Assembly: GCA_027315165.1 (NCBI GenBank)
Contig: DAHUYN010000012.1
Coordinates: forward strand, 1-58,927
Reading direction: 5' to 3'
DNA: 58,927 nt
Origin: Thermoplasmata archaeon
GTDB taxonomy: Archaea; Thermoplasmatota; Thermoplasmata; Lutacidiplasmatales; UBA184
Under the pieces are notes generated by a model that saw only the letters and a list, made by a program, of their open reading frames with translations, had not been told where the DNA came from and searched no databases. Shown here one piece after another: positions 1 through 58,927 of the stretch; position 1 is the stretch's first letter, and each line of letters begins with the position of its first letter. A program made the translations under genes and the position numbers.

Positions 1-96
1 GACCCGCAGCGAGACGTCGGTGAGGGCGTGGAACCGCCCCGCCCCGACCACGTAGTCGATGCTGAGGTGCTCGACGTCGAGGACCGGTTCGCCCAC
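1..96 (-). CDS. ABC transporter ATP-binding protein, peptide type (5'-end only)
   Basis: Only the first 32 codons are inside the window; the rest runs off the left edge. The frame opens with GTG at 96 and reads VGEPVLDVEHLSIDYVVGAG, the usual opening beta-strands of a DppD/OppD-type nucleotide-binding domain just before the Walker A region, which is not visible. It follows the DppC-like permease stop by only three bases, so it is the next gene of the same minus-strand importer operon. The family call rests on this N-terminus and the operon order; the Walker motifs cannot be checked here. Confidence 0.75.
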   Translation of the reverse strand, partial: MGEPVLDVEHLSIDYVVGAGRFHALTDVSLRV

Positions 97-99
97 GGC

Positions 100-1158
100 T
101 CACTCCTCGGCCCGGCGGACGAGCATCGCGGAGCCCGCCTCGGCCTGGGCGCGCCGGCTCCGCGGGTCGAGGATGTCCCGCAGGCCATCGCCGAGAAGGC
201 TGAACGCGAGCACCGTGACGAAGATCGCGAGGCCCGGCGCGAGGACGGTCCAGGGGTACGTCGAGAGGTACGACTGGTAGAACTCGATCATGCTGCCCCA
301 CTCCGGCGTGGCCGAGGGGTAGGGCAGGACCTGGACCACGTAGAAGATCGTCGAGATGACCACGATGACCGTGCCGACGTCCATCGTGAAGTAGACGACC
401 AGCGGCTCGAGGACGTTGCGAAGGACGTGGCGGAGGAGGATCCGGCCCTCGCGCACCCCGGCGGCTCGCGCCGCCATGACGTACGGCTGGTGCTTCACCG
501 ACAGGACCTCGCCGCGCGCGAGGCGGACGTAGTACGGCCACCACGTCACGAGCACGGCCACGATCGCGCCGTCGACGGTCCGTCCGATCGACGCGGCGAT
601 CGCGAGCGCGAGGACGAGGCTCGGGAACGACAGGAAGATGTCGGCGAGCCGCATGATCGTCACGGAGACGGCGCCCCCGAGCGTCCCGGGACGGTCCCAG
701 TAGCCGGCGACGAGCCCGAGCGCCCCGCCGGCGACGAGCGAGATGCCGGCGACGGAGAACCCGATCGCGAGGTCGATCGGGAGCGCCGCGACGACGTTCG
801 AGTAGATGTCGCGGCCGAGCTCGTCCGTGCCGAGCGGGTGGGCCCACGACGGCGCCTGGTGGTACGCGGTCGACAGCTGGTTGGGCGGGTAGAGGAGGAC
901 GAGTCCGGGCGCCACCACCGCGAGGAGCGCCATCACCGCGATCACCACGACCAGGGCGAACCCGACGAACGAGAGCGGGTTCGCCCAGAGGATCCGCAGG
1001 AACGAGACGACGCCCCGACGTACCTTGTCCGCCGTCGCGGCCGCGGCTTCCGCGCGGGCGGAGCGGCGAGCCGGCGGGAGAGCGCCGGGGTAGGGTTCCC
1101 GGGCGTCCGCGTCCTCGACCGGGGCGGCGGGCGGCGGGGGTCGGCCGGATCCCGCCAT
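100..1158 (-). CDS. Peptide/nickel-type ABC transporter permease, DppC-like
   Basis: This 352-residue inner-membrane permease belongs to the DppC/OppC family, which pairs with a DppB-type permease to move peptides or similar solutes inward. It has about six hydrophobic segments. The family's EAA-type cytoplasmic loop is visible as residues reading 'VMAARAAGVREGRILLRHVL'. 'HPLGTDELGRDIYS' in the periplasmic loop after TM1 is a hallmark of DppC proteins. The first 45 residues are Pro/Ala/Arg-rich and poorly conserved-looking, so the true start could be slightly downstream. Its ATG directly abuts the stop codon of the upstream DppB gene, so the two are co-translated. The substrate cannot be told from sequence, and no binding-protein gene is in view. 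Confidence 0.93.
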   Translation of the reverse strand: MAGSGRPPPPAAPVEDADAREPYPGALPPARRSARAEAAAATADKVRRGVVSFLRILWANPLSFVGFALVVVIAVMALLAVVAPGLVLLYPPNQLSTAYHQAPSWAHPLGTDELGRDIYSNVVAALPIDLAIGFSVAGISLVAGGALGLVAGYWDRPGTLGGAVSVTIMRLADIFLSFPSLVLALAIAASIGRTVDGAIVAVLVTWWPYYVRLARGEVLSVKHQPYVMAARAAGVREGRILLRHVLRNVLEPLVVYFTMDVGTVIVVISTIFYVVQVLPYPSATPEWGSMIEFYQSYLSTYPWTVLAPGLAIFVTVLAFSLLGDGLRDILDPRSRRAQAEAGSAMLVRRAEE

Positions 1159-2175
1159 CTAGCGCCACTCCACGCGAGGGTCGAGGACCCCGTAGAGGAT
1201 GTCGGCGATCATGTTCGCGATCACGACCCCGATCGCGAAGACGATCACGACCCCGATCGTCCCGGAGAAGTTGTAGCTCGTGATCGCGCTGAACGCGTAG
1301 GAGCCGATCCCCGGCCACGCGAAGACCTCCTCGACGACCACCGTGCCCGAAAGGAGACCGCCCGCCGTGACCCCGAGGACCGTGATCGTCGAGATGAGGG
1401 CGTTCCGGAGCGCGTGCTTGTAGAGGACGACGAACTCGGAGAGGCCCTTCATTCGCGCGGAGTTCACGAAGTCGAGCGGGAGGACCTCGAGCATCGAGCT
1501 CCGGGTCATCCTCGTCGCGATCCCCATGTTGATGAACGCGAGGAGGGTCGCGGGCAGGAACAGGTGCGCGACGGCGTCGTAGAGGAACGGGACGTTCCCG
1601 GCGAGGAGGGCGTCGAGGACGGAGAAGTGCGTGTACTGCGGGAACGGCGGGGGGGCGCTGTACATCCCCGAGGTCGGGAGGCCGAGGATCGGGGCCAGGA
1701 GGATCGCCGCCACGACGGCCCCGAGGTAGGTCGGCGTCGCCCAGCCGCTCAGATAGAAGATCCGCACGAGGTGGTCGGCCCAGCGGCCCGAGTGGCGGGC
1801 CGCGATCACGCCGAGCGGGATCCCGACGACGACCATCAGGAACAGGGCCGCGAGCACGAGCTCGAGCGTCGCGGGGACCGCCGCCGCGATCACGGGGAGC
1901 ACGGCCGTCCCCTGGGCCGAGGCGCCCCAGTTCCCCTCGAGGAGGTTGACGAAGTACCGCCAGAACTGGACGTAGAGCGGCTGGTCGAGCGCGAAGTTGC
2001 GCATGCACGCCTGGAGCGTCGAGCGGCTCGCGTGCGGGTACCAGACGACGCAGGGGTTCGTGACCGCGACGTGCGTGAAGAAGAAGGTGATGACGACGAC
2101 GCCGAACAGGACGGGGATCAGCAGAAGGAGGCGCTTGGCGATGAAGACGAGGAGGTCGGTCGGGCTCCGTCCCAC
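1159..2175 (-). CDS. Peptide/nickel-type ABC transporter permease, DppB-like
   Basis: This is a 338-residue membrane permease of the DppB/OppB family, close to the usual length. The N-terminal segment 'FIAKRLLLLIPVLFGVVVITFFF' region (TM1) and the C-terminal end 'ADILYGVLDPRVEWR' are typical: most DppB proteins finish with '...D.LY.l.DPRvr'. The conserved loop reads 'DFVNSARMKGLSEFVVLYKH'. It starts with GTG at 2175 and is the first gene of the operon DppB-DppC-DppD in the minus direction. The 110-bp gap before the aminotransferase gene may hold its promoter, but no strong TATA box is obvious there. Confidence 0.93.
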   Translation of the reverse strand: MGRSPTDLLVFIAKRLLLLIPVLFGVVVITFFFTHVAVTNPCVVWYPHASRSTLQACMRNFALDQPLYVQFWRYFVNLLEGNWGASAQGTAVLPVIAAAVPATLELVLAALFLMVVVGIPLGVIAARHSGRWADHLVRIFYLSGWATPTYLGAVVAAILLAPILGLPTSGMYSAPPPFPQYTHFSVLDALLAGNVPFLYDAVAHLFLPATLLAFINMGIATRMTRSSMLEVLPLDFVNSARMKGLSEFVVLYKHALRNALISTITVLGVTAGGLLSGTVVVEEVFAWPGIGSYAFSAITSYNFSGTIGVVIVFAIGVVIANMIADILYGVLDPRVEWR

Positions 2176-2285
2176 CGCCTCATCCCCCCGCCAAAGGTTC
2201 GCGCGGGTCTCCGCCGGCGCGGCGCACGGGCTCCCGAGGGGGCGACCCTACTTGTACGTTGGCTCTCTCGTGGGCGCACCAGCGC

Positions 2286-4001
2286 CTAGACGTAGTAGTC
2301 CCTGGGCAGGTCGCGGAGCTCGTGGAACGTCTCGTGGATGACCTCGAGGAACCTGTCGACGTCCTTCTCGGTGTGCGCCGACGAGAAGGTGAGGCGCTCG
2401 TAGTTGTCGGGGTGGATGTAGATGCCCTTGTCGAGCAAGAGCTGGTGGTGGCGGAGGTACAGGTTCCAGTCGATCTGGAGCGACTCCCGATAGTTCGAGA
2501 TCTTCTTGCGGCGCGTGAAGAAGAACTGGAGCATCCCGTTGACGGACTGGACGAGGACGTTCAGCTTCGCGTCCCGCCCCGCGGCCTCGATCCCCTTCTC
2601 CATCCGGGTCGTGAGCCGCGCGAACCGGTCGTAGAGCTCCTCGCCGCCGCGTGTGAGGATCTTCAGGTTCGCGAGCGAGCCCGCGAGCGAGAGGTTGTTC
2701 GCGAAGTAGGTCCCGCCGAAGCTGATCCGCCCGGGGGCGATCATCTCCATGAACTCCGCCTTCCCCGAGACGGCCGAGATCGGCACGCCGCCGCCGAGCG
2801 CCTTCGCCCAGCAGGAGAGGTCGGGCTCGACGTTGTAGAGCTGCTGGGCGCCGCCCGGGGCGATGCGGAAGCCGGTGAACACCTCGTCGAAGATGAGGAG
2901 CAGGTCGTTCTCTCGCGTGATCTCCCGGACCCGCTTGAGGTACTCCGGCGCCGGCGCGATGATCCCGGCGTTGGCCATCACCGGCTCCATGATGACGGCG
3001 GCGAGGCGGTCGCGATAGCGCTTGACCATGCGCTCGAGGGCCGGGATCGAGTTGTACGGCGAGACCATCACGTAGTCGGTCACGCCCGGGGGGATCCCCG
3101 CCGAGTTCGGCAGCGGCCTCGGGTACTCGTCGAGGCCGGCGACGATCGGCGGCGCCTCCGCGCTGATCAGCGCGTAGTCGTGCTGGCCGTGGTAGTGGCC
3201 CTCGAACTTGAGCAGGCCGTCCTTCCCCGTCACGGCGCGCGCGATGCGGATCGCGTTCATCGTCGCGTCGGAGCCGTTCGAGCAGAACGCGACGCGCTCC
3301 GCGTTCGGAACGAGGCGCTGGAACGCTTTGGCGACCTCGATCTCGAGCTCCGTCGGGGAGGCGAAGTGGAAGCCGAGCTCGGCCTGCTGCGCGAGCGCCC
3401 GGACCATCTCGGGGTGCGCGTGGCCGTTGATGAGGCAGCCGTAGGCCAGGTTGAAGTCGAGGTACTCGTTCCCGTCCTCGTCCCAGATCCTCGCCCCCTT
3501 CCCCCTCGCGATGAACGGCGGGACCGGGTCGTAGCTCGCGACCCGGATGAGGGAGCTCGTCGAGTTCGGGATGTGCTTCTTTCCCTCCTCGAAGAGCTTG
3601 GCGCTCTTCCTGAGCTTCGGGACGAGCCTGGCGATCGGGATCGGCAGCGGCAGGGGCGTCTCCGCCTCCGGCTCCGCCTTCTCCGCCGCCTTCTCCGAAC
3701 TCTTCTCGGACGGCCGGTCGGCCCCCTTCTCCGACGGACGCTCCTCGGCCCGCTCCGGGCTCTTCTCGGGCTTGTCCGAAGGGTGCTCGGGAGACTTCTC
3801 CGAGCTCTTCTCGGGTCCGCGGCCCCCGTCCGGGGCCGAGGGACGGACCTCGGCGCTCGGGGTCGCGTCGGCCCAGAGCGCCGGACCCCCCCGGCCCGGA
3901 GCCTCGGTCAGCGCGGGATCCGAAGGAAGAAGGCGAGGCGCGACCGCGTCGGGTTCGCTCGCGCTCGTGACCGCGGTTTCCCTCGCCCCCATCGAGTACA
4001 C
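2286..4001 (-). CDS. Class III aminotransferase, glutamate-1-semialdehyde aminomutase-like, with a charged N-terminal extension
   Basis: The C-terminal 430 or so residues are a PLP-dependent class III aminotransferase most like HemL. The motif 'LKFEGHYHGQHDYA' matches the HemL FEG-YHG signature, 'LLIFDEVFTGFRIAPGGAQ' carries the PLP-ring Asp, and 'CWAKALGGGVPI' carries the Schiff-base lysine. HemL makes 5-aminolevulinate from glutamate-1-semialdehyde, but no other tetrapyrrole gene is nearby, so a different amino-acid substrate is possible. Roughly the first 115 residues are a low-complexity Glu/Lys/Pro/Ser tract with repeated 'SEK' units that ordinary HemL lacks. A strong TATA box lies 26-30 bases before the start. 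The start is 4001, or the Met three codons later. Confidence 0.85.
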   Translation of the reverse strand: MYSMGARETAVTSASEPDAVAPRLLPSDPALTEAPGRGGPALWADATPSAEVRPSAPDGGRGPEKSSEKSPEHPSDKPEKSPERAEERPSEKGADRPSEKSSEKAAEKAEPEAETPLPLPIPIARLVPKLRKSAKLFEEGKKHIPNSTSSLIRVASYDPVPPFIARGKGARIWDEDGNEYLDFNLAYGCLINGHAHPEMVRALAQQAELGFHFASPTELEIEVAKAFQRLVPNAERVAFCSNGSDATMNAIRIARAVTGKDGLLKFEGHYHGQHDYALISAEAPPIVAGLDEYPRPLPNSAGIPPGVTDYVMVSPYNSIPALERMVKRYRDRLAAVIMEPVMANAGIIAPAPEYLKRVREITRENDLLLIFDEVFTGFRIAPGGAQQLYNVEPDLSCWAKALGGGVPISAVSGKAEFMEMIAPGRISFGGTYFANNLSLAGSLANLKILTRGGEELYDRFARLTTRMEKGIEAAGRDAKLNVLVQSVNGMLQFFFTRRKKISNYRESLQIDWNLYLRHHQLLLDKGIYIHPDNYERLTFSSAHTEKDVDRFLEVIHETFHELRDLPRDYYV

Positions 4002-4032
4002 ATCCTAAGCGCTTTGCCCAGCCGGAGGAGCC

Positions 4033-4043
4033 TATATATAATT
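4033..4043 (-). promoter_or_regulatory. TATA box for the HemL-like gene
   Basis: The plus-strand run TATATATAATT reads AATTATATATA on the coding strand. It sits in an AT-rich island of about 110 bp, unusual in this GC-rich stretch. Counting about 26 bases on puts the transcript start near 4010, which leaves a leader of only about 10 nt before the ATG at 4001. Confidence 0.75.
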
Positions 4044-4173
4044 GGCGAGTGACGATATCGCGGAATTGATTTGATACAATCTACACGCAATCGAATATAC
4101 AGTAAAGGTATCGGCTCATAGAGGCCGAATCAGGTAGTGTTTCGGCCTACATGCGCTTCGGATTGGCACGAAA

Positions 4174-5385
4174 TCACGCTTTTCCGAACGGATTCTTGTG
4201 GGGGTCGACCCGGGGGAGCGGCGGCTCGAGGGGGACGATCGTCGTCGCGATCCCCCGCGCGGCGAGCTCGGCCCGGAACGGAGCCGCCGGGATCGCCACC
4301 TCGGGCGGCACGACACCGGTGGCTCGGACGGCTCCGCCGACGAGCATCTCGGCGCCGACCGAGCCGCCGATCCCGACCGCGTACTCCGTCGCCGAGAGCC
4401 CCCAGTCGGGGCGCGGGGGGAACCGGCCGAGCGCATGGCGGGTCTCGGGCCGTCCGTTGACGACACCGCGGACCTCGATGTCCATCACCTCCCAGTCGTT
4501 CGGCGTGACGCCCTTGGGGATGCCGAGCAGTCCCTCGCGCTTGAGGAGGGCGAGCGTGAACTCTCTCGGGACCACCGGGCCCGCCCGGAGCGGGACGGGG
4601 CGGTCCGACGCGAGTCCGAGGAGCGCCATCGTGCGGAGGACCTCGATCCCGGGGCCGCCCTCCTTCCACTCGACGTGGGCCACGTGCCCGGCGGCGAGCG
4701 TGTGGGGGAGCGTCGCCGGCTCGGAGTGGAGGGTCCGGTAGACCCGCGTCCGGCCGACGGGCTCGGGGAAGTCGTACTCCTCGGCCCCGCTCATCGCGGG
4801 CGCCTCGACGTAGGCCCCGTCGTGCCAGATCATCGCCGGCAGGACCATCTCGTCGAGGAACGTCGACGGCGACCAGGTGAACAGGACCTCGGGCCCGTTC
4901 TCGGTGAAATCCCGCCAGCCGTCCCGGATGATGATCGCCTCGACCTTCTCCATCCCCTCGACGGCCTGCGCCGCCAGGACGTTCGAGACGCCGGGGACCT
5001 GTCCCAACCCGGGGATCGCGACCAGGCCCGCGTCGCGGAACCGGGCGTTCCACTCGAGCTGGCGGCGGGTCATGTGGAAGAGGCCGCCGAAGTCGAGGTA
5101 GGGGACGTTCGCCGCGAGGCACCCGGCCATCACGTCGAGGTTGAACTGGTACTGCACGGCGTTGACGCAGACGTCGGCGCCCGAGAGCGCGTGCCCGAGC
5201 GAGGCCGGGTCACGGACGTCGACACGGAGCGCCTGCGCGGTCGGACCCGCCGCCTTCGCCGCCGACTCGGCGAGCGGGACGTCGAGGTCCCCGACGACGA
5301 CGTGCTCGAACCGCCCGCCTCGAACGAGGTCGCGGACGCTGCACCGGCCGGTGAGCCCCCCGCCCCCGAGCACGACCGCCTTCAT
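4174..5385 (-). CDS. Saccharopine dehydrogenase family NAD(P)-binding oxidoreductase
   Basis: This 403-residue protein opens with a Rossmann fold, 'MKAVVLGGGGLTGRCSVRDL', followed by the typical second strand ending in Asp ('VVVGDLD'). The stretch 'GADVCVNAVQYQFNLDVMAGCL' and later 'YLDFGGLF' and 'IPGLGQVPGVSNVLA' match the saccharopine dehydrogenase/LYS9 superfamily. Such proteins act on amino-acid adducts in lysine metabolism or related pathways; the substrate here is not known. It is convergent with nothing and is followed, after about 170 bp, by the HemL-like gene in the same direction. A CATAGCG-type TATA-like element lies about 20-30 bases upstream of the ATG at 5385. Confidence 0.85.
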   Translation of the reverse strand: MKAVVLGGGGLTGRCSVRDLVRGGRFEHVVVGDLDVPLAESAAKAAGPTAQALRVDVRDPASLGHALSGADVCVNAVQYQFNLDVMAGCLAANVPYLDFGGLFHMTRRQLEWNARFRDAGLVAIPGLGQVPGVSNVLAAQAVEGMEKVEAIIIRDGWRDFTENGPEVLFTWSPSTFLDEMVLPAMIWHDGAYVEAPAMSGAEEYDFPEPVGRTRVYRTLHSEPATLPHTLAAGHVAHVEWKEGGPGIEVLRTMALLGLASDRPVPLRAGPVVPREFTLALLKREGLLGIPKGVTPNDWEVMDIEVRGVVNGRPETRHALGRFPPRPDWGLSATEYAVGIGGSVGAEMLVGGAVRATGVVPPEVAIPAAPFRAELAARGIATTIVPLEPPLPRVDPHKNPFGKA

Positions 5386-5488
5386 CGAGCGGGCGAGACG
5401 CTAGCGCTATGGAACCTTTGGGGGCCCCCGGGGAGGGCCCCGATCCTGCCGGCGCAAGCCTAAGGCGTGGGGTGCGGTCGGGGAAGGG

Positions 5489-5971
5489 ATGCGTACGGCC
5501 CGGCTCCGTGGCGACCTCTCGCTGCTGCGGCAGGGTGTCGACGTCGCGATCGGCTTCGGGGTCCGGTCGCTGGGTGGCCTCGTCTCCGTCGCGGAGCTCC
5601 TCGAGTCCTCCGTCTACGAACGCGGGTCGCTCACCGCGACGCCGTCGGGCTTCTCGTTCACCTTCCTCAACCCTCCGCTCCGCATGGGGGCGTTCTCCGC
5701 GCTGCGCCTGTCGTGGAACGGCGCTCGGGTCCCGCCCGAGGACGCGCAGGTCCGTACGACCGGGTCGGCGCAGCCGAGGAGCTTCGCCTCGGTGGACCGG
5801 GCCCACCCGGTCGTCCTGCCGGTCGGCGCCCGCACGCACTTCGAGGTCCACCTCCCGCGGGCGGAGCCCGGGACGCAACGGGTCCGCCTCGAGCTCGAGA
5901 GCGTCGCGATCCCGCCCCTCGTGTGGTTCGAGTTCGCCGAGGTCGCCCGGAGCCCCGGGGCGGCGCCGTGA
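5489..5971 (+). CDS. Conserved-looking hypothetical protein upstream of the glycoside hydrolase
   Basis: This 160-residue protein has no family I recognise. It begins 'MRTARLRGDLSLLRQGVDVAIGFG' and is largely beta-rich, with no signal peptide or membrane span. A weak TATA-like run (CCTAAGG, about 5458-5464) lies some 27 bases before the ATG. Its TGA overlaps the GTG of the next gene (GTGA at 5968-5971), so the two are translationally coupled. That coupling suggests it works with the carbohydrate enzyme, perhaps as an accessory or ligand-binding subunit; this is inference from context only. Confidence 0.7.
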   Translation: MRTARLRGDLSLLRQGVDVAIGFGVRSLGGLVSVAELLESSVYERGSLTATPSGFSFTFLNPPLRMGAFSALRLSWNGARVPPEDAQVRTTGSAQPRSFASVDRAHPVVLPVGARTHFEVHLPRAEPGTQRVRLELESVAIPPLVWFEFAEVARSPGAAP

Positions 5972-8166
5972 CCGACGACCCGGACCCGCTCTGGGTCGAG
6001 GAGTTGACGGCGGCCGACCCGGCCCGTCCCCTCCTCTCGACGGGCGGTGCGGCGGCGGTCGTCCTCTCGGCCGGAGGCGATGTGGCTCTCACGCGGGAGA
6101 CCCGTGGCGGTGACCTCGAGTGGGGAGGCGTCTACGCGCAGGGCATCCGCCTCACCGGCCCCTGGAGGCTCGAGGGGCTCGTCGACGGCACTCGCTTCGG
6201 GTTGCCCGGAACGCTCGAGCGCCAGACCGTTCGACGCTCCCGGATCACGAGTCGGCACCGCTGGGGGCCCGTCACCGTCCTCGAGGAGCTTTTCGCGCTT
6301 CCGAGCGCCCCCGGGGCCGTCCGACGGCTCGTCGTCGACACCGAGCGACCGGTGCGCCTCTCCCTGCTCTCGTCGTGGAGTCCGTTCCTGGCCCCGGTGC
6401 TCGTCGAGGGCGTGAAGCCGTACGACTACGAGCTCGGCGACGAGGGCGGGACGGTCGTCGCGCGGTCCCACGGGCACGCCGTCGCGGTCGACGTCCTTCC
6501 GGCGCCGGTCTCGTGGGAGGTCGACGGTCGGCCGTGGGACCTCTCCTCGATGCGGGGGGAGATCGGGACCGTTCGCAGCCGCCTCGAAGCGGACCTCGTC
6601 CCCGGGACACCTGTGACCTTCGGCTTCGCGGTCTGGGGAGGGCTCTCGAGCACGCTCGAACGGCACCGGGGGCTCGGGCGTCGGGTGCTCGCGGGGGACC
6701 CGGAGGGCCAGGGCGCCGAGGCGGACCGCACCTGGCGGTCCTGGATCGACCGGACCCCGGCGCTGTCGCTGCCGGACGACCCCGATCTCGAGCGCGCCTA
6801 CGGGCTCGCGCGGGGCGCCCTCCGGGCGCTCTACACCGAGCCCGAGCCCGGACTTCGGGGACTCGTTGCCGGCTATCCCTGGTACTCCGCGCTCTGGTGC
6901 CGCGACGTCGCCTGGATGCTCCCGGCGGTGCTGTGGCTCGGTGACCACGCGTGGGCCCGAGAGACGATCGCGACCGTCCTCGGGTTCCAGGCGAACGCGC
7001 ACATCCCCCTGCTCGGGGCGGAGCCGGGAGAGCTGCCGATGCAGCTCTCGCCCGGCCCCGTCTTCCTCTTCGGCACCTCCGACACGACGCTCTACTACCC
7101 GGCGCTCGTGGCGAGGCTCTTGGCCCACTCGGGCCGGAGCGACCTGGTCGGCGCCTGGTGGCCCCACCTCGAGGGGGTCCTCGCCTGGGCGCGTGCGCGG
7201 ACCGACCCGACGACCGGGCTCCTCCGCCACGGAGGCGAGGCGGAGGAGATCCAGGAGGCGAGCGCCGCGATCGGCCGGGTCCACTACGGGTTCGACGCCG
7301 TCGACACGACCATCTGGGACTCGACGGACCGGCGGGCCCATGCGATCGACGTCCAGGTGCTCCATGTCTCGGCGCTCCGGGCCCTCGTCGCCCTCGGCGC
7401 CGTCGCCGGCGGACGCCGGGAGGTGCCGTCGAGCGAGGAGGTCGAGAGGGCCGCCGCGGCCGTCCGCTCCCGCTACCTGTGGCCGGAGGAGGGCTACCTG
7501 GCCGATTCGATCGCCCGCGACGGCCGCCAGGTACGGCGGCTCCGCCCGAACGCGCTTCGGGCGGTCAGCGAGGGACTCCTCGAGGCCGAGACGGCCCGGA
7601 GATCCGTCGCCCGGGCCCTCCGGCCGGACCTTCTGACGGAGCGGGGGATGCGGACGCTCTCGAACCTCGACCCGGGCTACGACCCTCGTGCCTACCACGA
7701 CGGTCAGGTCTGGCCGATCGCGACGGTCTGGGCGGCCGAGGCGGCGTACGCCGTCGGGGACGCTGACGCGGGCTACAACGGCCTTCGGCGGGCGGCCTCG
7801 AGCCTTCTCGAGGAGGGCGGGATGGCGAACGAGTGCTACGACGGCGACCGCGGCACCCCGTTCGACTCCTGCTTCCTGCTCGGCTTCAGTGTCGCCCCGT
7901 TCCTCACCGTCCTGTTCGAGCGGCTCTGGGGGCTCGGCGTCGACGCGCTGTCGCGCCGCCTCTCGGTACGTCCCGCGTTCCCCCAACGCTGGAGGTCGGC
8001 AGCGCTCTCGAACCTCGCGGTCGGGGACGGCCACGTGGACCTCACCTGGACCCCGGAGCGGCTCACCGTGGCCTGGAGCGGGCCGGGCCCGCTCACCGTC
8101 GACGCGGGCGGGCCCTCGCGCGGGCTCGTCGAGCGCGGCTCGGCGACGTTCGACCTCCCCCCGTGA
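5968..8166 (+). CDS. Glycogen-debranching-type glycoside hydrolase (amylo-alpha-1,6-glucosidase, GDE_C family)
   Basis: The 732-residue product has an N-terminal beta-sandwich (about residues 1-250, 'LEWGGVYAQGIRLTGPWRLE') and a C-terminal alpha/alpha toroid. This is the arrangement of GDE_C and related GH15-like debranching enzymes. The toroid has the signature-like 'GYPWYSALWCRDVAWMLPAV' and 'YHDGQVWPIATVWAAEAAYA'. The family cuts alpha-1,6 branch points or processes related oligosaccharides in the cytoplasm; no signal peptide is present. GTG at 5968 is chosen because it overlaps the stop of the upstream gene; open sequence further upstream is simply a shadow of that gene. The exact substrate is open. 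Confidence 0.85.
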   Translation: MTDDPDPLWVEELTAADPARPLLSTGGAAAVVLSAGGDVALTRETRGGDLEWGGVYAQGIRLTGPWRLEGLVDGTRFGLPGTLERQTVRRSRITSRHRWGPVTVLEELFALPSAPGAVRRLVVDTERPVRLSLLSSWSPFLAPVLVEGVKPYDYELGDEGGTVVARSHGHAVAVDVLPAPVSWEVDGRPWDLSSMRGEIGTVRSRLEADLVPGTPVTFGFAVWGGLSSTLERHRGLGRRVLAGDPEGQGAEADRTWRSWIDRTPALSLPDDPDLERAYGLARGALRALYTEPEPGLRGLVAGYPWYSALWCRDVAWMLPAVLWLGDHAWARETIATVLGFQANAHIPLLGAEPGELPMQLSPGPVFLFGTSDTTLYYPALVARLLAHSGRSDLVGAWWPHLEGVLAWARARTDPTTGLLRHGGEAEEIQEASAAIGRVHYGFDAVDTTIWDSTDRRAHAIDVQVLHVSALRALVALGAVAGGRREVPSSEEVERAAAAVRSRYLWPEEGYLADSIARDGRQVRRLRPNALRAVSEGLLEAETARRSVARALRPDLLTERGMRTLSNLDPGYDPRAYHDGQVWPIATVWAAEAAYAVGDADAGYNGLRRAASSLLEEGGMANECYDGDRGTPFDSCFLLGFSVAPFLTVLFERLWGLGVDALSRRLSVRPAFPQRWRSAALSNLAVGDGHVDLTWTPERLTVAWSGPGPLTVDAGGPSRGLVERGSATFDLPP

Positions 8167-8201
8167 GAACGCTGATAAGCGGCAGGCCCTCCGGCTCGGC
8201 G

Positions 8202-9134
8202 ATGCCCGACGCCATCGAGGTCGACGGGCTTCGAAAGCGCTACGGCCCGCTCGCGGCCGTCGACGGCATCCGCTTCACCGTCCCCGTCGGGGAGGTCTTT
8301 GCCTTCCTCGGGCCGAACGGGGCGGGCAAGACGACGACCGTCGAGATCCTCGAGGGCCTGCGGCACCGCTCGGAGGGGGAGGTCCGGGTCCTCGGGCTCG
8401 ACCCGTGGCACGACGCCGCCCGGCTGCACGAGCGGATCGGCGTCATCCCGCAGGAGTTCCGGTTCTTCGAGAAGATCCACCCGAGGGAGGCGATCGCCTA
8501 CTACGGGGTGCTCTTCGGGACCCGCCCCGACCCGGAGCGTCTTCTCCGCCTCGTCGGGCTGAGCGACAAGGCCGACGCGCGCTTCGACACCCTCTCGGGG
8601 GGCCAGAAGCAGAAGCTCGGCCTCGCCCTCGCGCTCGTCAACGACCCCCAGGTCTGCTTCCTCGACGAGCCGACGACGGGCCTCGATCCGCAGGCCCGAC
8701 GGGCGATCTGGGAGGTGGTCCGCAAGCTCAAGGCGGAGGGCCGGACGGTCTTCCTCACGACCCACTACCTCGAGGAGGCCGAGCTCCTGGCCGACCAGGT
8801 CGCGATCATCCACCACGGCCGCATCATCGCCGAGGGGACGCCGGGCGAGATCATCGCGGCCCACGGCCGCTCCGAGCGGCTGAGCGTCGAGTCGACCCCC
8901 GCGCTCGCCACCTACCTTAGGGACCGTCTCGGCCTCGAGGCGACGGCCCGGGACGGCCGCGTCGAGGTGCCGATGCACGCCCGCGGGGACGCGCTCAAGG
9001 TGCTCACCGCGCTCGAGGCGAGCGGATTGCCCTGGCAGTCGTTCTCGACCGAGCGGGACACGCTCGAGGACGTCTTCGTGTCGCTTGTCGGGCGGATGGA
9101 CGAGGGGGAGCTCAAGGCGGAGGGGAACCCGTGA
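8202..9134 (+). CDS. ABC-2 type exporter ATP-binding subunit
   Basis: This 310-residue protein is a complete nucleotide-binding domain of the CcmA/DrrA-type. It has Walker A 'GPNGAGKTT', the Q-loop in 'IGVIPQEFRFF', the signature 'LSGGQKQKLGLALAL', Walker B 'VCFLDEPTTGLDPQ' and the switch His in 'FLTTHYLEEAE'. The C-terminal 70 residues form the extension common in DrrA-like proteins. A TATA-like TGATAAGC about 27 bases before the ATG suggests a leaderless transcript starting here. The stop overlaps the GTG of the membrane partner. The exported substrate is unknown. Confidence 0.95.
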   Translation: MPDAIEVDGLRKRYGPLAAVDGIRFTVPVGEVFAFLGPNGAGKTTTVEILEGLRHRSEGEVRVLGLDPWHDAARLHERIGVIPQEFRFFEKIHPREAIAYYGVLFGTRPDPERLLRLVGLSDKADARFDTLSGGQKQKLGLALALVNDPQVCFLDEPTTGLDPQARRAIWEVVRKLKAEGRTVFLTTHYLEEAELLADQVAIIHHGRIIAEGTPGEIIAAHGRSERLSVESTPALATYLRDRLGLEATARDGRVEVPMHARGDALKVLTALEASGLPWQSFSTERDTLEDVFVSLVGRMDEGELKAEGNP

Positions 9135-10240
9135 GGCCCGCGCGCATCTACGCCGACCTCAAGGTCTTCGTCCGCGGCTACCTCCGGAACCCGATCGGCC
9201 TGTTCTTCTCGCTCTTCTTCCCGATCATCCTCGTCTCGCTCTTCGGGGTGATCTTCAGCGCGAGCAGCTCGACGGTCACGCTGTACGTCGAGAACTTCGA
9301 CGCGCCTTCGAACGTGTCGGCGCAGTTCCTCACCGCGCTGAACCACACGGGGGCCGTCGAGGTCACGGTCGTCGACCCGAACGGGTCCGGCGTCGACGGC
9401 AACTTCACGCACTGGCTCGCCGTGCATTCGCACCCCGTCGGTCTCGTGATCCCGAGAGGGTTCCAGCAGGCCTACCTCTCGCACGAGCGGGTGAACCTCA
9501 CGCTCTACACGAACCCGGGCGACGCGGTCTCCTCGGGGATCGCGGAGTCGGCCGTCGCCGGGGTCGGTAACGCCTTCAGCTTCGCCGCGGTGAACGGGAC
9601 CCCCCTCATCGGCGTCACCGCCCAGCCGGTCGGCTCGACGCTCTTCAAGAGCATCGACTACCTCGTTCCGGGGCTCGTGGGCTTCTCGATCTTGACGAGC
9701 CCGATGTTCTCGATGGTCGACATCTCCTCGTCGTACCGCAAGGACGGACTGTTCCGCCAGCTCTCCCTCACCCCGCTCACGAAGGGGGAGTGGCTCGCCT
9801 CGAAGATCCTCTGGTACATCGTCCTCACCTTCCTCTCGGCGGCGATCATGGTCGGCATCGGCGTCGGGCTCTTCGGCGCCCACGTGACGCTCAGCCTCGG
9901 GCTCGTGCCGTTCCTCGTCCTGGGGCCGTTCTTCTTCGTCTCTCTCGGGATGCTCGCGGGCAGCCTCGCCAAGACCCCCGAGACGGCCGCGGTGATCGGG
10001 AACGTGATCACCTTCCCCATGATGTTCCTCGCGGGGACGTTCTTCCCGGTCTCGCTGTTCAGTCCGCCCCTGCAGCTCGTCGCGCACGCGCTCCCGCTCT
10101 ACTATGTCATCGACGGGATGAATCAGGTGATGCTGTTCAACAACTTCGCGGGGGCCCTTCCCGACCTCGCCGTCGTCGGAATCGGCTCCGTCGTCGTCTT
10201 CCTCGCCGCGATCGTCGCCTTCCGCTGGAGGGACGCGTAG
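9131..10240 (+). CDS. ABC-2 type exporter permease
   Basis: This 369-residue membrane protein has a first span at about residues 20-40 ('NPIGLFFSLFFPIILVSLFG'), a long extracytoplasmic domain rich in Asn-X-Thr/Ser sequons, and five or so spans in the C-terminal half. That is the layout of ABC2_membrane_3-type permeases. GTG at 9131 overlaps the TGA of the ATPase (GTGA), so the two are made together. 'KDGLFRQLSLTPLTKGEWL' is the usual cytoplasmic coupling-helix region. It is probably a drug, lipid or polysaccharide-precursor exporter. Confidence 0.92.
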   Translation: MRPARIYADLKVFVRGYLRNPIGLFFSLFFPIILVSLFGVIFSASSSTVTLYVENFDAPSNVSAQFLTALNHTGAVEVTVVDPNGSGVDGNFTHWLAVHSHPVGLVIPRGFQQAYLSHERVNLTLYTNPGDAVSSGIAESAVAGVGNAFSFAAVNGTPLIGVTAQPVGSTLFKSIDYLVPGLVGFSILTSPMFSMVDISSSYRKDGLFRQLSLTPLTKGEWLASKILWYIVLTFLSAAIMVGIGVGLFGAHVTLSLGLVPFLVLGPFFFVSLGMLAGSLAKTPETAAVIGNVITFPMMFLAGTFFPVSLFSPPLQLVAHALPLYYVIDGMNQVMLFNNFAGALPDLAVVGIGSVVVFLAAIVAFRWRDA

Positions 10241-10765
10241 ATGGCCGAGCCGGGCCCGGTCGACCCGACCGAGTTCCGCCGCGCGATCGCCCTCTTCGCG
10301 ACCGGCGTCGCCGTCGTCACCGCGCGGGAGGGCGCCGACCTCGCCGGACTCACCGCGAACGCCCTCCTCTCCGTCTCGCTCGAGCCGCCGACGCTTTTGG
10401 TGAGCCTCAGTACCGACGCCGACACGACACCCGTCGCCGAGCGGAGCGGTCGGTTCGGCGTGAGCCTGCTCCGCGCCGACCAGCAGGCGCTCAGCGAGAG
10501 GTTCGCGCGACCGGTCCCCTCCGCCGAGAAGTTCACCGGCCTCGATGTCCACGAAGGCGAGGGGGGCGTTCCGCTCCTCGACGGGGTCCTCGCGACGTTC
10601 GTCTGCCGGCTCGAGCGCTCGATCCCGGTGGGGGACCACCACCTCCTCCTCGGCCGCGTCGTCACCGTCGAGCGCCTCGGTGACGGCCTGCCCCTCACGT
10701 TCTATCGGAGCCGCTACGGCGAGGGGACGGGGGCCGACACGGTCCGGTTCCCGCCGGCCCGGTGA
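10241..10765 (+). CDS. Flavin reductase family protein (FMN-binding split barrel)
   Basis: This 174-residue protein is of normal length for the flavin-reductase-like family. The N-terminal pattern '[20 protein letters not shown]' and then '[20 protein letters not shown]' is diagnostic, and '[13 protein letters not shown]' and 'LGRVVTVE' follow as expected. Such proteins use NAD(P)H to reduce FMN for partner oxygenases or have become FMN-binding sensors. It begins immediately after the permease stop codon, so it belongs to the same transcript, although a functional tie to the exporter is not evident. Confidence 0.92.
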
Positions 10766-10805
10766 TTCCCGTCACCGTTATGGGTCCCGGGGGCCGGTGA
10801 CGGCC

Positions 10806-11765
10806 ATGTCCGCGCCCTCCACGCGCCGGGTCCGGGTCGCCCTCGTCGGCAGCGGCCCCGCCGGCCTCACGGCGGCGATCTATCTGGCCCGCGCGAACCT
10901 CGCCCCGCTCGTCCTCTCGGGGGTCCCGTCCGGGGGCCAGCTGATGCTCACAACGGACGTCGAGAACTTCCCCGGATTCCCCGAGGGGATCCAGGGCCCG
11001 GAGCTCATCGAGCGGATGCACCAGCAGGCCGAGCGGTTCGGGGCCGAGTTCGTCGACGAGAACGTCACCTCCGTCGACCTCCAGCGCCGCCCGTTCGCGC
11101 TCCACCTGGGCAGCGGCCAGGTCGTCGAGGCCGAGGCGGTCATCGTCGCCACGGGGGCGAACGCCCGCTGGCTCGACCTCCCCTCCGAGCAGCGGCTCCG
11201 AGGCCACGGCGTCTCCGCCTGCGCGACGTGCGACGGCTTCTTCTTCAAGGGCAAGCACGTCGTGACGATCGGCGGCGGCGACTCCGCGATGGAGGAGGCG
11301 CTGTTCCTCACGAAGTTCGCCGACCACGTCACGGTGATCCACCGCCGCTCCGAGCTCCGCGCGAGCCGGATCATGCAGGCGCGCGCGCGAGCGCATCCGA
11401 AGATCTCCTTCCTTCTCGACACCGAGGTCGTCGAGGTCCTCGGCCAAGAGACCGTGACCGGGCTCAAGATCAAGGACCTGCGCAATGGCGCCGTGCGGGA
11501 GCTCCCGGCCCAGGGGCTGTTCCTCGCGATCGGGCACGTCCCCGCGACGGAGGCGTTCCGCGGTCACCTCGACCTCGACGCGAAAGGCTACCTCAAGACG
11601 CACGAGACGACGCGGACGAGCGTCGAGGGGGTCTTCGCGGCCGGCGACGTCTACGACCACCGGTACCGACAGGCGATCACCGCCGCCGGGCTCGGCTGCA
11701 TGGCCGCGCTCGACGCCGAGAAGTTCCTCGCCGAGGCCGCGGCCCCGAAGGCGTCGCACGCCTAG
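10806..11765 (+). CDS. trxB: Thioredoxin reductase
   Basis: This 319-residue flavoprotein has the FAD Rossmann motif 'GSGPAG' (residues 15-20), the redox disulfide CATC at 139-142, the NADPH motif '[10 protein letters not shown]' and the C-terminal FAD signature '[10 protein letters not shown]'. It reduces thioredoxin, or an archaeal glutaredoxin-like protein, with NADPH and so maintains cytoplasmic thiols. A TATA-like CCGTTATGG about 25-29 bases before the ATG points to its own leaderless promoter. About 40 bp separate it from the flavin reductase. Confidence 0.95.
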
Positions 11766-12146
11766 TCGCGACCCACGAGGGAGCGCGGGCCCGCGGCCGG
11801 CCCGCCGTCGCCCGACCCCACGCGCGTCGGGACCCGCTGGGCCGGCGCGGAGGGAACGGAACGCGACCTCGCGGCCGTCCCGGGGCGGCCGGGCCCCTCG
11901 GCGGCCCCGACGACGCGGGTCGCCGGGCTCGCGACGGGCTCGGCGACACGACCCGGCCTCGCGCCCCCCCGGTCCGAGGGGCGGCGCCGATCGCCGTTGA
12001 GGGGCCTGCCGGGCGGGTGCGCGAGGACGAGGTCGGCGGGAGCGGGCGAGGCGAGGTCGGGCCGGCGGCTCTTGGCGCCGACGCGCCCGGGACGGGCCGG
12101 CTCCCGAGGTGTAGTGCGAGGAGCGACAGTTCTCGTTCAAGAAGCG
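11766..12146. other. Gene-free, GC-rich stretch
   Basis: About 380 bp between thioredoxin reductase and the ferredoxin promoter. It is extremely GC-rich, and open frames here carry only Arg/Gly/Pro-rich sequence with no start or motif support. I looked for tRNA T-loops and the conserved GAGGAAAGUCC of RNase P RNA and saw neither. Confidence 0.5.
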
Positions 12147-12153
12147 TTTAATA
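12147..12153 (+). promoter_or_regulatory. TATA box for the ferredoxin-GGR operon
   Basis: TTTAATA lies in an otherwise GC-rich context and is preceded by GAAGCG. The predicted start site is near 12177, which leaves a leader of under 10 nt before the GTG at 12186. Confidence 0.7.
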
Positions 12154-12185
12154 GGGTAGGCGAGGGTGGCGCGCCGAGGAACGCC

Positions 12186-12377
12186 GTGCCGGGGAAGAAG
12201 AGCCTGCACATCGAGTCCAGTGGCCAGCTGTGCGTCTACTGCGGCGCCTGCGTCGGTGTCTGTCCCCTCAACTGCATCTACCTGGACGAGACGCGGATCA
12301 CCTTCGACGAGCGCATCTGCACCCGGTGCGAGATCTGCGTGAAGGCCTGCCCCGTCGGCGCGATCGAGATCGACTAG
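12186..12377 (+). CDS. 2[4Fe-4S] ferredoxin, likely electron donor to geranylgeranyl reductase
   Basis: This 63-residue protein has two classical cluster motifs: Cys16-x2-Cys19-x2-Cys22-x3-Cys26-Pro and Cys45-x2-Cys48-x2-Cys51-x3-Cys55-Pro. GTG at 12186 is chosen because it lies about 30 bases after the TATA box and gives a compact ferredoxin with only 15 residues before the first cysteine. The next gene, a geranylgeranyl reductase, follows after 14 nt. In some archaea a ferredoxin encoded beside this enzyme is the physiological reductant for lipid saturation (established for a methanogen pair, as I recall), so the same role is inferred here. Confidence 0.92.
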   Translation: MPGKKSLHIESSGQLCVYCGACVGVCPLNCIYLDETRITFDERICTRCEICVKACPVGAIEID

Positions 12378-12391
12378 AAGGAGGGAAGGAG

Positions 12392-13585
12392 ATGGCGAAG
12401 AACCTCACGACGGACGTCCTCGTGGTCGGTGGCGGGCCGTCGGGCAGCATGACCGCGAAGTGGGCGGCCCGACACGGCGCCCGGGTCCTCCTCATCGAGA
12501 AGCGGCAGGAGATCGGCAGCCCCGTGCGCTGCGGCGAGGGGATGAGCAAGGAGTGGCTCAAGGAGGTCGGCATCACGCCGAGCCCCCGCTGGATCAACCT
12601 CGAGGTCGAGGGGGCCCGCATCTTCTCCCCGTCGGAGAAGGTCTTCGAGATCAACGAGAAGCACGCCGGCAACGAGGTCGGCTACGTCGTCGAGCGCGAC
12701 GCCTTCGACAAGCAGCTCGCCATCGACGCCGCGAACGCCGGGGCCGAGATCCATCTCAAGACCGCCGCGACCGGCCTCCTCAAGGAGGGGGGGCGCGTCG
12801 TCGGCGTCCGCGCCAAGGAGTTCGGCGAGCCGTTCGAGATCCGCGCGAAGGTGACGATCGGCGCCGACGGGTTCGAGTCCCAGGTCGGGCGCTGGGCGGG
12901 GATCCCGACGAACCTCGCGCTCCGCGACATGGACTCCTGCCTCCAGTACCGGATGACGGACGTCGACTGCGACGTCCGCTACTGTGACTTCTACCTCGGC
13001 ACCGTCGCCCCGGGCGGCTACGTCTGGGTCTTCCCCAAGGCCGACGGCCTCGCCAACGTCGGCATCGGGGTCCAGCTCTCCCAGATCCAGGAGCCCGCCG
13101 CGGCCCGGACGTTCCTCGACCGGTGGATCGACAAGCATCCCGGCTACGCGAAGGGCAAGAAGATCGACGTCGTCGGGGGAGGGGTCTCGATCTCGCCGCC
13201 GCTCAAGCAGACCGTCGCCGACGGGATCATGCTCGTCGGGGACGCCGCCCGGATGATCGACCCGCTCACGGGGGGCGGCATCGCCAACGGCTGCATCGCG
13301 GGGAAGATCTGCGGCGAGGTCGCCGCGAAGGCGGTCCACGACGGCACGCCGACCAAGGAGTTCTTCCAGACCTACGAGAAGGGCTGGCGGGCGAGGCTCG
13401 AGGAGAAGCTCTACCGCAACTGGCTCGCCAAGGAGAAGCTCTGCTCGCTCTCCGACGAGACCTTCAACAAGGTCGTCGATGCGCTCGTGGACGTGAAGCT
13501 CGAGAAGCTCACCGTCCACAACATCCTCAAGGCCGTTCGGGACAAGTACCCCGAGGTCACGAAGGAGTTCGAGGCGTTCCTCTAG
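12392..13585 (+). CDS. Digeranylgeranylglycerophospholipid (geranylgeranyl) reductase
   Basis: This 397-residue FAD enzyme saturates the isoprenoid chains of archaeal membrane lipids. The N-terminus has the FAD motif 'VVGGGPSGSM', then the family's catalytic-region 'GSPVRCGEGMS' (PxxCG). The YxWxFPK-type substrate motif appears as 'GGYVWVFPKADGLANVGIG', and the C-terminal FAD motif is 'MLVGDAARMIDPLTGGGI'. Length is normal for the family. A purine-rich GGAGG lies 8-12 bases before the ATG, one of the few clear Shine-Dalgarno sequences in the window, as expected for the second gene of an operon behind the ferredoxin. Confidence 0.95.
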   Translation: MAKNLTTDVLVVGGGPSGSMTAKWAARHGARVLLIEKRQEIGSPVRCGEGMSKEWLKEVGITPSPRWINLEVEGARIFSPSEKVFEINEKHAGNEVGYVVERDAFDKQLAIDAANAGAEIHLKTAATGLLKEGGRVVGVRAKEFGEPFEIRAKVTIGADGFESQVGRWAGIPTNLALRDMDSCLQYRMTDVDCDVRYCDFYLGTVAPGGYVWVFPKADGLANVGIGVQLSQIQEPAAARTFLDRWIDKHPGYAKGKKIDVVGGGVSISPPLKQTVADGIMLVGDAARMIDPLTGGGIANGCIAGKICGEVAAKAVHDGTPTKEFFQTYEKGWRARLEEKLYRNWLAKEKLCSLSDETFNKVVDALVDVKLEKLTVHNILKAVRDKYPEVTKEFEAFL

Positions 13586-13589
13586 GTCG

Positions 13590-14210
13590 ATGCCCGGCGC
13601 ACCGAACCGCCCTCCAGAGATCGCCCCGGCCGCGGAGGCCACGCTCCCGGCGGACGAGACCGCCCGACGCCTGCTGAGACGGCTCGGACCGATGCGCGTC
13701 GCCCTCCAGCTCGAGCTGTGGAAGGGGAACCCGTCGCAAGAGCTCCTCCGCCCCCTCGAGCTCGCCGAGACGAACCTCGCCTCGGGGGACCTCGCGACGG
13801 CCTCGGGCCACCTGGACCAGCTCGCCGTCCGGTTCGCCGAGCCCCGGTGGCCCACGCTGCCGGTCCCGTTCCGGGGCCTGCGCGTCTCGATCCCGGCGCC
13901 CCAGCCCCCGCAGTGGGACCCGGAGCACGCGCTGTCGCCCGCCGAGAAGGACGCGCGGCGCCTCCAGCGCGAGGCGGAGCTGCAGGTGGCGCTCGCGCGC
14001 GCGACCCTCGAGTGGGCTGCGAGGTCCGGCGTCGACCTCGCGGGGCTCGCGCCGCTTCTCGTCGAGGCGGCGGCCGCTCAGGGGCCCCCGACGACGCCCG
14101 CGTTCTTCGACGCGATCGACCGGTTCTGGCAGGGCGTTCGCGCGCGCGTCCCGATGCCCAAGCCACAGGGACGTGCGCCGCTCGCGCCCTCCGAGAGCCG
14201 GGTCGCGTGA
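13590..14210 (+). CDS. Hypothetical helical protein
   Basis: This 206-residue protein is rich in Leu, Ala, Glu and Arg, with probable helical hairpins ('LELAETNLASGDLATASGHL' resembles a TPR-like pair). I recognise no family. It begins four bases after the geranylgeranyl reductase stop and its TGA overlaps the GTG of the next gene, so it is in the same transcript. A role linked to membrane-lipid maturation is possible only by context. Confidence 0.7.
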   Translation: MPGAPNRPPEIAPAAEATLPADETARRLLRRLGPMRVALQLELWKGNPSQELLRPLELAETNLASGDLATASGHLDQLAVRFAEPRWPTLPVPFRGLRVSIPAPQPPQWDPEHALSPAEKDARRLQREAELQVALARATLEWAARSGVDLAGLAPLLVEAAAAQGPPTTPAFFDAIDRFWQGVRARVPMPKPQGRAPLAPSESRVA

Positions 14211-14713
14211 CGCCGCCGGCGCCGCGTCGCGGGCCGCCGGACCGCGGAGAGATCGAGGGGTTCCTCGAAGGCGTCACGCACCGGCTCCGAGGGCTCCCCG
14301 AGCCGCCACGCCGCGACCTCGAGGCCGACCTCGGGCGCGCCCGCGAGGCGTTCGCCTTGGGGGCGCTCGTCGAAACGGAGCGGATCCTCCTCGACCTCGA
14401 GGTCCGCGCGGACGCCATCGAGGGAGAGCCGGAGCTCTCCGAGTGGCCGCGGGGGCTCGTCGGCTACGTGCCCAAGGGGGAGCGCGGACACGCCACGTCC
14501 GACGAGGAGGACCCTCTCTCGAACCGGCTCCGGCTCATCGGACGCCTCGCCGCCGTGCGGCGCTCCCAGGGGCGCGACGTCTCCCGAGCCGAGGCGCTCC
14601 TCGGCGAGGCCGACGCGGCGCTCCGCGCCGGCGACCGCCGGTCGGCGCGACGGCGCGTCGACGAGGCCCATGCCCTCCTCGAGGTCGAGCCGCGGAGCCC
14701 CTCCGAGGAGTAA
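14207..14713 (+). CDS. Hypothetical helical protein, coupled to the preceding gene
   Basis: This 168-residue product starts at GTG 14207, overlapping the upstream TGA. It has paired helices such as 'LEADLGRAREAFALGALVET' and, near the end, 'EALLGEADAALRAGDRRSAR'. Both are spaced like the helical pairs in its neighbour at 13590-14210, so the two may be distant paralogues. No family was recognised. Alternative open sequence upstream in this frame is antisense-like shadow and was not used. Confidence 0.65.
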   Translation: MTPPAPRRGPPDRGEIEGFLEGVTHRLRGLPEPPRRDLEADLGRAREAFALGALVETERILLDLEVRADAIEGEPELSEWPRGLVGYVPKGERGHATSDEEDPLSNRLRLIGRLAAVRRSQGRDVSRAEALLGEADAALRAGDRRSARRRVDEAHALLEVEPRSPSEE

Positions 14714-14741
14714 AGAGCCGGGGCCTCGTGGGCGCGTCGCC

Positions 14742-15743
14742 ATGCGACCCGTGCGATTCGGGACCTTCTCGATCGTCGCCCGCGACGGGGAGAGCGGGAC
14801 GTGGGGCGTCGCGGTCCAGTCCAAGTTCATCAGCGTCGGGTCCGTCGTGCCGTGGGCCCGTGCGAACGCCGGGGCTCTCGCGACACAGGCGCTCGCGAAC
14901 GTCCGCTATGGGCCCGACGGGATCGCGCTTCTCGAGAAGGGCGCGAGCGCCGAGGAGGTCGTCCGTCGCCTCACCGAGGCCGACCCCAAGCGCGACGAGC
15001 GCCAGCTCGGCGTCGTCGACGCACGGGGCCGCGCCGCGGCCTGGACGGGCGCCAAATGCCTCGACTGGGCCGGCCACAAGGTCGGCGACGGCTACGCCTG
15101 CCAGGGGAACATCCTCACCGGGCCCGCGGTCGTGACCGCGATGGCCCGCACCTTCGAGTCGACCCCCGGGGACCTCCCCGAGCGGCTCCTCGCCGCGCTC
15201 GCGGCCGCCCAGCGCGAGGGGGGCGACCGTCGGGGGATGCAGTCCGCCGCCCTCCTGATCGTCCGCGAAAAGGGCGGCTACGACGAGGGTTCGGACCGCT
15301 GGGTCGACGTCCGCGTCGACGACCATCCCTCGCCGATCGAGGAGCTCCGACGGGTCTTCCGGCTCTACGACCTCACGATGCTCTCGCGCGAGGACCCGGC
15401 GACCGCCGTGGTCCTCGAGGGGGAGGTCGCGCGCGTCGTCCAGCACCACCTGAGCGTCCTCGGCTACTACGCGGGCGGGCTCACCGGCCGCTGGGACGCC
15501 CCGAGCCGGGCCGCCTACGCGAAGTTCCTCGCCGAGCACAACTTCGAGAACAAGGCCCGCGACGACGGCAAGGCCTGGCCGTCGGTCCTCGACTACCTTC
15601 AAGAGCGGGCGCTCGAGGAGGTCCGGCGGAGGACAAGGACCGCGCCGATCGTCCCGAACGCGCTCGAGCGCGGCCCGGGGGCCGCGCCGACGGAGGGAGC
15701 CCCATCGTCGAAGGAACGTCCCACGAAGGCCCGGCGCACGTAA
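14742..15743 (+). CDS. DUF1028 Ntn-hydrolase-like protein with C-terminal peptidoglycan-binding-like domain
   Basis: Residues 1-220 match DUF1028: 'RFGTFSIVARDGESGTWGVA', 'VGSVVPWARANAGALATQA', 'GAKCLDWAGHKVGDGYACQG' and 'GNILTGPAVV' are its hallmark blocks. The fold is that of N-terminal-nucleophile hydrolases, but the activity is undefined. Residues 235-300 ('VQHHLSVLGYYAGGLTGRWD') are the putative peptidoglycan-binding domain that often follows DUF1028. Total length is 333 residues. A TATA-like AGTAAAGA about 27-32 bases upstream of the ATG suggests its own promoter, and its TAA overlaps the probable start of Pcc1. Confidence 0.9.
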   Translation: MRPVRFGTFSIVARDGESGTWGVAVQSKFISVGSVVPWARANAGALATQALANVRYGPDGIALLEKGASAEEVVRRLTEADPKRDERQLGVVDARGRAAAWTGAKCLDWAGHKVGDGYACQGNILTGPAVVTAMARTFESTPGDLPERLLAALAAAQREGGDRRGMQSAALLIVREKGGYDEGSDRWVDVRVDDHPSPIEELRRVFRLYDLTMLSREDPATAVVLEGEVARVVQHHLSVLGYYAGGLTGRWDAPSRAAYAKFLAEHNFENKARDDGKAWPSVLDYLQERALEEVRRRTRTAPIVPNALERGPGAAPTEGAPSSKERPTKARRT

Positions 15744-16012
15744 CCGTCCGGCTCGAGCGCCGCTACAAGAGCGCTCTCGAGGCCGAGCGCATCGTTCGCG
15801 CGCTCGCCGCCGACCAGCCCGACTACGTCGACGCGGAGCGCGAGGGCCCGACGGTCCGCTTTCGGGTGAGCGGGGCGAGCGCGGGGAGCGTCCGCGCGAC
15901 GTTGGAGGACCTGCTCGCCTGCCTCCAGAGCGCGGAGGGGACGGCCCCGATCACGCGGCACCGGCCGCGATCCCCCGAAGCCGCGCCCCCCCCTGACGGT
16001 CGAGCTCCCTGA
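15740..16012 (+). CDS. KEOPS complex Pcc1-like subunit with a non-standard start (GTA)
   Basis: The frame encodes about 90 residues reading 'VTVRLERRYKSALEAERIVR', then 'VRFRVSGASAGSVRATLEDL'. This is the two-helix, four-strand pattern of Pcc1/CTAG proteins, the dimerising subunit of KEOPS that makes t6A in tRNA. No ATG, GTG or TTG is present in frame for at least 30 codons upstream. The best-placed start is GTA at 15740-15742, in the register GTAA with the DUF1028 stop, exactly where other genes here use GTGA. A GTG-to-GTA change or a sequence error would explain this. The 3' end overlaps the convergent Etf gene by 62 bp. Confidence 0.65.
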   Translation, partial: VTVRLERRYKSALEAERIVRALAADQPDYVDAEREGPTVRFRVSGASAGSVRATLEDLLACLQSAEGTAPITRHRPRSPEAAPPPDGRAP

Positions 16013-17756
16013 GGAGCTCCTCAAAGTCGCCGACGACGACGACGTCGGCCTCGGCGCGGGCCGCCGCCTCGGGGTCGCGCGTGAGGACGAGGACGGTGCC
16101 CGCTCTCCGATAGCCGATGAGCTGGTTCGGGCGCGCGCTCGTGGCGACGAGCACGGCGAGCCGTGGAGCGAGGCTCCGGCCCGTGAGGCCGACCTGGCAC
16201 TGGCGCGGCAGCCAGCCGCTGTCGACGACCTTGCGGCTGGCGGCGATCGCGGCCCCCCACGCGTCGGCGAGGCGCCGGACCCCCTCGACGCCGGCGACGC
16301 CGCCGACGCCCTGGCCGACGCCGACGACGAGGGCGGCGCCGTCGAGGTCGCGAGCCCCGGCCTCGACCTCGCGCCCTTCGGCCTCGAAGAGGGCCGCCGG
16401 TTCCGGGAGCTCGGCCGCGGCGCGGCGGAGAGGGACCGGGGCCGCCCCGGACGGCGCGGGCCCGGCGCCGGCCCGGACCGTGAACAGAGCGGGCGCCTGG
16501 CGACTCTCGATCTCGGCGAGATACCGCCCCCCGAAGGCGGGCTTGCGGCCGAGGAGCGCGCCGCCTTCTGAGGCCGCGAGATCGATCGCGTCGCCCGTGA
16601 GGCCGAGACCCAGCGTCGCCGAGAGCCGGCCCGCGACGGCCCGGCCGAACTCGGTGGCGGGGAAGACGAGCCCGGACGGGACCGGCGGGTCGCCGAGGTG
16701 CGCGGCGATCGCCGTCGCGGTGCGGCGCTCGTCGACCCGGCCCCGGGCCGGTGTGAAGCGGAGCGAGGCGGCGCCGGCGGCGCCGACCCGACGGAGCTCG
16801 TCGGGCCCGGGCTCGCCGCCGACCCAGAGCCCCTCGATCGAGCCACCGGGGAGCTGGGCGACCGCCATCGAGAGGGCGGCGAGCCCCGGGCTCTCGAGGC
16901 TGCCCGACGCGCCGCTCACGAGGACGCGCACCGCCGCACCGTCGGCGCGGGGCGGCGCCGGCGAGGGCGCGGGGGTTCGTGCGAGGCGCTCGTCGAGGAG
17001 GGCGAGCGCGCGGCCCACCCGCTCGGCCGGGCTGCCGGCGTCGCAGAGCACGGGTCGGCGCGTCGGTGCGACCTCCAAGACCCGCGCGACGCGCGTCGGC
17101 GAGGCCGCCTCGCCGACGTCGGCCGGGCGAAGACCGAGATCGGCGACGCTCCACGCCTCGACGCGCGACAGGTCGACGGAGGCTCGCGCCTCGTCGGTCG
17201 GCTTGCGCAGCGCGACGATCTTCTCCCCGACCGCGACGACGGCCGGCAGCGGCACCGACTGCCGGACCCAGCCGGTCTCCGTGTCGGAGACGACGCGGAC
17301 CCGCCCGCCCTCGACGATCTCCAGCGCGCGCGCCGACGGAAGATACGGCCGTGCCAGCAGCGCCGCGACCTGGGCGGGGACCTGCCCGGTCTCCGAGTCC
17401 GTCGACCAGCGGCCGGTGAGCACGAGCGGAGCGTCGAGCCGACGCAGGGCGGCGACGAGCACGCGGGCGGTGACGAGCGAGTCGGAGCCCGCGAGCGCCG
17501 GGTCGCTCACGAGGACGGCACGGTCCGCCCCGAGAGCGAGGGCGTCCCGGAACGCCTCGCGCGCCGAGGGGGGTCCCATCGAGAGGACCGTGACGCGCTC
17601 GCCGTCGCGTCGGCGGTCGAGGGCGAGCCGGAGCGCCCGCTGGTCGAACGGGTTGAGGAACAGCTCCGCCCCCTCGCGGAGGAGGCGACCCCGCGCGAGG
17701 TCGACCCCCACCCGGTCGGCATCGGGGACCGCCTTGGCGAGGATCGTCCACTCCAT
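15951..17756 (-). CDS. Fused electron transfer flavoprotein, beta then alpha subunit
   Basis: The 601-residue protein joins an EtfB domain (about 1-250; 'WTILAKAVPDADRVGVD', 'LTGRWSTDSETGQVPAQVAA') to an EtfA domain (about 275-601). The EtfA FAD region is recognisable at 'VVDSGWLPRQCQVGLTGRSL', but where ordinary EtfA has the ISGA-QH-AG motif this protein has 'VATSARPNQLIGYRRAGT'. ETFs pass electrons from acyl-CoA or other dehydrogenases to membrane quinone. Single-chain fusions are known in some archaea. The altered FAD loop may change flavin potential. The ATG at 17756 is divergent from the CPBP gene, with 62 bp shared for promoters. Confidence 0.88.
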   Translation of the reverse strand: MEWTILAKAVPDADRVGVDLARGRLLREGAELFLNPFDQRALRLALDRRRDGERVTVLSMGPPSAREAFRDALALGADRAVLVSDPALAGSDSLVTARVLVAALRRLDAPLVLTGRWSTDSETGQVPAQVAALLARPYLPSARALEIVEGGRVRVVSDTETGWVRQSVPLPAVVAVGEKIVALRKPTDEARASVDLSRVEAWSVADLGLRPADVGEAASPTRVARVLEVAPTRRPVLCDAGSPAERVGRALALLDERLARTPAPSPAPPRADGAAVRVLVSGASGSLESPGLAALSMAVAQLPGGSIEGLWVGGEPGPDELRRVGAAGAASLRFTPARGRVDERRTATAIAAHLGDPPVPSGLVFPATEFGRAVAGRLSATLGLGLTGDAIDLAASEGGALLGRKPAFGGRYLAEIESRQAPALFTVRAGAGPAPSGAAPVPLRRAAAELPEPAALFEAEGREVEAGARDLDGAALVVGVGQGVGGVAGVEGVRRLADAWGAAIAASRKVVDSGWLPRQCQVGLTGRSLAPRLAVLVATSARPNQLIGYRRAGTVLVLTRDPEAAARAEADVVVVGDFEELLRELDRQGGARLRGIAAGAA

Positions 17757-17818
17757 GGCCGGCTCCGAGGGCCTCGAGACCGACCAACGGATAAGTAGCG
17801 CCGGCGGGTCGTTCGGGC

Positions 17819-18823
17819 ATGCTCTCGCCGGACCCGGCCACGGAAGGGCTCCCCTACGGCGCCGGTCGGCTCGGCTCGATCCCCCGCTATGCTCTCGCCG
17901 CGCTCGTCACGGTCGTCGCCATCCTCAGCCAGTACGTCGTCCCCGAGCGGTTCCCCGCGACGCTCGTCGTCTACCAGTCGTTCGTCGGGGGACTCCTCGT
18001 CGTCTACGGGATCCCGATCGCCGCGTTCCTCCTCCTCGTCGGCCCCCGTCCTCTCGTGCGCTGGCGCCACGTCGGGGCGCGCGCGGCCGCGCCGGCGCTC
18101 GGCTGGTACGGGGCCCTCTCTCTCCTCTCGCTCCTCGTGACGGTCGTCCTCGTCGCCGTCTACACGGTCGTCGACCCCTCGGCGCTCCGGCTCCTCGAGA
18201 AGCCGAACCCCGTCGTCCAGGCCGCGGTGAGCGACCCGTGGTTCTGGGTCGCCTTCTCGTTCGTCGTCGGCGCCATCGAGGAGACGATCTTCCGCGGCTG
18301 GCTGTTCGGCTACTGGCTCGCGCGCGGGAGCCGCCGCTCTGGCGTCCACGCCGTGTGGACGAGCGCGCTGTTCGCGGGGGTCCACCTCTACTACGGGGCC
18401 ACCTACGGCGCCGCGGCGCCGTTGATCTACCCGGAGCTGTTCTTCCTCGGCCTCGCCTTCGCGCTCGCGGTGCGCGCGAGCGGGGGCAACCTCGTGTGGG
18501 TGGCGCTGCTGCACGGGGCGAACGACGCGACGGCGTTCCTCAGTCTCGTGAACCCGTCGGTGTCGCTCGGGCTCCACTACGGCGTGATCCTCGTCGGCGG
18601 TGCGGTGGCGCTCTACCTCGCCACCCAGGGCCCGCGAGCGGCAGCGACCGCCTGGGCGCAACCGCCGTCCGGCCCGACCCCTCTCCCGCCTGCGGGGGCG
18701 GGGTCCTCGTACCCGCCGCTGGCCATCAGCCTCCGCCCGCCTCTCCCGCCCCCGCCCCCCTCGTGGCCGCCACCGCCTCCGCCCCCTCCGCCCCCTCCAC
18801 CGAGCGGCCCGCCCGGTCCGTGA
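17819..18823 (+). CDS. CPBP family intramembrane metalloprotease (CAAX protease-like)
   Basis: This 334-residue membrane protein has seven or eight hydrophobic segments. The catalytic signature is intact: Glu154-Glu155 and Arg159 in 'GAIEETIFRGWLF', His189 in 'FAGVHLYY', and His232 with Asn235 in 'LLHGANDATAF'. Family members cleave membrane-bound prenylated or bacteriocin-type substrates; the target is unknown here. The last 45 residues are almost pure proline ('WPPPPPPPPPPPPSGPPGP'), an unusual cytoplasmic or surface tail encoded by a CCG/CCT-rich tract near 18750-18810. A GGATAAG TATA-like box lies about 27 bases before the ATG. Confidence 0.9.
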   Translation: MLSPDPATEGLPYGAGRLGSIPRYALAALVTVVAILSQYVVPERFPATLVVYQSFVGGLLVVYGIPIAAFLLLVGPRPLVRWRHVGARAAAPALGWYGALSLLSLLVTVVLVAVYTVVDPSALRLLEKPNPVVQAAVSDPWFWVAFSFVVGAIEETIFRGWLFGYWLARGSRRSGVHAVWTSALFAGVHLYYGATYGAAAPLIYPELFFLGLAFALAVRASGGNLVWVALLHGANDATAFLSLVNPSVSLGLHYGVILVGGAVALYLATQGPRAAATAWAQPPSGPTPLPPAGAGSSYPPLAISLRPPLPPPPPSWPPPPPPPPPPPPSGPPGP

Positions 18824-18864
18824 CGCGCCGCCACGGCTTTGTGCGCGGGGCGCCTCGAGGGCGC

Positions 18865-19299
18865 ATGCCGCTCGATGACGCCGCCATGGCCGGGCTGCTC
18901 CGATCCGCCCGCACGATCGCCGTGGTCGGACTCTCCGACAAGCCCGACCGGGACTCCAACAGCGTCGCGCGCTATCTGAAGACGCAAGGGTACCGGATCG
19001 TCCCCGTGAACCCGACCCTGGCCGAGGTCCTCGGCGAGAAGAGCTACCCCTCGCTCCGCGCGATACCCCCCGACCTGCGGATCGACCTCGTCGACGTCTT
19101 CCGGCGGAGCGATCAGGTCGCTCCCGTCGTCGACGAGGCCCTGGCGCGCGGCGTCGGGGCGATCTGGATGCAGCTCGGCGTCGTCGATGCCGAGTCGGCC
19201 GCGAAGGCGGAGGCGCACGGCGTCCCGACCGTGCAGGACCTCTGCATCATGGTCCAGCACAAGCGGCTCCGGATCCCGCCGGTCGCCCCGCACCGTTAA
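18865..19299 (+). CDS. CoA-binding domain protein, YccU-like
   Basis: This 144-residue single-domain protein has the CoA-binding Rossmann pattern: 'TIAVVGLSDKPDRDSNSVAR', 'YRIVPVNP' and then 'GAIWMQLGVV'. The stand-alone YccU-like family is of uncertain function, and the domain binds CoA or a similar nucleotide. ATG 18865 was chosen over long upstream open sequence because the fold starts 15 residues in. A TATA-like GCTTTGTG sits about 27 bases before it. Confidence 0.92.
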   Translation: MPLDDAAMAGLLRSARTIAVVGLSDKPDRDSNSVARYLKTQGYRIVPVNPTLAEVLGEKSYPSLRAIPPDLRIDLVDVFRRSDQVAPVVDEALARGVGAIWMQLGVVDAESAAKAEAHGVPTVQDLCIMVQHKRLRIPPVAPHR

Positions 19300-19323
19300 G
19301 CGCCGCTACGGGTCCGACCCACC

Positions 19324-20121
19324 ATGGCCGCCCCCGCCGCCGCCCCCGCCCCGAAGCCCGCTCCCCCCGCGCCGCCCGCCGCGACGCCGAGCCCGGTACC
19401 TCCGGCGCGGTCGGGCGAGGTCCACGACGTCGGCGCCGCCCGTCACGACTTTGTCCACGCCGCGCGCTGGAGCGCCCAGGGGGCCGTGAAGGTCCTCGGC
19501 GAGGTCGACGTCGGATCGGCCGAGCTCGGGGGTCTCGCTACCGTCCGCGGCGCGCTCCGCGCCGGGTCGCTCTCCTCGAAAGGGACGCTCGACGTCGCCG
19601 GGACCGCCGAGGTCGCGAACGCGCTTCGGCTCGAAGGCGAGGCCGAGTTCGGCGCGACGCTCCGCGCGGGCGCGATCGTGGCCGACGGCGCCGTGCGCGT
19701 CCGCGGCGCGCTCTCGGCGACCGAGTCCCTCCGGAGCGTCGGCAGCCTCGAGGTCCACGGCCCGCTCTCGGCCCCGACGGTCTCCTTCGACGGGCGGCTG
19801 CTCGTCGACGGCGAGCTGACCGCCCGCGAGGTCACCGGGACGCTCCGGGACGACTCGTCGGTGCACACGATCCGGGCCGAGCGCGTGACGATCCGTCGCG
19901 GCGTCCGGTTCGGCCGCCGGCGACGCCTTTCGGTGACGCTTCTGGAGGCGCGTGAGGTCACCCTCGAGGACGTCGACGTCGAGTACCTCAAGGCGGACCG
20001 GATCGCGCTCGGCGCCGGCGCCCAGGTCGCGCGCGCCGAGGGGGCCGTAGTGAGCCGCCACCCGACGGCCCACGTCGGCCCGGTCTCGCGGAGTCCGCCG
20101 CCCTACGGCCTCTTCCGGTAG
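19324..20121 (+). CDS. Bactofilin/DUF342-like beta-helix protein
   Basis: After an Ala/Pro-rich N-terminal 30 residues, this 265-residue protein consists of repeating short strands each turning on Gly-Ala or Gly-Glu. Examples are 'GAVKVLGEVDVGSAELGGLA', 'GALRAGSLSSKGTLDVAGTA' and so on up to about residue 180. That is the right-handed beta-helix pattern of polymer-forming bactofilins. A basic 'RRGVRFGRRRRL' stretch and a short C-terminal tail follow. Cytoskeletal or surface-scaffold roles are known for bactofilins in bacteria; here it is inferred. A GTTAAGC TATA-like box lies about 28 bases upstream. Confidence 0.75.
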   Translation: MAAPAAAPAPKPAPPAPPAATPSPVPPARSGEVHDVGAARHDFVHAARWSAQGAVKVLGEVDVGSAELGGLATVRGALRAGSLSSKGTLDVAGTAEVANALRLEGEAEFGATLRAGAIVADGAVRVRGALSATESLRSVGSLEVHGPLSAPTVSFDGRLLVDGELTAREVTGTLRDDSSVHTIRAERVTIRRGVRFGRRRRLSVTLLEAREVTLEDVDVEYLKADRIALGAGAQVARAEGAVVSRHPTAHVGPVSRSPPPYGLFR

Positions 20122-20163
20122 CGGCCGGGTGGGTTTATCTCTCGAGGCTCCGTCGGACCGACC

Positions 20164-23136
20164 GTGACCGACCGCGAGGAGACTCCCTCGGCGGGGCCCG
20201 GTCTCGCCGAGGTCCAGCGCCGCGTCCAGGCGTACTGGGACGCGACGGGGCTACCGGCCCGGGCGCGGGACGGCCCGCCGGAGGGCCGGGTGCTCCGTTT
20301 CACGGAGGGTCCTCCGACCGCGAACGGGCTCCCGCACATCGGGCACGTCGTCGGCCGGTCCCTCAAGGACGCCTACCTCCGCTACCGCCGGATGACCGGT
20401 CACCGGATCATCAGCGTGAAGGCGGGCTGGGACTGCCACGGCCTCCCCGTCGAGCTCGAGATCGAGAAGCGCCACGGTCTCAAGTCGAAGAAGGAGATCG
20501 AGGCCTACGGCGTCGAGCGGTTCTGCGAGGAGTGCCGCGCCTCCGCGCTCGAGACGATCGCCGCCTGGCGCCGGATGAGCGACCGCCTCGGCTACTGGCT
20601 CGACTACGACCGGCCGTACTACACGATGACGCCCGAGTACGTCGAGAGCGTCTGGTGGTCCCTGCGCGAGCTCCATGGGAAGGGGCTCCTCGAGAAGGGC
20701 CACTACGTCCTGCCCTACTGCCCTCGCTGCGAGACGTCGCTCTCGTCCCACGAGGTCGCGCAGGGCTACGGCGAGGCGACCGACCCGTCGGTCACCGTCC
20801 GGTTCGAGCTCGTCGGCGCGCCCGGCGAGCCGGTCCGCCACCTCCTCGTCTGGACGACGACGCCCTGGACGCTCCCGTCGAACCTGCTGATCGCCGCGCG
20901 GTCGGACCTCGAGTACGTCGCCGTCGTCGCCCCCGAGGGCGGCGAGTACGTCCTCGCGGCGGCCGCGCTCCCGCGCTACTTCCCGTCGGCCGAGGTGCGC
21001 GCGCGCTGGACCGGCGCGGACCTCGCGGGCCGCGCCTACACGCCGCTCTTCCCGTTCGCAGGCCCCGGGTCGGGCCGGTACCGCGTCGTCCTCGACGAGA
21101 TGGTCGACGCGGCGGAGGGGACCGGCTTTGTCCACATCGCCCCCTCCTTCGGCCCCGACGACGCCCGCATCGGCGAGCGGGAGCGGGTCGGTGTGTTCGA
21201 CCCGCTCGACTCGCGCGGGGTCTTCACGGAAAAGGTCCCGCTCGTCGAGGGGAAGGGGTTCAAGGCCGCCGACCGCGGGCTCCTCGAGCACCTTGAGGAG
21301 CGGCACGCCGTCGTCAAGCATGAGACGCTCCGCCACACCTACCCGTTCTGCTGGCGGTGCCGGACGCCCCTCATCTACCGGGCCATCGACTCCTGGTTCG
21401 TCCGCACCTCACGCGTCAACGGCCCGCTCGTCGCGAACAACGAGCGCGTCGGCTGGCATCCGGAGCACCTCCGCGAGGGCCGGTTCGGCAACTTCCTCAC
21501 GGAGGCGAAGGACTGGGCGCTCTCCCGGAGCCGTTACTGGGGCACGCCGCTCCCCGTCTGGACCTGTCCGCGAGGACACCACACGGTCGTCGGGAGCTTC
21601 GCCGAGCTCGCCGAGAGGAACCGCGGCCCGCTCCCCGCGCCGTTCGACCCGCACCGCGTCACCGTCGACCGGATCGCCTTCCCGTGCCCCGACTGCGGCG
21701 CGGAGGCCCGTCGGGAGCCGTACACGATCGACGCCTGGTACGACAGCGGGAGCGCGCCGTTCGCGGAGTTCCACTATCCGTTCGAGCCCGGACCGTTCGA
21801 CCCGTCGGCGCCGCTCGACTTCGTCGCCGAGGGGATCGACCAGACGCGTGGCTGGTTCTACTCGATGCTCGTCCTCTCGACGGCGCTGTTCGGTCGGCCC
21901 GCCTACCTCAACGCGGTCGCCAACGGGCACGTCGTCGACCCGACGGGCCAGAAGATGTCGAAGTCCCGAGGGAACGCCCTTGACCCGATGGCGCTCCTCG
22001 AGGGCCTCGGCGGCGACGCCGTCCGATGGGCGTTCCTCTCCGTCGACTACACCGAGCCGATCGTCACGACGGAGACGCTGATCCGCCAGACGGCGGCGCG
22101 CAGCCTCGGCACGCTCCTCAACGTGCTCGTCTTCTACCGCGAGAACGCCCGGCTCGACGGCCGGACCGCGGCCCGGCAGCGGCCCGAGGCGACCGCGCTC
22201 CTCGACCGGTGGCTCCTCAGCCGCCTCGCCGGCGCCGCGCAGGCGGCGTCGGCGGGGCTCGCCGACTACGACGCCCGCGCGGCCGCGCTCGCGCTCCGCG
22301 ACCTCATCGACGACCTGAGCACCTGGTACCTGCGGCGATCGCGCCCCCGCTTCTGGGCCGAGGGGGACGGCCGGGAGAAGCAGGCCGCTTCCGACGTCCT
22401 CTCCTACACGCTCGTCCAGCTCGCGCGGCTGCTGGCGCCCCTGGCCCCGTTCACGGCCGAGCACCTCTACCAAGAGCTCCTCGGGACCGGCTACGACGAC
22501 GCCGCGACGTCGGTCCACCTCGCCGGCTGGCCGGCGCCCCTCGAGGGGCGCGACCCGGAGCTCGAGGAGGGGATGGCCCGCCTGCGCGGGCTCGTCGAGG
22601 TCGGACGCGAGCTCCGGCAGCGCGCGTCCGTGAAGTCGCGCATCCCGCTCGAGGAGCTCGTCCTCGTCGGGGCTCCGGAGCCGTACGCCCGGCTCGGCCC
22701 CGAGGGGGAGCGGCTCCTCGCCGAGGAGCTCAACGTCCTTCGGGTGCGCGCGCTCTCGGCCGGCGCCGGGCCCGAGGCGTTCCCGGAGGAGAGCTGGGTC
22801 CGGCGCGAGGAGGCGGGACGGATCGTCGCCGCGCTCCCCCGGAGGCCGACGCGGGAGCTCCTCGAGGAGGGGTGGGTCCGGGAGTCGCTTCGGCGTCTCC
22901 AGCGGACCCGCAAGGAGCTCGCGCTCGGCTACGACGAGCGGATCCGCCTCACGCTCTTCGCCGAAGGAGAGCTCTACGACGCGCTGGATCGGTCTCGAGA
23001 GCGGCTCGCCAACGAGCTCCAGTGCGCGTCCCTCCGGCTCGACCGGGGTCGCGCGCCCGCGACGGCGGGCGCCCGGTCCTGGGAGTTCGGCGGCCAGCTC
23101 CTCGAGGGGATCGTCGAGCGGCTCGACGGCGCCTAG
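20164..23136 (+). CDS. ileS: Isoleucine--tRNA ligase
   Basis: This 990-residue class I synthetase has the HIGH motif in '[19 protein letters not shown]' and KMSKS in '[14 protein letters not shown]'. The IleS-specific block '[20 protein letters not shown]' distinguishes it from ValRS and LeuRS. A long editing (CP1) domain lies between, and a zinc-ligand-like '[11 protein letters not shown]' follows near residue 395. It charges tRNA-Ile in the cytoplasm. The start is GTG at 20164, about 28 bases after GTTTATCT. The stop overlaps the convergent AMMECR1 stop by four bases. Confidence 0.97.
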
Positions 23137-23759
23137 CGCGCGGCGAGCGGAAGGCGACGGACCGGCCCCTCGGGGCGCGCCTCGGAGAAGACCTCGGCCT
23201 CGAAGCGGCGCACCCGGGCCGCGGGAGATCGCCAGCTCTCGGGCCGGAGCCCGGCCTTGACGCAGGTCTGCGCGAGGAGCGTCGCGGCGTCCCACGCCTG
23301 CTCGACCGCGACCTGCGGGAGCAGGAGCCCCGAGGCGCCGCCGAGCTCGACGATCAGCCCGTCCCGGCCGACGACGACCTCCGCGAGGCGCTCCGCGGGG
23401 CTCCCCCCCCGAAGCTCCTGGGGGAGGGTGAGGACGGAGACCTCGACGGTCGTTGTCGCGAGGTCGGCTCGAGGGAGGGGAGGGAACCTCGGGTCCTCCA
23501 AGGCGGCGGCGACGGCGGCCTCGGGGAGCCCGATGCGCAGGGGGGATCGCGGCAGCGGCAGACCGATGCAGCCGCGAAGCTCTCCGTCCCGCGCCCGTCG
23601 GAGGGTCACGAAGACGCCCCTCGGCTCGTCGAAGACGGGCGGGAGCGACGCCCCGGAAAAGAAGCGCCCCGGGTCGCCCGGCACCCGGCCCGCGAGCCCC
23701 CGCCGCACCGCCTCCCGGGCGAGCCGGACGGCGAGCGCCCCCTCCTCGTCGCGCAGCAT
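23133..23759 (-). CDS. AMMECR1 domain protein
   Basis: This 208-residue protein is of normal AMMECR1 length. The conserved blocks 'GVFVTLRR', '[10 protein letters not shown]', 'DPRFPPL' and 'VEVSVLT' are all present. 'LRGCIG' is the family signature. The molecular function of the family is not settled. The ATG at 23759 is chosen because it places about 45 residues before the 'GVFVTL' strand, as in homologues. It is divergent from the L40e gene, with about 85 bp between. Confidence 0.93.
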
Positions 23760-23814
23760 CGGCCCCGAGCTCCCACGCGAACCCTTAGGGGTTTGGGGCG
23801 CGGCGGGCGCAGCC

Positions 23815-23820
23815 TTTATA
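23815..23820 (+). promoter_or_regulatory. TATA box for the L40e gene
   Basis: TTTATA preceded by a purine/GC context (GCAGCC) lies about 27-32 bases before the L40e ATG at 23847. This predicts a leader of only a few nucleotides. Confidence 0.75.
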
Positions 23821-23846
23821 CGCAGGGGCCCCTCGCGGCCGCCGTC

Positions 23847-23999
23847 ATGCCGTTCCCCGAGGCCGTGAACCGCCTTCTGATGAAGAAGGTCTGCATGAAC
23901 TGCTCGGCCCGGAACCCGCCGAAGGCCGTGCAGTGCCGCAAGTGCGGCTACCACGGGCTCCGCGTGAAGTCCCGCGAGCGCTCGGGCAAGACCCAGTAG
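23847..23999 (+). CDS. Large ribosomal subunit protein eL40 (L40e)
   Basis: This 50-residue basic protein carries the zinc ribbon Cys16-x2-Cys19-x10-Cys30-x2-Cys33, and the sequence '[20 protein letters not shown]' is the archaeal/eukaryal L40e pattern. It is a structural protein of the 50S subunit and a strong archaeal marker in this window. It is short but has its own TATA box and clear start. Confidence 0.96.
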
Positions 24000-24001
24000 C
24001 G

Positions 24002-24790
24002 CTACCGGCCGCTCGGCCGCTCCGACGCGGCGACGACCGCCGGGGTCGGGGTCCGCCGCCGGCGCGCGACCTCGAGGCGCTTTTCGAGCAGGAACACGAG
24101 GTTCTGCCGGCCGTCGCGCCAGCTCGAGAGCTTCGGGGCCCCCCAGCGCTCCGCGTAGTGGATCGGGACCTCGGCGAACTTGAGGCCGCTGAGGAGGACC
24201 TCGAGCTTGAGCTCCTCGGACATCGGCATCCCGTCCTGGGTGAGCGTGACCCGGTCGAGGACGGAGCGCCGGAAGACCCACATCCCGCTCTGGCTGTCGC
24301 GGAGCGTCGCCCCGCCGGCGGCCTTGAGGTAGTGCGCGTAGGCGATCGCGACGAACGTGTTGAGGAGCCAGTTGCCGATCCGGTGCTCCGTCGTCATCGC
24401 CTTGCGGTCGAGGTGGGCGAGCCGGTCGCACGTGATGAAGTCGAGGCCCTCGCGGAGGAGCCGGTCGACGAGCGCCGGGATCTCCTCGACGGGGTAGGTG
24501 GCATCGCCGTCGGAGGTCGCGACGACGTCCCCGAGCGGCTCGGCAAAGCCGGTCCGATAGGCCCGGCCGTAGCCCCGCCGGCGCTCGGTGACGACGCGCG
24601 CGCCCTCCGCGCGGGCGATCTCCGGAGTCCCGTCGGTCGACGCGCCGTCGATGACGACCATCTCCCAGGCGATCGGGTCGGAGGCGAACCGCTCCCGGTT
24701 CGCCGCCTCGGCCGCCGCGGCGAACCGTCGGAGCACGTGACCGATCGAGCCCGACTCGTTGAGCGTCGGCACGAGAAGGGTCCCGCGCAT
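24002..24790 (-). CDS. Family 2 glycosyltransferase, dolichol-phosphate-sugar synthase-like
   Basis: From the ATG at 24790 the 262-residue protein opens 'MRGTLLVPTLNESGSIGHVL', the start of a GT-A fold. 'VVIDGASTDGTPEIA' and the DxD-type 'VATSDGDATYPVEEI' bind the sugar nucleotide. Homologues with this pattern transfer glucose or mannose to dolichyl phosphate for protein N-glycosylation or lipid glycosylation at the cytoplasmic face. No C-terminal membrane spans are present. Extra open frame upstream of 24790 overlaps the archease promoter and was excluded. It ends three bases after the convergent L40e stop. Confidence 0.92.
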   Translation of the reverse strand: MRGTLLVPTLNESGSIGHVLRRFAAAAEAANRERFASDPIAWEMVVIDGASTDGTPEIARAEGARVVTERRRGYGRAYRTGFAEPLGDVVATSDGDATYPVEEIPALVDRLLREGLDFITCDRLAHLDRKAMTTEHRIGNWLLNTFVAIAYAHYLKAAGGATLRDSQSGMWVFRRSVLDRVTLTQDGMPMSEELKLEVLLSGLKFAEVPIHYAERWGAPKLSSWRDGRQNLVFLLEKRLEVARRRRTPTPAVVAASERPSGR

Positions 24791-24833
24791 GGGCCCCGCC
24801 GATACCGGGCGGTCGCTTAAGCCTCTGTAACGA

Positions 24834-25289
24834 GTGCCGCGAGGGGGGCGAGCGGCGACGGCGGCGGCCCGGCGGCGGAGGTGGGGGAGCTTCCCGACGA
24901 CGGCGGACATGGGGATCTCGGCGAGCGCCTCCGACGTCGCCGGCCTCTACGAGGCGCTCGGGTTGGGGCTGTTCGCGCTCGAGACCGACCTGCGACGGGT
25001 CCGGCGTCGGGAGGAGCGCGTCCTCAGCGCCTCCGCCGAGGACCCGGGGGGCCTCGCCGTCGCCTTCCTCTCCAGGCTCCTCCTCCTCCAGCAGACGGAG
25101 GGGTTCCTCGTGCGGGAGCTCCACGTCCGGCCCGTCGGCTCGCCGCCGACCTCGCTGCTCGCGACCGCCTTGGGGGAGCCGTTCGACCCCGCCCGGCACG
25201 AGGGGCGGATCGAGGTGAAGGCCGTGACGTTCCACCGATTGAGCGTCGACCTCGAGCGCCTTCGCGCCCGCGTGATCGTCGATATCTGA
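24834..25289 (+). CDS. Archease, activator of the RtcB RNA ligase
   Basis: This 151-residue protein matches archease: 'TTADMGISA' (family HTAD-GI, supplying a metal-ligand Asp), 'LGLFALETDL' and 'GRIEVKAVTFHRL', ending with the usual 'VIVDI'. Archease helps RtcB join tRNA halves after intron removal; no rtcB gene is in the window. GTG at 24834 is chosen because starting at the Met inside 'ADMGI' would remove the conserved Asp. The first His of HTAD is Thr here. It is divergent from the glycosyltransferase; a CTTAAG palindrome at about 24816-24821 could serve both promoters. Confidence 0.85.
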   Translation: MPRGGRAATAAARRRRWGSFPTTADMGISASASDVAGLYEALGLGLFALETDLRRVRRREERVLSASAEDPGGLAVAFLSRLLLLQQTEGFLVRELHVRPVGSPPTSLLATALGEPFDPARHEGRIEVKAVTFHRLSVDLERLRARVIVDI

Positions 25290-25301
25290 GCCGGGCCGCC
25301 G

Positions 25302-26447
25302 CTACGGCGGCGACGGCATGCGCGCGAGGATCGCCTCGAGGGCGGCCCCGCGCCGCGGGAGCGTCCCGGCCTTCTCGAGGATCCGCTCGAGGCCCGCGAA
25401 CGTCACGAGCAGGTCGGGCCAGTCGGCGATCCCCATGTGGCCGATGCGGAAGATCTTCCCCTTGAGCGACCCCTGGCCACCCTGGAGCAGGACGTTGTAG
25501 GTCTCCTGGAGGACCTTGCGCACCTGCGCGTCCTCGAGACCGGCCGGGTTCCGTACCGCGGTCACGGTGTCGGAGGCGTGGGCGACGTCCGGGAGGAGGG
25601 AGAGGCCGAGCGCGGCGACGGCCGCCCGCGTCGCGTCGGCGAGCGTGTGGGTCTTTCGAAGCCGGCCCTCGAGCGTCTCCTCCTTGAGGAGGAGCAGGGC
25701 CTCGCGGAGCGCGAGGAACAGCGGGACCGCCGGCGTCCAGGGCGTGTCGTTCTTCTCGAGGTTCTTGAGGTGCTCGACAAGGTCGAGGTAGAACGTCCCC
25801 GGCTGAAGCTCCTTCACGGCGCGGTCCGAAAGGTGGACGAGCGCGAGCCCGGCGGGGGCGGCGAGCCCCTTCTGGCTCCCGGCGACGAGCGCGTCGATCC
25901 CCCACGCCTGGATCGGGACGGGGATGCCCGCGACGGCGGAGATCCCGTCGACGAGGAACAAGGCGCCCGAACGGCGCACGTGCGGAGCCAGCGTCGCCAG
26001 GTCGTTCTGGAGCCCCGCGGAGGTCTCGTTGTGGACGACGCAGACCGCGCGCAGGTCCCCCTTCTCGATCTCCCGGATCGCCGCGTCGAGGGGGAGCGGC
26101 TGGCCCCACGGGGCCGTGAGCGTCGTCACGGCGTCGCCGTACCGTCGCACGATCAGGTCGCTCCGCTCGCCGAAGTTCCCGTTCGCGAGGACGAGGGTCC
26201 GCTCGCCGCGCCGGATGAGCCCGGAGTACATCGCCTCGAGCCCCGCGCTGCCGCTGCCGGTGAGGATCGCCTGGTGGCCCCGGGCGCCGAAGAGGACCGG
26301 CAGGAGCTCGCGGATCTCCTCGACGACCCCGTGGAAGTAGTCGCCCCGGTGGTTCAGCGACGGCAGGCTCATCGCGCGCAGGACGCGCGGATGGATGCGG
26401 ACGGGTCCGGCGATCAGGAACGTCGCGGTCTCGGGGTCGAACGTCAC
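25302..26447 (-). CDS. Class V aminotransferase (serine-pyruvate / alanine-glyoxylate type)
   Basis: This 381-residue PLP enzyme has 'LTGSGSAGLEAMYSGLI' for phosphate binding, 'LFLVDGISAVAGIPVPIQAW' with the PLP-ring Asp, and 'VAGSQKGLAAPAGLALV' with the Schiff-base lysine. That last block is typical of the archaeal enzymes annotated as alanine-glyoxylate or serine-pyruvate aminotransferases. In archaea lacking SerC these are candidates for the phosphoserine step. It starts at GTG 26447, overlapping the stop of the upstream phosphoglycerate-dehydrogenase-like gene, which supports a serine biosynthesis pairing. Confidence 0.92.
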   Translation of the reverse strand: MTFDPETATFLIAGPVRIHPRVLRAMSLPSLNHRGDYFHGVVEEIRELLPVLFGARGHQAILTGSGSAGLEAMYSGLIRRGERTLVLANGNFGERSDLIVRRYGDAVTTLTAPWGQPLPLDAAIREIEKGDLRAVCVVHNETSAGLQNDLATLAPHVRRSGALFLVDGISAVAGIPVPIQAWGIDALVAGSQKGLAAPAGLALVHLSDRAVKELQPGTFYLDLVEHLKNLEKNDTPWTPAVPLFLALREALLLLKEETLEGRLRKTHTLADATRAAVAALGLSLLPDVAHASDTVTAVRNPAGLEDAQVRKVLQETYNVLLQGGQGSLKGKIFRIGHMGIADWPDLLVTFAGLERILEKAGTLPRRGAALEAILARMPSPP

Positions 26448-27397
26448 GGGGCGCCTCCGCGAGGAGGATTCACGAGAGATTGTAACGGTTCGCCTCGGAG
26501 GGCGCGCAACACCTCGTCGGCGACGTCACGGCCCGCCCGGGCCTGCCCCTCGTGCGTCGACGCGCCGAGGTGGGGCGTCGCCAGGAGGCGCGGGTGCTCG
26601 AGGAGGGCCTTCCGCGTCGGTGGCTCGACCTCGAAGACGTCGAGCGCGGCGCCACCGAGCCGACCGGACTCGAGCGCCCCGAGGAGCGCGGCCTCGTCGA
26701 CGAGGGGACCGCGGGCGACGTTGATGACGCACGCCCCCGGCTTCATCCGCGCGAGACGCGCCGCGTCGAGGAGGTGGTGGTTCTCGGGCGTGAGCGCCGC
26801 GTGGAGGCTCACGAAGTCGGCGGTGCCGAGGAGCGTGTCGAGCGGGACCAGGCGGGTCCCGTCGGTCGTCGTCGTCACGAACGGGTCGTAGGCGATCGTC
26901 ACGACCCCGAACGGCTGCAGCCGCCGCGTGATCTCTCGCGCGATCCGGCCGTAGCCGACGAACCCGACGGTCTTCCCCGAGATCTCCGTCCCGTTCTCGC
27001 TCCGCTTCCAGGTGCCGCTCTTCGTCGCGAGGATCCGCTGGTAGAGGTTCCGGGCGAGGATCAGGTAGAGGGCGACCGAAAGCTCGGCGACGCTCGCGGT
27101 CGCCGCGGCCGGCGCGTTGACGACGCGGATGCCGCGTCGCGACGCCGACGCCATGTCGACGTTGTCGACCCCGACGCCCGCGCGCGCGACGAGCGTGAGC
27201 TTCGGCGCCCTCGCCATCAGGGCCTCCGTGACCTTCGTCCGGCTGCGGACGACGAGCGCCCACGCCTCCCCGATCGCCGCGTCGAGGGCCCCCTCGCCCG
27301 TGGCGTCGACGACGGTGCACGGGCCGCTCTCGAGCACCGCCACGGCAGCGGCATCGATCGGGTCGGCGATCACGACCGTTCGCGGGCTCGCGGACAC
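26444..27397 (-). CDS. serA: D-3-phosphoglycerate dehydrogenase-like 2-hydroxyacid dehydrogenase
   Basis: This 317-residue enzyme has the NAD-binding motif in 'GFVGYGRIAREITRR', the substrate-binding Arg in 'INVARGPLVDEAAL' and the catalytic His in 'LATPHLGASTHEGQ'. It lacks the C-terminal ACT/ASB domains of long SerA proteins, so serine feedback would have to differ. The reaction is 3-phosphoglycerate oxidation, the first step of serine synthesis, with the class V aminotransferase behind it as the likely second step. GTG at 27397 lies 26 bases after CGCTTTTCAA, a TATA-like box. Confidence 0.9.
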   Translation of the reverse strand: MSASPRTVVIADPIDAAAVAVLESGPCTVVDATGEGALDAAIGEAWALVVRSRTKVTEALMARAPKLTLVARAGVGVDNVDMASASRRGIRVVNAPAAATASVAELSVALYLILARNLYQRILATKSGTWKRSENGTEISGKTVGFVGYGRIAREITRRLQPFGVVTIAYDPFVTTTTDGTRLVPLDTLLGTADFVSLHAALTPENHHLLDAARLARMKPGACVINVARGPLVDEAALLGALESGRLGGAALDVFEVEPPTRKALLEHPRLLATPHLGASTHEGQARAGRDVADEVLRALRGEPLQSLVNPPRGGAP

Positions 27398-27488
27398 GGC
27401 CGCGGGACCGGGACCGCGTTGAAAAGCGTAACCCAGGGCGGCGAGGCCGTCGCACGGCCTCGGCGCTCAGGGCCAAGCCCCGAGGTGC

Positions 27489-28439
27489 CTACCGGACCTT
27501 CGGCACCGGGACGCGGTCGACGGCGGTCTGGACGACGTGAGTGCCACGGACGCCGCGGATCCAGGGCTCGGGCTTGACGAGGATCCGGTGCGCGAGCGCG
27601 GGGACCGCGAGGCCCTTCACGTCGTCGGGCAGGACGAAGTCGCGTCCCTCGAGGAGCGCCCGGGCGCGCCCGAGCTTGAGGAGGGCGAGGGAGCCTCTCG
27701 GCGAGGCGCCGACGTCGACGCGGTTGTCGACGCGCGTCGCCGTGACGAGGTCGACGACGTACCGCTCGACCGCCGGGCTCACCTCGACCTCCTCGGCGGC
27801 CCGCTGGACCTCGAGGAACGTCGCCGTCGTGAGGACCTGCGGCACCGTGACGTCGTCGGTCTTCCGCGACCGCCGACGCTCGAGGATCTGCTGCTCCTCG
27901 TCGGCCGTCGGGTGGCCGACGGCGAGGCGCATCAGGAACCGGTCGACCTGGGCCTCGGGGAGCGGGTACGTCCCCTCGAGCTCGAGGGGGTTCTGCGTCG
28001 CGAGGACCAGGAACGGACGCTCCAGCGGATACGTCCCGCGCTCGGAGGTCACCTGGTGCTCCTGCATCGCCTCGAGGAGCGCCGACTGGACCTTCGGCGG
28101 GGCGCGATTGATCTCGTCGGCGAGGAGGAGGTTCGTGAACAGGGGCCCCCGGCGGAAGGTGAACTCCCCCTTCGCGGCGTCGAAGACCTCGCCGCCCGTG
28201 ATGTCGTGGGGCAGCAGGTCGGCCGTGAACTGGACCCGCTGAAAACCGAGCCCGAGGGCGCGCGCGAACGACTTCGCCATCAGCGTCTTCCCGAGCCCGG
28301 GGAGGTCCTCGAGGAGGAGGTGGCCGTCGGCGACGAGGCCCGTCGCGATCTGGTCGAGGACGGCGTCGCGCCCGACGACCGCCTCGTGGACGGCCGTCCG
28401 GACCTCGAGCATCCGACGACGGGCCTCGGCGCCGTCCAC
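27489..28439 (-). CDS. MoxR-family AAA+ ATPase
   Basis: This 316-residue ATPase has Walker A 'EDLPGLGKTLMAKSFARAL', Walker B 'LLLADEINRAPPKVQSALL', sensor 1 'VLATQNPLELEGTYPLPEAQ' and Arg-containing 'DRFLMRL'. All are MoxR signatures. MoxR proteins act with VWA/DUF58 proteins as chaperone-like machines for metal-enzyme or envelope maturation. GTG at 28439 is preferred to a start 35 codons upstream because a clear TATA box (28474-28481) then gives a leaderless start. It lies downstream of the DUF58 cluster in the same direction but with its own promoter. Confidence 0.94.
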   Translation of the reverse strand: MDGAEARRRMLEVRTAVHEAVVGRDAVLDQIATGLVADGHLLLEDLPGLGKTLMAKSFARALGLGFQRVQFTADLLPHDITGGEVFDAAKGEFTFRRGPLFTNLLLADEINRAPPKVQSALLEAMQEHQVTSERGTYPLERPFLVLATQNPLELEGTYPLPEAQVDRFLMRLAVGHPTADEEQQILERRRSRKTDDVTVPQVLTTATFLEVQRAAEEVEVSPAVERYVVDLVTATRVDNRVDVGASPRGSLALLKLGRARALLEGRDFVLPDDVKGLAVPALAHRILVKPEPWIRGVRGTHVVQTAVDRVPVPKVR

Positions 28440-28473
28440 GAACGAATCCCTCGAGGGGCCGCTAGCGTCCGCC

Positions 28474-28481
28474 CTATAAGT
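28474..28481 (-). promoter_or_regulatory. TATA box for the MoxR gene
   Basis: The coding-strand sequence CTTATAGG lies about 35-40 bases before the GTG at 28439. It is the only AT-rich run in the 265-bp gap between the upstream membrane-protein gene and MoxR. Confidence 0.65.
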
Positions 28482-28704
28482 AGGACGCACGGGGCGGCCC
28501 CCGTGTCCCCCGGCCGTAACGGTTGCGCCTCCTCGCAGGCCCAACGGCCCTCTCCGCGACCTGACCCCGGCCGGGGCTGTCGGACACCGGGGTTGTCCTC
28601 ACGTCATCCCCGCGGACGACCCGTCCGCTTCCGGTCAAGAGGGACCCTTCGTCGGTGCTCGGGACGGGCCGTGGGCCCGTCCGGGGTCGCGAGGGCCCGA
28701 CGCC

Positions 28705-29211
28705 TCAAGAGGCTGGCGCTCGGCCCGGCTCCGAGCCCCGCGGCAGCGCCCAGGCGAGACCGGCGACCGCGAGGAGGAGCAGGACGAGAGCGACCCCGAC
28801 CTGTCCCTGTCCGACCGGCAGCACGTAGGCGACGCACCAGGCGATCGCGACCGCCAGCGCGGGGAGGACGGCCCCCTTGAGGAGACGCTCCGGGGGCCGC
28901 GCCGGCTCCCACGCGGCCGCGACCAGGACCCCGAGGCCGGCGAGACCGGCGAGCGCACTGGCGAAGAGCCCCGGCGGCGCGAGCGCGACGTCGGCGACGA
29001 GCGCGACGACGAGCGGCAGGGCCAGGAGGAACGGGACCCGGCTCGTGGCCCGGCTCCGAAGCGCGGCGTTCGCGACCGCAGCGCCGGCGGCGAGGACCAG
29101 CGCGAAGCCGGCGTAGCCGCCACACGCGAGCGCGAGCGGCGCGAGGGCGAGCCCCCCGAGGATCGGGGGCGCGAGCCGGCCCGCGAGCTCGGAGGGCTCG
29201 GGGCGCCTCAT
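28705..29211 (-). CDS. Small integral membrane protein of the MoxR/DUF58 cluster
   Basis: This 168-residue protein has about five to six Ala/Leu/Val-rich membrane spans and no recognised domain. ATG 29211 overlaps the stop of the DUF58 gene (ATGA), so it is co-translated with it. Small membrane proteins at this position are common in MoxR-DUF58-DUF4129 clusters. Function unknown. Confidence 0.75.
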   Translation of the reverse strand: MRRPEPSELAGRLAPPILGGLALAPLALACGGYAGFALVLAAGAAVANAALRSRATSRVPFLLALPLVVALVADVALAPPGLFASALAGLAGLGVLVAAAWEPARPPERLLKGAVLPALAVAIAWCVAYVLPVGQGQVGVALVLLLLAVAGLAWALPRGSEPGRAPAS

Positions 29212-30506
29212 GGAGCCCCCCGCGGGTTCGAGAGGGGTCGCGTGAGGAAGCGAACGAACGGCGCGAGCGACCAGTACTCCTCCCACTCGACGACCGGGGC
29301 CTCCCGCCAGGCCTCGCCGATGCGCTGGCGCCGCACGAGCCGGAGGAGCCGCAGCATCACCGCGTCCTCGGCGGTGTTCGTCGAGCTCTCCCGGACGAGG
29401 AGCGGGATCGGGGACGGGCTGAGGACGACCGTCGGATAGCCGCGGCGGCGGAGGTGCGTGAGGAGCGCGGGGGAATCGTCGTCGGCGAGCGAGCTCAGGA
29501 GGACCGTCGTCACCCCGGTGGGGAAGTATCGGGGCAGCGACACCGCGAACCGCTCCGAGGGCCCGGGCGTCTCCGCGAGCGTCGCGCGCTGGAGGGCCTG
29601 CGCGATCCGGACCCGCTGGATCCGGCCCGAGCCGAGCGGGACCGCGGTGAGGAACTCCCCGAAGAGCCCGAGCCCGACCCGGGCCTTCTCGGCGAGGAAC
29701 CCGGTCGCGATCCCGAGCGCCGCGGCGGAGGCGATCGACAGGATCCGCGCGTCCCGCGTCTCCCCGAGCGTCGTCGGCCTGAGGTCGAGCAGCAGGAGCA
29801 GGTCCCCGGTCCGCTCGAGGAAGAAGTCGTTCGAGAGCAGGCGACCCGCCCGCGCCGTGGCGCGCCAGTTGATCTGCCGGGGCGTGTCGGTCGGCGCCGC
29901 CGGGCGGACCGCAAAGAACTCGCCCGCGCTCCCGACCTGCCGCGAGCGGACCTCCCCCGGCTGCGGCGTGGTGCGGCGCAGCCGGACGCGGCCGATGCGG
30001 GCGACCTCGGGCGGAAACCGCTCGACCCGGAGCGCCGGAGCGTCGACGAGCACCGGGACCTCGACGAGCCCGAGCGCGTCGGTCCAGGTCACCTCGGGCC
30101 GCGCGACGGGCTGGAGGAACGGGTACGGGGCGTCCCAGGTCGCGACGAACCGCAGAGACCCGTTCTCGACCGAGACCGAGAGCGGCCTTCGCTCCCGGAG
30201 GAGCGGCGGTCGGTAGAGCCGCACGGAGAGGCCCTCGACGCGGAGCGGCGCCCGGGGCGTGATCGTTCCCTCGAGCCGGACCTCGGGGCCGCTCCCCTCG
30301 GCCGACCAGGAAAGGTCGGCGGCGGCCGGGCTCGGCGGCGCGTCGAGCGCGGCCGCGACCGGGGCGAGAAGGAGGGGCAGCGCCGCGAACAGCGGCACCG
30401 GGGAGCGCTCGAGGAGGCCCAAGGCGAGGAGGAGCCCGCCGGCGCCGAAGAGGAGCAGCGACGTGGGGCGCCAGAGGAGGCCGCGGGGGACGATGGCGCT
30501 GCTCAC
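29208..30506 (-). CDS. DUF58 domain protein (VWA-like, MoxR partner)
   Basis: This 432-residue protein has two N-terminal membrane spans (about residues 8-50), a beta-rich region, and then the DUF58 core 'DTPRQINWRATARAGRLLSN' at about residue 230. This is followed by 'LLLLLDLRPTT', the VWA-type strand with a degenerate MIDAS site. DUF58 proteins are partners of MoxR ATPases in envelope-related processes. GTG 30506 is set by the GTGA overlap with the preceding gene; further upstream open frame is shadow. Confidence 0.9.
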   Translation of the reverse strand: MSSAIVPRGLLWRPTSLLLFGAGGLLLALGLLERSPVPLFAALPLLLAPVAAALDAPPSPAAADLSWSAEGSGPEVRLEGTITPRAPLRVEGLSVRLYRPPLLRERRPLSVSVENGSLRFVATWDAPYPFLQPVARPEVTWTDALGLVEVPVLVDAPALRVERFPPEVARIGRVRLRRTTPQPGEVRSRQVGSAGEFFAVRPAAPTDTPRQINWRATARAGRLLSNDFFLERTGDLLLLLDLRPTTLGETRDARILSIASAAALGIATGFLAEKARVGLGLFGEFLTAVPLGSGRIQRVRIAQALQRATLAETPGPSERFAVSLPRYFPTGVTTVLLSSLADDDSPALLTHLRRRGYPTVVLSPSPIPLLVRESSTNTAEDAVMLRLLRLVRRQRIGEAWREAPVVEWEEYWSLAPFVRFLTRPLSNPRGAP

Positions 30507-30913
30507 GACAGGCGCTCCAGCTCGGCGAGCCGGCCCTCGACCCATCGTCGGAACTCCGCGGGCGTCGCGGCGACGAGCTTCTCCTCCTCCTCGAGGCCGA
30601 GGGGGTGGTAGCTCCGGCCGAGCGCGGCGAGCTCGAGCCCGCCGAGCGTCGCGAGGATCGACCGACGGCCGAGGACCCCCTCGCGGAACGAGGCGCCGAG
30701 CCGGACGAGCGTGTCGGCCTCGACCGGGGGTTCGGGGAGGCGCTCCGGTCGGAGCCGGTCGACGAGCGGGCCCGCGGCGAGCGCGACGGCCGCGAGGCAG
30801 GCGACCGTCGCCGCCGGTGCGGCGAGGTCGACGTTCGGGCCGGCCCACAGGGCGATCCCGATCGCGGCCGCCGCGAGCGCGGCGAGCGCGAGTCGGGGGA
30901 CGCCGAGGTTCAC
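30503..30913 (-). CDS. Hypothetical membrane protein of the MoxR/DUF58 cluster
   Basis: This 136-residue protein has two membrane spans (about 7-25 and 32-50) and a charged C-terminal helical domain ('EFRRWVEGRLAELERLS'). GTG at 30913 overlaps the DUF4129 gene's stop and its own TGA overlaps the DUF58 start, so it sits between two coupled genes. No family was recognised; a structural role in the membrane complex is the natural inference. Confidence 0.8.
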   Translation of the reverse strand: MNLGVPRLALAALAAAAIGIALWAGPNVDLAAPAATVACLAAVALAAGPLVDRLRPERLPEPPVEADTLVRLGASFREGVLGRRSILATLGGLELAALGRSYHPLGLEEEEKLVAATPAEFRRWVEGRLAELERLS

Positions 30914-31818
30914 GGCCGCGGCCCCCGGCGGGCGAGGTCGTCGAGCGCGCCGGCAAGGGCGGTCCGAGCCTCGACGACGCGCGCCGCGGACAACGGATGG
31001 GTCGAGTAGCGGGCCTCCTCGAACAGCCCGGTCAGCGTGCGGGCGTGCCCCGCGCTGAGGCCGAGGCGCTCGACGGACTCCCGCTCGATCTCGCGGGCCG
31101 TCGCGGCGTCGGCCCGGCGGAGATTCGGGGCGACACGCTCGAGGAGCTTAGCGTAGAGCGCGACGATGACGGCCCTCGGATCCTCCGGGGCGCCCGGCGC
31201 GAGGGCCGACAGCGCGGCCTCGAGGCTCGACCGGACCTCCGGCGCCCGGGGTTCGTCGTCGCCCGGGAAGCCCTCCGGCCGGATCCGGAGGAGAAGCACG
31301 GCGATCGCCGCGACGACGATCCCGATCAGGACAGCGTAGCCGACCCAACCGGGGATCCCGGGCAGGATCGGACCGGGAAGGGACCCGTTGCCGGTGACGT
31401 TCGACCCCGGGGGGCTCGCGTTGAACCCCGAGCCCCCCGTGTCATTCGCGGCCGGGCCCGTCGACAACGAGGGGCCGTAGCTGATCGACCTCGCGACGGC
31501 GAGGAACGCGAGGAAGAGGAGGGCGATGAGGAGGAGATTGAGGTACGCATGGTAGGGCGTGGGTCCGCGGCGGCGCCAGGCGAACATCACGAAGAGGAGG
31601 GCGAGCGGCGCCACGAGCAGCGCGAGGAGGGCGATCCCGAACGCCTGCGTCCCCCGCAGGCCGAGGGGCAGGCCGCCCCCCGACGCGGGAGACCCGGGAG
31701 ATGGCGCCGCCAGGTAGGTCGCGGCGAGCCCGACGAGGAGGGCGACGAGGAGGATCGCCAAGAGCGCGCGCGCGGCGGTCGGAGGGGTGCGACGACGGGG
31801 AGGGGCCGGGGGCGACAC
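30910..31818 (-). CDS. DUF4129 domain membrane protein
   Basis: This 302-residue protein has three N-terminal membrane spans, an Asn/Gly/Ser-rich extracytoplasmic loop with several Asn-X-Thr/Ser sequons (about residues 120-150), another span at about 160-180, and a cytoplasmic C-terminal domain. In that domain 'VIVALYAKLLERV', 'LTGLFEEARYSTHPLS' match the DUF4129 ending. DUF4129 proteins commonly accompany MoxR, DUF58 and transglutaminase-like proteins. GTG 31818 is 12 bases after the acetyltransferase stop, so the operon probably begins with that gene. Confidence 0.85.
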   Translation of the reverse strand: MSPPAPPRRRTPPTAARALLAILLVALLVGLAATYLAAPSPGSPASGGGLPLGLRGTQAFGIALLALLVAPLALLFVMFAWRRRGPTPYHAYLNLLLIALLFLAFLAVARSISYGPSLSTGPAANDTGGSGFNASPPGSNVTGNGSLPGPILPGIPGWVGYAVLIGIVVAAIAVLLLRIRPEGFPGDDEPRAPEVRSSLEAALSALAPGAPEDPRAVIVALYAKLLERVAPNLRRADAATAREIERESVERLGLSAGHARTLTGLFEEARYSTHPLSAARVVEARTALAGALDDLARRGPRP

Positions 31819-31830
31819 GCGCGCCGCCGC

Positions 31831-32727
31831 CTACCCCGACCCCGCGGCCGCCGTCGGGCTCGAGCGCTCCCCGGGGGAGAGGAGATAGAAGCTCCGGCGC
31901 TCGTGCTCGACGGGCACCGTCGCGAAGTCGTCGATGACGTAGCCGAGGTCGAACGCGGCCCGGAACGCGTCACGGACCGCGTGACGCCATCGTCGGAGCG
32001 CCTCGGGCTCGTGCGTCCGGATCAGGTCGATGTCGAACGGGACCTCGAGGTGGGCGCTCGGCCCCTCGGGTTCCGCGACCTCCGTCGGGAGCCGAAGTCC
32101 CGACTCGCTCGCGGCCGTCGTCACGATCGCGCTCGACCTCGCGTGCCGGGCCGCGTCGTCGGCCGCGGACGGGAAGCGACCGGAGAGCCGCGCCTCGACC
32201 TCGGGGGCGCGGAGCGACCAGACGACGCGGAGGCGGTCGGTCTCGAGGCCCTGGTCGAGCGCGTTCGAGCGCTGGCCGTAGTAGTGGACCTTGTAGCCGT
32301 TCGGGCGCGCGCCGAGGCGCCGGAGGAACAGCTGCGCGTTGCGGCTCTGCAGCGGGTCGAAGGTCCAGCGGATCTCGTCGAGCCCCTGCTTGAGGACCTC
32401 CTCGCGCTGGAACAGCTTGAGGCGGAGGCCGAGATGGTGGTTCCGGTACTCGGGACGAACCCCGGTGAGGTGCGAGTAGTGGTAGAGTCGCTCGCCGTCC
32501 CACCCGAGGAACCCGACGCTGAAGCCGGCGAGGTGGACGTCGGCGTAGGCGCCGAGGACGAGGCCGCCGTGGTCCTGGAAGGCCCGCTCGAGGGAGGCGG
32601 GGACCGGCGGCTCGTCGGAGAGCCCCCAGGCCCGTCGTTCGACGTCCTCGACGTGCCGGAACTCCTCGGGCTTCTCGAGCCGTCGGAGCCGGAAGACGTC
32701 GGGCGAGGGGGGCGTTCGGGCCGCCAC
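31831..32727 (-). CDS. GNAT-like acyltransferase of the COG3375 type
   Basis: This 298-residue protein has the N-terminal block 'EEFRHVEDVERRAWG' and then 'HYSHLTGVRPEYRNHHLGLR', the acetyl-CoA-binding motif of GNAT proteins. It continues with 'IRWTFDPLQSRNAQLFLRRL', which is specific to the COG3375 family. The acceptor substrate is unknown. GTG at 32727 is 25 or so bases after CGTTAAGTAG, a TATA-like box. It leads the operon that continues into DUF4129, DUF58 and the small membrane genes. Confidence 0.85.
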   Translation of the reverse strand: MAARTPPSPDVFRLRRLEKPEEFRHVEDVERRAWGLSDEPPVPASLERAFQDHGGLVLGAYADVHLAGFSVGFLGWDGERLYHYSHLTGVRPEYRNHHLGLRLKLFQREEVLKQGLDEIRWTFDPLQSRNAQLFLRRLGARPNGYKVHYYGQRSNALDQGLETDRLRVVWSLRAPEVEARLSGRFPSAADDAARHARSSAIVTTAASESGLRLPTEVAEPEGPSAHLEVPFDIDLIRTHEPEALRRWRHAVRDAFRAAFDLGYVIDDFATVPVEHERRSFYLLSPGERSSPTAAAGSG

Positions 32728-32767
32728 GCGCGTCGAACCGGCCGCCGCTACTTAACGCCCCTCGGCG

Positions 32768-33199
32768 CTATCGTCGGATCCGCAGCTCGGACTTCCGCTC
32801 GGTGTAGCGGGCCTCGTCGGCCGGGGTCAGGTCCCAGAGGATCTCCTCGATCTCGGGGAGGTTCCGGAGGAACTCGGCCTTGCTCCGGCTCAGCATCAGG
32901 TGCTCGAACCGGCGCCGCGCGAGGTAGTAGGCGCCGACGAGGTAGGCACCGACGATGATGATGAGGGGCCCGGCGAGGACGAAGGCGAGGTCGTAGTTCG
33001 GCCCGCCCGCGGCGGTCTGGTCGGTGACCTGGTTGATCGCGTGGAACGACGGGATCTGGCTCAGCGGGGTGAAGTCGAGGAGCGCGAAGAACGCGAGGAG
33101 GATGCCCACCGCGAGGACGACGATCGAGAGCGGGAAGCGCTGGGCCCGCAGGAAGTAGCGCAGGCTGCGTCCGATCGGGGCGCGCTCCGCCTCGGCCAT
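32768..33199 (-). CDS. Hypothetical archaeal membrane protein
   Basis: This 143-residue protein has two membrane spans (about 22-42 and 70-92) and a charged C-terminal domain ending 'ADEARYTERKSELRIRR'. I recognise no function; two-span proteins with this kind of C-terminal domain seem frequent in Thermoplasmata. A CTTCATATCG TATA-like run lies about 25-30 bases before the ATG. Confidence 0.75.
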   Translation of the reverse strand: MAEAERAPIGRSLRYFLRAQRFPLSIVVLAVGILLAFFALLDFTPLSQIPSFHAINQVTDQTAAGGPNYDLAFVLAGPLIIIVGAYLVGAYYLARRRFEHLMLSRSKAEFLRNLPEIEEILWDLTPADEARYTERKSELRIRR

Positions 33200-33315
33200 C
33201 CGCGGTTCGGGAGGGCCCCTTCGATATGAAGCTATGGAACGGCCCCCCCGGGCCCTCTCCGGCGCCGTTCGACTCCGACGATAGGATTATCCCCCCTCAC
33301 CCGCGAGAAGGTCGC

Positions 33316-33792
33316 ATGGCTGCCGCCACGAACCCGAGCGCGTCGCCGCCGCCGCCCGCGTGGACCCCCCTTCCGCCGACCTCCTCGCGCGGGGGCATGC
33401 TGAACCTGCACGTCTCCTCGCTCGCCTTCTGGGCCCGGGCGCTGGGATTCCTCCTGCTGTTCGTCGGGACGCTCGTCGCCGTCGCCTTTGCGTCGCTCCC
33501 CGGCGGCTGCTTCGCGAGCCCCCCGAACTGCGGAACGGGCTTTGCCTCCGGGGCCGCGAACGCGGTCCTCTCGGCCCGCGTGCTGTGGACGCTCGGCCTC
33601 TTCTTCGTCGGGGCCGGCGCCGGCTTCAAGCTCCACTGGGCGCTCTCCCGCTCGTCGAGCGCCTCCTCGGACGAGGTCCGCGTGCTGATCCACGACCGCT
33701 GGTTCAACGGGCTGCTCGTGATCCTCACGATCGTCCTCCTCTGGTTCCTCCTCTCCGGCGCGGGGACGTTCCTGCCGAACTCGCTCCCGTAG
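33316..33792 (+). CDS. Hypothetical membrane protein
   Basis: This 158-residue protein has a Pro/Ser-rich N-terminal 30 residues, then three spans (about 35-60, 85-105 and 130-152). The short loop 'PGGCFASPPNCGTG' has two cysteines that could pair outside the cell. ATG 33316 follows GGATTATCC (about 33284-33292) by the normal leaderless spacing. No family was recognised. Confidence 0.7.
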   Translation: MAAATNPSASPPPPAWTPLPPTSSRGGMLNLHVSSLAFWARALGFLLLFVGTLVAVAFASLPGGCFASPPNCGTGFASGAANAVLSARVLWTLGLFFVGAGAGFKLHWALSRSSSASSDEVRVLIHDRWFNGLLVILTIVLLWFLLSGAGTFLPNSLP

Positions 33793-33799
33793 AGAGCGC

Positions 33800-34540
33800 C
33801 TAGTCCGTCCGGCCGAACCGCGGCCGGGCGGGGCCCGTCGAGGCCTCGCCGGCCCCGACGGGCTCCGGCTCTAAGACCCGCCGTCGGAGCCGCCGGTACG
33901 ACGGGAGGAGCCCGCCGGTGACCAGCAGCGCGGCCGCGGTCCCGGCGAGGGCCCCGAGGGAGTCGCCGAGCGCCAGGAGCCCGAGCCCCGCCACACCGAC
34001 CAAGAGCCCCGAGAGGGGCCCGCCGCGGGCCCCCGGGACCTCCGCCGACCTCGGGACCGAAAGGAGGGCCCCGTTGACCTCGAGGAACAGGAGCGCGACC
34101 GACTGCGCCGCGGCGAGCACGAGCGCGTCCCACGTGACCGACAGCGCGCTGAGGACGCTCGCGACGACCGCGAGGACGAGGATCGCCGAGAGGCCGGCGC
34201 GGAAACCGAGCGCGTAGAACGGCGTCGCCGCGGCGCGGCCGAAGTACCGTGTCCGGCCGAGCCCCCACTGGGCGAGCTCGGTCGCGCCCGCCACGAGGAC
34301 CACGTCGATGAGCGCGGAGATGAGGGCCCCGTTCGCGACCGCACTGAGGAGCAGGAGAAGCGCGAAGGCGATCGGGACGCCGACGAACAGCCCGGCCGTG
34401 TAGGCGAACAACTCCCGACGCTCGTCGAACCGGGAGGTCGGCACCTGGGGTGCGGCGAACCGGCCGACCTCGAAGTAGACGAAGGCGCCCGAGAGGAGGA
34501 CGCCCGCGATCCCCGCGAGCGAGAGGGCCCCGTTGACCAT
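33800..34540 (-). CDS. Polytopic membrane protein of unknown function
   Basis: This 246-residue protein has about seven hydrophobic segments, beginning 'MVNGALSLAGIAGVLLSGAF' and ending in a short Arg-rich cytoplasmic tail. It begins one base after the TrmI stop, so it is co-transcribed with the tRNA methyltransferase. No homologue family is recognised. Confidence 0.75.
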   Translation of the reverse strand: MVNGALSLAGIAGVLLSGAFVYFEVGRFAAPQVPTSRFDERRELFAYTAGLFVGVPIAFALLLLLSAVANGALISALIDVVLVAGATELAQWGLGRTRYFGRAAATPFYALGFRAGLSAILVLAVVASVLSALSVTWDALVLAAAQSVALLFLEVNGALLSVPRSAEVPGARGGPLSGLLVGVAGLGLLALGDSLGALAGTAAALLVTGGLLPSYRRLRRRVLEPEPVGAGEASTGPARPRFGRTD

Positions 34541-34541
34541 C

Positions 34542-35318
34542 CTACGCCACCCGCCGCCCGGCGGCGAGGAACCCCGTGTGCCCGAGCATCTCGAACTCGG
34601 GCCGAGTCCCCCGCTCCCCGACATGGAGGGCGCGCTCGAGGACCTCGAGCGCCCGGATCTCCTCGAACCCCTCCGCCCGGAGCCCCCGGACCGACGCCTC
34701 GAGCTGGTTGTAGGTGGGCACGTAGGTGACGACGTGCCCCCCGACGCGCAGGCTCGCGCGTGCGGCCGTCGTGACCGACCACGGCTCCGGCAGGTCGAGG
34801 ACCACGGCGTCGAGCTCCTGGAGGGCGAAGCCGTCGCGGGCGACGTCGCGCTCGGTGAACACGACGCGATCGGACAGGCCCGAAGCGGCGACGTTCCGGC
34901 GCGCCACCTCGAGGAACTCCGGACGCCGGTCGAAGGAGTGGACCCGACCCTGAGGCCCGACGAAGTGGGCGAGAACGATCGTGAGGGCGCCGCTGCCGCT
35001 CCCCGCCTCGGCGACGCGGGCCCCGGGCCCGATCCCCCCGAGGAAGACGACCTCGAGCGCGTCCTTCGGCGTGACGATCTGCGCCTTGCGCCGGACCTGC
35101 TGCAGGAGGTCCGCGAGGGCGGGGCGGAAGAGGCGGTACGTCGCACCCGCCCAGCTCACGGTCCCGCCGGCGGGACGACCGATCTCGGCCGACAGGTCGA
35201 CGACGCCCCGGCCCTCGATCGTCTGAGGTCCTCGGAGGAGACGGAGGAGCATCGCGTCGCCCTCGCGGCGGCGGAGGAGCACGAGCTCCCCCTCCTCGAG
35301 AACCGCCGGTACCGCCAT
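34542..35318 (-). CDS. trmI: tRNA (adenine-57/58-N1)-methyltransferase TrmI
   Basis: This 258-residue SAM enzyme has an N-terminal beta-barrel ('LEEGELVLLRRREGDAMLL') and the SAM motif 'RVAEAGSGSGALTIVLAHF'. The family motif 'DAVVLDLPEPWS' is diagnostic of the TrmI/Trm61 group. Archaeal members methylate A57 and A58 in the T-loop. ATG 35318 is preferred over a start 19 codons upstream, because the TATA box at 35351-35357 places the transcript start just before it. Confidence 0.94.
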   Translation of the reverse strand: MAVPAVLEEGELVLLRRREGDAMLLRLLRGPQTIEGRGVVDLSAEIGRPAGGTVSWAGATYRLFRPALADLLQQVRRKAQIVTPKDALEVVFLGGIGPGARVAEAGSGSGALTIVLAHFVGPQGRVHSFDRRPEFLEVARRNVAASGLSDRVVFTERDVARDGFALQELDAVVLDLPEPWSVTTAARASLRVGGHVVTYVPTYNQLEASVRGLRAEGFEEIRALEVLERALHVGERGTRPEFEMLGHTGFLAAGRRVA

Positions 35319-35350
35319 CGCCCGGAGCCGTCGAGCGGACGGACCGGCGG

Positions 35351-35357
35351 AGTATAA
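35351..35357 (-). promoter_or_regulatory. TATA box for the trmI operon
   Basis: Coding-strand CTTATACT lies about 33-39 bases upstream of the ATG at 35318 in GC-rich surroundings, giving a predicted leader of about 8 nt. Confidence 0.65.
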
Positions 35358-35499
35358 GACGCCCCGCCGGGCCACCCGGTCCCGCCCCCGGGGGCCGGCG
35401 GGGGCTCTCGGGGCACCCGGGCGGCCCCGGGACGTCTGCTGTCCCCCGGCGCGGGGGGCTCCGCCGGCGCGGGGCGGAACCCCCCTCGGCCGCTCTCGC

Positions 35500-38400
35500 C
35501 TACGACCGGGCCTTCCCCCGCCGGAGCAGGAGGTAGGTGATCAGCACCGCGTCGACGGCGGCGACCGCGATGACGAGCGCGATCGTCGTGTACCCCCAGG
35601 TCGGCTCCATCCCGAGGACCGTCTCCGCCGGCGCCTCCGGCGCGGTGACCGTCACCGTCGTCGTCGCCGACACCTGCGCCCCGATCGAATCGGTCACGTA
35701 GACGGTCACCTCGTACGTGCCGGAGGCGTTCGGCCGGCAGCTCAGCGTTCCCGAGTCGGCCGAGAGGCAGCCCGGCGGGAGCCCCGCGTGCACGATCGAG
35801 TACGGCGCCACGCCGCCCGTCACCGCCACGGCGAGCGTGAGAGGGTCCCCGACGGAGACCGTCGCTGGCTGCGCCACGAACGAGGCGATCGCGGGCCGCG
35901 GCTGGACGCTCACCGAGACGTTCGCATACGCCGAGGCCCCGACGGTGTCGTTGGCCCAGACCTCGGCGAGGTAGGTTCCCGGGGCGGCGTAGCTGTGCGC
36001 GAGGCTGCCTCCCGTCGCCGACGCCCCGTCGCCGAACCGCCAGGTGACGACGAGCGGGCCCGAGCCGCCCTCGCCGACCGTCTGGAGCGCGACCGGGTAG
36101 CCGACGTCCGTCTCGCCCGGAGAGGCGACGGGCGTCGAGAGCGTCGGCCAGGGGTTCACGAGGACCTCCGCCGTCGCGACGGCCGTCAGCGAGAACGAGT
36201 CGTTGACCCAGAGGGTGACCGCGTAGGCCCCCGGCGCCCCGTAGGTGTGCTCGACGGAGGCGACCGACGCGCGCCCGCCGTCGCCGAACGACCAGTCGTA
36301 GGAGTGGGGGGCGACGCCGTCACTCACGGCCGTCGTGAAGGCGACCGGAAGCCCTACGTCGGTGACCGCGTGCGACGCGAGGATCTGCGCCGTCGGGCCG
36401 GCGACGACGTCGACGGTGACGCTCTCGACGGACGTCGACCCGCCGGAGCTGTTCGTCCAGACGGTGGCCCTGTAGGTCCCCGGCGCGGCGTAGGCGTGCG
36501 ACTCCGCCGCGAGGGTTCCGACGGCGCCGTCCCCGAACTGCCAGGAGGTGCGCAACGGCGGCGCACCGCCACTCGCGCTCGCGCCGAAGGTCACCGGCAC
36601 ACCGACATCGACGAGCGTCGGCGAGGCGGCGACGTTGACCGCGAGCCCGGGGTAGACCTCGAGGGGCATCGTCTCGACGCTCGAGTTCGCCGCCGAGTCG
36701 TTCACGACGAGACGGACCGTGTACTCCGTCGGCGCCGTCACCGTGTAGGTGTGCATCGGGGCCGCGAGCGCGCTCGAGCTCCCGTCCCCGAAGTCCCAGA
36801 AGTAGGTGAACGGCACGACGCCGCCGAACATCGCCGCATGGTAGTGGACCGCCACGCCCGCGTCGGCCGGGTTGAGGCTCATGGCCCCCTGGGCGAGGAA
36901 GACGATCCAGACCCAGGTGTCGGCCGGCATCGCGGTCCCGTTGTCGCCCCCGAACGTCACGAGGTAGCCGTCGGCGGGGCTGAAGACCGTCGCGGCGCCG
37001 GTCCTCGGGACCGGCGACGCGGCCTCCTCGCCGCCCATGCCGCCCGGCACCGGAGGCGGAACCTTCGTCCAGTTGCCCTGGCCGAACGCCCAGAAGTCGC
37101 TGAGCGCGGAGGTCCCCGCCGAGCTGCCGCTCGTTCCGCCGAACATCATCGCGTTCGAGTACGGCGGCTCGTCGTCCCAGGCGAGGCTCGCGTTCGCGCG
37201 CGGCGGCGGCGTCGCCGAGCCCGTGACCGGGTCCGTCCAGGTCGAGACCCCCGCCGGGTCCGGCGGGCCCACGACCCAGGTGTCGCCGAGATAGCCCGCG
37301 GTGTTGAGACCTCCGAAGAGGAAGACGCCTCCCGCGACGCCGTCGTACACCGCGGACGCGAAGGCCCTCGCGTCGGGGGTGAACGGCGCGGGCGAGCCGT
37401 CGAGGACGCTCGAGACCGGGGTCCACGAGGTCGTCTGCGCGTCGAACGCCCAGAGGTCGTCGAGGTACCCCGCGCTCCCGAGGCCCCCGATCAGCAGCGC
37501 CGAGCCGCTCTCCCCGTCGGAGGCGAGCACCATCCCCATGCGGGGGCTCGGGCTCGTGGCGGGGGCGAGCCGCGTCCAGGCGCCGTTCTGGAACGCCCAG
37601 GTGTCGTTGAGGTAGGCGCCATTGTAGCCGCCGAACAGGAGCACGTAGCCGTCGGTCGCGTTGGGTCCGGTGGCGACGTAGGCGAGCCCGGCCTGCGTGC
37701 GGGGACCCGGCCCGGCGCCCGTCGAGGCGACGAGGGTCCAGTTCCCGTTGACGTAGGTCCAGGTGTCGCCGAGGTAGGCGACCCCGGACCAGCCTCCGAA
37801 GAGGAGGGCGTGGCCGGTCGCGCCGTCGAGGACGAGGTCCGCCCCCGTGCGCGCGACGGGCTTCGCGGCGGCCCCGACCAGGGTCCAGGTGTTGTCCGCG
37901 AAGGTCCACGTGTCGGCGTAGGCGAGGCTCCCGGCCTGGCCTCCAAAGAAGAGGACCGTCCCGCTCGACGGGTCGTAGGAGGCCATCGCGCCGTACCTCG
38001 GGGAGGGCCCGGTCGCCGCGGGCGCCCAGGCGCCACTCGAGTAGACCCAGACGTCCCCGAGGACGCCGGAGGGGCTCTGCCCTCCCATCAGGAGGATCTC
38101 GTGATCGGCACCGTTCCAGCTGATCGCCGCGCTCCCGCGGGCGGACGGGGTCGGCTCGCCGGCGGCGAACGCCTTCGGCGTCCAGACGCCGCCCGCGAAC
38201 GTCCAGGTATCGTTGTAGTAGGCCCCCGTCGTCATGCCGCCGAACAGGACGAGCGTGTGCTCCGCCTCGTCGTAGGCGAGGCTCGCGTTCGTTCTCGGCG
38301 AGGGCGAGGTCGGCGTGCTGAGGAGCGTCCAGGCGCCGCCCGCGAAGCTCCACGTGTCGCTGAGGACCGTCGCGCCGTTGTAGCCACCGAAGAGGACGAC

Positions 38401-39081
38401 CTCGTTGTCGGCGGCATCGAAGGCCATCGCGCCGCCGGTACGCGCCGTCGGGGAGATCGGAGGGCTCAGCTTCGTCCAAGCCCCGTCCTGGAACGTCCAG
38501 GTCTCGGCGAGGTAGTGTCCGCCCCGGAGACCGCCGAACAGGAGAACGTAGCCGTCGCGCGCGTCGTAGGCCATCGAGATCCCGGCGTGGACGCTCAGGC
38601 TCGAACTGATGAACATGCGCGTCCACGTCCCGCCCGAGTACTCCCAGGTGTCGCCGAGGGCCTCACCGCCCGCGGAGCCCCCGAAGAGGACGCTCGCCCC
38701 GATGACCGGATCGTAGACGAGGCCCCCGCAGCACCGCGCCTGCGTGACGGTCGCCCACGTGCCGTTGGTCGCGGTCTCGTTCTCGCCGCCCCCGCCTCCA
38801 CCATGCCCGCCGCCACCGGGAAGCGCGAGCGTCGGCGTCGTGCCGAGAGCCGCTCCGTCGGCGGGGCCGGCTCCCTCGGCGAGCGACGCGATCGCCTGGT
38901 CGACGACGGAGGCCCCCGCGGTCGACACCCCGCTCGGAGCCGAGGCCGGCGCGGCCGGGGACACGGCGGCGGCCGACCCGCCGAACGGGACCGCGAGGAA
39001 GACCGCCACGAAGACAACGGGCGCGAGACGGTTCAGGTCAAGCCGGAGACGACGCGCGAGGACGGCGGGTTGGGGCGACAT
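35500..39081 (-). CDS. Large exported Kelch-repeat and PKD-domain surface protein
   Basis: The 1,193-residue protein starts with a signal peptide ('VVFVAVFLAVPFGGSAAA'). Residues of about 110-750 are about a dozen Kelch-type repeats, each with 'VLLFGG' or similar, 'LGDTWTY' and 'W..l' ('YVLLFGGLRGGHYLAETWTF'), forming a beta-propeller or two. Residues 790-1080 are four PKD domains ('YFWDFGDGSSSALAAPMHTY', 'DWSFGDGGRASVASVEHTY'), then an Ig-like domain. A final membrane span lies before 'RRGKARS'. It is anchored outside the cell and probably has an adhesion or sugar-binding role. The ATG at 39081 is favoured by the signal peptide. Confidence 0.92.
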   Translation of the reverse strand: MSPQPAVLARRLRLDLNRLAPVVFVAVFLAVPFGGSAAAVSPAAPASAPSGVSTAGASVVDQAIASLAEGAGPADGAALGTTPTLALPGGGGHGGGGGGENETATNGTWATVTQARCCGGLVYDPVIGASVLFGGSAGGEALGDTWEYSGGTWTRMFISSSLSVHAGISMAYDARDGYVLLFGGLRGGHYLAETWTFQDGAWTKLSPPISPTARTGGAMAFDAADNEVVLFGGYNGATVLSDTWSFAGGAWTLLSTPTSPSPRTNASLAYDEAEHTLVLFGGMTTGAYYNDTWTFAGGVWTPKAFAAGEPTPSARGSAAISWNGADHEILLMGGQSPSGVLGDVWVYSSGAWAPAATGPSPRYGAMASYDPSSGTVLFFGGQAGSLAYADTWTFADNTWTLVGAAAKPVARTGADLVLDGATGHALLFGGWSGVAYLGDTWTYVNGNWTLVASTGAGPGPRTQAGLAYVATGPNATDGYVLLFGGYNGAYLNDTWAFQNGAWTRLAPATSPSPRMGMVLASDGESGSALLIGGLGSAGYLDDLWAFDAQTTSWTPVSSVLDGSPAPFTPDARAFASAVYDGVAGGVFLFGGLNTAGYLGDTWVVGPPDPAGVSTWTDPVTGSATPPPRANASLAWDDEPPYSNAMMFGGTSGSSAGTSALSDFWAFGQGNWTKVPPPVPGGMGGEEAASPVPRTGAATVFSPADGYLVTFGGDNGTAMPADTWVWIVFLAQGAMSLNPADAGVAVHYHAAMFGGVVPFTYFWDFGDGSSSALAAPMHTYTVTAPTEYTVRLVVNDSAANSSVETMPLEVYPGLAVNVAASPTLVDVGVPVTFGASASGGAPPLRTSWQFGDGAVGTLAAESHAYAAPGTYRATVWTNSSGGSTSVESVTVDVVAGPTAQILASHAVTDVGLPVAFTTAVSDGVAPHSYDWSFGDGGRASVASVEHTYGAPGAYAVTLWVNDSFSLTAVATAEVLVNPWPTLSTPVASPGETDVGYPVALQTVGEGGSGPLVVTWRFGDGASATGGSLAHSYAAPGTYLAEVWANDTVGASAYANVSVSVQPRPAIASFVAQPATVSVGDPLTLAVAVTGGVAPYSIVHAGLPPGCLSADSGTLSCRPNASGTYEVTVYVTDSIGAQVSATTTVTVTAPEAPAETVLGMEPTWGYTTIALVIAVAAVDAVLITYLLLRRGKARS

Positions 39082-39101
39082 GGCGAGGGTACGACCCGGC
39101 A

Positions 39102-39112
39102 CGAGCAAAAGC
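39102..39112 (-). promoter_or_regulatory. Promoter element of the Kelch/PKD gene, TTTTGCTCG type
   Basis: Coding-strand GCTTTTGCTCG lies about 21-31 bases before the ATG. It shares TTTGCTCG with the elements upstream of the two neighbouring exported-protein genes at 39215-39225 and 42795-42805. Confidence 0.55.
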
Positions 39113-39214
39113 CGCGAGTCAAGCCGAATTGAGGGAGCCCGAGCGCCGCGCGTCGGACCTTTCCGACAACGCTTCCGACGAGGCGGGGGCCGGGTCGATT
39201 GCGCTCGACGGCCC

Positions 39215-39225
39215 GTATTTGCTCG
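39215..39225 (+). promoter_or_regulatory. Promoter element of the NosD-like gene, GTATTTGCTCG
   Basis: GTATTTGCTCG lies 40 bases before the ATG at 39255. The same 11 bases recur 42 bases before the ATG of the next exported-protein gene. TATTTG probably serves as the TATA box, with TCG-rich sequence as a shared extension. Confidence 0.6.
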
Positions 39226-39254
39226 ACCCGACCGTCGCGGGCCCCGGTGGGCGC

Positions 39255-42200
39255 ATGAACGCAGACACGCCGGCACGGCGCGGAGGCCCGACCCCGCGGG
39301 AGTTCGAACGGTGCAGCGGTCCGCCCCTCACCGCCCCGCGAGCCTGCCTCACAGGACCGGCCGCCGTCGCGGTCGTGACGCTTCTCCTCGCCGCGTCGTT
39401 CGCGATGCTGACGAGCGCCGCCGTCGCGGAGGCGCGGCTCTCCACCGCCGAGGGGCGGTCGGCGTTGCCGGCGCGGGCCAGCGGCGCGCTGCTGCCGGCG
39501 GCCGGCGCGTCGCTGACCATCCTTCCCGACGGGTCCCTCAGCGACCCGTCCGCGCCCGTCGAGGTCCGCGGTGAGACCTACACGATCCTCTCGGACTACA
39601 ACGGCACGATCGCGGACGAGCGCAACGGCAGCGTGCTCGAGGGTGCCGGGCACAAGGTCCTCGCCGGCGCGGCCGGAGCGGCCGCGATCGACGTCTCGGG
39701 GACCTCGGGCGTCGTCGTCGCGAACCTGACGACCGTGGGCGGCACGACGGGACTGCGGGCCCTCGGGGTGAGCGACCTCACGGTCCGCGCGACGGACCTG
39801 ACCTCGACGACCGTCGGCCTCGCGCTCTCGAACTCGAGCCGGGTCATTCTCGAGGGGGTCGCGACCGACGGCGTCGCGCAAGGGCTCTCCGCCTCGGCGG
39901 TCCAGGGCCTCTCCCTCACCGGCTCCCGCATCTCCGCCACCGAGGTCGGTGTCGATGTGATGCAATCGGCCGCCCTCACGATCGCCCAGTGCGACCTCAC
40001 GGGCGCCGGCCGCCTCGGCGTCCGGCTCGTCGAGGTCGCCGGGGCCGACCTGATCGGGAACGACGTCGACGCGACCCCCGGGGCCGCGGTCACCGGCGTG
40101 AGCGCGCTGCGCGTCTCCCAGCTCAACCTCACCGGCAACTCCGCCAACGGGACGGAGACCGGCTTCCTCGTCGTCCAGTCCGACAGCGTCGCGGCGCGCG
40201 GGAACGTCCTCGAGGGCGTCTCGGTCGGGTTCGACCTCACTCGCGACAGCTACCTCACGATCGTCGGCAACGACGTCTCGCACGCCCGACTCGTCAACGG
40301 AACGGCCGTCGCGGTCCGTATCGTCGAGACCCTCGAGTTCAACGTGAGCGACAACGACCTCACGGCGTCGGCGGGGTCCGGGCTCGAGATCGCGTGGGGG
40401 ACCCACGGTACGGTGGTCGGGAACAACGTCTCCTGGGCGACGCGGGCCGGCATCTCGATGAGCGCCTCGCACAACGTCCAGATGGGGCGCAACCACGCGG
40501 ACGACATCCGGGCCCCCGGCGGGATCGGGTACAACTTCTCCGCGAACGGGCGGCTCGACTTCGTCGGCAACTCGGCCCTCCGCGACGATTACGGCCTTGT
40601 CGACGCCTCCTCGAACCGGCTCTGGGTCATCGGGAGCGACCTCTCCTTCCCGATCACGCGCGGCGTGTCGATCGTCAACGATCGCGAGCTCCAGGTCCGC
40701 TCGAGCACGTTCTCGGGGAGCCCGACCGCCGACCACGGCCTCTACGTCGCCGACAGCATCGGGGTCGTCCTCTCGGGGAACGCGCTCCGCGATTTCGTCG
40801 GCGCGGCCCTCCTCGCGGACCGCGACTCCGAGATCCAGATCCTCTCGAACGCCGTCACGGGAACCGCCGCCGCCGGGATCGTCGTCAACGGCAGCGCCGA
40901 CGTCAGCGTGGGCGCGAACACGGTGACGAACGCCTCCGGCGCCGGGCTCGTGCTCGACCACGTCCTCAACTTCACGGTCGCCGCCAACGTCGTCTCCGGC
41001 GCTCCGGTCGGCCTCGACGTGAACCACAGCCTCACCGGGACCCTCGCGGACAACCAGCTCTCCTACAACGCGCTCGGCGCGATTGAGTCCGGGGACACGG
41101 GCGTCACCTGGACCTCGAACGACTTCCTCTCGAACGACCGGTCGCTCTCCTTTTCCCCCGGCGCCGAGGTCGCGGTCTTCCACAACAACTTCGTCGCCGA
41201 CGCCGGGGTCGAGCTCCCCGGCCGTCTCGCGGCGTCGCCGTACTGGGACGACGGGTATCCCGTCGGCGGGAACTACTGGAGCAACTGGACCGGGCCGGAC
41301 GTCGAGAGCGGCCCGGCGCAGAGCTCGGCGGGAAGCGACGGCCTCGTCGATGCCCCGGTCCTGCTCGGGGGCGGCTGGTCCGACCGGTACCCGCTCGCTC
41401 AGCCGTGGAACCTCTCCGCGGTGACGTTCTCGGAACAAGGCCTCCCCGACGGCGTCGGCTGGGGCGTCCTGTTCAACGGGATCGCCTACGCGACGAAGGC
41501 CGCCTCGATCGCGATCCCCGAGACGAACGGCGCCTACACGACGTTCAGCTACGCGGCCGTGTCGCCCCCGGGCTACCGCGCCCTCAACGGCAGCGGCCAC
41601 GGCCTGATGCACCACCTGGACCTCGCGGTCTCGATCGCCTTTACGACGTCGTCGATCCTCTACGACCTCACCTTCGCCTCGACGGGGCTCCCGACCGGAA
41701 CGCCGTGGAGCGTGGCGGTCGACGGCGCGACGCGCGAGGCGGTCGGCGGCCTCGTGACCGCGGCGGTGGCGAACGGGACCCACAGCTACGCCGTCGAGGC
41801 CGTTCCCGGGTTCGTCGCGAGCCCGTCGCAGGGCACGGTGACCGTCGCCGGAGCGGACGTTGCCGTGGCCGTCTCGTTCACCCCCGCGGTGTTCCCCGTC
41901 CTCGTCGTCGCCGTCGGGCTCGCCGGAGGAGCCCCCTGGACGATCACGGTCGACGGGGTCCCGTACGTCGGCACCGCGAGCGTTCGGTCTCTCGCGCTGG
42001 CCAACGGGACCCACGCGTTCGTCGTCACGGGGGCCGCCGGCTCTGCGCCGGTCCCGAGGGCGGGCACGATCGAGGTCGCCGGAGCACCGCTTTCCCTCAC
42101 GGTCACGTTCCTCGCCGTCACCTACCCGGCGACGGTCGAGCTCTCGCCGCTGCCGGCGGGGGCGGAGTGGACGCTCGTGCTCGGAGGCCGCTCCTACGTC

Positions 42201-42788
42201 TCGGCCGCTCCGGCCCTCACCGTAACGCTCGCGAACGGGACCTACGACTACGACCTCCTCCCGCCCACCGGCTTCACGGTCCTCCCCTCGACGGGATCGT
42301 TCACCGTCGCCGGGAGCGCGGTCGTCGTCTCCGCCGTTCTCCGCGCGGTGACCTACGCCGTCACGTTCACCGAGCAGGGCCTGCCGGCCGGCTACGTCTG
42401 GGTGGTCACGCTCGACGGCGTCGACCACGTCGTTCTCTATGGATCGCTCGAGGTCCGGCTGTCGAACGGGTCCCACGGGTTCCAGGCCTTCGCGTCCGGC
42501 TACCGGGCGTCCCCGGACGCCGGAACGGTCGTCGTCGACGGAGCGGGTGCGACGGTGGCGATCGCGTTCGTCGGGTCGGCCTCGATGGCGGTGAGCCTCG
42601 GGGGACCGCCGACCGGGCCGGTCGTCGCGCTCGTGCTCGGCGTCGCGGCGCTCGGCTTCCTCGCCGCGTTCGCCCTCGCCCGGCTCGGCGCGCGGCGCGC
42701 GCGCCGGGCCGAACGTCGGGACGGATCGCGCCTCGACCCCGACGTATGGGAGGACCCGCGCCGAGCGGCCCGGGTCCGTCCGGCTTGA
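39255..42788 (+). CDS. Large exported NosD-type beta-helix protein with GLP-type repeats and C-terminal anchor
   Basis: The 1,177-residue protein has an N-terminal hydrophobic export signal (about residues 35-60). Residues 75-680 form a parallel beta-helix of the NosD/pectate-lyase type, with repeated 'GN.V' turns ('LTVRATDLTSTTVGLALSNS', 'GSADVSVGANTVTNASGAGL'). It ends in 'YWDDGYPVGGNYWSNWTGPD', a typical NosD closing block. Residues 720-1120 hold about six 75-residue repeats with 'F.E.GLP.G..W.V...G' and 'LANGTH.F.V'. This repeat type is common in thermopsin-like and other Thermoplasmata surface proteins. A C-terminal span ('VVALVLGVAALGFLAAFALA') and Arg-rich tail anchor it. Probably a surface polysaccharide-binding or adhesive protein. 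Confidence 0.9.
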   Translation: MNADTPARRGGPTPREFERCSGPPLTAPRACLTGPAAVAVVTLLLAASFAMLTSAAVAEARLSTAEGRSALPARASGALLPAAGASLTILPDGSLSDPSAPVEVRGETYTILSDYNGTIADERNGSVLEGAGHKVLAGAAGAAAIDVSGTSGVVVANLTTVGGTTGLRALGVSDLTVRATDLTSTTVGLALSNSSRVILEGVATDGVAQGLSASAVQGLSLTGSRISATEVGVDVMQSAALTIAQCDLTGAGRLGVRLVEVAGADLIGNDVDATPGAAVTGVSALRVSQLNLTGNSANGTETGFLVVQSDSVAARGNVLEGVSVGFDLTRDSYLTIVGNDVSHARLVNGTAVAVRIVETLEFNVSDNDLTASAGSGLEIAWGTHGTVVGNNVSWATRAGISMSASHNVQMGRNHADDIRAPGGIGYNFSANGRLDFVGNSALRDDYGLVDASSNRLWVIGSDLSFPITRGVSIVNDRELQVRSSTFSGSPTADHGLYVADSIGVVLSGNALRDFVGAALLADRDSEIQILSNAVTGTAAAGIVVNGSADVSVGANTVTNASGAGLVLDHVLNFTVAANVVSGAPVGLDVNHSLTGTLADNQLSYNALGAIESGDTGVTWTSNDFLSNDRSLSFSPGAEVAVFHNNFVADAGVELPGRLAASPYWDDGYPVGGNYWSNWTGPDVESGPAQSSAGSDGLVDAPVLLGGGWSDRYPLAQPWNLSAVTFSEQGLPDGVGWGVLFNGIAYATKAASIAIPETNGAYTTFSYAAVSPPGYRALNGSGHGLMHHLDLAVSIAFTTSSILYDLTFASTGLPTGTPWSVAVDGATREAVGGLVTAAVANGTHSYAVEAVPGFVASPSQGTVTVAGADVAVAVSFTPAVFPVLVVAVGLAGGAPWTITVDGVPYVGTASVRSLALANGTHAFVVTGAAGSAPVPRAGTIEVAGAPLSLTVTFLAVTYPATVELSPLPAGAEWTLVLGGRSYVSAAPALTVTLANGTYDYDLLPPTGFTVLPSTGSFTVAGSAVVVSAVLRAVTYAVTFTEQGLPAGYVWVVTLDGVDHVVLYGSLEVRLSNGSHGFQAFASGYRASPDAGTVVVDGAGATVAIAFVGSASMAVSLGGPPTGPVVALVLGVAALGFLAAFALARLGARRARRAERRDGSRLDPDVWEDPRRAARVRPA

Positions 42789-42794
42789 CGGGCA

Positions 42795-42805
42795 GTATTT
42801 GCTCG
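42795..42805 (+). promoter_or_regulatory. Promoter element GTATTTGCTCG upstream of the third exported protein
   Basis: An identical 11-base copy of the element at 39215-39225, located 42 bases before the ATG at 42837 and starting only six bases after the preceding stop codon. Confidence 0.6.
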
Positions 42806-42836
42806 CTCGAGGCCGTCCGAACGAAGGTGAGGCGCC

Positions 42837-44159
42837 ATGCATCGTCGATTCTCGAACGTCGGGCTCGTTGCGATCGCCGCCGGCTTCGTTCTCTCGGTCG
42901 TCGTCGCGCCGCTCGCTGTCGCGGCGCCGACGTTCAGCCCCCACACGCTCTCGGTGGCGGCGCCGGACTCGTGGGCGTACGGCGCGGAGCGCTGGTTCAA
43001 CCTGACCACGTCGACGCCGGCCGGCGTCCACACGATCTCGGCCTACATGGCGTTCTACGCGGTCTTCGAGCGGACCAACGTCTCATCGACGGTGACCCAG
43101 CTGAGCGTGGACCGGACCGCCTACTCGAACTTCACGAGCTCGTACTGTTCACCGGACTGCACGAGCCCACGCATCTCCGTCGTGGTCGAGCACGAGAGCT
43201 ATCTGCACGCGCTCGGCTTCGTCAACCTCACTCGAGACGGGACGGTCTATGAGGACGGTGTCGCCGTCCCGGCGATCGCCGTCCTCGACGCCGCCGCTCA
43301 GGCGACGGGAACCCTCCGCTCGACCGCGAACGTGACCGTCGTCACGCCGCAGGGGACGAACCACGCGGAGGAGGCGTTCTCGGCGTCCGGCCAGGCGGCG
43401 CTCGCGCTGGGCCTCTCTCCCGCGCTCGGTCTCGTGCCGACCGCGCTCAACGTCGGGGACACCTGGAATGCGACGAGCCAGTACACGGGCAGTGGCAGCT
43501 GGTCGGTCGGCTGGACCTATACGAAGCTGAGCGCGAACGGGAGCACGATCTCACTCTCGGGGACCCCCTCGGGCGCCCTCAACCAGAGCGGGAACGTCTC
43601 CGTCGAGGGCGCGGTCGTCGCCTCGATGACCCTCCCCGACGGCACGGTGCTCCCCGCGGTCGTCCTCAGCTTCGACAGCGACCTCGACGTCCTCGACGGG
43701 CTAATCCTCCTCCCGCACGGCATGGGCCTGTTCGACGGCGGTAGCGCCCCCTGGGGCGGCTACCAGCTCGGCGCCGTCGCGATGGAGACGCACCGGCTCG
43801 CGGTCCAGTTCAGCGGCGACTTCACCTCGTTCCGTCTGCGGGCGGCGAGCGCCTTTTACGGCACGAGCGACGCCGCGGTCGCCTCGGGCCAGGCCGGCAG
43901 CCCGAACCTCGTCGTCACCCCGACGACCTCGCTCAGCACCGGGGTTCCGAGCGTCGAGGTCACCGCGGTCCCGATGAGCGTCACCGATGCCACGACCGCC
44001 GGCGATTGCCTCGCGACCGGCACGTGCACCGGCGGCGGGACGACGACCTCGAGCTCGCCGCTGCCCTGGCTGTGGATCGAGGTCGGGGTCGGCGTCGCGG
44101 TCGTCGGGGCGGCCGTCGTCGTCACTGCGCTCTGGCTCCGTCGGCGCCCGGCGCCGTAA
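42837..44159 (+). CDS. Exported membrane-anchored protein of unknown function
   Basis: This 440-residue protein has a signal peptide ('AIAAGFVLSVVVAPLAVAA'), a Ser/Thr/Asn-rich beta-sheet ectodomain with about ten Asn-X-Ser/Thr sequons, and a possible disulfide in 'SYCSPDCTS'. A C-terminal span ('WIEVGVGVAVVGAAVVVTAL') before 'RRRPAP' anchors it. The domain is not one I recognise. It shares promoter sequence and position with the NosD-like gene, so the three exported proteins at 35500-44159 are probably expressed together on the cell surface. Confidence 0.8.
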   Translation: MHRRFSNVGLVAIAAGFVLSVVVAPLAVAAPTFSPHTLSVAAPDSWAYGAERWFNLTTSTPAGVHTISAYMAFYAVFERTNVSSTVTQLSVDRTAYSNFTSSYCSPDCTSPRISVVVEHESYLHALGFVNLTRDGTVYEDGVAVPAIAVLDAAAQATGTLRSTANVTVVTPQGTNHAEEAFSASGQAALALGLSPALGLVPTALNVGDTWNATSQYTGSGSWSVGWTYTKLSANGSTISLSGTPSGALNQSGNVSVEGAVVASMTLPDGTVLPAVVLSFDSDLDVLDGLILLPHGMGLFDGGSAPWGGYQLGAVAMETHRLAVQFSGDFTSFRLRAASAFYGTSDAAVASGQAGSPNLVVTPTTSLSTGVPSVEVTAVPMSVTDATTAGDCLATGTCTGGGTTTSSSPLPWLWIEVGVGVAVVGAAVVVTALWLRRRPAP

Positions 44160-44238
44160 CGACGCGTCGTCGACGGCTCCCGGGGGCCCGGGCCGGGCCC
44201 CCGGCGGGCCCGAGAGCTCGCCGCAGCGTGACGGTGAC

Positions 44239-44246
44239 GCTTATAC
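44239..44246 (+). promoter_or_regulatory. TATA-like element far upstream of tRNA-Gly
   Basis: GCTTATAC in a GC-rich gap. The predicted start near 44268 would give the tRNA an unusually long 5' leader of about 96 nt, or it may drive a separate small RNA. No other AT-rich box lies nearer the tRNA. Confidence 0.45.
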
Positions 44247-44363
44247 CACCGGGCATTGTCCGCCCGCCCCGTAGGGCCCCACGGAGGGTGGGCGGCGACC
44301 GCGCCGGTCCCGACGCGCCTCCGCGGTCCCGAAGGACACGATCGGTCGGCACGAAGGGGACGC

Positions 44364-44436
44364 GCGGGTATAGTGTAGCCTGGTATCACATAGGCTTGCC
44401 AAGCCTATAACCCGGGTTCAAATCCCGGTGCCCGCA
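44364..44436 (+). tRNA. tRNA-Gly(GCC)
   Basis: The 73-nt sequence folds as a cloverleaf. The acceptor stem is GCGGGTA with TGCCCGC (one G-T pair) plus discriminator A, and the anticodon stem TAGGC/GCCTA encloses loop TTGCCAA with anticodon GCC. The T-arm is CCGGGTTCAAATCCCGG. The CCA end is not encoded. No intron is seen. Confidence 0.95.
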
Positions 44437-44626
44437 TTCCCGCCGACCGCAGACCCGCGCGACGTCGAGCGTGGGGCTTGGACGCCCTCCGGCGTCCGTC
44501 AGACCCGGACCGCGCGGCCGGCCCGGAACCGGGGTCGGCGGCGTGCTCCGGACCCCCGGCGGGGGGCCGACGGGGCGCGCGTGGGGCGTCCTTCCGTTTT
44601 TTAAGACGGGCCGGCGTCCCCTCGGC

Positions 44627-45499
44627 ATGGCCCGGCTCCGACGCGTGACGGTTCCCGGCCGCCGCTCGTTCGAGTACGTCTCCAAGGGCCAGGGGCCCGC
44701 GACGCTTCTCGTACACGCCGGTGGCCCCGGCTACACCTACCACTACCTGAGACCCCTGCTCCGCCTCGCGAACGCGCACCTCCGGGTCATCCTGTTCAAC
44801 CCGCGCGGCGTCGGCGGATCCTGGACGCCGCGGCGGCCGAGCGAGTACACGGTCCCGAAGATGGCGGAGGACGTCGAGGCGATCCGCCGCGCGCTCCACA
44901 TCCGCGAGCTCCACCTGCTCGGGTTCTCCGCGGGCGGGTTCGTCGCGCTCGAGTACGCGGGACGCTACCAGCGCCACCTCACCTCGCTCCTCCTCTGCGA
45001 CACGGCCGGCAGCGCCGAGGAGGTTCGGGCGGCGAACCGGATGATGCGCGCCTCGGCGACGCCCGCGCAGCGGGCCCGCCTCAAGGCGCTCGAGCGCGCG
45101 CGCGCCTTCGACACGAAGGAGTACCAGACGCTCACGAGCGAGATCTCCGCGCCGTTCAGCTCGAGGTTCCTGTCGACGCTCCCACGGGACCTTTCGCCCG
45201 CCCACCTCAGCCTCGCGGTCTACCGCACGATGATGACCCGGAGCGGCGACGAGTTCGCCGTCGACGGGACCCTCTCCCGGTGGGACGGCCGTCGCCACTA
45301 CGCGCGGATCGAGGTGCCGACGCTCGTCCTCGTCGGCCGGTACGACTCGCTCCTAGAGGCCTCGAGAGAGATGGCGGACCGCATCGTCCCGGCGCACCTT
45401 CGGGTCCTGCCGAGGAGCAGCCACCTCGCCCACCTCGAGCAGCCGAAGGAGTTCCTCGGGGCGATCCGGGAGTTCCTGCTCGACGTCACGGGGGACTAG
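44627..45499 (+). CDS. Alpha/beta hydrolase, proline-iminopeptidase-like
   Basis: This 290-residue hydrolase has the oxyanion-hole segment 'LLVHAGGPGYTYHYL' (HGGPG-like), the nucleophile elbow 'LLGFSAGGFVALEYA' with its Ser, Asp in 'LVGRYDSLLEA' and the catalytic His in 'PRSSHLAHLEQP'. The HGGPG-type start points to the proline iminopeptidase subgroup, but esterase or haloalkane-type activities cannot be excluded. TTTTTTAAG at 44596-44604 lies about 25-30 bases before the ATG, a strong TATA box and leaderless start. Its last 14 bases overlap the convergent antiporter gene. Confidence 0.9.
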   Translation: MARLRRVTVPGRRSFEYVSKGQGPATLLVHAGGPGYTYHYLRPLLRLANAHLRVILFNPRGVGGSWTPRRPSEYTVPKMAEDVEAIRRALHIRELHLLGFSAGGFVALEYAGRYQRHLTSLLLCDTAGSAEEVRAANRMMRASATPAQRARLKALERARAFDTKEYQTLTSEISAPFSSRFLSTLPRDLSPAHLSLAVYRTMMTRSGDEFAVDGTLSRWDGRRHYARIEVPTLVLVGRYDSLLEASREMADRIVPAHLRVLPRSSHLAHLEQPKEFLGAIREFLLDVTGD

Positions 45500-46706
45500 G
45501 CGCCGCCGCCGTCGCGGGGGCGAGGACGAGGTCGTCCTTCAGCTCCCGGAACAGCAGTGCGCCCAGGACCGTCGTCAGGATCGCCATCAGGAGGACGGCG
45601 CCGAGGAGGGTCTGGTCGAAGGCGCCGACGCTGAGGCCGACGGCACCGACGACGAGACCGATCTCCCCGCGGGGGATCATGCCGACGGCGATCGCCGTCG
45701 CGACCCGACGCGAGCGGAAGCGCGCCCAGGCGATCCCGATGATGCCGAGGAACTTGCCGAACGCAGCGATCCCCGCGAGGAGCACCGCGAGCGCGAGGAC
45801 CGACGGGGAGAGGAGAAGGCCGACGTCGAACTGCGCGCCGAGGACGGCGAAGAAGAGGGCGCCGAAGATCGCGAGAAGCAGCTCGACCGACTGGCGGGTT
45901 CGGTCGGCGGCGAGGCTCTCCGCGATCGCCAGCCCCGCGATGAACGCGCCGATGAGGGCCGAGAAGCCGAAGGCGCCGACGATGACGATGAGGACGAAGA
46001 GCACCACGAGAGGCGCGTGGACCGACTGCTCGACGGCGCGCAGCCGGAACAGCCGAGGGATCACGAGGACCGACGCGACGAGCAGGACGACCCAGGCGGC
46101 GACGGAGAGGAAGATCCCGCCCGAGATCGTGATGAGGTCGATCGCGCCGCCGCGGACCGTCAGCACGGCGGAGAGGAGGATGAGCGCGACGACGTCGTCG
46201 ACGGCGGCGACGCTGATCAGGTAGCGGCCCGTCGGGGCGGAGCCGAGGGGCTCCGACTTGAGGAACGACGCGACGACGGCCGTGCTCGTCGCGCCCGCGG
46301 CGACGCCGAGGAGAAGCGCCGTCGGGAGCGGGTAGAATCTCGAGAAGATCACGGTCGTGAGGCCGAACGGCAGGAGGTCGCCCGCAAGCGCGGCGGCGAT
46401 CACGTAACCGCCGCCCGTACGGAGCGTCGCCACGCCCCCCTCGAGACCGGCGGCGAAGATCAGCAGGATCACCGAGAAGTCGGCGAAGAGGAGGACGAAG
46501 TTGCTGATCTCGAGGATCGGCACGCCCGCAAGGCGGTCGACGAACTGGCCGAGCGCGTAGCTCCCGATCACCATCCCGCCGAGCAGCTCCCCGACGACGC
46601 GGGGCAGTCCGACGCGGCGGACGAGCGAGCCGAAGAGGCTCGCCACCGCGAGGAGGATGAAGATCTCGAGCAGGACGTAGGAGGCCTCGTTCGGGGTGAT
46701 CGCCAT
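45486..46706 (-). CDS. Cation:proton antiporter, KefB/CPA2 type
   Basis: This 406-residue membrane protein has about twelve spans. The pattern 'LPRVVGELLGGMVIGSYALG' at the start, 'FAAGLEGGVATLRTGGGYVI' and 'SVAAVDDVVALILLSAVL' match the Na+/H+ exchanger domain of KefB/GerN-type proteins. The last of these holds the ion-site Asp pair. It exchanges K+ or Na+ for protons. No TrkA domain is fused; the next gene upstream, a channel with TrkA domains, may serve the same K+ economy. A GCTTTCTACC TATA-like run lies about 25-34 bases before the ATG. Confidence 0.93.
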   Translation of the reverse strand: MAITPNEASYVLLEIFILLAVASLFGSLVRRVGLPRVVGELLGGMVIGSYALGQFVDRLAGVPILEISNFVLLFADFSVILLIFAAGLEGGVATLRTGGGYVIAAALAGDLLPFGLTTVIFSRFYPLPTALLLGVAAGATSTAVVASFLKSEPLGSAPTGRYLISVAAVDDVVALILLSAVLTVRGGAIDLITISGGIFLSVAAWVVLLVASVLVIPRLFRLRAVEQSVHAPLVVLFVLIVIVGAFGFSALIGAFIAGLAIAESLAADRTRQSVELLLAIFGALFFAVLGAQFDVGLLLSPSVLALAVLLAGIAAFGKFLGIIGIAWARFRSRRVATAIAVGMIPRGEIGLVVGAVGLSVGAFDQTLLGAVLLMAILTTVLGALLFRELKDDLVLAPATAAAPSPP

Positions 46707-46769
46707 GGCCTCGCGAGCGGGAGCGCTCGGCGGTAGAAAGCCCCTCTCCCGAACGCGCGCGTTCGGAGA

Positions 46770-47819
46770 CTACCGGCCCTGGTCCTCGCCGAACCAGCTC
46801 CGGAACCGCTTGAGGTTCCCGAGCTGTCCGAGCAGGATGACGGCGTCGCCGACGGCGAGGTGCTCGGTGGAGCCGGGGTTGACGATCGTGTCGTAGTCGC
46901 CGTCGGGGCGCCGCCGCGCGAGGCCGACCAAGAGGGCCCCCGAGGCCTTTCGGACCCGGGCCTCGGCCTCGCCGAACGTGACGCCGGAGATCGGGCCGCC
47001 CTCGCGCAACAGGTACTCCTGCATGTCGGAGCTGACGTCGGCCGCCGTGATGTCCTCGAGGGCGTGCGCGACCTCAGGCTCGAAGGCGGCCGAGGCGCAG
47101 AGGCGGCCCCCCATGTCAGCCGGCGAGGCGACGAAGGTGACGCCCGCGGTCCGCAGCGTGTCGCGGAGCTCAGGGCGGCCCACGCTCACGACGACCCGCG
47201 CCCCCGGCGCGAGCGAGCGGATGTTCAGCGCCGCGATCATGTTCGTCGCGTCGTCGGGCGTGCAGACGATGACGCTGTGCGCGCGCGCGACGTTGACGCG
47301 CTTGAGGATGTCGATCTCCGCCGCGGGCCCGTACGTCGCGAAGACCCGGCTCGGCGGACCGAGGGCGCGGACGTTCGCGACCTCCTCCGGCGCCTCCGTG
47401 ACGACCGCGACCCGGCGCTCCTGGATGAGCAGTTCGCGCACCGCCGCTCGGCCGACCGCCGAGTAGCCGAGCACGACGATGTGCTCAGAGAGGTCCGTCC
47501 CGAGCGTTCCGAGCGCCTCCTTCTGCGACTCGTCGATGACGGTCGAGGTGATGACGCTGACCAGGTAGCCCCCGAGGAAGATCTGCCCGAACAGGAGGAC
47601 CGACGTCATCGTCCTCGCCGCCTCGTTGACGGGGACGACGTCGCCGTAGCCGGTCGTCGACAGCGTCACGATCGCCCAGTAGAGGGAGGTCTCGAACGCG
47701 ACGTTCTGCAGGTAGTGGAACGCGATGGCCGCGGCGAAGTAGAAGGTGAGGAACACCGCGACGAACTTCCAGACCCGTCGGAGGATCTCCGAGAAGAACC
47801 GTCGACGCCGGCCCGCCAC
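46770..47819 (-). CDS. Potassium channel with RCK (TrkA-N, TrkA-C) domains
   Basis: This 349-residue protein has two membrane helices (about 17-38 and 75-100) around a pore loop with the K+ filter TTGYGD at residues 55-60, preceded by 'LYWAIVTLS'. A TrkA-N Rossmann domain starts at 'HIVVLGYSAVGRAAVREL' and a TrkA-C domain fills the last 80 residues. This is the MthK-like layout in which ligand binding to RCK domains gates K+ flow. GTG at 47819 is preferred: sequence further upstream is Arg/Pro-rich and a weak CCTTAGC box precedes it. Confidence 0.92.
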   Translation of the reverse strand: MAGRRRRFFSEILRRVWKFVAVFLTFYFAAAIAFHYLQNVAFETSLYWAIVTLSTTGYGDVVPVNEAARTMTSVLLFGQIFLGGYLVSVITSTVIDESQKEALGTLGTDLSEHIVVLGYSAVGRAAVRELLIQERRVAVVTEAPEEVANVRALGPPSRVFATYGPAAEIDILKRVNVARAHSVIVCTPDDATNMIAALNIRSLAPGARVVVSVGRPELRDTLRTAGVTFVASPADMGGRLCASAAFEPEVAHALEDITAADVSSDMQEYLLREGGPISGVTFGEAEARVRKASGALLVGLARRRPDGDYDTIVNPGSTEHLAVGDAVILLGQLGNLKRFRSWFGEDQGR

Positions 47820-47928
47820 GCGGTCGGGAAGCCCGCGGGCGGCTAAGGGTTTCGGCGCGAGCCCCGGGCGGCGAGGCGGTCGGGGCCCTGGCGAGGCTCG
47901 CCGGGAAGAGCGCGAGGCCGTCGCCGCG

Positions 47929-47960
47929 CGGCTTTGCACGGAAAGGCTGCGGTGCACAGA
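47929..47960 (+). repeat. Direct repeat, copy 1 (GGCTTTGCACGGAA element)
   Basis: CGGCTTTGCACGGAA is followed, after a 9-base spacer, by TGCACA and then an ACTC-containing run. The same order and spacing recur at 52467-52498. It stands exactly where base composition drops, between the core K+ channel gene and the accessory region. The rest of this 373-bp gap (47820-48192) holds no gene I can support. Confidence 0.65.
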
Positions 47961-48192
47961 AACTCAGTCGCCTGCACAGGAACCAGCGGCATCGAGGGTA
48001 GGCCAGATTTCCGACGGGTTGTCCACAGACAAGCCTGGACGGGGGTCGGAGGATCGCGCGATCGAACTTCTTGGGGCCCTCGCCGTGAGTTCGGCGGGAG
48101 GGGTCGCGGCGTCGGCTGCGGGCTCGATCTCACCAACTTCGTGAATATGATCTCGGGTGAAGCCGGGGACCGACCCCACTCGGCCGCTCCGC

Positions 48193-49098
48193 CTACTCGG
48201 GGCGGGCACCGTCAATCCAGCCGATCAGCCTCTCGGAGTCCCAGGCGCTGTCCGACCGGAACGCCATTCCAACGACCTTCACGCCCGGCACCCCATGGAG
48301 CAGCTCCTCGAAGCGAACGGCCGCAGCGCGGGAGGGTGCCCGACCGAGGTAGATAGTGGCCGGCGGATTGGCGATGCCTTCTATCGCGACTCCAGGGACG
48401 AGTGATGCGACCTCAGGCGGAGCTCCTTTCGACGCGCCGAAGGCGGCGAGGTAGAAGCAGGCAATCCCGTTCGACCGAGCACCGTTGATCACGGGCTGGA
48501 TGTGGATCCAGCCATGATCGACTAGTCTGTCCCGACGAAATCGTGCAGTCTTCTCCGTAACGCCGGCGTCCCCGGCCAGAGCGGTCGGCGCTCCACGGGG
48601 GTTCCGGACGAGTCCACGCATGATCTTCCAGTCTAGAGGAGACAACTCGCCAGCCTCGGAACCAGGTCGTGGCCACCCCTGGGCCTGCACCATGTCAGGC
48701 TCACCAAAGGCTTCGACAAGCGATCGTGGCGTCAGCTCGGCGCGGCGGCCGAATGTCAGGACCGCGAGGGAGTCGCGCTCGAAGACCTTCGCCCAGACCG
48801 CCGTCTTCTCGTTGAGAGCTACTGAAAGGGCGGAGCCAGCCGACCGCTTGAGACTGGACTTGAGGATTCCGCCCCCGGATTCGTCGTGTAGGCTGAACAC
48901 TGAAATCGTGGGCTTGCACCCGAACGCCTCGGCTGCTGGAATCGCCCAGAAGCCGCCGAGTACCCCCTCACCGTGCAGTGCCGCTACGCGAGCTTTGATG
49001 GTGGTTCCGCTCACACCGAGTGACCGCCCCACCTTCTGAAGGGTAGCGAATGGCGTGCGGAACAAAGTGGAGGCGAGCTGGAAGTCGAGTTCGTCCAT
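48193..49098 (-). CDS. Lrp/AsnC-like transcription regulator with two winged-helix domains
   Basis: The 301-residue protein starts 'MDELDFQLASTLFRTPFATL' and has a first helix-turn-helix at about residues 5-45 ('LQKVGRSLGVSGTTIKARVA') and a second at about 150-195 ('LDWKIMRGLVRNPRGAPTAL', 'VTEKTARFRRDRLVDHGWI'). Each is followed by a beta-rich domain, so it looks like a tandem duplication of a one-wing Lrp unit. ATG 49098 is chosen as the usual Lrp opening; GTG 49113 is an alternative. It is divergent from the four-gene dehydrogenase operon and probably controls it. Confidence 0.82.
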   Translation of the reverse strand: MDELDFQLASTLFRTPFATLQKVGRSLGVSGTTIKARVAALHGEGVLGGFWAIPAAEAFGCKPTISVFSLHDESGGGILKSSLKRSAGSALSVALNEKTAVWAKVFERDSLAVLTFGRRAELTPRSLVEAFGEPDMVQAQGWPRPGSEAGELSPLDWKIMRGLVRNPRGAPTALAGDAGVTEKTARFRRDRLVDHGWIHIQPVINGARSNGIACFYLAAFGASKGAPPEVASLVPGVAIEGIANPPATIYLGRAPSRAAAVRFEELLHGVPGVKVVGMAFRSDSAWDSERLIGWIDGARPE

Positions 49099-49157
49099 CT
49101 GCTGTGACGCCACTCCGTCGGAGGTTAGTTCAGACCGACGTCAGTCTTACCGAATCT

Positions 49158-49172
49158 TCAAGTCGCGCTTGA
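49158..49172. promoter_or_regulatory. Candidate operator in the divergent regulator/dehydrogenase promoter
   Basis: TCAAG-TCGCG-CTTGA is a perfect 5-bp inverted repeat with a 5-bp centre, lying between the start codons of the Lrp-like regulator and the alcohol dehydrogenase. Lrp-family proteins bind such short dyads. Function is inferred from position only. Confidence 0.4.
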
Positions 49173-49228
49173 GCCAAGTCCAAATCCCCTCACGGCGTGG
49201 GTCTCATCGCGAGGGAGGCACTAGGGCC

Positions 49229-50266
49229 GTGCGAGCGGTCATCTTCGATGGACCTGGAAGAATCCGCGTCGGCGAGCGTCCCGACCCCACGATTCAGGAT
49301 CCGAGCGATGTTGTAGTGCAGGTCACATTGGCCTGCATCTGTGGGTCCGATCTCTGGTACTTCCGGGGTCAGTCGGACCACGCTATAGGCCCGATCGGCC
49401 ACGAGTTCATCGGGATTGTAGATAAGGTCGGAACCTCGGTGCGGGAGTTCCAGCCTGGCGACCGCGTAGTCGCACCCTTCGTCTACGGGGACGGCTCATG
49501 CGTCAACTGCCTTGCGGGGTGGCCTAACAACTGCCTTCGGGGGGCCCCGTTCGGTAACAACGGTATCGACGGGGGGCAGGGGCAAGCCGTCCGAGTTCCC
49601 TTTGCGGACGCAACATTGGTCAAGATTCCTAGGCCGGCACCTTCCGAGTCGGTCCTGCGATCTATATTGACACTGTCGGACGTCATGTGCACCGGCCACC
49701 ACGCCGCGGTTAGTGCAGGGGTACGCCCCGGGGACACGGTCGCCGTGGTGGGCGACGGGGCCGTAGGCCTCTGCGCGGTGCTCGCGTCCAAGAGGCTCGG
49801 GGCTCGACGGATTATCGCGTTGAGCCGAAATCCAACGCGACAGGCATTGGCGAGGAAGTTTGGGGCGACCGACGTATTGGGCGTTCGCGGCGAGGCTGCG
49901 AAGTCGACCGTGCTTGAGATGACCGACGGGCTAGGGGTAGACGCGGCGATGGAATGCGTCGGAACGGCTGATTCCATGACGACCGCTTTCGAGATCGCCC
50001 GGGTGGGCGCAACGGTCGGGGCAGTAGGGGCACCGCACGGAGTGGTTGTCCCCGTCGAATCGATTATCTTCCGAAACGTGGGCGTCCGCGGGGGGGTCTC
50101 TCCCGCCCGCCGATACAGTCCCGAGCTGATGGGCGACGTTCTAAAGGGGACAATCGAACCCGGGCTCGTATTCGACTTCGTCACCAACCTCGACGGCGCG
50201 GCCGAAGCCTACCGCGTCATGAACGACCGACGGGCGATCAAGTCGCTCATCCGGATCGAGGAATGA
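49229..50266 (+). CDS. Zinc-dependent alcohol dehydrogenase family protein
   Basis: This 345-residue medium-chain dehydrogenase has the catalytic zinc ligands in 'CICGSDLWYF' and 'GHEFIGIVDKVG'. It also has the lobe 'GDGSCVNCLAGWPNNCLRG' with three cysteines, and the NAD(P) motif 'VAVVGDGAVGLCAVLASKRL'. The subfamily is the 'LTLSDVMCTGHHAAVSAGVR' type of broad alcohol or aldehyde oxidoreductases. GTG 49229 has a GGAGG Shine-Dalgarno 10-14 bases upstream, unlike the leaderless core genes, and opens directly with 'MRAVIFDGPG'. It heads an operon coupled to the NmrA-like gene through ATGA. Confidence 0.9.
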   Translation: MRAVIFDGPGRIRVGERPDPTIQDPSDVVVQVTLACICGSDLWYFRGQSDHAIGPIGHEFIGIVDKVGTSVREFQPGDRVVAPFVYGDGSCVNCLAGWPNNCLRGAPFGNNGIDGGQGQAVRVPFADATLVKIPRPAPSESVLRSILTLSDVMCTGHHAAVSAGVRPGDTVAVVGDGAVGLCAVLASKRLGARRIIALSRNPTRQALARKFGATDVLGVRGEAAKSTVLEMTDGLGVDAAMECVGTADSMTTAFEIARVGATVGAVGAPHGVVVPVESIIFRNVGVRGGVSPARRYSPELMGDVLKGTIEPGLVFDFVTNLDGAAEAYRVMNDRRAIKSLIRIEE

Positions 50267-51057
50267 CGCGGCAACGACTGCTCGTGGTCGGGTCCACGGG
50301 GAGCGTGGGTCGATTGGTGGTCGAACGGGCTCACTCTGACGGATTCTCGGTCCGGGCACTGATTCGGAGCTGGCCGCCGAGTCGACGGTTCTCCTCCCAG
50401 GTTGAGGCAGTAAGGGGTGACATCACTGATGGGAGCACTCTCGGCGACTTGGTCCGCGACGTCGACGCCATTGCGTTCACACACGGGTCGGACGGGGGTC
50501 CCAAGGAGACCGAGGCGGTGGACTATGGAGGTGTTCGGAATGTTCTGCTTGCCCTCAAAGGACGCGAGGCCCGGATCGCGCTGATGACATCGATCGGCGT
50601 TACGAACCGGTCCAGCGCCTACAACCAATCAACGCGGGCGCACGACTGGAAGCGCCGCTCGGAGCGCTTGGTTCGCGCGAGTGGGCTCCCCTACACCATC
50701 GTCCGGCCAGGTTGGTTCGATCTCAACGGGCCCGACGACCACCGGCTAGTGCTCTTGCAGGGCGACCGGCGCCAAACCGGCACGCCGGCAGACGGCGCAA
50801 TCGCTCGCGCTCAGCTAGCGGACGTGCTCGTGAAGAGTCTCTCGACCCGATCAGCCCTTCGAAAGACATTCGAAGTCGTATCAGAACGCGGGTCCCCCCA
50901 GCAGGATTTAGACGGGCTCATCGCGTCGCTTGAGCCGGACCTGCCCGGAATGCTTGACGGGGCTCAGGACGTCGCCAACATGCCGAGCGACGAGGAGCCG
51001 GAGAGTGTGGCGGAGGACCTAGACGTCGTCCGCCGCCTGCACCGGCGGGCTCAGTAG
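50263..51057 (+). CDS. NAD(P)-binding atypical SDR, NmrA/SDR_a5-like
   Basis: This 264-residue protein has the Rossmann start 'LLVVGSTGSVGRLVVERAHS' and 'RGDITDGSTLGDLVRDVDAI', then 'YTIVRPGWFDLNGP', all usual in NAD(P)H-binding atypical SDRs. The catalytic Tyr-x3-Lys is not evident, so it may act as a sensor or an isomerase-like enzyme. ATG overlaps the dehydrogenase stop. The C-terminal 45 residues are acidic and look disordered. Confidence 0.82.
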   Translation: MTRQRLLVVGSTGSVGRLVVERAHSDGFSVRALIRSWPPSRRFSSQVEAVRGDITDGSTLGDLVRDVDAIAFTHGSDGGPKETEAVDYGGVRNVLLALKGREARIALMTSIGVTNRSSAYNQSTRAHDWKRRSERLVRASGLPYTIVRPGWFDLNGPDDHRLVLLQGDRRQTGTPADGAIARAQLADVLVKSLSTRSALRKTFEVVSERGSPQQDLDGLIASLEPDLPGMLDGAQDVANMPSDEEPESVAEDLDVVRRLHRRAQ

Positions 51058-51068
51058 GAGGCGCAGAA

Positions 51069-51455
51069 ATGGAGATCACTCGGAGCGGGGCGGGCGAGAG
51101 ACACATCGGATCGCCAGGTCAGTTCGTTGGTGAGGTGCACCTTCTGCAGCTCTTCCGGGCACAGCAGGGGCAGCCTCCCCAAGGAGCGTACGTGACTTTC
51201 GAACCAGGCGCCCGGTCGAACTGGCATGTCCATCCCATGGGCCAACTCCTCGTCGTAACACTTGGACGAGGTCGCGTGGGGAACGTGGATGGAACCGTCC
51301 AGCGGATCAGGCGGGGCGACGTCATCTGGACGCCTCCGAACGAAAGACACTGGCACGGGGCGGATCCGAAGCTCCGCATGACCCACCTATCTATCGCGGC
51401 CGGAGCCGAATGGTTCGGTCCCGTGTCGGAGCAGCAGTATCGAGGGTCAGCATGA
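51069..51455 (+). CDS. Cupin-fold protein
   Basis: This 128-residue protein is a single cupin barrel. Motif 1 is 'RSNWHVHPMGQLLVV' with two His, and motif 2 is 'GDVIWTPPNERHWHGA' with another His, a probable metal site. The 'EVHLLQLF' opening and 'MTHLSIA' ending match the carboxymuconolactone-decarboxylase-associated or quercetinase-like small cupins. It lies 11 bases after the NmrA-like stop and its TGA overlaps the SDR start. Confidence 0.85.
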   Translation: MEITRSGAGERHIGSPGQFVGEVHLLQLFRAQQGQPPQGAYVTFEPGARSNWHVHPMGQLLVVTLGRGRVGNVDGTVQRIRRGDVIWTPPNERHWHGADPKLRMTHLSIAAGAEWFGPVSEQQYRGSA

Positions 51456-52306
51456 ACGCCCATCCCGGACCACGAGAAGTGGTTGTTGTCGTTGGCCCCG
51501 GACAGATCGGCCAGGCGATCGCCCGCCGGATCTCAGTCGGGAAGCATGTGCTGCTCGCGGACTACCGGCTGGCGAACGCGAAGGCGGCCGCCGATACCCT
51601 AGCAAACTCCGGCTACGACTCAAGCATCGCGGAGGTGGACGTGTCATCTCGCGACGCGGTCTCCGGGCTCATCGAGAAAGCCTCCGGCCTCGGCCGGGTG
51701 ACCACTCTGATCCATGCAGCGGGCGTCTCGCCGTCGCAGGCCTCCCCGGACACCATCCTGAAGGTCGACCTGTACGGCACGGCTCTGCTCCTTGAAGCCT
51801 TTCGAGAGGTGATCGTTCCGGGGGGTGCCGGCGTCGTCATCTCGTCGCAGTCTGGCCACAGATTACCCCCACTCGATCCGGACGAGAGCCGGGCATTAGC
51901 GTTGACACCTGTCGAGGAACTCCTCAGCCTCCCTTTCCTTAGCCTGGACCGAGTGAAGGACTCGCTCCACGCGTACCAGCTCGCGAAACGAGGCAACTCG
52001 CTGCGCGTGATGGCCGAAGCGGTGCTATGGGGGAAACGCGGGGCCCGGGTCAACGCGATCAGCCCTGGCATCGTCATGACTCCGCTGGCGAGGGATGAAC
52101 TCACCGGACCACGGGGTAGCGGCTACAAGCGTATGGTCGATGGGTGCCCAGTCGGTCGAGCCGGGACACCCGACGAAGTGGCGACCGTGGCCGCCCTGCT
52201 ACTCGGTCCCGACGGAGGCTTCATCACCGGCAGTGACTTCTTGATGGACGGCGGGGTCACTGCGGCCTATTGGTTCGGTGATTTGGGGCCTCCCCCGGCT
52301 CGGTGA
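51452..52306 (+). CDS. Short-chain dehydrogenase/reductase
   Basis: This 284-residue SDR has 'VVVVGPGQIGQAIARRI' for cofactor binding, 'IHAAGVSPSQ' (NAG-like strand), Tyr-x3-Lys in 'LHAYQLAKRGNSLRV' and the C-terminal 'GRAGTPDEVATVAALLLGPD' with 'ITGSDFLMDGGVTAAYWFG'. It is a classical SDR with GxGxxG shifted to GPGQIG. ATG 51452 overlaps the cupin stop. With the alcohol dehydrogenase and cupin it probably forms a small alcohol, sugar or aldehyde oxidation pathway; the substrate is unknown. Confidence 0.9.
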   Translation: MNAHPGPREVVVVVGPGQIGQAIARRISVGKHVLLADYRLANAKAAADTLANSGYDSSIAEVDVSSRDAVSGLIEKASGLGRVTTLIHAAGVSPSQASPDTILKVDLYGTALLLEAFREVIVPGGAGVVISSQSGHRLPPLDPDESRALALTPVEELLSLPFLSLDRVKDSLHAYQLAKRGNSLRVMAEAVLWGKRGARVNAISPGIVMTPLARDELTGPRGSGYKRMVDGCPVGRAGTPDEVATVAALLLGPDGGFITGSDFLMDGGVTAAYWFGDLGPPPAR

Positions 52307-52444
52307 CGGCACCAGGCAGAATCCGGTGAGGCTTCTCCCGGGCGATTTCAGCACGACCCGGATCGCAAGGTCGGCGCCCGCGCCGCATGCGGACGAGTGG
52401 AGGGCTTCTGATCGGTTACGGACGAGCAGGATCAAAGAACGACA

Positions 52445-52481
52445 TTCCGTGCAAAGCCCGCCCCGACGGCTTTGCACGGAA
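52445..52481. repeat. Perfect 14-bp inverted repeat; right arm is direct-repeat copy 2
   Basis: TTCCGTGCAAAGCC at 52445-52458 and GGCTTTGCACGGAA at 52468-52481 are exact reverse complements separated by CGCCCCGAC. The right arm plus TGCACA at 52491-52496 repeats the element at 47929. It lies in the 326-bp gap between the SDR gene and the kinase-PurA fusion, which holds no gene. It could be a recombination site, an operator, or a transcription-end hairpin for the operon. Confidence 0.7.
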
Positions 52482-52632
52482 GGGGGTAGCTGCACAAGAC
52501 TCGTCCGCCCCGCACTTCAATGAGCCCTGACCTCGCCCCAATGCGGGCAGGTGAGTCGCGACCGCTCGTTTCAAGACGGGTAAGCCGATTCGTCTCGGAT
52601 GCTCGGGCCCTGGCTTGGGACGGACGGATGAT

Positions 52633-54231
52633 ATGACCGAGCGAGTTATCCTCCTCTCTGGAGCAATATCCTCGGGCAAGTCGACCTTAGGGAAATCCCT
52701 CGAAGCCTCGGAGGGTGCGCAGGTCTTCCGAACGAGGGAGGTGCTGCAGCGGAGGTCCGCCCCCGGATCGGAGCATGATCGCAAAGCGCTGCAGGCCATA
52801 GGCGACGGACTGGATCGCGAAACCCATCACCGGTGGGTGCTGGAGGAGTTCAAGGTCTGGCGCGCGAAGCTGGAACATCCGAACGTCGTCGTCGTGGACT
52901 CTGTCCGAACGGTGGACCAGGTCGCTTCCTTCAGAGCGGAGTTCGGCCCGTCGATAACACACGTTCACCTTACGGCTCCGGTCGAACAGTTGGAGGAACG
53001 GTTCAATCACAGAAAGCAGTCGGGGACCAAGATCTACACCTTTGCTGAGGTCCGAGACAACCCAACGGAACAGCAGATCGAGGGCCTCGCGAAGATCGCA
53101 GACCTAGTCGTCAACACTTTCCGATGTACGGAGGCCGACGTCCTCACCCGTGCCAACAGTCACCTTGGATTTAGGCACAGCGCAGGCCGTGGCTACGTCG
53201 ACGTGGTGGTCGGCGGCCAATATGGAAGCGAGGGCAAGGGGCAGATTGTGGACCACCTCTCTAGCGAGTATGATCTCCTCATCCGTGTCGGTGGTCCCAA
53301 CGCCGGCCACTCGGTCTTTCGGGAGCCCGCGCCGTATGTCCACCATCACCTCCCCTCCGGAACCCAATCGACCAATGCTCGACTTCTCATCGGACCTGGA
53401 GCGGTGCTCAGGGTCTCCACCCTGCTGAAGGAGATCGCGGACTGTAAGCTCGCGGACGGGCGGCTGACAATCGACGGGTCGGCCATGATCATCTCTGACG
53501 AGGACATCGAGAAGGAGACTGGCCTCGTGAAGTCGATCGGCTCGACCGGCCAAGGAGTGGGTGCTGCCTCCGCTCGCCGGATCATGGGTCGTGGCGAGGG
53601 CGTTAAGCTCGCAAGAGATGCCCCGGAGCTCAAGTCCTACATCGGCAGCGCCTACGACGTCCTGCACCACACGTTCTCCTCCGGAGGTCGGGCACTATTG
53701 GAGGGGACTCAAGGAACGGGACTGAGTTTGTTCCACGGGCCGTACCCACACGTCACCTCCCGCGACACTACCGTGATGGGTTGCCTGTCCGAGGCCGGAA
53801 TCCCGTCCTCAAGAGTCCGAAAGGTCGTGATGGTCTGTCGAACGTACCCCATCCGCGTCGAGAGCCCGAGCAGCGGTTCCTCGGGACCTCTTCACGAGAT
53901 GACCTACGCTGAGCTCTCGCGCCGTTCTGGCGTTCCCGAGGCCGATCTGCTGGGCGCCGAGAAGACTTCCACGACTCACAAACAACGCCGACTAGGCGAG
54001 TTCGAGTGGGATCTCCTTCAGAGAGCCGCCGGCCTGAACGCCCCGACGGATATCGCGGTGACCTTCGCGGATTACCTCGGGCTTGCCAATCGTCAGGCAA
54101 TCAGGTTCGAGCAGCTTACCGAGGAGACCATCAACTTCATTCAAGAAGTGGAGCGGGTGACTGGCACGCCCGCCTCGCTCATCGCGACTGGGTTCAGTAA
54201 TCGCAGCATAATCGACAGACGGGCATGGTAG
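52633..54231 (+). CDS. P-loop kinase fused to an adenylosuccinate synthetase homologue (PurA/PurZ-like)
   Basis: Residues 1-172 are a nucleotide-kinase-like P-loop domain with Walker A 'GAISSGKST' (10-18) and 'NVVVVDSVRT' as a second strand. Residues 188-532 align along their length with adenylosuccinate synthetase: 'GGQYGSEGKGQIVD', 'GGPNAGHSV' (His226), 'GSTGQGVGAA', 'LLEGTQGTGLSLFHGPYPHV' and the end 'LIATGFSNRSII'. The catalytic Asp of PurA is Ser199, and the guanine-reading KLD of PurA is Phe478-Ala-Asp480. PurA joins aspartate to IMP; PurZ does so with dGMP. The product here is unknown. ATG 52633 is in frame with Walker A. The ART-like gene follows by six bases. Codon use is looser than in core genes. 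Confidence 0.85.
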   Translation: MTERVILLSGAISSGKSTLGKSLEASEGAQVFRTREVLQRRSAPGSEHDRKALQAIGDGLDRETHHRWVLEEFKVWRAKLEHPNVVVVDSVRTVDQVASFRAEFGPSITHVHLTAPVEQLEERFNHRKQSGTKIYTFAEVRDNPTEQQIEGLAKIADLVVNTFRCTEADVLTRANSHLGFRHSAGRGYVDVVVGGQYGSEGKGQIVDHLSSEYDLLIRVGGPNAGHSVFREPAPYVHHHLPSGTQSTNARLLIGPGAVLRVSTLLKEIADCKLADGRLTIDGSAMIISDEDIEKETGLVKSIGSTGQGVGAASARRIMGRGEGVKLARDAPELKSYIGSAYDVLHHTFSSGGRALLEGTQGTGLSLFHGPYPHVTSRDTTVMGCLSEAGIPSSRVRKVVMVCRTYPIRVESPSSGSSGPLHEMTYAELSRRSGVPEADLLGAEKTSTTHKQRRLGEFEWDLLQRAAGLNAPTDIAVTFADYLGLANRQAIRFEQLTEETINFIQEVERVTGTPASLIATGFSNRSIIDRRAW

Positions 54232-54237
54232 TCGCTC

Positions 54238-54870
54238 ATGGAGCCGGAGGAGCTCATCCGACGCTGGCCGACGCTTTACCACATGGCCGAAGCTGGGAGC
54301 TGGCCAAGCATACGACGACACGGACTCCGAAGCACCTCGGCCCTCCTCGACCTCTTCGAGATTGAGCCGGCGCGTCGAATCCGGCTCGAAACGCAGTGGC
54401 GGCGAGAGAGCGAGGAGATCTCTCACCCGACCTACGGGACCGCCGTCATTCGCGATCAAAAGCCGATGCCGGCCGCAGTACTCGAAAGGTTCCTCGAACC
54501 CGGGCTCTCTACCGCAGACTGGTATCGGCTCATCAACGGCAAGACCTTCTTCTGGCCGAACACAACCCCGTTGCTCTGGATGCTCGGAGCGCCTCCTTAT
54601 CGTAGCCGTGCCCACGATGTCCTCGTGGTCGACACCGCTCGGCTGGTCGATCGTCACAGAGAGGGGGTGACTCTTTCAGCCCAGAACTCCGGGAGTACCA
54701 ATAAGGGGTTAAGGAAGGGTCGAGACACGTTCTTGCCCATCGCTGCTTTCCGGGCCCCCTACGTCAATGAAGTGGCGGTCGAATACGGCGTTCCTGATAT
54801 CGAGGAGCTGACCCTCAGAGTCGAACAACGTCAAGGGTCCGATATCCTTGGCACCATCTGGACAGGGTAG
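54238..54870 (+). CDS. ADP-ribosyltransferase-like protein coupled to the PurA fusion
   Basis: This 210-residue protein opens with 'TLYHMAEAGSWPSIRRHGL' (residues 12-30). This resembles the 'lyH.t....l.sI...GL' start of DarT-like and related ADP-ribosyltransferase folds, with His15 in the NAD-binding position. 'LRSTSALLDLF' follows. A late block 'YVNEVAVEYGVPDIEEL' (175-191) has Glu178 where such enzymes place the catalytic Glu. I recall similar proteins only as a family of unknown function, so activity is inferred. It starts six bases after the fusion gene and must be co-transcribed. There is no signal peptide. Its 3' side is followed by 85 bp and then the IS. Confidence 0.65.
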   Translation: MEPEELIRRWPTLYHMAEAGSWPSIRRHGLRSTSALLDLFEIEPARRIRLETQWRRESEEISHPTYGTAVIRDQKPMPAAVLERFLEPGLSTADWYRLINGKTFFWPNTTPLLWMLGAPPYRSRAHDVLVVDTARLVDRHREGVTLSAQNSGSTNKGLRKGRDTFLPIAAFRAPYVNEVAVEYGVPDIEELTLRVEQRQGSDILGTIWTG

Positions 54871-54955
54871 GCCCCGTCGACTCCCGAGTTCCGGGCTGCG
54901 GATCCGTCTGGTCCCAGGCTTCGATTCTGGAGCAACAGCAGAGGACACCGGGGGA

Positions 54956-54960
54956 GACTC
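54956..54960 (+). repeat. Target-site duplication, left copy (GACTC)
   Basis: GACTC immediately precedes the left inverted repeat of the IS and recurs at 56896-56900 immediately after the right one. Confidence 0.85.
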
Positions 54961-56895
54961 CAGTACCGGGGTTTACAAGTTAGCCCTCTCTTGACGTAGA
55001 GTCGTTCCCGATCCCCTCTCCCAACCTCTTCTCGAGGATTCGCCCTTGCCGCTCGACGTATTATCTGCCTACAGGATGCATCCGCCGATAGGGATATGTG
55101 TCTGTAGTATCTGTCGTTGCTCGTGGTCTCCCTCGTCCGTCGCCGGGTCCGCCGTCAGCGCTACTGGTACCTGGTCGAGTCCGGCCGCGTTCGAGGTCGC
55201 CCTCGTATTGTCTGGCAGAAGTACCTCGGCACCCCGCAACGCATCCGGGAACTTCTGGAGAAGGCAGAGGCCGGAGGCGGCCCGCTGGAGGTCGATGTCG
55301 CCGATTTCGGCCCGGCTCCCCTCCTGGCCCTCGCCCGTGAGCTCGGGTTGGTCGAGACCATCGACCGTCTCCTCCCGAAGCGGGATCAGGGCTACTCCGT
55401 CGGCGAGCACCTGCTCGTCGCCGTCCTCAATAGATGCCTCGCCCCCTGCAGCAAGCTCCAGATTCGCCCTTGGTTCGACGGGACGATCCTCCCTCGCCTC
55501 CTCGGCAAGAAGGAGGGTCTGTCGAGCCAGGACTACTGGAACCACCTCGACCGCCTCGATGACGGGCTCCTCGAAGCAATCCAGTTCGCCATCTCCCGCA
55601 AGGCGGTCGAGCGGTTCGGCCTCGCGCTCGACTTCCTCTACTACGATCCGACCAACTTCTCGACCCACATCCAAGACCACGACGACCGGGGCAACGAGAT
55701 CCCCGAGCGGGGTCCGGCGAAGGACCGACGGACCGACCTGCGGCTCATCGGGCTGGCGCTGCTCGCGAGCCGGGACCATGGGGTGCCGCTGTTGCACCGC
55801 ACCTTCCCGGGCAACGAGAGCGAGTATCCGCTCTTCCGGGAGGAGGTGCCCCGCATCCGACGGTGGGTCGAGGCGCTCGGGAAGCACTCTTCCGAGATCA
55901 CCCTCGTCTTCGACAAGGGCAACAACAGCGCCCCGGGGCTCGACCTCGTCGAGGAGGCGGGGTTCCACTACGTGGGCTCCCTACGACCGAGCCTGAATCG
56001 GGACCTGATGACGCTCTCGCTCGCGAAGTTCTGTCCGTGCTACGGCGAGGGCGAGACCGCCACCCGGACGTATCGAGAGAATCGCTCGGCGTACGGTCGG
56101 GAGGTCACGGTGGTGGTGACCTTCAATCGGCAGTTGCAGGAGCATCTGGAAGCCACGCTTGAGGACATCCTCGTCACGGCGGAGGAGCGCCTTCGGGCGT
56201 GGGCCACCGCACTCGCCGAGGACCAGGCGAAGGGTCGCTCCCGGGGCCGTCGAACGCTCGCGACCTGCAAGAACCGGGTCCGCAAGCTCCTCGGGCACGC
56301 GGAGCCGCTATTCCGATGGTCGGTGACCCGAACGGGTCGGGGGCCGTTCGAGGTAAGCTGGCAACGGAACGCGGCGGCGATCCGTCGACGCGCGCTCGGC
56401 TTCGGTCGGACGGTGATCTACACGGATCGGCATGAATGGGGGGACGAAGAGATCGTCCGGGCGTATCGGTCGAAGGCGGTCATCGAGGAGGAGTTCCGTC
56501 GGCTGAAGGACACTTCGTATCTCTCGGACACGCCGCAGTACCACTGGACGGACTCGAAGATCAAGGGGCACCAGCTGATCTGCTTTCTCGCGCTGCAACT
56601 GATGACGATACTCCAGCGGCAGCTCCACCGGACGGGGCATGCCGTCACGATCGACGAGCTGGCGCACGCGCTCCAGCGGTGGTTCCAGGTGGTGCAACTC
56701 TACCCGGGAGGGAAGACCGAGCGACGCCTCCGCCCGATGAGCCCGGTGCAGGAGACCCTGCACAAGGAACTCCACCTCGAGGTCTACGCCTGAGCGCGGG
56801 GCGGCAAGAAGACTGTAGGTAATACACTCTGGACCCGCGATCCTCCGTCAGAGAAAGGCTGAACCTTGGATCCTATCTTGTAAACCCCGGTACTG
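54961..56895 (+). mobile_element. Complete insertion sequence, IS1634-like (IS4 superfamily)
   Basis: The 1,935-bp element is bounded by perfect 19-bp inverted repeats: CAGTACCGGGGTTTACAAG at 54961-54979 and its complement at 56877-56895. A few more matched bases lie inside, and 5-bp direct repeats GACTC flank it. It carries one transposase gene with all three catalytic acidic residues, so it looks intact and recently inserted. It landed between two convergent genes and broke neither. About 140 bp of non-coding sequence lies before the transposase start and 100 bp after its stop. Confidence 0.92.
55117..56793 (+). CDS. IS1634-family DDE transposase
   Basis: The 558-residue transposase has Asp in 'LDFLYYDPTNFST', Asp in 'ITLVFDKGNNSAPGL', and the Glu of the YREK-like block in 'RSKAVIEEEFRRLKDTSYLS'. 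This gives the DDE triad of the IS4/IS1634 group. The N-terminal 'YWYLVESGRVRGRPRIVWQ' is typical of this family. TTG 55117 is the outermost in-frame start, and GTG two codons later is equally possible. The gene is more GC-rich than its island neighbours, so the IS probably arrived separately. Confidence 0.93.
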   Translation: MLVVSLVRRRVRRQRYWYLVESGRVRGRPRIVWQKYLGTPQRIRELLEKAEAGGGPLEVDVADFGPAPLLALARELGLVETIDRLLPKRDQGYSVGEHLLVAVLNRCLAPCSKLQIRPWFDGTILPRLLGKKEGLSSQDYWNHLDRLDDGLLEAIQFAISRKAVERFGLALDFLYYDPTNFSTHIQDHDDRGNEIPERGPAKDRRTDLRLIGLALLASRDHGVPLLHRTFPGNESEYPLFREEVPRIRRWVEALGKHSSEITLVFDKGNNSAPGLDLVEEAGFHYVGSLRPSLNRDLMTLSLAKFCPCYGEGETATRTYRENRSAYGREVTVVVTFNRQLQEHLEATLEDILVTAEERLRAWATALAEDQAKGRSRGRRTLATCKNRVRKLLGHAEPLFRWSVTRTGRGPFEVSWQRNAAAIRRRALGFGRTVIYTDRHEWGDEEIVRAYRSKAVIEEEFRRLKDTSYLSDTPQYHWTDSKIKGHQLICFLALQLMTILQRQLHRTGHAVTIDELAHALQRWFQVVQLYPGGKTERRLRPMSPVQETLHKELHLEVYA

Positions 56896-56900
56896 GACTC
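56896..56900 (+). repeat. Target-site duplication, right copy (GACTC)
   Basis: GACTC directly follows the right inverted repeat, identical to the left copy at 54956-54960. Confidence 0.85.
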
Positions 56901-56915
56901 ACAGTGCGAACTGCC

Positions 56916-57683
56916 CTACGATGCCGGGGCGACCCTCAGCCGGGCCACTCCCGTGGCCGCCTCGGCCAAGGGGGATGGGTGGTCGATCTGCACCTTCACG
57001 AGTCTTCCCCATTTCTCCGCGACCAAGGCTGCGGAACGCAAGAGCTGGTCTTCGTGGCGGGCTTGCGGGAGGAGGATGAACGCCACATGGGAGGTGCTGA
57101 ACGAGATGACCCTTCGCAGGTCGGACAGATCTGAGAACTGCTCAGCCCACGCCGTAAGAAACGGCCCGCGAGACCTTCTTGGATAGTGCTGGTAGACGAG
57201 GACTGAATGTCCTTGACGGTAGGCTCGACCTACTTCGTCCGGATAGACGTACTTCGATGAATTCCGGCTCCCGCGGGGCGCCGAGGCAACCCCCAGACCG
57301 TTATCCGGGTCGAAGAAGAGGAGGTCGGAGCCCTGGGAGAAGCGAAGGAGCTTGGCGAAGTACGCGTCGCGCTCGTCACACGCGAATGGGAGGAGATCTG
57401 AGAAGAATCTGCAGTTCGAAAGCACTCCAGATCTCTCGATGAAGTCAAGCCGACGTTGGCCAACGTCGACTACGGACGTCCTTAGGAGGTGAAAGATCGC
57501 CGGGTCGTGGCACTCCCACTCCTCAGGTTTCTCTAGGTAACCGATCTTGCCGCCGTCGGACCGGCCGTCGTCCTCCGTCAGCGCCCAGCAGATGGTCGTC
57601 GCTAGCTTCCCGTAGCCTCCGAGCAGGCGAATGAAACTGTACTTCTTGTAGTCGTTTACGTCGCCGAAGTATTGATTCTTCAC
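56916..57683 (-). CDS. Conserved protein of the 'MKNQYFGDVNDY' family, function unknown
   Basis: This 255-residue protein starts 'VKNQYFGDVNDYKKYSFIRL' at GTG 57683, matching the opening of a widespread family whose members begin MKNQYFGD. The motifs 'FFDPDNG' (123-129), 'SSKYVYPDEV' (142-151) and 'YQHYPR' (164-169) are retained. The acidic FDPDNG block suggests a catalytic or metal site, and I recall such genes near defence or restriction loci, but the biochemistry is not established. Open frame upstream of 57683 is not family-like. Its start overlaps the TGA of the small ORF at 57680-57862. Confidence 0.8.
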   Translation of the reverse strand: MKNQYFGDVNDYKKYSFIRLLGGYGKLATTICWALTEDDGRSDGGKIGYLEKPEEWECHDPAIFHLLRTSVVDVGQRRLDFIERSGVLSNCRFFSDLLPFACDERDAYFAKLLRFSQGSDLLFFDPDNGLGVASAPRGSRNSSKYVYPDEVGRAYRQGHSVLVYQHYPRRSRGPFLTAWAEQFSDLSDLRRVISFSTSHVAFILLPQARHEDQLLRSAALVAEKWGRLVKVQIDHPSPLAEAATGVARLRVAPAS

Positions 57684-57862
57684 GGTGCACTCCAAAAGGG
57701 GAATCGGGTCAGAACTCTCTCGGACCGCCGCGGGTCCCAGAACTGGCCTGCGCGCCGAGTGCCCTCCTCCGTGTAGATGCCGCTCCGGATCAGATTCACC
57801 AAGACGGCCATTCTTGACTGGAGGCCGCTCGGCTGAACGATCGCCTTCAATCGGCCGGTCAC
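57680..57862 (-). CDS. Small ORF coupled to the MKNQYFGD-family gene
   Basis: From GTG 57862 this gives 60 residues including 'RMAVLVNLIRSGIYTEEG' and 'FWDPRRSERVLTRF', a possible short helical or winged domain. Support comes from a CTAAAATC TATA-like box at 57883-57890 placed for a leaderless start, and from the GTGA overlap (57683-57680) with the next gene. I do not recognise a family. Further upstream in the same frame, ATG 57991 overlaps another TATA-like run and is less likely. Confidence 0.45.
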   Translation of the reverse strand: MTGRLKAIVQPSGLQSRMAVLVNLIRSGIYTEEGTRRAGQFWDPRRSERVLTRFPFWSAP

Positions 57863-57993
57863 ACTGCGATTCCGGCCGGTGAGAGATTTTAGTGTATGTC
57901 TCGTTCGGCGGCAACACCTTTGGAACGCCCAGTCTCCTCGACAGGAGCTTGGGCCCGGAGACCATTCTATGGCACCTCCGACGTATAACATGG

Positions 57994-58239
57994 CTAGCCC
58001 CCTGACGTCGAGCGATGCGCCTGGATTAGCTCATACTCCCTGGCAGGCCCGAGACCGAGCATGACTTCGAGGTAGAGCTCAGTCTGCCCCGAAATCGTTC
58101 GCTTCTCACGGAGAGCCTTCAGGCGGAGCCGATCGCAGAGCTCCTGGGGCAGGTGGAGCATCAATGGGCAGCGGCCTGCCGATTCCTCGGGAGAGGGCTC
58201 CGGGGACTCGGATGTTTGGCGTGATCGCGACGGCGCCAC
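57994..58239 (-). CDS. Ribbon-helix-helix (CopG/Arc-like) DNA-binding protein
   Basis: This 81-residue protein has a Ser/Pro-rich N-terminal 25 residues and then 'LMLHLPQELCDRLRLKALRE', followed by 'RTISGQTELYLEVMLGLG'. That is the beta-strand, helix, helix layout of a ribbon-helix-helix domain. GTG 58239 lies 25 or so bases after CCTATAATATC, so the transcript is leaderless. It is divergent from the HNH nuclease gene and may repress it, like small antitoxin or operon regulators. Confidence 0.7.
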   Translation of the reverse strand: MAPSRSRQTSESPEPSPEESAGRCPLMLHLPQELCDRLRLKALREKRTISGQTELYLEVMLGLGPAREYELIQAHRSTSGG

Positions 58240-58249
58240 GGGTGGGTAA

Positions 58250-58269
58250 CTATCATATGATATTATAGG
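58250..58269. promoter_or_regulatory. AT-rich divergent promoter with a palindromic operator candidate
   Basis: The region reads ATCATATGAT (a perfect 10-bp palindrome at 58252-58261) followed by ATTATAGG. On the minus strand CCTATAATAT is the TATA box of the ribbon-helix-helix gene. The palindrome overlaps it and is a natural binding site for that protein. Confidence 0.55.
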
Positions 58270-58400
58270 ATACCGGATTGATGCACTTGATACCTACTCG
58301 GTTACTGCTGGCGGAACTGGTCATCGGCCGGGCCGCGAGGACCCGGTTCGACCGCGTACGAATCACAAGCTCCTTTAGTCCGCCAGCATCGTCTGAGTCC

Positions 58401-58927
58401 GTGGTCCGAGCTTCTCGACTGCCAATCGATGCTCGAACCACCGCCCTAGTAATCGCCAGGGCAGGTGGTCGATGTTCGTTCGACGGGTGCGGGGAGGATC
58501 TGATTGTCTCCGGAAGACCGAACGACCAGGTCTTTGACATCGGCAACCTCGCACATATCCATGGCAGTAGCGACTCGGGGCCTAGGGCGGACGTTTCTTT
58601 GACCCCGAAGGACCGCGTTTCCTATCCGAACCTCATCTTCCTCTGCCCGCGCCACCACCTTCTGATCGACAAAGCGGCGGGTGCCTATTCGGTTGATTCC
58701 CTCCGCGAAATGAAGGCTAAGCACGAGGCAAGGATTGCAGAGGGAATCCGGCGCGCAATGCCGAGCGTTACTCTCGCGGAAATCGAGGAAGTCGCTCGCC
58801 ACCTAATCTCGATCCGCGGCAACGATTCCGCGGATTTTCATGTTGTTCCGCCTGCCGAGAAGATGGCCAAGAATCACTTGACTCAGGCTGTCACCGCACA
58901 GCTCGGGCTGGGTATCCCGAAGGCCCG
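58401..58927 (+). CDS. HNH endonuclease, 3' end outside the window
   Basis: The frame is open to the right edge. From GTG 58401 it reads 'LVIARAGGRCSFDGCGEDLI', then 'NLAHIHGSSDSGPRADVS', 'YPNLIFLCPRHHLLIDKAA' and 'YSVDSLREMKAKHEARI'. The Cys25/Cys30 and Cys82 zinc ligands with His52, Asn77 and His86 make a complete HNH site, of the kind found in restriction or defence systems. CTTTAGTC about 23-29 bases upstream fits a leaderless start here; ATG 58281 is an in-frame alternative that adds 40 less convincing residues. At least 175 codons are visible. Confidence 0.82.
   Translation, partial: MVRASRLPIDARTTALVIARAGGRCSFDGCGEDLIVSGRPNDQVFDIGNLAHIHGSSDSGPRADVSLTPKDRVSYPNLIFLCPRHHLLIDKAAGAYSVDSLREMKAKHEARIAEGIRRAMPSVTLAEIEEVARHLISIRGNDSADFHVVPPAEKMAKNHLTQAVTAQLGLGIPKA

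Follow-up and report, generated by a model that had tools for sequence, protein, structure and literature searches.

A kinase–PurZ-like fusion in a mobile accessory cassette of bacteria and archaea

A gene that joins a P-loop nucleotide kinase to a homologue of adenylosuccinate synthetase is encoded in the window, the whole 58,927-nucleotide stretch of Thermoplasmata archaeon DNA analyzed here (GenBank assembly GCA_027315165.1, contig DAHUYN010000012.1). The fusion of the kinase with the PurA-like domain is real, and no artefact of assembly. It is part of a mobile accessory cassette that is scattered over bacteria and archaea, in which a DUF7002 gene is the usual partner. Judged from its active-site residues, the synthetase half is likely to carry out PurZ-type chemistry on a guanine deoxynucleotide. 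With confidence and doubt evenly balanced, we propose that the mobile cassette is of a defence type and would make a 2-aminoadenine-type deoxynucleotide, coupled to ADP-ribosylation.

The fusion gene and its locus

The features of the window's locus are as follows.

52615, + strand: alternative TTG start of the fusion gene, adding 6 aa
52633..54231, + strand: kinase–PurZ-like fusion gene, 532 aa, a single open frame with ATG at 52633 and a stop codon ending at 54231
52633..53157, + strand: N-terminal P-loop nucleotide kinase domain, residues 1-175 (Pfam AAA_18/AAA_33)
52660..52683, + strand: Walker A motif GAISSGKS, residues 10-17 (G10-S17)
53194..54228, + strand: PurA/PurZ-like domain, residues 188-532 (PF00709)
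53224..53241, + strand: nucleotide loop GSEGKG, residues 198-203, with Ser199 at the place of the PurA catalytic Asp13
53308..53310, + strand: His226, equivalent of the PurA catalytic His41, kept in 95/95 fusions
54238..54870, + strand: DUF7002 gene, 210 aa, possible ADP-ribosyltransferase-fold partner (PF22531, 195 bits)
54956..56900, + strand: insertion sequence that separates the DUF7002 gene from the conserved gene behind it (inverted repeats and DDE_Tnp_1)
56916..57965, - strand: conserved gene VKNQYFGDVNDYKKY..., no Pfam match, found 3' of the pair in 10/97 loci

An earlier, sequence-only reading of this DNA had described one 532-residue frame with a Walker A motif and a full-length PurA-like domain at its C-terminal end, and had proposed separate HMM searches of the two parts. 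These searches bear the description out. Residues 1-185 match the Pfam families AAA_18 (43 bits) and AAA_33 (31 bits), and from residue 186 on the protein matches PF00709, adenylosuccinate synthetase (175.7 bits). The archaeal PurA structure 5k7x aligns to residues 6-345 of the 347 residues in this second half. The DUF7002 gene starts 6 nt past the stop codon of the fusion. The insertion sequence noticed beside the fusion in the same reading is confirmed by a DDE transposase at 55117-56793 (DDE_Tnp_1, Pfam) and by inverted repeats of 28 nt, 93% identical, at 54956-54983 and 56873-56900. The HNH nuclease that it had placed nearby did not reappear, as the ORFs scanned between 44.4 and 58.9 kb gave no match to an HNH family. 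The genes upstream of the fusion, at 48-52 kb, have a metabolic look in Pfam.

Distribution of the fusion and conservation of the DUF7002 pair

A genomic-context survey of kinase-PurA fusions, which had been put forward as a check on the initial interpretation, drew on plasmids, genomes of the window's own phylum, a genome collection and viral contigs. It returned 97 loci in which both domain profiles are matched. The loci comprise the window, one same-genus relative, eight plasmids, 79 genome loci and eight viral contigs. The genome scan consists of the best 80 of 414 candidate stretches, and its figures describe the closest relatives. Loci were not deduplicated: L005 and L052 appear to be one and the same locus, and genome loci may recur among the viral contigs. 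Contig ends truncate many of the loci, so that absences are lower bounds; at L179 the fusion itself is cut in this way.

A single frame encodes both domains in 96 of the 97 loci (genomes: best 80 of 414), the remaining one, L100, having two frames. This rules out an assembly artefact, which the earlier reading had named as a finding that would overturn it. The 79 genome loci, again from the best 80 of 414 stretches, fall into 15 phyla as judged from their record titles; four of them are archaeal, from three phyla, and 75 are bacterial, from twelve. Among 194 sampled genomes of the window's own phylum, DUF7002 was found in the window's genome only, and the same-genus relative that also carries DUF7002 stands outside this sample. 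A search of 199 Acidobacteriota placed the already known genome alone over the cut-off for DUF7002, with one further sub-threshold match. The full-length fusion was absent from the phage collection, in which none of the 218 matching records covers 80% of the query. From this wide but patchy presence, plasmids included, we infer horizontal transfer.

The operon is conserved. In 89 of the 97 loci a DUF7002 gene follows the fusion in the same orientation, at a distance of at most 250 nt in 86 (genomes: best 80 of 414), and the partner is present in 76 of the 79 genome loci and in 86 of the 89 cellular loci (with the same selection of genomes, the best 80 of 414). Among the 79 loci with both starts assignable, DUF7002 overlaps the fusion or starts at most 30 nt behind it in 75. 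Taken from the side of the partner, eight of ten plasmid DUF7002 records also contain the fusion; two plasmids, from Caballeronia and Streptomyces, carry DUF7002 with neither fusion domain within 6 kb.

The fusion is almost certainly accessory and not housekeeping. The window's genome encodes a separate full-length PurA on contig C12 (458 bits), the lack of which would have spoken against the sequence-only reading, as well as one full PurB (428 bits), and full PurA is present in all 12 of the other fusion-carrying genomes. The fusion scores below the cut-offs of both PurA models, with 186 bits against 395.6 for TIGR00184 (PurA) and 266.9 bits against 368 for NF003295 (archaeal PurA). A role as the housekeeping PurA is ruled out by the separate PurA in its own and the 12/12 other genomes, and by the loss of Asp13.

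PurZ-type features of the synthetase half

We collected 96 fusion proteins (genomes: best 80 of 414), 95 of which have a readable nucleotide loop, that of L130 being cut. The loop is GSEGKG, with Ser for the catalytic Asp13, in all 95 readable fusions (genomes: best 80 of 414). All 95 also keep Lys16, Asn38, His41, Thr129, Gln224, Thr239 and Arg305 (E. coli numbering), positions with roles in PurA; the Arg143 column is poorly aligned in the fusions and is uninformative. According to PMC12884076, the PurA group conserves Asp13 at 99%, Ser is found in all 147 phage PurZ sequences, and PurZ is recognized by Ser (or Gly) replacing the catalytic Asp13. On this point the fusion falls with PurZ, through Ser199 in the window's protein and Ser in 95/95 readable fusions.

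A further resemblance is seen after the conserved Val273 (E. coli numbering), where an SG motif follows in 95/95 fusions, 71/71 viral solo proteins and 5/5 PurZ-type references, and in 9 of 27 long and 0 of 2 short PurA proteins. A stricter SG pattern retains 91 fusions, 70 viral solo proteins, five PurZ-type references, eight long PurA and no short PurA. In PurZ, an insertion directly past the conserved Val brings this residue nearer to the sugar and is tied to sugar selectivity, as described in PMC8342488. The stretch from Val273 to Thr301 has a median of 41 residues in the fusions, compared to 29 in PurA, 28 in the viral solo proteins and 30 in the PurZ-type references (27-30 over the non-fusion groups). 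A long loop after Val273 is thereby ruled out as a PurZ trait, since the fusions alone have it at this length and the SG motif alone is shared. At the energy-donor site, the equivalent of D333 is Asp in 95/95 fusions, like PurA and unlike phiVC8 PurZ, and the energy donor may therefore differ. Position 331 is Phe in 94 of the 95, and positions 333 and 331 together form a PurA/PurZ mix.

A 38-row tree unites the fusions in one clade (100/100) and places fusions and PurZ-like proteins on one side of a branch (100/99), a grouping repeated in a 74-row quick tree; the AU test did not reject the alternative that joins the fusions to long PurA (p = 0.133). A position inside housekeeping archaeal PurA, which would have counted against the sequence-only reading, is not what the best tree gives. 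On the fusion, the PurZ model NF038379 reaches 202.7 bits, below its cut-off of 300, and is exceeded by the archaeal PurA model NF003295 (267 versus 203 bits, both under cut-off). The PHROG family of 2-aminooxy adenylosuccinate synthetase matches the PurA-like half at 215.6 bits. Taken together, the separate PurA, the PurZ-type active site, the grouping in the best trees and the Z-pathway genes in related loci support the original view of a PurA/PurZ-type enzyme for nucleotide modification over one for routine AMP synthesis.

The kinase half and the DUF7002 partner

In the kinase half the Walker A motif is intact, and G15 and K16 are invariant and D89 and R92 nearly so among 50 aligned fusions. 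Weak matches were obtained to the phage dNMP kinase family PHROG 139 (E 2e-5), to the kinase-like part of the antiphage dCTP deaminase (PADLOC dCTPase, E 6.8e-8) and to PADLOC VakA (about 7e-8). We lean towards the kinase acting on the same nucleotide as the PurZ half. A second, separate kinase copy stands beside the fusion in five loci (L091, L114, L115, L122 and L126), which suggests that kinase dose or split roles matter.

DUF7002 has 11 invariant positions among 65 aligned proteins, including H15, R55, R72, Y121 and E178. In Pfam, PF22531 is its sole match and DarT (PF14487) is unmatched. We compared DUF7002 by hhalign with a profile of DarT, for which the DarT frames were picked by a start motif. 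The comparison scored 30.1 over 54 columns at a probability of 21%, with a maximum of 20.1 in 40 column shuffles. The KptA profile scored 27.9 over 135 columns at a probability of 8%, barely exceeding the shuffle maximum of 26.0. As controls, six unrelated profiles scored 13-17 against DUF7002, DarT scored 20.6 against KptA, and an unrelated DarT/PurA-like pair scored 21.1. A PDB profile search with DUF7002 gave nothing significant, the best entries being 5cd6 (E 0.27) and DarT1 8baq (E 0.62). Thus, of the 'ADP-ribosyltransferase-like' neighbour in the sequence-only reading, the gene is borne out as DUF7002 (PF22531, 195 bits), and its transferase nature draws weak support from DarT (hhalign 30.1, probability 21%). 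DUF7002 may be a remote DarT-like ADP-ribosyltransferase.

Other cassette genes and genomic surroundings

A protein with an M78 (IrrE-type) peptidase domain and a macro domain is encoded upstream in 66 of the 97 loci and in 63 of the 79 genome loci (best 80 of 414). It is missing in 28 loci, including the window, L044 and the Hyphomicrobiales loci. All 42 macro proteins scanned match M78, and 9 of the 42 match Pfam Macro. The profile of the macro half matches 2afc/2fg1 (BT1257), 5e3b, ALC1, TARG1, SCO6735-like and DarG (5m31) structures.

Smaller sets of loci contain additional nucleotide enzymes. A MazG-like neighbour is present in ten loci, all from Actinomycetota (10 of the 12 Actinomycetota loci; genomes: best 80 of 414), and both of those tested match Pfam PRA-PH. 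A PurB-type lyase accompanies the MazG-like gene in four of these loci (L102, L105, L107 and L117), and its position marks it as a second purB in 4/4 genomes. An HD gene is found in nine Hyphomicrobiales loci, namely the eight plasmid loci and Mesorhizobium L119. Both HD genes tested are dNMP-phosphatase-like, and the name DatZ is set aside for this gene, as the one compared fits dNMP phosphatases far better (6.5e-63 versus 3.1e-7). Three phage contigs (L124, L125 and L129) carry the fusion and NDT-like genes without DUF7002, and L125 also encodes a DNA polymerase A. PMC8342488 describes the S-2L phage as encoding DatZ, MazZ and PurZ and leaving the final steps to host enzymes, and the phage Z-cluster as toxic in E. 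coli, where Z enters the DNA. PurZ0 phages carry DutZ and DmtZ, according to PMC12884076. The extra Z-pathway genes in some loci mirror those of the S-2L and PurZ0 phages. The window's own locus contains no MazG-like, second PurB or M78-macro gene, and its pathway would therefore lean on the host. The macro-M78 gene also gave no match in the window's assembly, which is 94% complete, in a search run without a positive control.

We compared the surroundings of the cassette with those of purA in 12 genomes. At E 1e-10, 56 PADLOC families were matched among 122 cassette neighbours versus 9 among 122 genes around purA, in a count where several models can match one protein and genes were chosen by a simple script. 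The input covered 122/122 case genes and 122/130 control genes, leaving out one each at L258 and L259 and the last six at L261. Among the matches listed, those near the cassette include a Pycsar cyclase, PycTM, CapP and PD-T4-6. The plasmid loci adjoin genes annotated as SIR2, AbiEi/AbiEii, AbiJ-type and UvrD/AAA. The neighbourhood of the relatives suggests defence, and a defence role of the cassette is probable.

A proposed pathway and its alternatives

The protein families lead us to predict the following substrate, product and order of steps. A MazG-like or host enzyme would convert dGTP to dGMP. The PurZ half would then, most likely, combine dGMP with aspartate to give N6-succino-2-amino-dAMP (dSMP), from which adenylosuccinate lyase PurB, either the host's or the second copy in some loci, would produce dZMP (2-amino-dAMP). 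The N-terminal kinase would phosphorylate dZMP to dZDP, en route to dZTP. DUF7002, as an ART-like enzyme, would carry out NAD+-dependent ADP-ribosylation, its predicted target being the Z nucleotide or Z-containing DNA. In loci that encode the upstream macro-domain/M78 protease, this protein would clear or sense the ADP-ribose. A full coupling of the cassette's nucleotide to ADP-ribosylation is a tentative suggestion on our part. We consider rather doubtful its extension to an immune version of the phage Z-DNA pathway in many phyla, in which infection would lead to Z deoxynucleotides, DUF7002 would ADP-ribosylate either the Z nucleotide or phage DNA marked with Z, and this modification would be read or cleared by the macro-M78 protein.

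The cassette might instead act by nucleotide depletion, with MazG-like, kinase-PurZ and HD enzymes draining dGTP, perhaps along with other dNTPs, to block phage replication; the succinylated nucleotide would then be a dead end with no role as a signal or in Z-DNA. The kinase half does resemble the kinase-like half of the antiphage dCTP deaminase (PADLOC dCTPase, E 6.8e-8), and MazG-like and dNMP-phosphatase-like enzymes adjoin it in subsets of loci. However, the second PurB in four loci would take the product onward rather than leave a dead end, a kinase making diphosphates would be odd in such a scheme, and the frequent DUF7002 partner (89/97; genomes: best 80 of 414) is left unexplained. We regard depletion as unlikely.

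A toxin-antitoxin system resembling DarTG would account for DUF7002 as the toxin and for the macro domain as the activity that strips its mark, with kinase-PurZ serving mainly as a nucleotide-sensing regulator of little or no flux. This would agree with the matches of the macro-half profile to ALC1, TARG1 and DarG (5m31), with a DUF7002-DarT score above all 40 shuffles and with the M78 (IrrE-type) domain in 42/42 macro proteins scanned. The supposed antitoxin is absent, however, from the window, L044 and the Hyphomicrobiales loci, because the macro protein is missing there. The catalytic residues of synthetase and kinase are kept, and the additional PurB and MazG-like genes argue for genuine flux, which makes such a system quite unlikely.

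The PF00709 match and an archaeal PurA as the nearest solved structure by sequence could suggest a role in supplying AMP or dAMP, as an additional adenylosuccinate synthetase joined to a salvage kinase. Such a role is highly improbable given the separate PurA in all 13 genomes examined, the loss of Asp13 in 95/95 fusions (genomes: best 80 of 414), the patchy spread over phyla and the defence-type surroundings in 12 relatives.

If the immune reading of a Z-pathway proved true, the cassette would represent an immune system based on a modified DNA building block. PurZ-type enzymes are key to Z-genome phages, and a kinase-fused version is now seen in bacteria and archaea. The cassette makes testable the production and use of Z nucleotides by cells, a shared origin with the phage pathway and the role of DUF7002.

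Comparison with known systems

The enzyme is PurZ-like, and the cassette as a whole is without a description that we could find in the open-licence PMC literature. This literature (preprints lie outside it), including PMC9503650, yielded no report of a kinase-PurZ fusion or of DUF7002. The 2026 study PMC12884076 counts four archaeal sequences, and no more, in the PurZ group of its sample.

The fusion resembles archaeal short-form PurA (NF003295/5k7x) in length and overall sequence (267 bits). It differs in having Ser for Asp13, a score below the cut-off, a longer loop after Val273, an attached kinase and an accessory gene setting. The antiphage dCTP deaminase consists of an N-terminal kinase-like domain and a nucleotide-converting domain. 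The fusion has a similar design, with a weakly similar kinase-like domain joined to a nucleotide-converting enzyme, but its converting domain is a synthetase (PF00709) and no deaminase, and the deaminase model NF041025 gives 14.1 bits against a cut-off of 400.

Like DarTG, the cassette of most relatives pairs an ART-like gene with a macro domain of the TARG1/DarG type. In contrast to DarTG, DUF7002 is unmatched by Pfam DarT, the kinase-PurZ gene lies in between, and the macro domain of the cassette is fused to an M78 peptidase and is absent from the window.

Phage PurZ and PurZ0 share with the fusion the PurA-fold family, Ser for Asp13 and the SG motif. They group with it in the best trees, where the AU test leaves long PurA as an alternative (p = 0.133), and subsets of the fusion loci also share MazG-like, HD phosphohydrolase and NDT-like neighbours with them. 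The fusion stands apart from phage PurZ in scoring below the PurZ model cut-off and in retaining Asp at the D333 position. Unlike phage PurZ and PurZ0, it carries a kinase, is found mostly in cellular genomes and plasmids, and is partnered by DUF7002 and often by macro-protease proteins.

Genes around the kinase-PurZ-like fusion and its DUF7002 neighbor

Downstream of the fusion-DUF7002 gene pair, the window contains two further features:

54956-56900: insertion sequence (IS) with 28-nt inverted repeats and a DDE transposase
56916-57965, (-) strand: gene of a conserved family characterized by VKNQYFGDVNDYKKY and the motif FFDPDNG

The conserved family lies 3' of the pair in 10 of the 97 loci (the window, L005, L044-L049, L052 and L054), and all eight of these that bear a record title are archaeal or from Chloroflexota. 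A Pfam scan of the family returned no match. In the window, the IS separates this gene from the DUF7002 gene. Since the homologous genes in L044 are only 26 nt apart, the IS appears to have arrived after this arrangement was in place. A Nitrososphaerota genome (L050, 7001-12375) has a single DUF7002 gene between two fusions on opposite strands.

The gene for macro-M78, a peptidase fused to a macro domain, is absent from the nine Hyphomicrobiales loci that carry the HD dNMP-phosphatase-like gene (L034-L041 and L119). All nine encode a protein of one 450-500 aa family, three members of which gave no match in a Pfam scan. In Sorangium cellulosum (L083, 5895-6902), an EAD1-trypsin-like protein is encoded immediately 5' of the fusion, in the macro-M78 position, and thus a different protease may substitute there.

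On Sinorhizobium medicae plasmid CP140912.1 (L042, 5266-8027), a stand-alone PurZ-like protein with the nucleotide loop GSEGKG is encoded next to HD dNMP-phosphatase-like and dCTP-deaminase-like proteins, perhaps a related cassette without the kinase or DUF7002. On Rhizobium leguminosarum plasmid NZ_CP121639.1 (L043), a PurA-like/PurB pair is accompanied by FolE, QueE, QueC, IMP dehydrogenase and a nitrile hydratase subunit. This set resembles a 7-deazapurine nucleoside cluster of the sangivamycin type.
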